A DNA stretch of 40,559 nucleotides from Bacteroidota bacterium (GTDB taxonomy: Bacteria; Bacteroidota; Bacteroidia; Palsa-948). Both the position numbers and the translations under genes were made by a program. The DNA lies in the NCBI GenBank assembly GCA_004297845.1, contig SCSP01000153.1, forward strand, positions 1-40,559. Direction: 5' to 3'. The notes under the pieces were generated by a model. The model saw nothing but the letters and a program-made list of their open reading frames with translations. It did no database searches and had not been told where the DNA came from. Positions within the stretch are counted from its first letter, which is position 1, and each line of letters begins with the position of its first letter. Below, in pieces: positions 1-40,559 of the stretch.

Positions 1-1
1 T

Positions 2-154
2 GCTTTGCTTGCAGCCGTACTTCCCTCACCGAGAAAATATTCCGCAAAAAATCCAAGCAAGTATATTCTCAAAAGACAATCGTGGATACTGGGTCAAATG
101 GAAAATTTGGGAAGTGAGTTGAAATTCGGGGAAGAATCAGCAGAAGAAAAATAA
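2..154 (+). CDS. mtgA: C-terminal fragment of probable monofunctional biosynthetic peptidoglycan transglycosylase (5'-truncated by window edge)
   Basis: Open frame 2 from the window start reads [50 protein letters not shown]; the LAAVLP.P.(R/K)Y...P..Y...R..WI..QM..LG pattern is typical of MtgA C-termini. Too short for the supplied ORF track. Confidence 0.6.
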
Positions 155-163
155 AGCGAAAAA

Positions 164-1060
164 TTACAACGTGTAGAACGTCCGCATACCTGCTGAATGG
201 TGAAGCGTGAGTTTTGGCAGCTCACCAATATTTATTTTTTCATAAGAAGGAGAGTAGAGTAACTGTATACTCCAATTGGAATTGGCGGCAATATTCAATC
301 CAAGTCCGGCAAAAGCGCCCATGCCAATTCCGTTCAGGTATTTTGCCCGGTAAGTAGGATAGTAAGGTTGGCTATAAAATGTTCCAAGATCAATAGGAAG
401 ACTATTTATAGCAGCATGGTTCCTCAGATATTTTGTCATGTTGAGAGAGGCTCCTCCTTCAACAAAGAAATTAAATATTTCGTCTTCTCCTACTATTCTG
501 CGGCAGCCTGCATGAAATAGCAGCCGTTGTTCACTTCCGGTAATGGCAAAGGCTTGAATGTTCTGGTATCCCGGTGGCTGTGGGCCGATAGGAGGCGCGG
601 TGATCACAATGGTAAAATTTCCACTGAGTGTCAGCTTACTTGCGTTTATATCCAACAAGAGAGCATCCTTTTTAGATATCGCATAACTGAAATTAATCCC
701 CACCATAAAATTGGGATTGTATTTAACATTCATCGGCATGTCTGTCTGGTCAAATTCCCATTCTCCCGGACTCACACCCAGTGCTTGAGCAACATAATCG
801 GTTTGTCCGGACACACCGCCAAGCTCCAGCACAATCTTTCGGTACATGAAACTGTTTGGAAAATTATTTTTTTTCCCTTCAAGATCATAACCATAGCCGT
901 CATAAAGCGAGGAGGTATGTTTATTGGAAAAGTAAGACCCCAAATAAATGCCCGTCTGAAATTTACTTTTCTTCTTTATGGGCTTTTTATCATCCTGAGA
1001 AAAGCAGCAGCTGCTGAATAAGAGAAGGAATGAAGGAAGATATGCTAAAATTATTTTCAT
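164..1060 (-). CDS. Outer-membrane beta-barrel-like hypothetical protein
   Basis: 298-aa ORF with N-terminal signal sequence (MKIILAYLPSFLLLFSSCCFSQ) and alternating beta-strand-like sequence; convergent with mtgA fragment. Confidence 0.6.
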   Translation of the reverse strand: MKIILAYLPSFLLLFSSCCFSQDDKKPIKKKSKFQTGIYLGSYFSNKHTSSLYDGYGYDLEGKKNNFPNSFMYRKIVLELGGVSGQTDYVAQALGVSPGEWEFDQTDMPMNVKYNPNFMVGINFSYAISKKDALLLDINASKLTLSGNFTIVITAPPIGPQPPGYQNIQAFAITGSEQRLLFHAGCRRIVGEDEIFNFFVEGGASLNMTKYLRNHAAINSLPIDLGTFYSQPYYPTYRAKYLNGIGMGAFAGLGLNIAANSNWSIQLLYSPSYEKINIGELPKLTLHHSAGMRTFYTL

Positions 1061-1093
1061 AGAAATAAGTGTTAAGAGTAAGGTATCAGGAAA

Positions 1094-2869
1094 TTACTCT
1101 TTGATAATTTTTACAACTGACACCCCATGCCCGGTTTTTACATGAATGAAATAAATTCCTGATGGAGCTTCTTTTAGGTTTATAGTTCCCTGTTTATAAT
1201 TTTGAGTTTTACCCAATACTTTATTCCCCAGTACATCGTAAACCGATAACTCAATCGTAGCCTGAAGGCTGTAAACCGTAAACTCTCCTGTTGATGGATT
1301 CGGATATACCGTTAGGGCTGCCGGTCCTGCCAATTCATTTAACCCGACAGCCTGTGTGCAGTTCCAGACCGCATACCATCCGGAAGTTTTCGTGGCTCCG
1401 TCTGATTTCCACCGTATCGTTAGTGAAGATCCGGCAGCATTAACGGTTCCGGGAGAATTTGTCCCTGTGTAGGAGCCAATGAGCGGAGAGGCAGTGGTGG
1501 CGCCATTATAGATCCAGAGCGAATCATAGTTAAGTTCGGCATTGAATGCGCTGAAAGCCATGGAAATTACTGACGCTCCGGACGGAGCGATGGTGTAGGT
1601 GTATTTTTCATTATCGAAATAATTGCGGTTAGGTCCTCCCATGTCGAAGATCGTATCCGTACAAGGGATGATTCCACAATCGGAAAATTTATCACGTATT
1701 TTATTCCAGAAATCGGGGTAGCCGTCATCGTAGCCAAGCGCCCAGATACCTATTCCTCCTATGCCAAATTGGTTCACCACATCAAATCGTTTTCCCATGC
1801 TATATCCGTTATTGATAAAACATTGATTCCAGTTGCTGGTGTTGAATATATAATAGGGAGTATAACTGATGGAATCCCAAAGCAGGGTGACATAGTTTCC
1901 GTTTAGATTATTTTTTACAAAATTAAAAAACCTTGTTATGCTGTTTGGTGGAGACACAACGAGCGAAGGAATTGTATTGGTATCTGTTATGTATTCCCTG
2001 CCGTAATACGGAAGCGCAAGCAGAAGTTTTACGTTCGGAATGTTTTTTTTAAGGTAATAGGTAATGGACTTTGTAAGGGTGTAATTATAGGATGTGTCAA
2101 AATTATAAAGCGGATCGGTAGGGCCTGCCGTAGTACTCCCGCCCCAGTAATAATCGTAACCCATGATGATAAAAAGATCTACATAATTTTTCATGGCATT
2201 CACATCATATACCGCATTCCAATCTACGGCCGGCAATGCAATGGAAATTTCCGAATTTGGAATCGCAGTATGCATCTGGTTGCAAAGGTCTATCATGAAA
2301 GCGGTAAGGTTTGCGCTCTGTGCGGCAGGCACGCCTTCAAAATCAATGTTGCATCCGCTTCCATTTCTCTGCTGAACCAGAGAAATAATGTTGGTGATAA
2401 AAGTTTGTTTAGAAGCAGCATTGGTAAGAAATGTTGCATGATTACTGAATAAGGTTGCGCATAAACTCACCTTCACTCCGTTTGCCTGCGCGGCAGTAAC
2501 CGCTGCATCGGTCAGCCAGTTATGGGTGGAACTTGCTTGTCCGGTGGTTGAAACAACCTCATATGAAAAGTGACACAGATCGGAAAGCAGCTCCCAGTCG
2601 TAATTCTGATAAGCGCTTCCGGCCCAATAAGGATTCCATCCGTACACGCGTTTGTTCAGGGCGCAGACCAGGGCTGTATTGTTCTTTCCTAGTGCCGATG
2701 AAATGCCATTATTCTGAAATCTTAGATCATCCCATTGCTGTTCCGAGGTATAATTGTATTTAGAATAGGCCTCTGACTGCTCCTGATGAATTGATCTGTA
2801 TTCAGCCTGTGAATGGCCTATAATAGACGAGAAGAAAAGGACTGTAAATGTAATTGCAGCTTGTTTCAA
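1094..2869 (-). CDS. Glycoside hydrolase family 18-like (chitinase-like) protein with CUB-like domain and T9SS type A C-terminal sorting domain
   Basis: Signal peptide; GCNIDFEGV resembles the GH18 DxxDxDxE motif; CUB-like region CTDTIFDMGGPNRNYFDNEKYTYTI...; C-terminus YPNPSTGEFTVYSL...GIYFIHVKTGHGVSVVKIIKE. Confidence 0.8.
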   Translation of the reverse strand: MKQAAITFTVLFFSSIIGHSQAEYRSIHQEQSEAYSKYNYTSEQQWDDLRFQNNGISSALGKNNTALVCALNKRVYGWNPYWAGSAYQNYDWELLSDLCHFSYEVVSTTGQASSTHNWLTDAAVTAAQANGVKVSLCATLFSNHATFLTNAASKQTFITNIISLVQQRNGSGCNIDFEGVPAAQSANLTAFMIDLCNQMHTAIPNSEISIALPAVDWNAVYDVNAMKNYVDLFIIMGYDYYWGGSTTAGPTDPLYNFDTSYNYTLTKSITYYLKKNIPNVKLLLALPYYGREYITDTNTIPSLVVSPPNSITRFFNFVKNNLNGNYVTLLWDSISYTPYYIFNTSNWNQCFINNGYSMGKRFDVVNQFGIGGIGIWALGYDDGYPDFWNKIRDKFSDCGIIPCTDTIFDMGGPNRNYFDNEKYTYTIAPSGASVISMAFSAFNAELNYDSLWIYNGATTASPLIGSYTGTNSPGTVNAAGSSLTIRWKSDGATKTSGWYAVWNCTQAVGLNELAGPAALTVYPNPSTGEFTVYSLQATIELSVYDVLGNKVLGKTQNYKQGTINLKEAPSGIYFIHVKTGHGVSVVKIIKE

Positions 2870-2907
2870 AAGGGAAAAATAGGTTGCGTAAAGATAAGAA
2901 ATATATT

Positions 2908-2915
2908 TATTTTTG
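2908..2915 (+). promoter_or_regulatory. Possible Bacteroidota -7 box (TAnnTTTG)
   Basis: TATTTTTG located 16 nt upstream of the ATG at 2932; a weak TTG-type upstream box near 2883. Motif only. Confidence 0.3.
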
Positions 2916-2931
2916 TACTGGATATACGATC

Positions 2932-3624
2932 ATGCCTAAAAAATCGGGAAAGGAACTTATCTTAAAAGTGCTGAAGGAAAAATCTTCCCTCAAGCAGGAT
3001 GTCTTTCATAAGAACATCCATGTTTTTGAAGAACTGAAAAGCGTCATTAAAGAAATAGTAGCCGATCTGAAGCAGGACGCTCAGATAATTGATAAAAGGA
3101 TCCTTGTGGATTATTCTGAAAAGGGTCCGCACGAGATTGAATTAAAGGTTGCGGGCGATGTGCTTTTCTTTCACATGCATACCAATGTTTTCGAGTTTGA
3201 TAAAAGCCATTCGATGTGGAAGACCTCTTATGTGAGGGACAATCCCACGCGTTCTTTTTGCGGTATGATCTACATCTATAACTTTCTGGCAGATTCTTTC
3301 AAGTACAACCGTGCGAACGATGTGGGGTACATGATCGCGCGCATCTTTACCAACACGGAAATGCATTATTTTGTGGAAGGTAAAAGGCAGTTGGGCTTTT
3401 TGTATAATGATTTCCCCAACAAAGTGATCGACAAACTCGCTCTTAAAAATATTGTTGAATCCGCTATCATCTATGCACTTGATTTTGACCTTTATACTCC
3501 TCCGTTTGACGAAATGCAGGAAGTAAGTGTTTCTCAGATACTGGAAGCGAGTGAGAACATGCGTATCAAGACCGGTAAGCGCCTTGGTTTCCGTTTCCAG
3601 GCAGATTCAGATCAGATAGATTAA
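2932..3624 (+). CDS. Conserved hypothetical protein
   Basis: Continuous ORF; ATG at 2932 (MPKKSGKELILKVLKEKSSLKQDV...) preferred over the upstream start, which overlaps the divergent gene. Confidence 0.65.
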   Translation: MPKKSGKELILKVLKEKSSLKQDVFHKNIHVFEELKSVIKEIVADLKQDAQIIDKRILVDYSEKGPHEIELKVAGDVLFFHMHTNVFEFDKSHSMWKTSYVRDNPTRSFCGMIYIYNFLADSFKYNRANDVGYMIARIFTNTEMHYFVEGKRQLGFLYNDFPNKVIDKLALKNIVESAIIYALDFDLYTPPFDEMQEVSVSQILEASENMRIKTGKRLGFRFQADSDQID

Positions 3625-3780
3625 GTAGCCAGTATCAAGTACTACCTTCAACCTACAAAGTATTGTAAGTATCCAAAGGATTTTTTTTTTACTTTCGCCC
3701 TCCTTTATAAAAGGGGTTGTTCTTTAGCTCGTTTCAGACTGTTAGTTGTAGACATCAAACTTGAAACTTCCAACTTATTT

Positions 3781-3863
3781 GGCCCATTCGTATAGGGGTT
3801 AGGACGCCAGGTTTTTCACCCGAGGGGTGATCACCCTTCGGGTGGCATCCTTTGGCAACAGGT
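3781..3863 (+). pseudogene. Broken tRNA-Glu copy with a hairpin insertion in the anticodon loop
   Basis: 3781-3811 matches the intact tRNA-Glu at 4123-4153 with one mismatch (TATAG vs TCTAG). The anticodon loop is interrupted by 3817-3844 CACCCGAGGGGTGATCACCCTTCGGGTG. Homology resumes as CATCCT..GGCAACAGG (cf. CATCCTGGAAACAGG) and then runs into a GIY-YIG ORF. Confidence 0.75.
3817..3844. repeat. 28-nt near-perfect palindrome (one A/G asymmetry, G:U compatible in RNA)
   Basis: CACCCGAGGGGTGA/TCACCCTTCGGGTG; central 12-mer GGGTGATCACCC is a perfect palindrome; each half can also form its own hairpin (CACCC-GAG-GGGTG and CACCC-TTC-GGGTG). Confidence 0.9.
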
Positions 3864-4121
3864 ATGGAAAAGTATTATGTATATGTAGTTGAAAGTTTAA
3901 AAGACACAACAAGGTATATTGGATTTACATCGGATATTGAAAAGAGGATCAAGGAACATAATCATGGAAAAACAAAATCAATCAAACATAAAACCCCTTT
4001 TCAATTAGTTTATAAGGAGGAGTTTGAAAATAAAACAGAAGCAAGAAAACGAGAAATAAGATTAAAGAAGAATAGCTGGGAGCGAAAACAAGTGTATGAA
4101 AAAATTGATAGCAATAAATAA
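3864..4121 (+). CDS. GIY-YIG nuclease domain protein (small, UPF0213/YhbQ-like)
   Basis: MEKYYVYVVESLKDTTRYIGFTSDIEKRIKEHN...EARKREIRLKK carries the GIY-YIG signature (YVY...YIG), conserved Arg and Glu; stop at 4119-4121, 1 nt before the intact tRNA-Glu. A TTG start at 3852 is also possible. Confidence 0.85.
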   Translation: MEKYYVYVVESLKDTTRYIGFTSDIEKRIKEHNHGKTKSIKHKTPFQLVYKEEFENKTEARKREIRLKKNSWERKQVYEKIDSNK

Positions 4122-4122
4122 T

Positions 4123-4194
4123 GGCCCATTCGTCTAGGGGTTAGGACGCCAGGTTTTCATCCTGGAAACAGGGGTTCGATTCCCCTATGGGCTA
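4123..4194 (+). tRNA. tRNA-Glu (anticodon TTC)
   Basis: GGCCCAT/ATGGGCT acceptor stem, CCAGG-TTTTCAT-CCTGG anticodon arm, GGGGTTCGATTCCCC T arm. Confidence 0.95.
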
Positions 4195-4286
4195 CACTCA
4201 AAGCCGTTTGATTGCAAAATTAGGCGGCTTTCTGCTTTTTTAGCATAAATGTTTGCTTTATATCCAATAAATAGTTAAAGATATTC

Positions 4287-5321
4287 TTACAACGACTTAT
4301 TAATACTCTTTCCTCTTTTGAACTTAGGATTGAAGAGTGGCTGCCCTTCTATTCCCGAAAGCAAAATAGAAAATTCAAATGCGCCTCTTCCGTTCGTATA
4401 ATCGTTCAGGTAGGATGTGTTTATATCGTAGCTGAATGAAAAAATATGCTGCTCGTATTTCATTCCTGCCTGAATGATGAAAGCATCTTTCACGCGGTAG
4501 TTAAGTCCCAGAAGAACATCGTATTTAGTGTCTTGAATATGGTAAAATCCCACAGTGCCAATGTTTAATTCATGGGCTTTAGCCTGGTTCATGTACAAAA
4601 TCATAGGGGTGGTGCGAATCTCGTCTGTGATCTTGTAATCCGCACCCACTTGCATGACTAAGCGCATCGGGGTCTTGTCCTTTTCTATGTCGGCAAAGGA
4701 CTGGTTTGGTTTTGTAACATGATACACAGCAAAGCCTCCCCAGGGATGTGCCTGCCATTCTGTGTTTTTGTATTTGTAAAATACGCCCATGTTGGCATCC
4801 AGTTTGAGGTTACTGGTTTTAGCGAAATTTTCTCCGCTGGAAATGTTCTGGTTAAAACCTCCCGGAGCAGTTACATCGAATTGCTCATCGTAGGTGAAAT
4901 GATTGGGGTCAAAGCTCCGGTAAATAATTCCCAATTGAAGGCCAACTGAAAGATTGTGTGGCGTATTTGTTTCGTTGGAAATTTTATAAGCCGCAGAGGG
5001 CATAACCTGAATGGTGTTCAGTCCGCCTTTTCCGTTCCGGTTATGTATCAGGTATCCCCCGAAACCATATAGTTTATAAGGCATGTCGTAAGCAAGGTAG
5101 TATGTTGAGAAAGGCTTCACTCCCAGCGATCTCCACTGAGTGCGGTAGTCTGAATAAATACGGTAGTTAGACTTATCTCCAAAATAGATCCCGGTAAGTG
5201 CCGGATTAAAATAATGTGGAGTAGCATCAAACTGCGACAGGTGGAAGTCCTGCGCCTCACCCTCTATCCCTCTCCAAAGGAGAGAGATCAGTAGCATCAA
5301 ATTTTTTAGATATGATTTCAT
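4287..5321 (-). CDS. PorP/SprF family type IX secretion system membrane protein
   Basis: QDFHLSQFDATPHYFNPALTGIY...; typical PorP/SprF N-terminus and beta-barrel; located directly downstream of a giant CHU_C-domain protein. ORF track start is 5342; MKSYLKNLM (5321) makes the better signal peptide. Confidence 0.9.
   Translation of the reverse strand: MKSYLKNLMLLISLLWRGIEGEAQDFHLSQFDATPHYFNPALTGIYFGDKSNYRIYSDYRTQWRSLGVKPFSTYYLAYDMPYKLYGFGGYLIHNRNGKGGLNTIQVMPSAAYKISNETNTPHNLSVGLQLGIIYRSFDPNHFTYDEQFDVTAPGGFNQNISSGENFAKTSNLKLDANMGVFYKYKNTEWQAHPWGGFAVYHVTKPNQSFADIEKDKTPMRLVMQVGADYKITDEIRTTPMILYMNQAKAHELNIGTVGFYHIQDTKYDVLLGLNYRVKDAFIIQAGMKYEQHIFSFSYDINTSYLNDYTNGRGAFEFSILLSGIEGQPLFNPKFKRGKSINKSL
5255..5286 (+). 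repeat. Copy of GC-rich palindromic element within the porP signal-peptide coding region
   Basis: CCTCACCCTCTATCCCTCTCCAAAGGAGAGAG matches core CCTCACCCCCRRCCCCTCTCC-n-GGAGAGGGG. Confidence 0.7.
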
Positions 5322-5348
5322 GTTAATTATTTTTTTAACCACATCTTC

Positions 5349-5381
5349 CTCTCTCCCCTTCGGGGAGAGTTGGAGAGGGGT
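5349..5381 (-). repeat. Copy of GC-rich palindromic element in the giant gene-porP intergenic gap
   Basis: CTCTCCCCTTCGGGGAGAGTTGGAGAGGGGTC: 8-bp perfect stem CTCTCCCC-TTC-GGGGAGAG, fills most of the 43-bp gap (5343-5385). Confidence 0.7.
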
Positions 5382-5385
5382 CTTT

Positions 5386-8300
5386 TTACCTCAGTATAGT
5401 TACATCCCCACTCAACTCAATAGCTGTATCTCCATACGTAATTCCTTTCAGTATGAACACAAATCTTCCCTCAACTTGTTTTTTGCCTTTATAGGTGCCA
5501 TCCCATCCATCGCTCTGCGCTGTTGAATGAAACACTTCATTACCCCATTCGTTGTATATCCTCCAGTCCATTTCTTTGAGTGGCCCGCCTTTTACGTACA
5601 GAACATCATTGAAGCCATCTCCGTTTGGAGTGAAGGCTGAAGGCACAGCCACCACGTTGGTATTGAAGATAAAGGTATACTGCGCGGTATCGGGGCAACC
5701 GTTTGTGTTTGTTACGATCAACATCACGTTAAGAGTTCCATTCAGATCAAAGGTGTGCGTTGGGTGCTGGATGGTGTCAGTTTTTCCGTCATCAAAATTC
5801 CAGAGCCAGGTTATTGCGTTTGTAGAAAGGTCAGTGAATGCCACAGTTGCTCCGGCACTATACGTACCGCTCTGTGGGCTGAAATCAGCAATAGGGGCAG
5901 GAGTAAATATCAGGGTATCGGTAATGCTGTCATTACAACCACCCAATGTTACAATTTTAAGAGTTACAATGAATGTACCTGTGTTAACATAGGTGTGCGA
6001 TGGATTTTGAGTCGTGTTTAACGCACTTGCATCCCCAAAATTCCAACTCCAGGAGATTATGCTGTCACCACTTGCGATTATTGATGTGTCAGTGAACACT
6101 GCATTGAAATCGCAATCTGCAGTGAATGAGAATCCGGCAACAGCTCCTTTGGAAGGAGTTATGGTATCGATAAACGTAGAGGTGCAACCTGAATCAGAAG
6201 TTACGGTGAGCGAAACAATGTATACTCCTGTAGAATCATAATAGTGTACAGGTTTCTGCTGTGTGCTGGTGTTTGTATCTCCAAAGTTCCAGATCCAGGA
6301 TACAATGTTTCCGCTGCTAATTGTAGATGTGCTGCCGAAATACACAGAGTCAAGCGAGCAACTTGTAAGTACTGTGAATGATGCAACAGGAGTAGGATTA
6401 ATGTTTACCACCTGCATGGCTGTATCCGAACATCCAGATACACTTGTAACGATAAGCACCACTGTATCTTTTCCTGAGACTGTATAGGTGTGGGAGGTAT
6501 TTTGTACTGTATAGGTACCTCCTGCAATGGTCCAGTTCCACGAAGTGATGGTATCATTCAGGCTAAGAATTGAAGAGGTATCCGTGAATGTAATGGACTG
6601 TCCCACACAAATCTGAGGAACCGAGAACCCTGCAACGGGTTTTCTGCCGATGGTGATGGTCATGGAATCTTTCACAGCCAGGCATTGCCCGTTTCCGGTA
6701 GTTGTCAGGGTGAGTGTTACAAGACTTGTGTCGTTGCTTCCTGAAACATAAGTGGCATTCAAGGTGGAATTGTTCGGAGTAAATGTTCCGTTTCCGGAAG
6801 AGGTCCATTGACCGCCAGCAGCTGCTGAGTTGATAGTGCCATTCAGCGCAACGGTGGTGCCTCCGCAGACAGTAACATCAGCACCTGCATTTACAGTAGG
6901 AGCGTTCGTAATGGTTACTATCAATGAATCTTTAACCACACGGCATCCGTTTGTAGACGTGAGGAAAAGTTGTATGCTTCCTGCGGCAGTATCGGCAGCG
7001 CTTGGAATATAGGTTGCGTTCATTGCGGAAGAATCGGGAGCAGCAAATATTCCTGTTCCGCTGGTAGACCAATAACCGGTTGTTGAACCAACCGTAATAC
7101 TTCCGTTCAGAGAAACACTATCCTTGTTTGCGCATACAGTAATGTCGGAACCAGCAGCAACGACAGGAGCAGGTGTCATAGTAATCACAACGGTATCGGT
7201 TACCGCAATACAGTTTCCGAAATTTGTAGAGGTAAGAACAAGCGTTGTTCCTCCGGCAGCAGTGTCAGCGCTGCTTAAGATATAAGTTGCATTTAATGTA
7301 GATGCTGTTGGAATGAAAGTTCCTGTTCCAAGTGTTGTCCATACGCCTGTTGTTGCACCCCCACTCACCGATCCATTAAGTTGTGCGGAAACATTTCCAA
7401 AGCAGACAGGAATATCAGTCCCTGCATTTACAGCAGGTGCAGGAGTAAATGTGACGAGCATAGCATCATTCACGGCAGCGCAGCTTCCGTTACCGGTAGA
7501 AGTCAGGATCAGTATTACACTTCCGTTTGCGGAATCTAAAGGGGTTGTGACATAGGTGTTAGTGAGAACTGTATTTGGGGATTGGAAAGTACCTGTTCCT
7601 GAACTGCTCCATACTCCGCCAGTAGCAAACTGCACCGTGCCGCTGACATTTACTGTCGAATAATTATTCGAGCAGATAGATTGGTCTGCCCCCGCATTTG
7701 CAACCGGTCCGGGAGTTACAAATACGACCATCGTGTCCGTAGCGACAGGACATCCTCCGTTATTTGTAGAAGAAATGATCAGGAGGATATTTCCGGCAAG
7801 AGTGTCATTTATGTTTGGTGTGTAAGTAGCATTAAGTGTTGCAATACCTGAGAAAATTCCAACTCCATTAAGTGTTGACCAAATAACTGTGCCGGTTCCT
7901 CCGGTAATTGTTCCGCTGAGCTGCGCGGGATTGTTGGAGCACATGGTTTGATCCGTTCCCGCATTTACTACAGCCGGGATGGTAACGGAAACAGTTTGGG
8001 TGGAAGTCGGACTGACACAACCGTTGGCGATGGAAGTTACTGAAACGGAATAGGTGCCTGTCTCAGCGGTTGTAACGCTATTGATAGCCGGATTCTGCAA
8101 AGTTGAAGAGAAACTGTTTGGTCCGCTCCATACATAGGTTGTACCTGCAATTGTACTGGCAGTCAAGCTCAGATTATCCCCTATGCATAACGGGCTGTTG
8201 CTTCCCGCTGTCGGAGCAACTGGAAGCGGATTGATTGTTACAGATGTTGTCCCGGCAGGGCTTACACAACTTCCTATCTGAACGAAGACAGAATAAATTC

Positions 8301-11300
8301 CATCACCGGCTGTTGTAACACTTGTAATGGTGGGGTTTTGTGTTGAAGCAGAGAAACTGTTTGGCCCGCTCCAGTTATAAGTGGCTCCAACAATTGTACT
8401 TGCAGTTAAACTAAGTTCAGATCCCGAACAAACAGGAGTGTTGCTTCCCGGTGTCGGAGCTGCAGGAGGAGGAGCAACGATCACGGAGGTTGTGCCTTCA
8501 GGGCCCGGACAGCCAGCAACAGTCACCGATACAGAATAGGTTCCGGCATCGGCAGTAGAAGCTCCTGCAATGGTTGGATTCTGTAAAGCAGAAGTGAAGC
8601 CATTGGGTCCGTTCCATGAATAAGTTGCTCCGGGAATTGTATTTGCAGTTAAGTTCAAATTATCTCCAATACACAAAGGACTGTTGTTGCCGGCAGCAGG
8701 AGCAACAGGAATAGGATTCACAGTTACAGAAGTTGTTCCGGCTGGACCTGTACAACCGTTTTCAGTAGCAATAACAGAATAAATTCCGGAAGCAGCCGTA
8801 GTAGCCGCGAGGATCACAGGATCCTGAAGCGTAGAAGAAAAACTATTGGGTCCCGTCCATGAATAGGTAGAACCACCAATGGTACTTGCTGTTAAACTCA
8901 CATCATTTCCCGAACAGAGAGGGGTATTATTTGATGCCACCGGAGCAGCAGGAGTTTGGTTAACAGTTATTGAAACTGTTCCTTCAGGGCTGGTAGGACA
9001 ACCCGGTACAGTAGCAGTGATCGAATAGGTTCCCGAAGCAGCGGTTGTTGCACCCGCGATAGTTGGGTTTTGTGAAACGGAAACAAAACTATTTGGTCCG
9101 CTCCATGAATAAGTTGCGCTGGCAATTGTATTTGATGTAAGGTTTAATGTTTGTCCGGAACAAAGAGGTGAATTACTTCCTGTGGTTGGCGCAGCAGGAG
9201 GAGGATTAATAATTACAGCGGTAGTTGCCACAGGGCCATTACAACCATTCTCTGTCGCAAATACCGTATAGGTGCCGGCATCTGCGGAAGAAATATTAAT
9301 TATAACAGGATTTTGAACAGTTGATGAGAAGCCATTTGGCCCGGCCCAGGAATATGTGGAGCTGCCAATAGTGCTTGCGGTTAAGCTCAGATCAAATCCT
9401 ATACAGGCGGGGCTGTTGCCGCCTGCGACAGGTGCAACAGGGGTTTGAAAAATTGTAACGGATGTAGTGGATGCCGCGCTCAGGCAGCTTCCGATCTGAA
9501 CGAAGACAGAATAAATTCCATCCGCGGCAGTTGTAACAGGTGTTATAGTTGGATTCTGCGTTGTTGCCGTGAAACTATTAGGTCCGCTCCAGGTATAAGT
9601 TGCCCCGACTATTGTATTGGCAGTTAAGCTCAGCTCGGTTCCGGAACAAACAGGCGTATTGCTTCCAGGCGTTGGGGGCGCAGGAGGCGGAGCAACAATT
9701 AAAGCGGTGGTTCCTTCAGCGCCCAGACATCCTGCCACAGTAACAGAAACAGAATAGGTTCCTGCCTCGTCAGTAGTAACTGCTGCGATGGTTGGATTTT
9801 GCGAAGCAGAAGAAAAACCATTCGGCCCGTTCCATGAATAAGTTGCCCCTGAAATTGTATTTGCAGTCAGGGTCAGATTATCGCCAATACACAAGGGTCC
9901 GTTGTTGCCGGCAACCGGAGCGGCAGGAAACGCATTTACAGTTACAGTAGTTATTCCCGGAAGGCTCGCACACCCGTTTTCAATGGCGGTAACGGAATAA
10001 GTGCCGCTCTGGGCCGTGGTTGCCCCGGTAATTACAGGATCCTGTGTGGTGGAAGAGAAGCTACTTGGCCCTGCCCATTGATACGTAGAACCACCCACTG
10101 TACTTGCCGTTAAACTAAGATCGCTTCCGGAACAGAACGGACTGTTGTTGGTTGCAGTTGGAGCAGTAGGAGTCAGATTGACCGTTACCGAAACTGTTCC
10201 GGCACCACCGGCACATCCCGTAACTGTTACAAAAACTGAATAGTCTCCCACAGCTGCCGGAGTAACTGCACCTATAGTTGGGTTTTGTAAAGTAGAAGAA
10301 AAGCCGTTTGGTCCGTTCCATGTATATGTTGCACTGGCAAATGTATTTGCGGTCAAACTCAAGGTTTGTCCGGTACAGACCGGGCTGTTACTTCCTGCAG
10401 TGGGAGATGTTGGAGGAGTGTTCACGATTACCGTGGTTGTTCCCGCAGGACCTGAACACCCATTTACCGTAGCGATCACAGAATAAACACCTCCCTCTGC
10501 GGTGGATACACCGGTTATAACAGGATTTTGTGTAGCATCTGTAAAGCTGTTAGGACCGGTCCAGGCATACGTAGCTCCGGGTAAAGTGCCCGCAGTGAGC
10601 GAAAGGTCAAAGCCTACGCAAATCGGCCCGTTATTGCCGGCAACAGGAGCAGAAGGAGTTTGATCGATGGTAACCGAAGTTGTTCCTGCAAGGCTTGTAC
10701 AGCCAAGTGCAGTTGCAGTAACAGCATAGAGGCCGGTTGCAGCAGTGGTTACACTTGAGATAATCGGGTCTTGAGAGGTAGAAGTAAACGAATTCGGCCC
10801 GCTCCAGCTATAGGTTGCACCTGCAACTGTACTCGCAGTCAGGCTCAACATTTGTCCGGAACAAACAGGAGAGTTGCTTCCTGCTGTTGAAGTAGCGGGG
10901 ATCGGATTCACAACAACACTGGTGGTACCTGCAGGCCCACTGCATCCGCTAACACTTGCTGTAACGGAGTAGATTCCTGCAGCCGCTAATGTTATTCCTA
11001 CAATAGTAGGATTTTGAGATATAGAGACAAAGCTATTGGGCCCAAACCATGAATACGTTGCTCCTGCGATGGTGCTTGCAGTCAGGCTCAGCGTGGTGCC
11101 TTCACAAAGAGGACTGTTGTTTCCGGCTACAGGTGCAGCAGGAAGAGAATTAATTGTTACTGATACTATTCCGGCAGATCCTGTACAGCCATTTTCAATA
11201 GCAACCACAGAATAAATTCCTGCATTAGCAGGCGTAGCGGCAGCTATAACGGGATCCTGTGTGGTAGAAGTGAAACCAGCGGGCCCGGTCCACGAATAAG

Positions 11301-14300
11301 TCGAACCGCCAACAGTACTTGCAGTTAAACTCAGATCAATTCCCGCACAGATCGGAGAGTTGCTTCCAGGTGTTGGCGCTGCAGGAGTTTGAAAGACAGT
11401 TACAGATACAGTTCCGGCAGGGCTGAGCGCGCAACCCGGAACAAATGCAGTTACTGAATAGGTGCCTTCAGCCAACGTGGTAACACTTCCCATAGTAGGA
11501 TTTTGCGAGACAGAAGTAAAAGTATTGGGGCCAGTCCAGGAATAAATGGTAGCGCTGGGGATTGTAGAGGCGGTCAAACTCAATGTTGTTCCTGAGCAAA
11601 CCGTTAAGTCACTGCCTGTTGTCGGAGCCGGAGGTGGAGGATTAACAATAACACTAGTTGTTGCATCGGTACCTGTACATCCGGCTGCAGATGTTGTATT
11701 CACGGTATATGTTCCTGCCTCTGCCGCACCTACCCCTGTGAGTACAGGGTTCTGGGCGGTGGAAGTAAAGGCATTTGGCCCGCTCCATGCATAGGTAGTT
11801 CCTGTACCACTTGCGGTCAGGCTAATGTCGCCACCAATACAGGCCGGAGAGTTACTTCCTGGCGTTGGAGCAGCCGGGGTTTGGTTGATAACTACAGAAA
11901 TGGTTCCGGTTGGACTGGTAGCGCAACCCGGAACAGTGGCAGTAACCGAATAAGTGCCGGAAGCCAATGTGCTAACACTTCCTATAGCAGGATCCTGGAT
12001 AGTAGAAGAAAAGCTGTTGGGTCCTGTCCAATTATATGATGCACCCGCAATGGTACTTGCAGTTAAACTTAATGTGTTTCCCGAGCATATCGGACCGTTG
12101 CTTCCTGTTGTTGGAGCAGGAGGAGGAGGATTAATAGTAACCGATGTTGTGCCGGCCGATCCGGTGCATCCGGCAACCGTTGCGGTCACAGAATAGGTAC
12201 CTGCATCAGCAGTTGTAAATCCGGCAACGGCAGGATTTTGTGATGTAGAAGTGAAACTGCTCGGTCCGTTCCAGAAATAGGAAGCTCCGCCAATAGTACT
12301 TGCAGTTAATGAAAGTGTGTTTCCCACGCAAACCGGGCTGTTGCTTCCGGCCGTTGGAGTTGCTGGTTGAGGAGCTACAGTTACAACTGCTGTGCCTGCC
12401 GGACCTACACAGCCATTTTCAGTAGCTATCACAGAATATGTACCGGCATCCGCAACACCCGCCCCGGCAAGGGTAGGATTTTGTGAAGGAGAAGAGAAGA
12501 GGTTTGGACCGGTCCATGCATAAGTGGAGCCGCCAACTGTACTTGCCGTTAAGCTTAATGTGTTACCAATGCAAAGCGGACTATTACTTCCTGCAACCGG
12601 AGCTGCCGGAGTAGGGTTCACGGATACAGTAACTGCAGTACGCGGCCCCGTGCAGCTTAAAACGGTTGTCTGCACATAATAAGTGGTAGTGGCAGCCAGA
12701 ATAGGAGTAGTGTAACTTGCGCCTGTTTGTAAAAGTGTTCCTGCAACCGGAGCATCATACCATTCATAGGTTCCTCCGGGAGCAGTAGCCGTAAGCGTTG
12801 CATCAAATCCTTCGCAAATAGCAGTTCCGGATGCTGTTGGTGCAGCGGGGATCGGATTAATTTTAATTATAACATCGTTGGACACTGCTCCGCAGGAGTT
12901 CGCAGGGTCATTGGTGGTCAATGTAAGTGTAACGGTTCCTGCGGCAACTTCTCCCGCACTGGGAGTATACACTGCGGTAGGCGTTGAACTGCCAGGGACA
13001 AAGCCTCCTGCTCCTCCACTCCATGTTGAACTGGAAGCTGATCCTCCGAAAGCACCGGCCAGTGTAGTAGAAAAGCCGGCACAAATTGTTTGGTCGGGAC
13101 CTGCATTTACAGTTGCGGCAGGGTCAATGGTAACGGTGTTAGTGGCTGTTACTGTAAAGCATCCTGCAGCAGTGATGGTATTTGTTATTGTATAGGTTCC
13201 GGCTGTAGAGGCGCTTAAATTGATCTCGCCCGTGGAGGTGCTGACAAATGATATCCCGGCAGGGACCGAACCAAATACTCCTGCACTTCCTCCGCCATCA
13301 AAAATAGGAGAAGGATTAGCGCTGGTTTTACAGAAAGGGCCATCGTAATGAAAATCTGCGACCCCACTGACGGTGATGGTGATCACCTGGCTGCTTGAAG
13401 AAGGGCATGGACCGCTGGTAGTAAAAGTTATTGTGTAAGTATTTGCAGGACTTGCTGCCAGATTTACTTCGCCCGTGCTTGTGCTGACAAAAACTAATGC
13501 GACCGGAGAAGCGCTGAATGTTCCGGGAAAACCTCCGGTAATGATTGGCGTTGTAGTTCCGCTCTGGCAATAGGTTCCGGCAGAATAAGAGAAGGAAGGA
13601 TCGTCTGTGGGCGTGATGGTTAACGTAAAAGCATTTCCTGTGCTTGCGCATCCGTTACCATTGGTAACAAATAAAGTTCCTGTGTAAGTTCCCGCCACCA
13701 CTCCGGCCGCCACAGGCACGGTGATGGGACTTGCAGGCAGCGCAGTAGAACCCACATCCACCAGTCCTGCCGCATTTGCAGCCGCGTTCCAGTCGATGGT
13801 ATAATTAGTAGGAGCATTGGTGACAGCACCATAAGTTAAAGTAGAACTCTGTGCGCCCGCATTAAAACAAACTGCAGCAGCCGTAGCGGCCGGAGCGATG
13901 GTTGGCAGTGGATTGATCGTTAATGTAAACGCATTTCCGGTAGAAGCACATCCGTTTCCATTGGTTACAAATAAAGTTCCTGTGTAAGTCCCTGCCACAA
14001 CCCCCGCAGCGACAGGTACCGTGATCGGACTTGCAGGAAGAGCAGTACTTCCGACATCCACCAGTCCTGCCGCATTGGCAGCCGCATCCCAGTCGATGGT
14101 ATAATTGGTAGGCACACCGGTGGTGGCACCGTATGCTAAGGTTGAACTCTGCGCGCCCGCATTGAAACAAACAGCCGCAGCCGTGGCAGCCGGAGCAATG
14201 GTGGGCAGCGGATTGATCGTTAAGGTAAAAGCGTTCCCCGTGCTTGCACATCCGTTTCCATTGGTTACAAATAAAATTCCCGTGTAAGTTCCTACTGCAA

Positions 14301-17300
14301 CCCCCGCAGCCACAGGCACTGTGATGGGGCTTGCAGGCAGCGCGGTAGAACCCACATCCACCAGTCCTGCCGCGTTGGCAGCCGCATTCCAGTCGATGGT
14401 ATAATCTGTGGGCGCACCTGTAGTGGCACCGTACGTTAAAGTAGAACTCTGCGCTGCGGCATTAAAGCAAACATTCGCAGCGGTAGCAGCCGGAGCGATG
14501 GTTGGCAGGGGATTGATGGTGAGTGTAAATACATTTCCGGTAGAAGCGCATCCGTTCCCATTGGTCACAAATAAAGTTCCTGTGTAAGTTCCCCCGGCAA
14601 CACCCGCAGCGATGGGCACTGTGATGGGGCTTACAGGCAGTGCAGTAGAACCTACATCCACCAGTCCTGCCGCATTGGCAGCCGCGTTCCAGTCGATGGT
14701 ATAATTAGTAGGCACACCGGTGATGGCACCGTATGTTAAGGTAGAACTCTGTACGGCAGCATTAAAACAAACTGCCGCAGCCGGAGCAGCCGGAGCGATG
14801 GTTGGCAGAGGATTGATGGTTAGTGTAAAAGCATTTCCTGTGGAAGTACATCCATTCGTTACATATAAAGTTCCGGTGTACGTTCCCGCTGCAACTCCCG
14901 CTGCAATCGGTACGGTGATGGGACTGGCAGGAAGGGCAGTAGAACCCACATCCACCAGTCCTGCCGCATTTGCAGCCGCATTCCAATCTATGGTGTAATT
15001 TGTGGGCGCACCGGTAGTGGCCCCGTATGCTAAGGTTGAACTCTGAGCTGCTGCATTAAAACAAACGGCAGCTGCAGTCGCAGCGGGAGCAATGGTTGGC
15101 AGAGAATTGATCGTCAGGGTAAAAACATTTCCTGTGGAAGCACATCCGTTTCCATTGGTTACATATAAAGTTCCCGTGTAAGTTCCTACTGCAACCCCCG
15201 CAGCCACAGGCACGGTGATAGGGCTTACAGGAAGGGCAGTGGAACCCACATCCACCAGTCCTGCGGCATTTGCAGCCGCGTTCCAGTCGATGGTATAATT
15301 GGTAGGAGCACCGGTAGTGGCGCCATAAGTTAAAGTAGAACTCTGAGCCCCCGCGCTAAAGCAAACTGCTGCTGCGGTAGCCGCGGGAGCAATGGTTGGC
15401 AGAGGATTTATAGTTAATGTAAAAGCATTTCCTGTACTTGCGCATCCATTACCGTTGGTTACAAATAACGTTCCTGTATACGTTCCCGCAGCAACTCCCG
15501 CAGCAATGGGCACGGTGATGGGACTTGCAGGAAGTGCAGTTGATCCCACATTGACAAGCCCGGCAGCGAGAGCAGCGGCATTCCATGTGATGGTGTAATT
15601 AGTAGGAGCATTGGTGACAGCACCGTATGTTAACGTAGAACTCTGCGCGCCTGCATTAAAACAAACTGCCGCAGCCGTAGCAGCCGGAGCAATGGTTGGC
15701 AGGGGATTGATCGTTAGGGTAAATGCATTTCCTGTGCTTGCGCATCCATTACCATTCGTTACATATAAAGTCCCGGTGTATGTTCCCGCCACCACTCCTG
15801 CCGCCACAGGCACGGTGATAGGACTTGCCGGAAGGGCCGTAGAACCCACATCCACCAGTCCTGCCGCATTTGCAGCCGCGTTCCAGTCAATCGTATAATT
15901 GGTAGGAGCACCGGTGGTGGCGCCATAAGTTAAAGTAGAACTCTGCGCGCCTGCATTGAAACAAACTGCCGCAGCCGTAGCAGCCGGAGCGATGGTAGGC
16001 AGAGGATTGATCGTCAGGGTAAAAGCATTACCGGTAGAAGCACATCCGTTTCCATTGGTAACAAATAAAGTTCCTGTGTAAGTTCCGGCAGCAACTCCCG
16101 CAGCGACAGGCACGGTGATGGGGCTTACAGGAAGCGCAGTAGAACCCACATCCACCAGTCCTGCCGCATTTGCAGCCGCATTCCAGTCTATGGTGTAATT
16201 TGTGGGCACACCGGTGGTGGCACCGTATGCTAAGGTTGAACTCTGCGCGCCCGCATTAAAACAAACTGCCGCAGCCGTAGCAGCCGGGGCGATGGTTGGC
16301 AGCGGATTGATCGTTAATGTAAACGCATTTCCGGTAGAAGCACATCCGTTCCCATTGGTCACAAATAAAGTTCCGGTATAAGTTCCCGCCCCCACCCCCG
16401 CTGCAATCGGTACGGTGATTGGACTGGCAGGAAGGGCAGTTGATCCCACATCCACCAGTCCTGCCGCATTGGCAGCCGCGTTCCAGTCAATGGTATAATT
16501 AGTAGGAGCATTGGTAACAGCACCGTATGTTAAGGTAGAACTTTGTGCAGCCGCATTAAAACAAACCGATGCAGCCGTGGCAGCCGGAGCAATGGTTGGC
16601 AGAGGATTGATCGTAAGAGTAAATGCGTTTCCTAAACTTGCACAACCTGTTGCGCTCGTTACAAATAAAGTTCCTGTGTATGTTCCGGCAGCAACCCCCG
16701 CAGCGACAGGCACCGTGATGGGGCTTGCAGGAAGCGCAGTTAATCCCACATCCACCAGTCCTGCGGCATTGGCAGCCGCGTTCCAGTCGATGGTATAATT
16801 GGTAGGCACACCGGTGGTGGCACCGTATGCTAACGTAGAACTCTGTGCAGCCGCATTAAAACAAACCGCAGCAGCAGTCGCAGCCGGAGCAATTGTTGGC
16901 AGTGGATTGATCGTTAAAGTAAAAGCATTTCCTGTGCTTGCACAACCGTTTCCATTGGTTACATATAAAGTTCCGGTGTACGTTCCGGCAGCAACCCCCG
17001 CAGCCACAGGCACTGTGATGGGGCTTGCAGGCAGCGCGGTAGAACCCACATCCACCAGTCCTGCCGCATTTGCAACCGCGTTCCAGTCAATGGTATAATT
17101 GGTAGGAGCATCGGTGACAGCTCCGTATGTCAACGTAGAACTCTGCGCGCCCGCGCTGAAACACACTGACGCAGCCGCAGCAGCCGGGGCGATGGTTGGC
17201 AGTGGATTGATCGTCAGGGTAAAAGCATTACCGGTAGAAGCACATCCGTTACCATTGGTAACAAATAAAGTTCCCGTGTATGTTCCCACTGCAACTCCCG

Positions 17301-20300
17301 CAGCGACAGGCACTGTGATGGGACTTGCAGGAAGGGCAGTACTTCCCACATCCACCAGTCCAGCGGCATTTGCAGCCGCGTTCCAGTCAATGGTATAATT
17401 GGTAGGAGCATTGGTAACAGCACCGTATGTTAAAGTAGAACTCTGCGCGCCTGCATTAAAACAAACTGCCGCAGCCGTGGCAGCCGGGGCGATGGTTGGC
17501 AGTGGATTGATCGTTAATGTAAACGCATTTCCGGTAGAAGCACATCCGTTACCATTGGTAACAAATAAAGTTCCTGTGTAAGTTCCCGCCACCACTCCTG
17601 CAGCCACAGGCACCGTGATCGGACTTGCAGGCAGCGCAGTTGATCCCACATCCACCAGTCCTGCGGCATTTGCAGCCGCGTTCCAGTCAATGGTATAATT
17701 GGTAGGAGCATTAGTAACAGCACCATATGTTAAAGTAGAACTCTGTGCGTCAGCATTAAAACAAACTGCCGCAGCCGCAGCAGCCGGGGCGATGGTTGGC
17801 AGCGGATTGATCGTCAGGGTAAAAGCATTTCCTGTGCTGGCGCATCCGTTACCATTGGTTACAAATAAAGTCCCCGTGTATGTTCCGGCAGCAACCCCTG
17901 CAGCCACAGGTACCGTGATGGGACTTGCAGGCAGCGCGGTAGAACCCACATCCACCAGTCCTGCGGCATTTGCAGCCGCATTCCAGTCGATGGTATAATT
18001 AGTCGGAGCATTGGTGACAGCACCGTATGCTAACGTAGAACTCTGCACAGCCGCATTAAAACATACGGCAGCAGCAGTAGCAGCCGGAGCAATGGTTGGC
18101 AGGGGATTTATAGTTAATGTAAAAGCATTACCGGTAGAAGCACATCCGTTCCCATTGGTCACAAATAAAGTTCCGGTGTATGTTCCCGCAGCAACACCTG
18201 CAGCAATCGGCACCGTGATGGGACTTGCAGGCAGCGCGGTAGAACCCACATCCACCAGTCCTGCGGCATTTGCAGCCGCGTTCCAGTCGATGGTATAATT
18301 AGTCGGAGCATTGGTGACAGCACCGTATGTTAAGGTAGAACTCTGCGCGCCTGCATTAAAACAAACGGCAGCAGCAGTCGCAGCCGGAGCAATGGTTGGC
18401 AGGGGATTAATGGTGAGTGTAAATGCATTTCCTAAACTTGCGCATCCGTTCCCATTCGTTACATATAAAGTTCCGGTATATGTTCCTGCCACAACTCCCG
18501 CAGCAACAGGCACGGTGATGGGACTTGCAGGCAGCGCGGTAGAACCAACATCCACCAGGCCTGCAGCATTGGCAGCCGCGTTCCAGTCGATAGTATAATT
18601 AGTAGGCACACCGGTGGTCGCACCATAAGTTAAAGTAGAGCTCTGCGCACCCGCGCTAAAGCAAACTGCTGCTGCTGTAGCCGCAGGAGCAATAGTAGGC
18701 AGGGGATTGATGGTGAGTGTAAATGCATTCCCGGTAGAAGCACATCCGTTACCATTCGTTACATACAAAGTTCCGGTGTATGTTCCAGCAGCAACACCTG
18801 CAGCGATCGGTACGGTGATAGGACTTGCAGGAAGTGCAGTAGAACCCAAATCCACCAGTCCTGCCGTATTTGCAGCCGCATTCCAGTCGATGGTGTAATT
18901 GGTAGGGGCATTGGTAACAGCCCCGTATGTTAAGGTAGAGCTCTGGGCGCCTGCACTGACGCATGCGTTTGCCGCAGTCGCAGCCGGAGCAATGGTTGGC
19001 AGTGGATTAACCGTTACTGTAACGGAGTTAGGCCCTCCGGGACAACCGTTATCATTGGCAATAACTGTATAAACGGTGGTTATAGTTGGTGAAGCAACAG
19101 GATTTGCAGAAGTAGTATTATTCAACCCTGCAGAAGGTGACCATACATAATTGGTAGAACCCGAGCCGCCAGTGGGACTTCCACCCAATGTTGTGCTTTG
19201 ACCTATACATATGGATGTATTTGCCCCAGGATCTAACACAAAAGCACTGGGGCGTCCCGCAGGAATTAGAGTTGCATTAAGGTACATTCTCCTCCCGTTG
19301 AAATAGTTAATAGTTGCTCCGACATAATCGTGCCCGCTTAGATAAAATACATTCCCTCCAACTGAATCACTGGGTGCAAGATGCACAGCGGTAGCTGCAA
19401 CAGTAGTTGTTGGCAGAGGGTCTGAGAGGCCATTGTAAGTTTCCGCATTGAAAGCAGAGGTGGCGCTGGGCCAGAAGCGCTCGATAGTTCCGTTCTCATT
19501 AGCAACGGCTCCTTCAAACTGATTGAACGCAAGATCAGGATTCGAATAGGTCATCGTTACCGAGCCGGCATCAAAACTGATACCCCTCGTGGTTTGAAAA
19601 TGCCCTCCACTCGGCTGATGGTTCTCATACAGATCGATACCCGCGCACTGGGCTAAAAAGTTTCCGCCTTCATTAACAAATTTTACAATATTATCTACCG
19701 AATTTATATCCTCATTAGTGGTAAAGTCCCAATGCGCTTCAGAACAAAAAGAATAACATTCCACAAGTCCCGGAAAATTGCCTGCGTTTTGAGTAAAATA
19801 ATTTGTACCAGCTACTAAACCTGCCTCGGCCATGTATGTTTCTTGCACTGCCTCATATCCACCGTTAGTAAATATCGCAATCTTCGGACGGTGATTCAAT
19901 GTATATCTCACATTCAGATTTTCATCACCGGCGAGTTTAAATACCGCCACCTGGTTATATCCTACTCCCTGCGCGGTATACGTGCTGATAACCTGAAGTG
20001 CGGTTAGCCCGGAACCATAATACGACCTGTTGATCCAGGTGCTGTCAATAATAAATGCACTTGCTTTAAAAGTTACGGCTGCTGAAGCAACGGCAGTCGG
20101 CAATACCCTTGAAGCGTTTGCTGTAAAGTCCGCAGCATCTTTTGCTTTACCCGAAAGGATAACCCACTTTACCGGAATATCATTCATCAATAAAGCATGG
20201 ACCATGCCGTATGCTTTTAAATTAAATGGAGCAACCACAGCCTGGTTGGTATTGTCCATGGGTATCACATAGGAATTTCTTGGAATGGCTTCCACATTGG

Positions 20301-22062
20301 CCGGAGGACCAGGAACATCCGGAGTATAACAAGCGGCACTTACTATGGTGCGTGTACCGGCAGGATTCGGACCAACCATGTCTGATATTGTGGTTGCATC
20401 CATAACAAAAGAAGTCATGGAAGCATCCAAGCGATCACCTGCGTTTGCAGTTGCAGGAACGTCATACACCAGATAAAAGTAATAATCACCCGAGCCAAGA
20501 TCTAGTTTTTGCGAACCGGTAATTGTAAATGCGCCATTGGGATTATTTACAGTTCCAAACGGCTGTATGTTGTCCGTAATTAAAGGAGAGGAAATTAATT
20601 GCTCGTTGTAATATAGTTTTGCGGACGCGATATTTACGGCTGGGTTTTGAGAAAAACCCACATCCCCGACAGTGCTGAAATCAAACTGAGTAATGGTTGG
20701 AGGAGGGCATCCTCCCGAAATATTGATCCTTATCCTGAGGATAACCGCATTTCGACTGGATTCGCAGTTGCGGTTAATACTTTGGGTAGTGTATTGCCCT
20801 ATGTCACTTACATTATATATTGATGCCGTATTGGCAAACATAAACCCGAATGATTCGGAAGAAAGAGGTTGAAATGGGGTGCTGTTTATAAGAAAAGTTC
20901 CGACTGTTCCTGTACCTGTTCTTAATAAGTCTCCGCTTCCGGCAGCAGTTGCCCGTATCTGGAAACTATTAAAAAAGAGCTCGTCAAAATTTCCACCGGC
21001 TGCATCCGTGGTTAATGTTACGGTTATAGAAGTGGTGGTGACAGAGGTTAATGCAAGCGCAGTAATATCGCTGCCTCCTCCATTTTTAGTAACGGTATGG
21101 GCTGCTCCCGTATTGAATTCAAACCCGGTTGGGAGTGTCAGAATAATGGTAGCACCTGCCTGGCTGTTGTTAAAATCAGTCATTAACCGTTCCTTGAGAG
21201 AAAAACTCACGGTTTGATAAGCGCTGGGATAAGCTCCAGTGCAAAAAGACAGATCGGCAAAGGGTGTGATGTTGGAAGGGGTTGTATAGGTAATAATGAG
21301 CAATCCCGCTGCTCCGTTACCGCCCGTATGATCTGTACCATCAGGCACAAAAGCACCGCTTCCTCCGCCACCGTACACATTGCCGGTATTGCCATTGCCT
21401 TCTGAATTATTTCTGCCGGCACCCCCGGCTCCTCCTCCGGTAGTTGTTCCCGGGCCCGCTGTAATGCCGACAGCATTTCCGCCCACTCCGGTTGAACCTC
21501 CTCCTCCACCCCCTCCTCCTGAAATACCGCCAGCCCCGCTTCCATCGGCTCCATTTCCACCTGCAAACTTCACATCACCAATACTGGCAGCGCTCGATCC
21601 GATACCGCCTAAGGAAACTCCCGCGTTTGGCGCTGCTCCCCCGGCACCCCCTTCAGCAAACACGGTTCCGACAGCGCTGAACCAGGAAGGATTTCCCTGG
21701 GCTCCCGCTGATGTAGTGCCGGTTTTGGTAGCTCCTACATTAACAGAGTAGGAGGTCAATGATGTAACTGCAACTGATTTTTTTGCATAAGCTCCTCCGG
21801 CACCGCCACCGCCACCATATAAAGTGGTAGTTGTCGTACCGCCTCCCGATCCTCCGCCTCCCCAGCATTCAACAGTAGCTGTGGAAACCCCCGGAGGACA
21901 GACCCATGAACTTGAAGAAGTGAATAAAACTGTAGTGGTTTGCCCCCACAACAAATTAAAAGAAGAAAGAAAAATAAATACAGTAAGGAAAACAAAACAG
22001 CAAATTTTTACCCTGGAAAGGCTGGCCAAAAGAAAAAGAAACTTTTTGTAAAGTTTATGCAT
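5386..22062 (-). CDS. Giant (5558 aa) secreted repeat adhesin-like protein with gliding motility-associated C-terminal (CHU_C / T9SS type B) domain
   Basis: Single uninterrupted ORF; N-terminal hydrophobic signal, Gly-rich domain, internal ThuA/GATase-like segment, four repeat classes, and C-terminus VPSAFTPNGDGFNDVLYVKGGPLKEMDWRIYNEWGNEVFHSTAQSDGWDGTYKGK... Confidence 0.93.
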   Translation of the reverse strand: MHKLYKKFLFLLASLSRVKICCFVFLTVFIFLSSFNLLWGQTTTVLFTSSSSWVCPPGVSTATVECWGGGGSGGGTTTTTLYGGGGGAGGAYAKKSVAVTSLTSYSVNVGATKTGTTSAGAQGNPSWFSAVGTVFAEGGAGGAAPNAGVSLGGIGSSAASIGDVKFAGGNGADGSGAGGISGGGGGGGGSTGVGGNAVGITAGPGTTTGGGAGGAGRNNSEGNGNTGNVYGGGGSGAFVPDGTDHTGGNGAAGLLIITYTTPSNITPFADLSFCTGAYPSAYQTVSFSLKERLMTDFNNSQAGATIILTLPTGFEFNTGAAHTVTKNGGGSDITALALTSVTTTSITVTLTTDAAGGNFDELFFNSFQIRATAAGSGDLLRTGTGTVGTFLINSTPFQPLSSESFGFMFANTASIYNVSDIGQYTTQSINRNCESSRNAVILRIRINISGGCPPPTITQFDFSTVGDVGFSQNPAVNIASAKLYYNEQLISSPLITDNIQPFGTVNNPNGAFTITGSQKLDLGSGDYYFYLVYDVPATANAGDRLDASMTSFVMDATTISDMVGPNPAGTRTIVSAACYTPDVPGPPANVEAIPRNSYVIPMDNTNQAVVAPFNLKAYGMVHALLMNDIPVKWVILSGKAKDAADFTANASRVLPTAVASAAVTFKASAFIIDSTWINRSYYGSGLTALQVISTYTAQGVGYNQVAVFKLAGDENLNVRYTLNHRPKIAIFTNGGYEAVQETYMAEAGLVAGTNYFTQNAGNFPGLVECYSFCSEAHWDFTTNEDINSVDNIVKFVNEGGNFLAQCAGIDLYENHQPSGGHFQTTRGISFDAGSVTMTYSNPDLAFNQFEGAVANENGTIERFWPSATSAFNAETYNGLSDPLPTTTVAATAVHLAPSDSVGGNVFYLSGHDYVGATINYFNGRRMYLNATLIPAGRPSAFVLDPGANTSICIGQSTTLGGSPTGGSGSTNYVWSPSAGLNNTTSANPVASPTITTVYTVIANDNGCPGGPNSVTVTVNPLPTIAPAATAANACVSAGAQSSTLTYGAVTNAPTNYTIDWNAAANTAGLVDLGSTALPASPITVPIAAGVAAGTYTGTLYVTNGNGCASTGNAFTLTINPLPTIAPAATAAAVCFSAGAQSSTLTYGATTGVPTNYTIDWNAAANAAGLVDVGSTALPASPITVPVAAGVVAGTYTGTLYVTNGNGCASLGNAFTLTINPLPTIAPAATAAAVCFNAGAQSSTLTYGAVTNAPTNYTIDWNAAANAAGLVDVGSTALPASPITVPIAAGVAAGTYTGTLFVTNGNGCASTGNAFTLTINPLPTIAPAATAAAVCFNAAVQSSTLAYGAVTNAPTNYTIDWNAAANAAGLVDVGSTALPASPITVPVAAGVAAGTYTGTLFVTNGNGCASTGNAFTLTINPLPTIAPAAAAAAVCFNADAQSSTLTYGAVTNAPTNYTIDWNAAANAAGLVDVGSTALPASPITVPVAAGVVAGTYTGTLFVTNGNGCASTGNAFTLTINPLPTIAPAATAAAVCFNAGAQSSTLTYGAVTNAPTNYTIDWNAAANAAGLVDVGSTALPASPITVPVAAGVAVGTYTGTLFVTNGNGCASTGNAFTLTINPLPTIAPAAAAASVCFSAGAQSSTLTYGAVTDAPTNYTIDWNAVANAAGLVDVGSTALPASPITVPVAAGVAAGTYTGTLYVTNGNGCASTGNAFTLTINPLPTIAPAATAAAVCFNAAAQSSTLAYGATTGVPTNYTIDWNAAANAAGLVDVGLTALPASPITVPVAAGVAAGTYTGTLFVTSATGCASLGNAFTLTINPLPTIAPAATAASVCFNAAAQSSTLTYGAVTNAPTNYTIDWNAAANAAGLVDVGSTALPASPITVPIAAGVGAGTYTGTLFVTNGNGCASTGNAFTLTINPLPTIAPAATAAAVCFNAGAQSSTLAYGATTGVPTNYTIDWNAAANAAGLVDVGSTALPVSPITVPVAAGVAAGTYTGTLFVTNGNGCASTGNAFTLTINPLPTIAPAATAAAVCFNAGAQSSTLTYGATTGAPTNYTIDWNAAANAAGLVDVGSTALPASPITVPVAAGVVAGTYTGTLYVTNGNGCASTGNAFTLTINPLPTIAPAATAAAVCFNAGAQSSTLTYGAVTNAPTNYTITWNAAALAAGLVNVGSTALPASPITVPIAAGVAAGTYTGTLFVTNGNGCASTGNAFTLTINPLPTIAPAATAAAVCFSAGAQSSTLTYGATTGAPTNYTIDWNAAANAAGLVDVGSTALPVSPITVPVAAGVAVGTYTGTLYVTNGNGCASTGNVFTLTINSLPTIAPAATAAAVCFNAAAQSSTLAYGATTGAPTNYTIDWNAAANAAGLVDVGSTALPASPITVPIAAGVAAGTYTGTLYVTNGCTSTGNAFTLTINPLPTIAPAAPAAAVCFNAAVQSSTLTYGAITGVPTNYTIDWNAAANAAGLVDVGSTALPVSPITVPIAAGVAGGTYTGTLFVTNGNGCASTGNVFTLTINPLPTIAPAATAANVCFNAAAQSSTLTYGATTGAPTDYTIDWNAAANAAGLVDVGSTALPASPITVPVAAGVAVGTYTGILFVTNGNGCASTGNAFTLTINPLPTIAPAATAAAVCFNAGAQSSTLAYGATTGVPTNYTIDWDAAANAAGLVDVGSTALPASPITVPVAAGVVAGTYTGTLFVTNGNGCASTGNAFTLTINPLPTIAPAATAAAVCFNAGAQSSTLTYGAVTNAPTNYTIDWNAAANAAGLVDVGSTALPASPITVPVAAGVVAGTYTGTLFVTNGNGCASTGNAFTLTITPTDDPSFSYSAGTYCQSGTTTPIITGGFPGTFSASPVALVFVSTSTGEVNLAASPANTYTITFTTSGPCPSSSSQVITITVSGVADFHYDGPFCKTSANPSPIFDGGGSAGVFGSVPAGISFVSTSTGEINLSASTAGTYTITNTITAAGCFTVTATNTVTIDPAATVNAGPDQTICAGFSTTLAGAFGGSASSSTWSGGAGGFVPGSSTPTAVYTPSAGEVAAGTVTLTLTTNDPANSCGAVSNDVIIKINPIPAAPTASGTAICEGFDATLTATAPGGTYEWYDAPVAGTLLQTGASYTTPILAATTTYYVQTTVLSCTGPRTAVTVSVNPTPAAPVAGSNSPLCIGNTLSLTASTVGGSTYAWTGPNLFSSPSQNPTLAGAGVADAGTYSVIATENGCVGPAGTAVVTVAPQPATPTAGSNSPVCVGNTLSLTASTIGGASYFWNGPSSFTSTSQNPAVAGFTTADAGTYSVTATVAGCTGSAGTTSVTINPPPPAPTTGSNGPICSGNTLSLTASTIAGASYNWTGPNSFSSTIQDPAIGSVSTLASGTYSVTATVPGCATSPTGTISVVINQTPAAPTPGSNSPACIGGDISLTASGTGTTYAWSGPNAFTSTAQNPVLTGVGAAEAGTYTVNTTSAAGCTGTDATTSVIVNPPPPAPTTGSDLTVCSGTTLSLTASTIPSATIYSWTGPNTFTSVSQNPTMGSVTTLAEGTYSVTAFVPGCALSPAGTVSVTVFQTPAAPTPGSNSPICAGIDLSLTASTVGGSTYSWTGPAGFTSTTQDPVIAAATPANAGIYSVVAIENGCTGSAGIVSVTINSLPAAPVAGNNSPLCEGTTLSLTASTIAGATYSWFGPNSFVSISQNPTIVGITLAAAGIYSVTASVSGCSGPAGTTSVVVNPIPATSTAGSNSPVCSGQMLSLTASTVAGATYSWSGPNSFTSTSQDPIISSVTTAATGLYAVTATALGCTSLAGTTSVTIDQTPSAPVAGNNGPICVGFDLSLTAGTLPGATYAWTGPNSFTDATQNPVITGVSTAEGGVYSVIATVNGCSGPAGTTTVIVNTPPTSPTAGSNSPVCTGQTLSLTANTFASATYTWNGPNGFSSTLQNPTIGAVTPAAVGDYSVFVTVTGCAGGAGTVSVTVNLTPTAPTATNNSPFCSGSDLSLTASTVGGSTYQWAGPSSFSSTTQDPVITGATTAQSGTYSVTAIENGCASLPGITTVTVNAFPAAPVAGNNGPLCIGDNLTLTANTISGATYSWNGPNGFSSASQNPTIAAVTTDEAGTYSVSVTVAGCLGAEGTTALIVAPPPAPPTPGSNTPVCSGTELSLTANTIVGATYTWSGPNSFTATTQNPTITPVTTAADGIYSVFVQIGSCLSAASTTSVTIFQTPVAPVAGGNSPACIGFDLSLTASTIGSSTYSWAGPNGFSSTVQNPVIINISSADAGTYTVFATENGCNGPVATTAVIINPPPAAPTTGSNSPLCSGQTLNLTSNTIASATYSWSGPNSFVSVSQNPTIAGATTAASGTYSITATVPGCPTSPEGTVSITVNQTPAAPVASNNTPLCSGNDVSLTASTIGGSTYSWTGPNSFSSTLQDPVILAATTAASGIYSVIATENGCTGPAGTTSVTVNPIPVAPAAGNNSPLCIGDNLNLTANTIPGATYSWNGPNGFTSALQNPTIAGASTADAGTYSVSVTVAGCPGPEGTTSVIVAPPPAAPTPGSNTPVCSGSELSLTASTIVGATYNWSGPNSFSASTQNPTITSVTTAGDGIYSVFVQIGSCVSPAGTTSVTINPLPVAPTAGSNSPLCIGDNLSLTASTIAGTTYVWSGPNSFSSTLQNPAINSVTTAETGTYSVSVTSIANGCVSPTSTQTVSVTIPAVVNAGTDQTMCSNNPAQLSGTITGGTGTVIWSTLNGVGIFSGIATLNATYTPNINDTLAGNILLIISSTNNGGCPVATDTMVVFVTPGPVANAGADQSICSNNYSTVNVSGTVQFATGGVWSSSGTGTFQSPNTVLTNTYVTTPLDSANGSVILILTSTGNGSCAAVNDAMLVTFTPAPAVNAGTDIPVCFGNVSAQLNGSVSGGATTGVWTTLGTGTFIPTASTLNATYILSSADTAAGGTTLVLTSTNFGNCIAVTDTVVITMTPAPVVAAGSDITVCANKDSVSLNGSITVGSTTGYWSTSGTGIFAAPDSSAMNATYIPSAADTAAGSIQLFLTSTNGCRVVKDSLIVTITNAPTVNAGADVTVCGGTTVALNGTINSAAAGGQWTSSGNGTFTPNNSTLNATYVSGSNDTSLVTLTLTTTGNGQCLAVKDSMTITIGRKPVAGFSVPQICVGQSITFTDTSSILSLNDTITSWNWTIAGGTYTVQNTSHTYTVSGKDTVVLIVTSVSGCSDTAMQVVNINPTPVASFTVLTSCSLDSVYFGSTSTISSGNIVSWIWNFGDTNTSTQQKPVHYYDSTGVYIVSLTVTSDSGCTSTFIDTITPSKGAVAGFSFTADCDFNAVFTDTSIIASGDSIISWSWNFGDASALNTTQNPSHTYVNTGTFIVTLKIVTLGGCNDSITDTLIFTPAPIADFSPQSGTYSAGATVAFTDLSTNAITWLWNFDDGKTDTIQHPTHTFDLNGTLNVMLIVTNTNGCPDTAQYTFIFNTNVVAVPSAFTPNGDGFNDVLYVKGGPLKEMDWRIYNEWGNEVFHSTAQSDGWDGTYKGKKQVEGRFVFILKGITYGDTAIELSGDVTILR
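5640..6640 (-). repeat. Four PKD-like domain repeats of the giant protein
   Basis: WxWxFGD-type motifs: VSWIWNFGDTNTST, ISWSWNFGDASALN, ITWLWNFDDGKTD, plus ITSWNWTIAGGTY. Confidence 0.8.
6640..7975 (-). repeat. Class C repeats: five ~85-aa units
   Basis: Repeated (V)NAG(T/A)D...C...L(N/S)G(T/S)I...W.(T/S)SGTGTF.P..STLNATY...DTAAG...LTSTNNG.C..V.D... Confidence 0.85.
7980..12606 (-). repeat. Class B repeats: 19 units of ~80 aa (~243 bp), Ig-like
   Basis: Repeated APTAGSNSPxCxGxxLSLTASTIxGATYSWxGPNSFxSTxQNPxIxxVTTAxAGTYSVxATxxGCxGPAGTTSVTVNPxP; counted 19 copies in the translation. Confidence 0.9.
13614..19009 (-). repeat. Class A repeats: 18 tandem units of 300 bp / 100 aa (one unit 6 bp shorter)
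   Basis: Repeated NPLPTIAPAATAAAVCFNAGAQSSTLTYGAVTNAPTNYTIDWNAAANAAGLVDVGSTALPASPITVPVAAGVAAGTYTGTLFVTNGNGCASTGNAFTLTI; counted 18 copies; span agrees with 18x300-6. Confidence 0.95.
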
Positions 22063-22151
22063 GCGGTTTTCAGAAGATCAGTTTGGTGTTGAAATCAATC
22101 TAACGGAGAATGTTTGAAAAGGTTACCCCGTTTACTAACATTTAACTACAA

Positions 22152-23225
22152 TTAATTGATCGCCACTAAAGTAGTGTTTTTTGATGTAATAACGCCAAAA
22201 TTATTCAGTGTTATTTGATGTATTTTTGCATGGGCTATGAACTCATTTTCATAACGGGGATCCACCGCCAGCAGCAACCCCCCGCTGGTTTGGGGGTCGC
22301 AGAGGGTGAGGATGGCTCCCCCTGCCTGTTGGTCGGGATTTGAAATCCCGACCATCGAAACTTTTTTTTGGTAACTATTCCAATTTCTGAATGTAATATC
22401 AGGGTATATCATTTTGGATACATAGTGAGAGATGTTTTGCATTAGGGGAATTTTTGAATATTCGATCTCCGCAGATACCCCGCTTCCTTCACACATTTCT
22501 ATAAGGTGCCCGAGCAGGCCGAAGCCCGTTACATCTGTCATTGCCTTTACATAGTCCAGTTTTCCAAGTTCATATCCTATGGAATTCAGTTGAGTCATAA
22601 ATTTTACTGCATCTTCAAAATCTTCTGCAGGCGCCAGACCGCGTTTATGAGCCGTGGCAATCATTCCAACTCCAAGAGGTTTCGTTAAAAATAATTTACA
22701 GCCCTCGGTGGCTGTAGAATTTCTTTTTATGTTTTTAATTTCCACTTCTCCGGTCACCGCCAGTCCAAAAATGGGTTCCGGGCTGTCAATGCTGTGTCCG
22801 CCAGCGAGTGGAATTCCGGCTTCCGCACAAATTTTCCTGGCTCCTTCCAACACCTGTTGCGCTAGCTCAGCCGGAAGTTTTTCAACCGGCCAGCCGAGAA
22901 TGGCAATTGCCATCAGGGGTTTTCCGCCCATCGCATACACATCACTGATGGAATTGGCAGCGGCAATCCTGCCGAAATCAAAAGCATCGTCCACGATAGG
23001 CATGAAAAAATCCGTAGTGGAGATGATGGCGCGGCCATTGCCGATGTCGTAAACGGCAGCATCGTCTTTGGTGTCGTAGCCGACCAGAAGCGACCTCACC
23101 CCCGACCCCTCTCCAGGGGGAGAGGGGGGATTGTGCTGCAGTATCTTTTCCAGCTTGTTCGGTGCGATCTTGCATCCGCAGCCGGCTCCGTGGGAGAATT
23201 GGGTAAGTTTTATTTTTTCAGGCAT
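22152..23225 (-). CDS. selD: Selenide, water dikinase (selenophosphate synthase), Cys form
   Basis: LTQFSHGAGCGCKI, DDAAVYDIGNGRAIISTTDFFMPIVDD, AMGGKPLMAIAILGWP, LCDPQTSGGLLLAV. Confidence 0.97.
   Translation of the reverse strand: MPEKIKLTQFSHGAGCGCKIAPNKLEKILQHNPPSPPGEGSGVRSLLVGYDTKDDAAVYDIGNGRAIISTTDFFMPIVDDAFDFGRIAAANSISDVYAMGGKPLMAIAILGWPVEKLPAELAQQVLEGARKICAEAGIPLAGGHSIDSPEPIFGLAVTGEVEIKNIKRNSTATEGCKLFLTKPLGVGMIATAHKRGLAPAEDFEDAVKFMTQLNSIGYELGKLDYVKAMTDVTGFGLLGHLIEMCEGSGVSAEIEYSKIPLMQNISHYVSKMIYPDITFRNWNSYQKKVSMVGISNPDQQAGGAILTLCDPQTSGGLLLAVDPRYENEFIAHAKIHQITLNNFGVITSKNTTLVAIN
22330..22354. repeat. Perfect 25-nt palindrome inside selD
   Basis: TGGTCGGGATTT-G-AAATCCCGACCA; encodes MVGISNPDQ. 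Confidence 0.9.
23093..23132 (+). repeat. Copy of GC-rich palindromic element inside selD
   Basis: CCTCACCCCCGACCCCTCTCCAGGGGGAGAGGGGGGATTG; 9-bp perfect stem CCCCTCTCC-AGGG-GGAGAGGGG; encodes NPPSPPGEGSGVR. Confidence 0.85.
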
Positions 23226-24327
23226 AATTTTTTTTCAATTTAGTATTTGCATACTCGAGCACTTTGCCGGCATTTAATTTTGCATCAGCCGAATCACATT
23301 CAATGAAAAAAACATCCTTCATACTTCTTTTTTCATGATTGTAATTATATGCTTTGTCATAATATGTTAAGGTAATATCGGCTACTTCGTGCAGATCTCC
23401 TTTTTCCAGTTCTTCCAAAGCTCTGTTCACATGCTGTCCGCCCAGTCGCTGATGAATTTTTAGCACACAGGAACTAAGTTCTTCCTTCGAAAAATTTCCG
23501 TAGTCAGCAACAAGCCTTTCAATTCTTGAACTTTTCGGAACGGAGACCCGCAGGATCAGGGCTTCTTTCATTCTTGCCCAAAGCGCTGCGGGTAATTGAA
23601 CCTTGCCAATGCTTCGGGATTCATCTTCAAGCCATATCTTTCTTGCAGGGTCAAGTTTGCCGAAAGCAGCGCAGAGTGCGTTTTCAAACTGTTCGTTGGT
23701 AGGCTGCGGGGCTTCTCCCAATGAACCAAAGGCAGAACCTTTGTGATTTGCAAGCGCTTCCAGATCGATCACCTGTTCGCCCTGAGCGGCAATGTGTTTC
23801 AGTATCTCTGTTTTTCCGCTGCCTGTTTCCCCGCCTACAACCAGGATATCAGCGTTCCTGTTGAAACTTTGGAGCACGAAATTCCGGTAGGCTTTGTAAC
23901 CTCTTACAAGCGTGTATGTGTTATACCCATTCTCATTGAGGAGCTGTGCAAATTTCGAACTGCGCATTCCTCCGCGCCAGCAGTGAATTAAGACGGTTAA
24001 TGGTTTATGGTTAATGGTTAATGGTTCGTCATTCGCTTGTTCGCTTGTTCGCTTGTTCGCTTGTTCGGCTGCTGCAATTTTTTCAACCTTGCTTAAAAAT
24101 AAGTCGATCTTCGGATTTGCAATTTCGTATCCTATCCTGATTGCTTCTTCCTTGCTTTTCTGCACATAAGCAGTTCCCACTTTCGCCCGCTCTTCATTAT
24201 CAAACAATGGAATATTGATTGCTCCCGGAATGTGTCCCTGATCAAATTCTCCGGGTGAGCGTACATCAATTACCGGACATTTTTGTGCTTGCTGTAGGAA
24301 CTCTCGTATCTGCAGAGGGCTATTCAT
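23218..24327 (-). CDS. mnmH: tRNA 2-selenouridine(34) synthase
   Basis: Rhodanese domain PVIDVRSPGEFDQGHIPGAINIPLFDNEERAKVGTAYVQKSKEEAIRIG; HCWRGGMRS; Walker A GGETGSGKTEIL; overlaps selD start. Confidence 0.95.
   Translation of the reverse strand: MNSPLQIREFLQQAQKCPVIDVRSPGEFDQGHIPGAINIPLFDNEERAKVGTAYVQKSKEEAIRIGYEIANPKIDLFLSKVEKIAAAEQANKRTSEQANDEPLTINHKPLTVLIHCWRGGMRSSKFAQLLNENGYNTYTLVRGYKAYRNFVLQSFNRNADILVVGGETGSGKTEILKHIAAQGEQVIDLEALANHKGSAFGSLGEAPQPTNEQFENALCAAFGKLDPARKIWLEDESRSIGKVQLPAALWARMKEALILRVSVPKSSRIERLVADYGNFSKEELSSCVLKIHQRLGGQHVNRALEELEKGDLHEVADITLTYYDKAYNYNHEKRSMKDVFFIECDSADAKLNAGKVLEYANTKLKKNYA
23994..24067. repeat. Short-word tandem repeats (TTAATGG-type heptamers plus TTCGCTTG octamers) inside mnmH
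   Basis: ggttaatggtttatggttaatggttaatggttcgtcattcgcttgttcgcttgttcgcttgttcgcttgttcg; encodes EQANKRTSEQANDEPLTINHKPLT. Confidence 0.9.
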
Positions 24328-24329
24328 TT

Positions 24330-25595
24330 TTAATCAGTCACGAGTTTGAAATATGCATTCCAGTCCCATTCTCCTCCGTAAAAACAGCCGTCATAGTAAT
24401 AAATGATGTTTAGGTTGATCCAGATGCATCCAGCGAAAAATACAAACAACAATGCCATTCCCACCTTGCTCTTTATCTGTGAAATGACATAGGTAAATGG
24501 AAACATCAGCAGAGGATAGTACTCCACAAAACTCCGCGCACCCATCGCGCAGCCGAACCAGTAATTCCACCAGCTGGAGAAAACATAGCTGGATAAAAGA
24601 AAAATCACTGTAATAATAATTCCATTTCTATCTTTTTTCCAAAGCGCCATTGCCATGCCTGCAACACCGGTAAAAAGTACAGGTGCCCAGGTGAAGAGAC
24701 CGTTGTTCGTGCTGAACCACACGGGGATCAGCTTGGGAGACAATAAAAAGGGAAATCCTTCTTCTCCATAGGAATAAACGATAGGACTATTAAAACTTTG
24801 AGACCAATAAATAAGTTGAGGAATAAGGATTGATAACGAGATTAGCAATGAAATAAATACCGGCTTCAGATGTTGTCTGAAAAATGCAATGTTTTCCGGG
24901 AAGCTGAAAGTGTTGCCGAAAAAAAATATAAAAATAACAAGAATGATATTTGTCGGGCGTATGAGCATAACAAGTGCAAGTGAAACAAGAAGAGGTAAAA
25001 AAAATTTGAACAGAGGCGCTTTGTAAATTTTTGTGGTCAGATACGCAATTGCAGAAATTAGAAAGAAAGAATATACATGCAGGAATCCGGACGCATCCAG
25101 CGTATAATAAAAAAGGTTGGTGCCCAGAAAAAAAACGGATACTGTGATAAGTGATATTTTTTCCAAGAAATATTTTTTTAAGAACAGAAAGGAAAATAAA
25201 AGGCCAAGTAATCCATAAAATGTTCCGGCAATCATAATGGCTCCGTGATAGATTGGACTAAAACCATCCGATGGAAATCCCATCGGCCCGGATAATATAT
25301 GTGCAACTAAGAAAAAGGGTGCTTGTAGAATGGCAACACCCGATGTGTATTTGGTGATAATGTTTCCTGTTTTTTCGTTGAATGAAAACCCGGTGCCGGT
25401 CTTGAACCGAATACTGTCGGGCATGCTGCTGCAATCGTTCCCGTAAATAAACCAGATGGGATTATAAACATAATAGCCCGAGGCATCGGCCCAGAGTACG
25501 CTCTGGTAACTTTGGTGATCGTCCTTGCTGTGTTTGTTAAATGCGAGAAAAAGAAATACAGAAAAAAGCAGGAGAAGTATTCCGGTTTTCTTCAT
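24330..25595 (-). CDS. Multi-pass membrane protein, possibly glycosyltransferase-like
   Basis: 421 aa with numerous hydrophobic segments; located directly upstream of mnmH on the same strand. Confidence 0.65.
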   Translation of the reverse strand: MKKTGILLLLFSVFLFLAFNKHSKDDHQSYQSVLWADASGYYVYNPIWFIYGNDCSSMPDSIRFKTGTGFSFNEKTGNIITKYTSGVAILQAPFFLVAHILSGPMGFPSDGFSPIYHGAIMIAGTFYGLLGLLFSFLFLKKYFLEKISLITVSVFFLGTNLFYYTLDASGFLHVYSFFLISAIAYLTTKIYKAPLFKFFLPLLVSLALVMLIRPTNIILVIFIFFFGNTFSFPENIAFFRQHLKPVFISLLISLSILIPQLIYWSQSFNSPIVYSYGEEGFPFLLSPKLIPVWFSTNNGLFTWAPVLFTGVAGMAMALWKKDRNGIIITVIFLLSSYVFSSWWNYWFGCAMGARSFVEYYPLLMFPFTYVISQIKSKVGMALLFVFFAGCIWINLNIIYYYDGCFYGGEWDWNAYFKLVTD

Positions 25596-25604
25596 GCGGG
25601 AGGG

Positions 25605-27092
25605 TCAATGCCTGACAATTAATTTCCCTGTGCCAACACGGTTCTTTTCGCGGACATGAACAAAGTAGAGTCCCTCATGAATTCCGGTAACTGAAATAGT
25701 ATTTTTCCCCGTGGCAATATGTTGGGTGAGAACTATTCTTCCCAGTGCATCATAAATTTCAATCACAGAGGATTCTGTGGTGTTCACAATAAAATGGTCG
25801 GATGCGGGATTAGGGACAATAGAAAGAATTTCTTTTTTTGTTTCAATTTCATGCGTACTCACCACTACCTGAACTGTTCCGGTGGAGAGGTGGTTGGAAT
25901 CCGTCTTCAGTACATAAATATTCGGCTTGCCGGTGCCATAACTTTCGGTGGTGCCTACGATCACATACCCTTTGTCAAATGTTTGTTTGATCGAAAATGC
26001 ATTTTCAGTCTGTGCTCCCCCGTACCCTCTGTAATCCTGATAATAACCCCCTGCATCCGTCTTGTATAAAAACATGTTGTACTGACCAGCATTGTCATCG
26101 TGCCCCGTGAAAACATATCCTCCTTCCGCAGTCTGGCTCACCGAGGTGGCAATGCGGTTGTAGATGGCTGCGTCCCTGCGCGACCACAGGGTATCACCGA
26201 TCGAATTTATTTTCATCAGCCAGTTCTCATATTTATTCAGTGCAGAAAAACTTTTGGCAGCACAGATGACAATAAAACGTCCATCGGATGTCAGTTTACA
26301 TTCATTCCCTCTATCCTCTCCTGTACCTCCGTATGTTTTTGCCCATTTAAGATTCCCTGTGGAATCGCTTTTCAATAAATACACATCCTCTTCTCCTTGC
26401 CCGAAACTTTTTGTGTATCCGGCAACAAAATATCCTCCATCGGTGGTGGAGCATACAGAATTGCCGGCATCTTCCAAAGAGCCTCCGTAAGCAGAATCCC
26501 AAAGCAAAACTCCGGTTGGATCTATTTTAAGAAGATACACATCTCCGTTTCCGTTTCCGTAGCTGTACGTGCTGCCGCAGATTACAAAATCGCCCGCACT
26601 TGTTTGAATGATACTGTTTCCGAAATCCCAGTCTATTCCGCCATAGCTGTTCGACCATTCAAGTATTCCATTCTTATCTGTTTTGGCCAGATAAACATCG
26701 TACCCTCCAGTACCTTCGCTGTTGCTGTACCCCGTAATGGCAAATCCGGAATCCGGAGTTTGTATCACCGAGTTGCCTTTCTCAACTCCTGCACCGCCAA
26801 TGGCTTGCTGCCAGGCTACTTTTCCGGCTTTGGAGATATTGGTGAGATAAACATCCGTTTGTCCATTGCCGAATGCACTGGTGGAGCCTACTACCACATA
26901 TCCGCTGTCGAATGTTTGTATGACGCATTTCGCGTCATCGTATTTCTGCGTTCCGATTACCAGTTCAAAGTTAACTCCCTGTCCGGCAGAAAACAATGGC
27001 TGGTCAATCACAAACAAAACCGCAAGAAATCCAATGTAGGAAAAATTGCTACTTTCGGAAAGTGTCGGCTTAGGTTTGATAGATGAAATCAT
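25605..27092 (-). CDS. Beta-propeller-like repeat protein with T9SS type A sorting domain
   Basis: Recurrent GNSxIQTxDxGFxIxGxTxSxGxGxxDVYLxKxDxxGxxxWxxxYGG units; C-terminus SIVPNPASDHFIVNT...EGLYFVHVREKNRVGTGKLIVRH. Confidence 0.85.
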   Translation of the reverse strand: MISSIKPKPTLSESSNFSYIGFLAVLFVIDQPLFSAGQGVNFELVIGTQKYDDAKCVIQTFDSGYVVVGSTSAFGNGQTDVYLTNISKAGKVAWQQAIGGAGVEKGNSVIQTPDSGFAITGYSNSEGTGGYDVYLAKTDKNGILEWSNSYGGIDWDFGNSIIQTSAGDFVICGSTYSYGNGNGDVYLLKIDPTGVLLWDSAYGGSLEDAGNSVCSTTDGGYFVAGYTKSFGQGEEDVYLLKSDSTGNLKWAKTYGGTGEDRGNECKLTSDGRFIVICAAKSFSALNKYENWLMKINSIGDTLWSRRDAAIYNRIATSVSQTAEGGYVFTGHDDNAGQYNMFLYKTDAGGYYQDYRGYGGAQTENAFSIKQTFDKGYVIVGTTESYGTGKPNIYVLKTDSNHLSTGTVQVVVSTHEIETKKEILSIVPNPASDHFIVNTTESSVIEIYDALGRIVLTQHIATGKNTISVTGIHEGLYFVHVREKNRVGTGKLIVRH

Positions 27093-27151
27093 TGCCTCAA
27101 AGATATACAGAACTTTTGACTTTTAACTTTTTTCTCTTTTAACTTATCTAT

Positions 27152-27817
27152 ATGATCCACAAAGAAGGTATCCCCACCATCCTCCTCTCCCTTCTGTTCA
27201 TTGCCATTCTCAATGCCGCCATTCATTTTGCAGGGGGAAACGAGATCATAAAATGGATTGGCTACGGGTTTTCCGGACTGCTGATGATCGTTGTGCTGCA
27301 GTTCTTCCGCAACCCTTCACGCAATATTCCATTGAACATCAATCACATCCTTTCTCCCTGCGATGGAAGGGTTGTAGTGATAGAAGAAGTAATGGAGGAC
27401 GAATATTTTAAAGACAAGCGCATGCAGGTTTCCATCTTCATGTCACCCATCAATGTGCATGTGAACCGCTATCCGATGAGCGGAAAGGTGGCTTACTACA
27501 AATACCATCCCGGAAAATATTTAGTAGCATGGCACCCGAAGTCCTCCACAGAAAATGAAAGAACTACGGTTGTGGTTTCCCCCCTCTCCCCTGGAAGAGG
27601 GGATGTAAATGAGGTACTCTTCCGTCAGATTGCCGGTGCCCTCGCCCGCAGAATCGTTTTTTACGGCAAAGAGGGCGCATCTGTAAAACAAGGAGATCAA
27701 TGCGGTTTCATCAAATTTGGTTCACGCGTGGATATCTTTTTTCCAATCGGCACTAAACTCAGCGTGAAACTGCAGGATGTGGTGAAAGGGGGGATGAGTG
27801 TGATCGCAGAAATCTGA
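27152..27817 (+). CDS. psd: Phosphatidylserine decarboxylase family protein
   Basis: RNPSRNIP, SPCDGRVVVIEEV, FMSPINVHVNRYPMSGKV, FRQIAGALARRIV, GFIKFGSRVDIFFP (GS cleavage site). Confidence 0.93.
   Translation: MIHKEGIPTILLSLLFIAILNAAIHFAGGNEIIKWIGYGFSGLLMIVVLQFFRNPSRNIPLNINHILSPCDGRVVVIEEVMEDEYFKDKRMQVSIFMSPINVHVNRYPMSGKVAYYKYHPGKYLVAWHPKSSTENERTTVVVSPLSPGRGDVNEVLFRQIAGALARRIVFYGKEGASVKQGDQCGFIKFGSRVDIFFPIGTKLSVKLQDVVKGGMSVIAEI
27579..27608 (+). repeat. Partial palindromic element inside psd
   Basis: CCCCCCTCTCCCCTGGAAGAGGGGAT; stem CCCCTCT/AGAGGGG; encodes SPLSPGRGD. Confidence 0.6.
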
Positions 27818-27839
27818 TGCCCCTTAGATGAGCGCGACA

Positions 27840-27877
27840 GCCGAAGTGATGCGGAGCCTTTGCAGAGCCACTTCGGC
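27840..27877. repeat. Intergenic inverted repeat downstream of psd
   Basis: GCCGAAGTG...CACTTCGGC, 9-bp perfect arms around ~20 nt. Confidence 0.6.
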
Positions 27878-27995
27878 AGGAGTGCAGATGAGGTTGTTGG
27901 AATGTCCGCTTGATATCAACGTGAAGTCTCAATTTAACTTTATTTCTCCGTGTAACCCTGGTAGATACGAAGGAGCGCCTACGGCACTATCGGGA

Positions 27996-28565
27996 TCAGA
28001 CCCTTAGCAAGCCACGGAACGCCCTGGCGGCATAGTAAGATTCTGCACCGTTGTGACCTACGAAGACACGGCCGTAGCGGTAATCAGCACAGATGGCACC
28101 ACCGAGTTTTCTGATCTCAGAAGGTGTTTTCAGCCAGCTCGATGTTTTAACATCAAACTTTCCAAGTTTCTGCAGAGCCAGATATTGATCTTCCGTTAAA
28201 ATCTCAATGCCTAAGGCAGCAGCCATATCCATAGCGCTATCTTTCGGTTTATGCTCTTTCCTTTTCTCAAGAGCTTCACGGTCGTAACAAACACTTCTTC
28301 GGCCAATAGGACTTTCCGCTGAACAATCATAAAAAATGTATTCGCCCGTCTTTTTATCACGATCAACAACATCCGGTTCACCACCGGTTCTTTCCATTTC
28401 ATGAAGCGACCACAGTTTTTCTGTATTGGCTTCCAGTTTTGCCTGGACTTTAGCCCATTCAAGACCTTTATGGCGGTTCCCATTTTTCTCAAAACGGGCT
28501 TTTAATGCCCCGAGTAATTCTTCACGTTGTTTTGGCGGCAGGTTCTTTTTATCGCTCTTTGTCAT
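27996..28565 (-). CDS. DUF4256 domain-containing protein
   Basis: LWSLHEMERTGGEPDVV...YIFYDCSAESPIGRRSVCYDREALEKRKE...AAALGIEILTEDQYLALQKLGKFDVKTSSWLKTP.. as in DUF4256 proteins. Confidence 0.8.
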   Translation of the reverse strand: MTKSDKKNLPPKQREELLGALKARFEKNGNRHKGLEWAKVQAKLEANTEKLWSLHEMERTGGEPDVVDRDKKTGEYIFYDCSAESPIGRRSVCYDREALEKRKEHKPKDSAMDMAAALGIEILTEDQYLALQKLGKFDVKTSSWLKTPSEIRKLGGAICADYRYGRVFVGHNGAESYYAARAFRGLLRV

Positions 28566-28777
28566 AATGTGTTATTTTTTGTTTACAATATATTACAATT
28601 GATCGTCTGCCAACTCAAATTTTCATGCCACAAATCTACAATTTTCAGTTACTTCAGGCAAATAAGTTGGCTGGAAACTTTTAACGATTTTTAACAATAC
28701 ATTAGCACGGTTTTTTGTGTACCTTAGGGGCATAACAGGATATAACAGGAAGTAAAAACCAATTTAAAATAACACAC

Positions 28778-29098
28778 ATGAAAAACTTATTTTTATCGCT
28801 CGCGCTCACAGGGCTTGTAGGCGCAGCATCCATTAACACAGTTTCTGCATTCGCATCTGCGAAAATAATCGCAGGAGGAGGCGAAGAATGTAAGAAAGAC
28901 AAAAAATGCAAAAAGAAAAGCACTTGCTGTAAAGCAAAAACTGCAACCACAACTAATACCGAAAAAAAATCCTGCTCCAGCGAGAGTAGCAAAAAATGCT
29001 GCTCTTCCTCAAAGAATCAAGCAAAAGCCACCACCACCACCACTCCTGCAACTACGGGTATCAAAACTGATCCGAAGACGGTTGAGGTTGTAAAGTAA
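28778..29098 (+). CDS. Small secreted Cys/Lys/Ser-rich protein
   Basis: MKNLFLSLALTGLVGAASINTVSAFA signal peptide; CKKDKKCKKKSTCCK...SCSSESSKKCCSSSK. Confidence 0.65.
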   Translation: MKNLFLSLALTGLVGAASINTVSAFASAKIIAGGGEECKKDKKCKKKSTCCKAKTATTTNTEKKSCSSESSKKCCSSSKNQAKATTTTTPATTGIKTDPKTVEVVK

Positions 29099-29115
29099 TT
29101 TCTAACACTTAAATT

Positions 29116-29153
29116 TTAAAAACCGTTTGGGCTTTGCTGAACGGTTTTTTTTT
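29116..29153 (+). terminator. Rho-independent-like terminator
   Basis: AAACCGTT-TGGGCTTTGCTG-AACGGTTT followed by a T-run, 20 nt after the stop of 28778..29098. Confidence 0.8.
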
Positions 29154-29170
29154 GGTATTAGGAGGTTTTT

Positions 29171-29204
29171 CCCTCTCCTTTGGAGTGGAGATAGGGGGTG
29201 AGGT
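29171..29204 (-). repeat. Copy of GC-rich palindromic element abutting a stop codon
   Basis: CCCTCTCCTTTGGAGTGGAGATAGGGGGTGAGGT; reverse orientation of the core; ends directly before the stop codon (29205-29207) of the next gene. Confidence 0.65.
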
Positions 29205-29693
29205 CTAATGCAAATACTGCGACAATTTCAAATACTGCGCCAGCCCGTTCAGCACCAGTGACCAGATAATCACCGATAGGATCAAGATCAAAGCATTTCG
29301 CATTTTTTTTCTGTAAAAGTGATTTGTTACAATGGTCCCGAACGGAATGGAAATCACGGCAGGTGTGGTGATGGCCAATCCGATAAGCCCGAAACGCATT
29401 TTTATCCTCACAATGAACCTATTGCTGCGTGTAAATATTTTCTTAGGCGAATTTTGCCTTGCCGAACGCTTTTTGAATACTCCTTTTACCATTTTCCACC
29501 CGTACGAAATAGCCTGGCCCACAAATGTAAAAGCAATGATGCCGGTTATCCCTCCGCTGGTGGTGATGAGAAATGCGTCCCGGAAATTGAACCCGTAACG
29601 CTCCGCTTCAAATGGGGCCAGGACGAATTTTACGCTGGCAATGAGCGCAATTTCAAGTATCTTCAGAAGATAAATTACCTCTTCTTCATTCAT
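29205..29693 (-). CDS. Small integral membrane protein
   Basis: 162 aa with several hydrophobic helices; adjacent to upp on the same strand. Confidence 0.6.
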   Translation of the reverse strand: MNEEEVIYLLKILEIALIASVKFVLAPFEAERYGFNFRDAFLITTSGGITGIIAFTFVGQAISYGWKMVKGVFKKRSARQNSPKKIFTRSNRFIVRIKMRFGLIGLAITTPAVISIPFGTIVTNHFYRKKMRNALILILSVIIWSLVLNGLAQYLKLSQYLH

Positions 29694-29696
29694 AAA

Positions 29697-30344
29697 TTAA
29701 AGTTTGTTTCCGAAGGCAAGATCTCCTGCATCGCCCAGTCCGGGTACAATGTACGCTTTGGAAGTGAGTTCTTCATCAATGGCGCATACCCATAGAATAA
29801 CATTGTTCGGCAAATGCTTTTTTACGTATTCAACACCTTCGGAACTTGCCAGCAGCGATGCAATATGTATTTTTTTCGGAATTCCGTTTCGTTTCAGCGC
29901 TTTGAACACCAGTTCTATCGATTGCCCCGAAGCAAGCATCGGATCGCAGAGGATGAGAGCTTTATCGTTCAGGTCCGGGCAGGCCATGTATTCAACCTGC
30001 ACTTCAAAAGTTCCGTCCGGATGATGTTTGCGGTAGGCAGAGATAAACGCATTTTCAGCTTTGTCAAAAATGTTCAGCATGCCCCGGTGAAAAGGAAGCC
30101 CCGCTCTGAGTATGGTGGCAATCACCGGTTGTTGTTTTAGTACCGATGCGTTAGCTACGCCCAGCGGAGTAGTTATTTCTTTTTTCTCCCACTCTAATTT
30201 TTTACTTATCTCATAGGCGCATATTTCCCCTGCTCGTTCCAGGTTCCTCCGAAAGCGCATACTGTCTTTCTGTATTTCTTCATCCCTCATCTCAGCAATG
30301 AACTGATTGAGTATCGAATTTTCTTTTCCTAATTCAAATATCAT
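29697..30344 (-). CDS. upp: Uracil phosphoribosyltransferase
   Basis: ILRAGLPFHRGML, CDPMLASGQSIELVFKALK, PGLGDAGDLAFG. Confidence 0.9.
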   Translation of the reverse strand: MIFELGKENSILNQFIAEMRDEEIQKDSMRFRRNLERAGEICAYEISKKLEWEKKEITTPLGVANASVLKQQPVIATILRAGLPFHRGMLNIFDKAENAFISAYRKHHPDGTFEVQVEYMACPDLNDKALILCDPMLASGQSIELVFKALKRNGIPKKIHIASLLASSEGVEYVKKHLPNNVILWVCAIDEELTSKAYIVPGLGDAGDLAFGNKL

Positions 30345-30487
30345 AGTATTGCTTTACTGCTGTATTGTTTTATTGTTGGCAATATTTTTAGCTATTTACT
30401 GTTTATTTGGTCGTTTTTTGTCGATTGCCGATTGCCGATTGTTTCTCTGCTGTTAATTGTGTACTGTGTATTGCCTACTGTCTACTG

Positions 30488-31405
30488 CTATTTTATTTCC
30501 TTTATCCATTTAATAATCTTCGGCAAATTATTCTTCCTTATTTGTAAATATACATATTCCTCCGAGCCGAATCCTTTGTAAAAGCGCGCAAGACCCGGGA
30601 GGTTGGAGCCTTCAAAATCCAGGATCATTTTGCTCCCTGCATACTCTTGTATGAACTTGTCAATCAGATAAAACATGGCACCGGTTTTTTTTGCCTGCTG
30701 GTCCGTGGCGGAGAACAGAAAAATTGATCGGTTGCCTTTAATAAGCCATACAACTCCCGCACAAAGTTTTCCTTCTGAAAAGGCACCCCACACTTGGGCA
30801 AATCCTTTCTGAATGCAGGTGTTTATCAGACGGAGCAGTATATTGTAGTTTTTATCTGTAAGATTATTTATTTTTTTTCCTGTATTTTTCCGGAAGATGC
30901 TGATCAATTCAGCAGGGGGGATCTCTTTCCGAAGTTTAATACTGTACTTCACCGCTTTCTTTATGTTCCGTCTTGTATCTTCTGAGAATTTTTTTCGAAG
31001 CCATTCGTAAGACGAATCAAGAGAAAGTTCAATATTAATATTCTTCTTGACCTGAAATCCTGAAAGCTCAAACGTATTGTATATGTTGAGATTTATTTCC
31101 AGAAATTTATAGCGTGAAGGAATGGCATTAAGAAATTCTTCAACTTTTTGCCGGGATGTTTTTTCTTTAGAGAAAATCCCGAGTTGTTGTGTGAAATAAG
31201 GGGGATACAAATACTCTATTCCGTATTTTTTCCTTGTGGTCAGAGGCATTACAGATTTATAATCGTCCTCTACAAGTGCTTCCCAATTCGGGCAAACAAC
31301 ATCTAAGTACCAGGAATAAGCATATATGAGTGAGTTTTGTGAATGCTCAATACACTCATCCCATTTTTTTTTATTGATCCGTGAATGACTTATATGACCT
31401 ATCAT
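30488..31405 (-). CDS. GNAT/FemAB-like acyl- or aminoacyltransferase
   Basis: Pattern IYAYSWYLDVVCPNWEALVEDDY...MPLTTRKKYGIEYLYPPYFTQQLGIF...LDFEGSNLPGLARFYKGFG typical of FemAB/GNAT-like proteins in Bacteroidota. Confidence 0.65.
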   Translation of the reverse strand: MIGHISHSRINKKKWDECIEHSQNSLIYAYSWYLDVVCPNWEALVEDDYKSVMPLTTRKKYGIEYLYPPYFTQQLGIFSKEKTSRQKVEEFLNAIPSRYKFLEINLNIYNTFELSGFQVKKNINIELSLDSSYEWLRKKFSEDTRRNIKKAVKYSIKLRKEIPPAELISIFRKNTGKKINNLTDKNYNILLRLINTCIQKGFAQVWGAFSEGKLCAGVVWLIKGNRSIFLFSATDQQAKKTGAMFYLIDKFIQEYAGSKMILDFEGSNLPGLARFYKGFGSEEYVYLQIRKNNLPKIIKWIKEIK

Positions 31406-31485
31406 CTGGCTGCAAGTTTAATCATTTGCCCGAAAGTCTTAATCCATTCGTGGTAATGAGGCACACGACAAATTTAACATCAGGT

Positions 31486-32358
31486 CTATTTTCCAGATAA
31501 AGAAGAAATGTTATTTATTTTATCGCTGATGGATTGGTATAGTCCCAATCTATATAAAACAGATTTAGCAATTTCTTTGACAAAAATCATAAAACTAAAA
31601 TATTTAAAACTTTTCGCGTTGTTTTCCAAAATATCTTTTTTAATGATCTCATAGGTGTCCCTGATAGGTATAATAAGATATTGAATATTATTTATACTGG
31701 TTTTATGAATAAGCTGAGAATCGTCAAACATTTTTTCTAAGGAATGAAAATCCATAACATAGCCGGGTAATTTTTCATAGAGGTGGTATTTTTTATATTT
31801 CAGTTCCCTCATCTCATTGATATATTTCAGTTTTTTCCCTCTCATTTTTCTATACGGAACTTTTTGTTGCTCTTCTACGTAATGAACAAATGTAAAGGCA
31901 TCATGAATGCCAAGGTGTATGAGCAGCGCTTTTGCCTTTTGTTCGTACATAAATGCGAAAGGAGAATCTTTTCCGAACGAGCTATTATTGTCCAGATCAC
32001 AGAGATATTTCTGATGATGTCCCCAAACTGCAAAAGAATGTAAAGGGTTTTGAGTGCGCTTAAACTCCGGATGTTTCAGAGCTTCTGTAGCCAGTAAACC
32101 TGTTAAAGGCAAGGTGTTTTTTATATCAAATGTTTGTCCCGATTTTAAGAAGAAATTATAAGCAGGTATAAGAATAGTTCCTGTTTGCCCTACTTTATTA
32201 ATAAAGGAGTTAATAAATTGAATGGCATTAAATTCCTCTTCGTTTTTTTTAGCTGAAAAGATAAGTTTGGTTATATCGGAAGAGATAACCAGCACATCTC
32301 CTTCTTGAATAGGGAGATGTTCGGCAATGTTTTTATATGAAATGTAAGATTCATTCAT
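31486..32358 (-). CDS. AAC(3) family N-acetyltransferase-like protein
   Basis: LPIQEGDVLVISSDIT...GTILIPAYNF...RTQNPLHSFAVWG...SPFAFMYEQKAKALLIHLGIHDAFTFVHYVEEQQKVPYR matches the AAC(3)/YokD pattern. Confidence 0.8.
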   Translation of the reverse strand: MNESYISYKNIAEHLPIQEGDVLVISSDITKLIFSAKKNEEEFNAIQFINSFINKVGQTGTILIPAYNFFLKSGQTFDIKNTLPLTGLLATEALKHPEFKRTQNPLHSFAVWGHHQKYLCDLDNNSSFGKDSPFAFMYEQKAKALLIHLGIHDAFTFVHYVEEQQKVPYRKMRGKKLKYINEMRELKYKKYHLYEKLPGYVMDFHSLEKMFDDSQLIHKTSINNIQYLIIPIRDTYEIIKKDILENNAKSFKYFSFMIFVKEIAKSVLYRLGLYQSISDKINNISSLSGK

Positions 32359-32846
32359 TCCTGCACATTTTTTATCATTTTCCGGAATTGGATGGCTTCG
32401 CGGACATAACCATGTTTGTTCCAGAAACGCAATGCCTGTTCATTGTGAATGACCGCATGAAGCTCTATGGAACTCACTTCTTTAAGTTTGAGCCAGGTTT
32501 CTAATTCTTCTGCTAATTTTTTACCTATGCCTTTTTTCTGAAACTCTGGCATAACGAATAGGTATTGAATATTTCCGGTTTTATTCTTGCCAATATGATC
32601 TTCTGAAAAACGAATGCTGGCAAATGCAAATCCTACTACTTTGTTACCGCTTACTCCCACTGCTAAACAACTTATCCTGTTCAAGGCAGGTTTTACAGAT
32701 TCCATCCATAATGTTGCTCCTCCCGGAGCCAGAGGCATTAATAAACCATGACGGGAAAAATGCAAATACATCTGCTCGAACAGATGTTTTACTTCTTCCA
32801 TTTCCCGGACATCTGATGGCGCTAATTGCTTAAAGGAAAGTGACAT
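32355..32846 (-). CDS. GNAT family N-acetyltransferase
   Basis: IQYLFVMPEFQKKGIGKKLAEELETWLK...LRFWNKHGYV; 4-bp overlap with 31486..32358. Confidence 0.85.
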   Translation of the reverse strand: MSLSFKQLAPSDVREMEEVKHLFEQMYLHFSRHGLLMPLAPGGATLWMESVKPALNRISCLAVGVSGNKVVGFAFASIRFSEDHIGKNKTGNIQYLFVMPEFQKKGIGKKLAEELETWLKLKEVSSIELHAVIHNEQALRFWNKHGYVREAIQFRKMIKNVQE

Positions 32847-32850
32847 TTGG

Positions 32851-33129
32851 TTATTTTATATTTGCTGCAAATACTTTTACCAGTTCTTTAACGCGGGAAA
32901 ATTCAGGGGCTTCAAAAAGGAGCTCAAAATCAATCGATACATTAAACTTTTTTTCCATCGCTGTCACCAGGTTAACAAAAGACATAGAATCCAGCAAGCC
33001 GGTTTTCAACAGGTCATAGTCAGGATGAATAGTTGATTTATCCATCCCAAGCATATTCAATCTGCTATGAAGTAAAAAAATGATATGATCATATATTTGC
33101 CTCTCTTTATCCTTCATATTTAAACTCAT
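32851..33129 (-). CDS. Acyl/peptidyl carrier protein
   Basis: YDLLKTGLLDSMSFVNLVTAMEKKFNVSIDFELLFEAPEFSRV; the Ser of LDSM is the presumed phosphopantetheine site. Confidence 0.85.
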   Translation of the reverse strand: MSLNMKDKERQIYDHIIFLLHSRLNMLGMDKSTIHPDYDLLKTGLLDSMSFVNLVTAMEKKFNVSIDFELLFEAPEFSRVKELVKVFAANIK

Positions 33130-34720
33130 TTGTAAGGCGTTGCCGGTCTATTTTTCCATTACTATTCAAGGGCATTCCATCTAAAAAAAATATTTTATCC
33201 GGGATCATGTATTTAGGCAGTTTGATCATGCACTCTTTTATAATATCAGCTTCGCTAATCGTGGAATCTTTTTGCCTGACAACAAACGACAGTATTTTAT
33301 CAGCTGTTCCATCCGGATTATTTTGTGTTATAGTTGCAATCATATCTGTTGTTGCTGCAATACGAATTACATAATCAATTTCTCCCAACTCAACTCTATA
33401 TCCTTTTATTTTAACCTGGGAATCCTTTCTGCCTAAGTAGTAAATAATATTATTTTGATTGCTGGTAACAAGGTCTCCGGTTTTATACCAGGTATTTTCT
33501 CCTTGCCCTTGAATTTTAATAAAAATATCATTTTGGTTCGGTACAGAGGAGAAGTATTTTGATATTACCTGCGTACCCCGAATACATAATTCCCCTTTTT
33601 CTCCGGTTGCAACCGGTTTATTTAATTCATCCAATATGCAAAATTCCTGAGTCTCAAAAATGGTACCTATGGGAACGATTCCGTTTAAACAATGATTCGT
33701 TTCCGAATCTTTTTTCCATTCGTAATGAGTGATGGAGATAGTGCCTTCCGTTGGTCCGTAGAAATTGATCAGTGTTGAATTAGGCGCTGCCGATTGCCAT
33801 TCCTGCGCAATTCTTTCCGGCAGAACTTCTCCGCAAAACATACTGTATTTTAACAAAGGGAAAGTATTGGATTTGAGCAATCTCATCTTTGATAAAAGGA
33901 CTGCAACAGAAGGAACAGAAAACCAACTGGTGATTTTTTTTTCTTTTATAAACTTGGCGATTGTTACAGTAGAAGTATCATTTGAAACACATAGACACGC
34001 ACCGGACATCCAGCATAAAAATAAATCCTGAACACTCAGATCAAAAGTGAGTTCCGAGATTTGAAAAAAACGATCTGTTTTATCAAAATGATATTTTGTA
34101 CTCAGGTAGTTTAAAAATGAACTGACATTCTTATTCGTAATGGCTACTCCTTTAGGTACGCCCGTGCTGCCGGAGGTAAATAACAGGTAGGCAATTGAAT
34201 CACCATCAACTGAAGGCAGTTCGATAGGTTCGTTGCCAGGCACAGGGGATGTCAGCATAATAAATTGATGCCGGGGATATTTTTTTTTTAGAGGTGCGCT
34301 GTTATGCTTATCGGGCATCAAAAAACATTTATCAGACGAAATTGTTTTGAGACATTCTTCCAGATATTCGATGCATTCCTCTCCGACTATGATAGTTTTA
34401 ACCTGAGATAACTCAATCATGGAAAGTGTACGTAAAACCGGAAAATTTTTATTAAAAGGTACGTATCCTTTTCCTGAAAGTAAAATGCCTAATATTCCCG
34501 AATATGCAGTAATACTTCTATCCGCCAATATTCCGATTAATTTGTCTTCGGAAGAAGATCGCTTTTTTATACAATTTGAAATTCCACCGGCTATTTTATA
34601 CAAATCGTTATAGGTGTATGAAACATTTTTTACATCCAGTGCAGTACGATCGGAGAAATTATTCCAGGAGTGAATAAAAGCGTCTATCAATAATTTGATT
34701 GTTTTATTTATGATCGGCAT
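33107..34720 (-). CDS. Amino-acid adenylation / D-alanyl-carrier ligase-like AMP-binding enzyme
   Basis: AYLLFTSGSTGVPKGVAITNKNV, NFYGPTEGTISITHYEW, WYKTGDLV, GRKDSQVKIKGYRVELGEID, NSNGKIDRQRL; overlaps the ACP start by 23 bp. Confidence 0.9.
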   Translation of the reverse strand: MPIINKTIKLLIDAFIHSWNNFSDRTALDVKNVSYTYNDLYKIAGGISNCIKKRSSSEDKLIGILADRSITAYSGILGILLSGKGYVPFNKNFPVLRTLSMIELSQVKTIIVGEECIEYLEECLKTISSDKCFLMPDKHNSAPLKKKYPRHQFIMLTSPVPGNEPIELPSVDGDSIAYLLFTSGSTGVPKGVAITNKNVSSFLNYLSTKYHFDKTDRFFQISELTFDLSVQDLFLCWMSGACLCVSNDTSTVTIAKFIKEKKITSWFSVPSVAVLLSKMRLLKSNTFPLLKYSMFCGEVLPERIAQEWQSAAPNSTLINFYGPTEGTISITHYEWKKDSETNHCLNGIVPIGTIFETQEFCILDELNKPVATGEKGELCIRGTQVISKYFSSVPNQNDIFIKIQGQGENTWYKTGDLVTSNQNNIIYYLGRKDSQVKIKGYRVELGEIDYVIRIAATTDMIATITQNNPDGTADKILSFVVRQKDSTISEADIIKECMIKLPKYMIPDKIFFLDGMPLNSNGKIDRQRLTNEFKYEG

Positions 34721-34727
34721 ATAAAAC

Positions 34728-35933
34728 TCAATTATTGGAATGAGTTGTTTCTAACTCAAGCATTAACGAATCTGCAAAATATTTAGTCGCCCAGTTGGGA
34801 AATGCAAAAGGTTCGTACTTCCCCCAAATGGGAAATGATCCCGGCATTGCACCTCTTGTATCGGCACGCTCGTTAAAATTTCGTTGCTGAATGTACACAA
34901 GCATATTGTTCATCTTTGTTGCAGCATAAAGATATGCCTCATTTTTGTACAGCCTATATAATTTAAGCCAAATAATTGCCAGTTGAGCACAGCCTGTGCA
35001 AATCAAGTATTCCGATCCTTTCCAATTCCAATCATACCTTCCGTTAAGGGAATTCTCTCGGTCGAAAATATCAAGAAGTACGTCTGCGGCTTTTTTTGCA
35101 GCAACAACAAACCGATCATCTTTGAGATACATTCCGCATTCCAGCAAACCATCAATTGTATAGGCAATGGTATGTGTAATAGGCCTGTCATTATGCTTTA
35201 TCGTGTTGTCGCAATCTTGGAACCAGCCATTTGACAGCTGCTTTTCGTTTATTATCCATTCCAGATTTCTAAGGGCTGTTTTACGATATGTTTCATTTCC
35301 GGTAATTTTATGTACCAGTAACAGAGGATGATCTACATAACTATCGTAAACCCTTTTCTCATTCATAAACGCAAACTTTTTCCATGAGCCATCCTGTTCC
35401 TGGATGGAACAAAGCCAATCACAGGCTTTTATAGCGGACTGCAGGTATTTTTTTTCTTCTGTGTAAGAGTATATTTCTACTAAGCCCCTTATCACCTGCC
35501 CTGTATTAAAAACAACTTCCGGCTTGTTGTCTTTTACGTACATACTTTGCCATCCACCACTTGGCCGTTGTATGGAAAGAAGCCAATCAGCACAGTCAAT
35601 TGCCTTTTTAATCATTTCGTTTTGAGCATTGGATTTTGCATACGAAACAAGGGTTGGAATTATATAACCTGAAGTTTCGGGATAGGAACCCGTCCACCCT
35701 TCTGCTATTTTATACGTTCCAAATCCTTTGTCCATGGAATTTTCCTGAGAATGTAATAACCAGCTTATTGATCTTTCAAGTGCTTTTTGTTTCTGGTGGG
35801 ATGAGTAGCTGTGTTTTAAAAATGATTTTTTAAGGTAATATGAAAAAAAATCCCGGACTAAAATCACCCTTTCTTTTCTTGCCAAAAGAGTTACAGAAAA
35901 ATAATTCAAATATCGTTTCAGGGATTTGATCAT
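34728..35933 (-). CDS. Alpha/alpha-toroid protein (glycosyl hydrolase / prenyltransferase-like fold), function unknown
   Basis: Repeated helical motifs with SISWLLHSQ, CADWLLSIQRPSGGWQ, CDWLCSIQEQDGSWKK, GWFQDCDNT. Confidence 0.6.
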   Translation of the reverse strand: MIKSLKRYLNYFSVTLLARKERVILVRDFFSYYLKKSFLKHSYSSHQKQKALERSISWLLHSQENSMDKGFGTYKIAEGWTGSYPETSGYIIPTLVSYAKSNAQNEMIKKAIDCADWLLSIQRPSGGWQSMYVKDNKPEVVFNTGQVIRGLVEIYSYTEEKKYLQSAIKACDWLCSIQEQDGSWKKFAFMNEKRVYDSYVDHPLLLVHKITGNETYRKTALRNLEWIINEKQLSNGWFQDCDNTIKHNDRPITHTIAYTIDGLLECGMYLKDDRFVVAAKKAADVLLDIFDRENSLNGRYDWNWKGSEYLICTGCAQLAIIWLKLYRLYKNEAYLYAATKMNNMLVYIQQRNFNERADTRGAMPGSFPIWGKYEPFAFPNWATKYFADSLMLELETTHSNN

Positions 35934-37246
35934 AAAGCAGCTTCTTTAATTACTTCTTCATAAACATATCTCCACCCTTTCCATTCCTTCCACTCATTGA
36001 GCATTTCATTATGCCAGATGCTGATGAACTCTCCGTTTACAGTTTTAATTTCTTTTATAATTCCTTTTGCTTTTTCTATTGCTTTCTCCGGAGAAAGATT
36101 TAAATAATTGTTCAGTGATCTGTCCATCACGGCAAAAGGATGGATGGTCAGATTAGTTTCCTCCTCTTTTTCTATGTCATAAAATTTATATGGAGTGCAG
36201 ATTCCCGCTCTGAATCCTACTTCATCCGCAAAGCCCATGCTATAATCGTCCGTAATTCCGGCCGCAAGAAGATTTCTGTATGTCTGTGGAAATTTAAGCA
36301 TCAAAAAATGCTGTCGGCTTTTTGTAACGGCTGTTCTATCCCCCGCGGGAGGGGGGCAGGGGGGAGGAATAATTTTTTCCAGCCTGTTTTTTTCAATTTT
36401 AATTTTTTCCGGGTTCTGATTGGATGCAAATGAGGGATGCATCCCTGTTTTCGCCTTTTCAGAAATAAATTTTATTAAAGATTGCATCATTCGGCTCGTG
36501 TGCGGCAGGTTTTTATCGTTTGGAGCCCAGTCGCCCAGCAGGAAAAAATAAATTGGGTTCAGGTTGTATTTTTGGTGCAACTCTAGTTGAAAATCATAGG
36601 TATCATAAGGGTCTTTTTCTTTTCCGGATAAAGTTTTTTTTCTTTTTGAAAAATCATCCCAATCGGATTTTATAATTGCTTTTATATAGCCTCCAACAGT
36701 TCTCGCAAAGCTTTTTCCAAGATATGCATATGCATTGTCGATATCGATAGTAGGGGTGTAACTGTACTGTTTATCAGGAAAAATGAAGCCATGGTATCGT
36801 GCAGAGATCATTTCCCGGATTTTCTTAGCCCAGGTATTTACAACCGGCTTATGAATAAAATTATTTTTATAAGCGAACGATTGCTTTGCTGAAAATCTTC
36901 CGTAATGATCTGCTGTAAATGGCAGGTATTCTTCGTACCTCGAAACAAGAAAAAATGTTAATGCAAAAATATCTTCTTCATTTTTGCTCTCCTCTCCCAT
37001 TGGAGAGGGGCTGGGGGTGAGGCGGGATGAGGTGTTAATTTCAGTTTCAAACAACAGTCCGCTGCTTTCAAAAAATATCTCATCTCCAATTTGTTTCTCC
37101 GTGTAACTGATTTTAGCTCCCTCAAGTTTTTGGAATACATCTGCATCGGATGTGATAGTATATTCTATCCCGAGGATGGAATTAAAGATCACATTGAACG
37201 TGTATTTAACGCGATTTGTAATCTGGTGTGTGTAGATGAGAAGCAT
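35930..37246 (-). CDS. Polysaccharide deacetylase-like family protein
   Basis: PTIDIDNAYAYLGKSFARTVGGYIKA, YDFQLELHQKYNLNPIYFFLLGDWAPNDKN, GMHPSFASN; sits next to wecB and overlaps the next gene by 4 bp. Confidence 0.75.
   Translation of the reverse strand: MLLIYTHQITNRVKYTFNVIFNSILGIEYTITSDADVFQKLEGAKISYTEKQIGDEIFFESSGLLFETEINTSSRLTPSPSPMGEESKNEEDIFALTFFLVSRYEEYLPFTADHYGRFSAKQSFAYKNNFIHKPVVNTWAKKIREMISARYHGFIFPDKQYSYTPTIDIDNAYAYLGKSFARTVGGYIKAIIKSDWDDFSKRKKTLSGKEKDPYDTYDFQLELHQKYNLNPIYFFLLGDWAPNDKNLPHTSRMMQSLIKFISEKAKTGMHPSFASNQNPEKIKIEKNRLEKIIPPPCPPPAGDRTAVTKSRQHFLMLKFPQTYRNLLAAGITDDYSMGFADEVGFRAGICTPYKFYDIEKEEETNLTIHPFAVMDRSLNNYLNLSPEKAIEKAKGIIKEIKTVNGEFISIWHNEMLNEWKEWKGWRYVYEEVIKEAAL
36334..36366 (-). 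repeat. Divergent palindromic element inside the deacetylase-like gene
   Basis: TTCTATCCCCCGCGGGAGGGGGGCAGGGGGGAGG; reverse complement aligns with CCTCACCCCCRRCCCCTCTCC with a few mismatches; encodes IIPPPCPPPAGDRT. Confidence 0.55.
36988..37025 (-). repeat. Copy of GC-rich palindromic element inside the deacetylase-like gene
   Basis: CTCCTCTCCCATTGGAGAGGGGCTGGGGGTGAGGCGGG; reverse complement CCTCACCCCCAGCCCCTCTCC differs from the selD copy at 2 of 21 positions; encodes SSRLTPSPSPMGEES. Confidence 0.85.
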
Positions 37247-37261
37247 TGCAGAAAGGAACGA

Positions 37262-38416
37262 TCAGTCCTTTGAAAAATTTTTGACGATTTCCTGGCAGAT
37301 AAACTCGGATGCATGCCCGTCACCAAAAACGGGTGGAAACGAAAGGTTTTTCTTGTTTCGGAACTGGATAAATGCGTTCATGATTTTTTTTTCATCCACA
37401 TCGGTCAGGATAGCGGTGCCGCTCTCCACCAGTTCAAGCCATTCGGTTTCGGGACGCAAAATGATGCAGGGTTTTTTGAAAAAGAAAGCCTCTTTCTGTA
37501 CGCCTCCTGAATCGGTGCAAACCAGCATACAGTTTTTTTCCAGCACGATCATTTCGAGGAAAGAGGCCGGTGGAATCATTACAAAATTCGGATTGGATCG
37601 CATGGCATCAAACACTTCTTTCTTCAGATTGCTTTGCAGCGCCTTTGAAGTCCGGGGATGAAGCGGAATTACAATTTTCAGCTTATTCTCGGATGAAATT
37701 TTATTCAGCGAAAGAAAAATGGAAGCAAAGCGTTCCGGATTATCCGTATTGTTATCACGATGAATGGTTGCCAGGATGTAATTGTTTGGCATCAGATCGT
37801 ATTGCTTTAAAATATCTGATTTCTTCTCCGCAATTTCTGAAAAATACAGTGCGTTATCATACATCACATCCCCACAGTGATACATTTTAGGGTTATCGAT
37901 CGTATAAGGTGTTTTGTTGAATTCGGGAAAACCTTCCTTTACAAGATTTATATATCCGTTTTTGGTTGGAGAGAAGAGCAGGGTGGAACAGTGATCACAA
38001 ACAATTCGGTTGATCTCTTCAGGCATACTTTTGTTGAAGGAACGCAGTCCCGCTTCAATGTGAACCACGGGGATATGAATCTTGGCGGCCGCAACAGCTC
38101 CTGCCAGGGTAGAATTGGTATCTCCGTAAAGCACCACGCAACCCGGCTTTTCTTTCAGCAGCAGATCCTCAATGCCCGAGAGCATGGCAGCGGTTTGTTT
38201 CCCGTGTGAGCCGGAGCCTGCCTGTAGATTATAATTCTCTTTCGGGATTTCCATCTCCTCAAAAAACACGCGCGACATATTATCGTCATAATGTTGCCCC
38301 GTATGCACTATTACTTCCTTTATTTTATCCGAAAATTTATTCCGTATAGCACGACTCAGCGCTGCCGCTTTAATAAACTGCGGCCTTGCGCCTATGATAG
38401 TAAGGATTTTGATCAC
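37262..38416 (-). CDS. wecB: UDP-N-acetylglucosamine 2-epimerase (non-hydrolyzing)
   Basis: VIKILTIIGARPQFIKAAALSRAI, HTGQHYDDNMS, VYGDTNSTLAGA, HIEAGLRSFN.MPEEINRI, TDSGGVQKEA, LRPETEW.E. GTG start at 38416 fits the family N-terminus better than the ORF-track start at 38488. Confidence 0.93.
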   Translation of the reverse strand: MIKILTIIGARPQFIKAAALSRAIRNKFSDKIKEVIVHTGQHYDDNMSRVFFEEMEIPKENYNLQAGSGSHGKQTAAMLSGIEDLLLKEKPGCVVLYGDTNSTLAGAVAAAKIHIPVVHIEAGLRSFNKSMPEEINRIVCDHCSTLLFSPTKNGYINLVKEGFPEFNKTPYTIDNPKMYHCGDVMYDNALYFSEIAEKKSDILKQYDLMPNNYILATIHRDNNTDNPERFASIFLSLNKISSENKLKIVIPLHPRTSKALQSNLKKEVFDAMRSNPNFVMIPPASFLEMIVLEKNCMLVCTDSGGVQKEAFFFKKPCIILRPETEWLELVESGTAILTDVDEKKIMNAFIQFRNKKNLSFPPVFGDGHASEFICQEIVKNFSKD

Positions 38417-38526
38417 GTTGTGGATTTCAAGATAACTGCGAATATACGAATGAAAAGAAAGTTGGCAATTTTCGGTGGTGGTTTGCAAGTGTGATTTGCA
38501 AATTCGTACAGATTCGTTACCCGTAA

Positions 38527-39216
38527 CTACATCATGCCCTCATCCGCAAAACTTAAATACCCGGTATCCGAAACAATCAGATGATCAAGGATTGGAATTT
38601 CCAAAAGTGCTCCTGCCTCTTTTAATTTTTTGGTAAGAGAAATGTCCTGGTCGCTGGGCCGGAGATTGCCCGATGGGTGGTTGTGGCAAAGGATGATTGA
38701 ACTTGCCAGGTGTTCCAGCGCAATTTTAAAAATTATTTTAGGATCCACCACGGTGCCTGATACACCGCCACGGCTTACAAACTCCTTTCGGATCACCGCA
38801 TTGAAGCGGTTTAAGAGCAGCACATGAAATTCTTCGTGCGGCAGGTCTAAAAATTGAGAATAAACAACTTGAAAAATATCTTTGCTGGAAGTTATCTTTT
38901 CTCGTTTTGTGATCTCCGTTTCCTTTCTTCTGCGCCCAAGTTCAAGGGCCGCAACAATGGATATAGCTTTAGCCTCGCCTATGCCTTTGAATTTTACAAG
39001 ATCCTTTACTGAAAGTTTGGCAAGTTCGTTCAGGCTGTTGCCAAAATTTGAAAGTATCCTCTTCGATAGTTCAACCGCAGTTTCATTCCGGGTTCCTGAG
39101 CCGATCAGGATGGCAATGAGTTCTGCATCGGTGAGCACATGTCTGCCTTTGCTGAGCAATTTTTCACGAGGTCTGTCTTCCTCCGCCCAGCTTTTTATGG
39201 TAAGTGTTTTTTCCAT
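38527..39216 (-). CDS. radC: RadC family protein (JAMM/MPN domain)
   Basis: IKSWAEEDRPREKLLSKGRHVLTDAELIAILIGSGTRNETAVELSKRIL; HNHPSGNLRPSDQDISLTKKL. Confidence 0.95.
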   Translation of the reverse strand: MEKTLTIKSWAEEDRPREKLLSKGRHVLTDAELIAILIGSGTRNETAVELSKRILSNFGNSLNELAKLSVKDLVKFKGIGEAKAISIVAALELGRRRKETEITKREKITSSKDIFQVVYSQFLDLPHEEFHVLLLNRFNAVIRKEFVSRGGVSGTVVDPKIIFKIALEHLASSIILCHNHPSGNLRPSDQDISLTKKLKEAGALLEIPILDHLIVSDTGYLSFADEGMM

Positions 39217-39260
39217 AGCCTGCCCTGACCATCCCGGAGAGAAATAAATTTGTTACTAAA

Positions 39261-39296
39261 ATAAAAAACCCTTCGCACATGGAAGGGTTATATTTT
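39261..39296 (-). terminator. Rho-independent-like terminator (symmetrical), downstream of rpsT
   Basis: AACCCTTC-GCACATG-GAAGGGTT flanked by A-rich/T-rich tracts. Confidence 0.75.
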
Positions 39297-39354
39297 TCTC
39301 CTCCCCTTCGGACAACCGCAAGTTGCGACCGAAGGTCAGCAGGGATGGTCCTAA

Positions 39355-39609
39355 TTATTTCAGCGTATTAACAATCCTGGTAAGTTTTGACTTGAGGTTT
39401 GCCGCTTTGTTTTTATGAATAAGATTGTTTTTTGCGAGTTTATCAAGCAATGAAGTAGCGCTTAGAAGCTGTTCAGTAGCGCTTTTCTTGTCTTGGTTTG
39501 CGCGCAATTTTTTTATAACGCCTTTCAGTGCATTCTTGCGGATGCGGTTTCTGGAGCGTTTAGTCTCGTTGGAGCGATTACGTTTTTTTGCGGATTTATG
39601 ATTTGCCAT
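39355..39609 (-). CDS. rpsT: 30S ribosomal protein S20
   Basis: MANHKSAKKRNRSNETKRSRNRIRKNALKGVIKKL...IHKNKAANLKSKLTRIVN. Confidence 0.95.
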   Translation of the reverse strand: MANHKSAKKRNRSNETKRSRNRIRKNALKGVIKKLRANQDKKSATEQLLSATSLLDKLAKNNLIHKNKAANLKSKLTRIVNTLK

Positions 39610-39923
39610 TTTTGTTTACTGTTTGATTAAGGGTGGCGAAGATAAAAATATTTCATATCCTAACTCTGAATAGAGGAAATTTATTTTTTCCTCCTCCATG
39701 GTAGAATAAAATAGGTATACGTTAAAAGGCATACCCTGCAGAAAAACCCCAAATGGTAACTATTGAAGAAAAAATGAAATTTGATTTCATGATTTTTATT
39801 TCTTAGATTTTTTTTGTTCGTTGCAGAACATAGGGTTTTCCATATTTTTTATATAGGATTGTTTTATGCTGAAACAATAAAGTGTCTTTTGAAATGGAAT
39901 AATTGTTGTTGCCTTTTTTCTCA

Positions 39924-40559
39924 TCATTCGTAACTCATGAATGGCGGTATTTTTTCGAAAGAATTATTATTCAACATTCGTGCGCTGATAGTTGACGAAC
40001 CGGGCCGGTGATAGGCATATTTTAATGAGTGCTCCAGGCGCGAAACCTGATTCTGCGAGAAAACAAATTCAGTAATAGTTGAAAGGGTCCAACCCATAAA
40101 GTTTTTCTCAATAAACTTTGTTCCGTTACAATCGGTGGTATAGCCGTTTGCATCAAAGTTAGTTCCTGATTTCTTATCATATTGATAAGTATCATTGCAA
40201 TAGTCTGTTCCTCCGCATGCGTCTTCATACGGGTGAATCAACCCCAAGAAGTGGCCCGTTTCATGAGTTAAACTTGTACCCGCATAGCTACCCCCGGGGG
40301 TTAAGAACAATATTCCTTCCACATAATTTGGAGGATTATCTTTATAATAATCCGTAGCAATTAATCCTGCAAGAGGATAATCGTTTGGAACGTAGGGCAT
40401 GGTTCCGCGTGAAGTATAATCACTGGTTTTAGCCATCCAAACATTCATGTACTTATTTGGATTCCACATGGATTGAAATGCCCAACCGGCTTGAAAGAAA
40501 TCAAGACTTACAAATGATGTTTCCGGACGATATATTCTTTCCACGCCTGTTTCAGCGAG
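39924..40559 (-). CDS. Pappalysin-like (M43-type) zinc metalloprotease, N-terminus beyond the window
   Basis: THETGHFLGLIHPYEDACGGTDYCNDT (HExxHxxGxxH); frame remains open to the window edge (LAETGVERIYRP). Confidence 0.8.
   Translation of the reverse strand, partial: LAETGVERIYRPETSFVSLDFFQAGWAFQSMWNPNKYMNVWMAKTSDYTSRGTMPYVPNDYPLAGLIATDYYKDNPPNYVEGILFLTPGGSYAGTSLTHETGHFLGLIHPYEDACGGTDYCNDTYQYDKKSGTNFDANGYTTDCNGTKFIEKNFMGWTLSTITEFVFSQNQVSRLEHSLKYAYHRPGSSTISARMLNNNSFEKIPPFMSYE

Follow-up and report, generated by a model that had tools for sequence, protein, structure and literature searches.

A double-hairpin element and a small GIY-YIG nuclease gene at a broken tRNA-Glu copy: a probable homing-like parasite of bacterial tRNA genes

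The components of the locus described here are already known one by one: GIY-YIG homing enzymes, REP-like palindromes, Rickettsia palindromic elements and tRNA genes as insertion sites; what appears to be new is their combination, for which we found no description. Double-hairpin elements, a term used in papers on fungal mitogenomes, consist in fungal mitochondria of two tandem GC-rich hairpins and are considered mobile. The Rickettsia palindromic elements and the CGTC repeats have been known for years, with no mobilising enzyme known for them. CGTC repeats are treated in a paper by Di Nocera and co-workers. According to that paper these repeats, Rickettsia elements included, are without a dedicated transposase and are present in Bacteroidetes (PMC3733652). 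As for the nuclease, Dunin-Horkawicz 2006 mentions neither a linkage to tRNA genes nor palindromes (PMC1564403), and the literature searched, which left aside preprints and most subscription papers, contained no matching description of tRNA-linked GIY-YIG/palindrome units in bacteria. The locus seems to represent a large and apparently undescribed family of bacterial tRNA-gene parasites.

The window, i.e. the whole stretch of 40,559 nucleotides that was analysed, belongs to a Bacteroidota genome that is 98.5% complete (G000); its relatives and its type IX secretion genes point to this phylum. It presents in order the 5' part of a tRNA-Glu gene, a double hairpin, a tRNA remnant, a GIY-YIG gene and an intact tRNA-Glu gene:

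3781..3815, plus strand: spare 5' part of tRNA-Glu(UUC), covering nt 1-35 and breaking off within the anticodon (36-nt match with 97% identity to the intact gene; ancestral upstream region common to the empty site L213)
3816..3845, no strand: 30-bp double-hairpin element TCACCCGAGGGGTGATCACCCTTCGGGTGG between tRNA nt 35 and 36 (insert of the same length in purD, empty in relatives; same site and design in L006, L007, L008, L031 and L181; covariation)
3816..3830, plus strand: hairpin 1, TCACCC-GAG-GGGTGA (helix 1 of alignment A2, 97.9% of cells paired, both-side changes at 4 pairs)
3831..3845, plus strand: hairpin 2, TCACCC-TTC-GGGTGG (helix 2 of alignment A2, 99.0% of cells paired, both-side changes at 4 pairs)
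3846..3862, plus strand: decayed remnant of the tRNA 3' side from nt 36, CATCC...CAACAGG (direct comparison with the intact tRNA CATCCTGGAAACAGG)
3864..4121, plus strand: GIY-YIG nuclease gene, 85 aa, UPF0213/SLX1-like (PF01541, alignment A1, nearest solved structures)
4123..4195, plus strand: intact tRNA-Glu(UUC) (ARAGORN; Rfam RF00005, 63.1 bits; own-genome search)

The palindrome lies where the preliminary description had placed it, in the anticodon loop of a broken tRNA, with nt 1-35 of tRNA-Glu at 3781-3815 and nt 36 onward from 3846. The intact gene and the broken piece are the only tRNA-Glu matches in this nearly complete genome, and the broken copy has no recognizable cloverleaf, ARAGORN and Rfam detecting in the window a single tRNA, the intact one. 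A group I intron in the anticodon loop was rejected: the insert has 30 bp as against at least 200 nt, Rfam matches only the intact tRNA, and the 3' half is decayed. Farther along the window, a 5558-aa ORF (5386-22062, minus strand) is rich in nearly identical repeats of about 95 aa in tandem (NPLPTIAPAATAAAVCFNAG...), and its C-terminus is of the kind usual in large surface proteins of type IX secretion. At 5255-5385, the facing GC-rich repeats CCCTCTCCAAAGGAGAG and CTCTCCCCTTCGGGGAGAGTTGGAGAGGGG surround the start of a PorP/SprF gene and may be another dispersed palindromic family.

The sequence CACCCGAGGGGTGATCACCCTTCGGGTG at 3817-3844 has halves that are reverse complements save one G:U, around a two-fold symmetric centre, GGGTGATCACCC; the motif has one match in the window and none in 100 shuffles, and is thus no product of chance. 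The 28-nt self-pairing palindrome reported earlier is thus present as read, but its full-length pairing is not conserved, and the unit has to be extended by a T and a G to 30 bp (3816-3845), because the insertion in purD is exactly 30 bp long, as is the insert of L007. What is conserved is the tandem-hairpin fold that had been proposed beside it. Among 16 aligned 30-bp elements, two hairpins leave 98.4% of cells paired, with compensatory changes on both sides at 8 of 12 pairs, none of 500 shuffles being as good and slid versions of the fold all being far worse; the full-length palindrome pairs 86.1% of cells and was rejected as the conserved unit. In elements with unlike stems, the two hairpins form in 21 of 22 and the full-length pairing in 1 of 22. 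The 51 distinct elements of Patescibacteria, scored at the four stem pairs that the search pattern left free, give 189 Watson-Crick, 1 GU and 14 other pairs within hairpins, against 111, 9 and 84 of 204 for full-length pairing at the same positions. Since G:U pairs are nearly absent and the elements occur on either strand of ORFs, the constraint would seem to act on DNA rather than RNA. Elements start with TCNNCC or CCNNCC and end with GGNNGA or GGNNGG, and their loop triplets vary freely (GAG/TTC, AAA/GTA, GAA/TTC, AGA/TTG), which disposes of the suggestion that the TTC loop stands for the Glu anticodon. In L031 (680-724), a small extra hairpin (GTCCTTTGGAC) lies within the loop of the second hairpin, flanked by two GCA triplets, which gives the impression of one hairpin inserted in the loop of another.

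Evidence for insertion comes from relatives. In a genome of the same genus (G187, locus L213), the end of the orthologous upstream gene and the promoter region run straight into an intact tRNA-Glu, and neither a broken tRNA-Glu copy nor a nuclease gene is present at this orthologous site; the window sequence on the upstream side can be aligned with L213 as far as tRNA nt 35, and the upstream gene also matches beside tRNA-Glu in L215-L218. Upstream of the tRNA in L214 (G012), another tRNA-Glu copy is broken by a palindrome inserted after nt 12, and no nuclease ORF accompanies it. A second copy of the element in the genome of the window, CCACCCAAAGGGTGGTCACCCGTAGGGTGA, is found in frame in purD (L005:793-822), independent of the tRNA copy. 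The purD genes of relatives, including that of G187, are short of exactly those 30 bp, with no visible target duplication, and the element therefore moves on its own. The same genome harbors a further in-frame copy, TCCGCCACAGGCGGACCCGCCTCTGGCGGG, in an ORF on contig C48, and two more copies, recovered by pattern search, on C264 and C342. Dispersed copies reach 28 per genome in Patescibacteria and Omnitrophota, where a reversed control pattern had 0 matches, and many of them lie within ORFs, encoding SAxGGSAxGG. Palindromic inserts are in frame in unrelated ORFs (purD, the C48 ORF, L157-L159, L165 and L173-L179), and the occurrence of the same element in purD and many other ORFs speaks against the idea that it is a structured RNA derived from tRNA. 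In L174, L179 and L151 (G000:C48), in-frame double hairpins lie near the C-terminal ends of ORFs resembling type IX secretion sorting domains, and add SAxGGSxSGGK-like peptides.

The arrangement recurs widely at tRNA genes. A search for related loci recovered this design at tRNA-Glu genes of further Bacteroidota (L006, L007) and of Patescibacteria (L008 among others), and on tRNA-Lys in L012, L015 and L018, as well as in Omnitrophota (L021). The nuclease profile A1, built mostly from tRNA-linked members, matches 133 of 388 Bacteroidia genomes (E<=1e-15) and 190 of 287 Patescibacteria genomes (E<=1e-12). A tRNA gene lies at most 300 bp from the nuclease ORF in 110 of 133 loci, a few of which were fetched twice, and the nearest tRNA is always on the strand of the ORF; another 30 Patescibacteria loci include 25 with a tRNA gene nearby, 24 of them on the same strand. 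Among the 109 loci with a nearby tRNA, 99 also contain an incomplete duplicate of that tRNA; the ORF precedes the intact tRNA in 48 of these and follows it in 51. A palindrome splits the partial copy in 65 cases, with the tRNA sequence resuming on its far side, the inserts falling in the D loop (26), the anticodon loop (23), the T loop (5), junctions (3) and stems (8). Hairpin loops receive 54 of the 65 against 38% expected (p=2e-13, uncorrected for relatedness). Single longer palindromes (CCTGCCTGCCGGCAGGCAGG and similar), possibly akin to the double hairpins, also interrupt copies, mostly of Arg, Leu and Ala tRNAs. Some loci are arrays: in L006 (570-1191), four tandem tRNA-Glu 5' halves, each with a double hairpin, precede one intact tRNA-Glu, and one of them carries the nuclease ORF, the ORF-less copies looking non-autonomous by their sequence; L128, L048, L115, L043, L065, L097 and L109 hold two or three near-identical units of nuclease, palindrome and tRNA part with one intact tRNA adjoining.

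The 85-aa protein belongs to the GIY-YIG superfamily (PF01541, E=3.5e-16). Its conserved nuclease residues are Y7, Y18/G20, R28, H32 and E64, among which Y7, Y18, G20, R28 and E64 are invariant in A1, and its nearest solved structures are 1zg2 and 1ywl, followed by SLX1. Two other GIY-YIG genes of the genome (L002 and L003, 31-33% identity) lie away from tRNA genes, so that linkage to tRNA is not general to GIY-YIG genes. On a tree of 126 nucleases, whose individual forks are weak because the columns are few, the target tRNA clusters clearly (48 changes versus 91.5 when shuffled, 0/200); the Glu group requires 6 changes versus 19.8, and Bacteroidota and Patescibacteria are intermingled in its main cluster. 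Specific-site insertion into alleles lacking the element, as in homing elements, is apparent both from this clustering and from the empty site L213.

In the window and in most tRNA loci the nuclease gene lies between the tRNA repeats and outside the palindrome, and the limits of the mobile unit are therefore not strictly defined. The ORF has an inverted repeat on either side in L185, L190, L192, L200, L201, L205 and L207 (repeats of 10 bp in L192 and of 19-22 bp in the other six loci), and the resulting units of 281-315 bp look, by their sequence, like complete mobile units; those of L190 and L205 align end to end at 71% in unrelated flanks. The L190 unit (1454-1764) lies directly past the 3' end of a 16S rRNA gene. 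That of L205 (1450-1764) lies in the 5' part of a Patescibacteria rnpB (RNase P RNA), whose 5' end is not cleanly aligned by the Rfam model, and a second, ORF-less palindromic insert (CCCCGCACATAAAAGAT...) occupies another helix of the same rnpB gene at about 1860-1990.

Taken together, these data suggest that the locus is probably a homing-like GIY-YIG element parasitising tRNA genes, of which the double hairpin would be the mobile palindromic module. The nuclease would nick or cut the DNA of the tRNA gene where a hairpin loop is extruded, and repair would copy the unit in. Part of the tRNA would be duplicated in the process, leaving the host a working gene while the element spreads in a homing-like manner. 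The preliminary description had considered the palindrome as a cleavage site; this survives only in altered form, in that the element probably marks, and would seal, the former cut site in the spare tRNA copy. It may also keep the direct repeats from recombining. Judging from the locus layout, the nuclease and the tRNA would be cotranscribed from the ancestral promoter. One apparently working tRNA copy stays intact beside each GIY-YIG unit, and could be spared if recognition depends on sequences to either side of the tRNA end, which the ORF now separates. The strategy would be that of a parasite that invades an essential gene and leaves an intact copy.

The link to the GIY-YIG gene, already proposed in the preliminary description, is borne out beyond the tRNA loci. 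Among the 287 Patescibacteria genomes, the nuclease is found in 50 of 53 genomes with the dispersed double hairpin and in 140 of 234 others (OR 11, p=2.5e-7, uncorrected for kinship), a match at E<=1e-12 being absent in 3 of the 53; in Bacteroidia it is found in 6 of 6 element-positive genomes versus 127 of 382 (p=0.0015, three of the six being in one genus and kinship uncorrected). These figures bear on an alternative that we consider unlikely, namely that the double hairpins are REP/REPIN-like and moved by Y1 (RAYT) transposases, the nuclease being merely a neighbour. REPs are indeed palindromic dimers that can sit within genes (PMC3733652), the genome of the window has 8 PF01797 (Y1) hits, 7 of them over the cut-off, and small 6-bp/3-nt hairpins surround one of its Y1 (RAYT-like) transposase genes (L231:1290-1898), which is possibly a separate REP system. 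However, direct reading of the ends of the listed elements revealed neither a GTAG nor a CGTC tag, Y1 is absent in 8 of 31 element-positive genomes, and the element-rich G395, G525, G558, G647 and G629 have no Y1 hit. Moreover, the association with Y1 in the same 287 genomes is weak (OR 2.1, p=0.02) and loses significance when nuclease-positive genomes are taken alone (p=0.19), whereas that with the nuclease holds in Y1-negative ones (p=4e-4).

It is very unlikely that we are dealing with ordinary tandem tRNA duplication, with palindromes accruing in unselected fragments by mutation or replication slippage and without a dedicated enzyme. Duplication of tRNA genes is common and palindromic DNA is prone to templated repair, but the fragments are accompanied by a specific nuclease in the same orientation, the inserts are clean, with no tRNA bases lost, and favour tRNA hairpin loops, the nuclease phylogeny is target-specific across phyla, and a 30-bp copy was cleanly gained in purD. 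Least probable is that the palindrome exerts control at the RNA level from within the nuclease mRNA leader, be it as a processing signal or as the attenuator envisaged earlier: it lies just upstream of the ORF, the 106-nt leader has a predicted stable fold (z=-2.6) and hairpins of some kind recur at that place, but the ORF is downstream of the intact tRNA in 51 of 99 tRNA-linked loci, with the palindrome then mostly after it, many unrelated palindromes occupy the same place, copies of the design are ORF-less (the tandem units of L006), ORF-internal (purD) or intergenic, and the compensatory changes avoid G:U (1 GU versus 189 WC).

A broader reading of the homing-like element is more tentative, and possible rather than probable: a new class of mobile elements, in which small GIY-YIG nucleases home into hairpin loops in the DNA of RNA genes (tRNA, rnpB, near 16S rRNA) and the same enzyme spreads non-autonomous palindromes through genomes, even in frame in proteins. 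If true, it would provide at least some of the orphan palindromic repeats with the enzyme they lack. The candidate nuclease that the locus offers is small and testable, and its target, the hairpin loop of a tRNA gene, is compact. The family would also explain many fragments of tRNA genes, together with a set of Bacteroidota and Patescibacteria genes of the 'GIY-YIG nuclease family'.

With the free-standing GIY-YIG homing endonucleases of the I-TevI type, the family shares the catalytic domain, the apparent spread as a unit and the fidelity to a target across distant hosts; it differs in that the protein is a single catalytic domain of 85 aa, closest to UPF0213/SLX1 and devoid of a DNA-binding arm, and in having neither intron nor intein, the host gene being spared by duplication and a palindrome marking the insertion point. 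REP/REPIN sequences with RAYT (Y1) are likewise short dispersed palindromic dimers, sometimes within genes, whereas here the GTAG tag is missing, the statistical partner is a GIY-YIG nuclease rather than Y1, and tRNA hairpin loops are preferred. Rickettsia palindromic elements and CGTC repeats are also palindromic, in frame in ORFs and dimers with unlike stems; here the unit is 30 bp, made of two 6-bp/3-nt hairpins without a CGTC tag, and tied to tRNA-borne GIY-YIG genes. Finally, the two tandem hairpins recall the fungal mitochondrial double-hairpin elements, but the present ones are bacterial, with an associated nuclease and tRNA-gene targeting.
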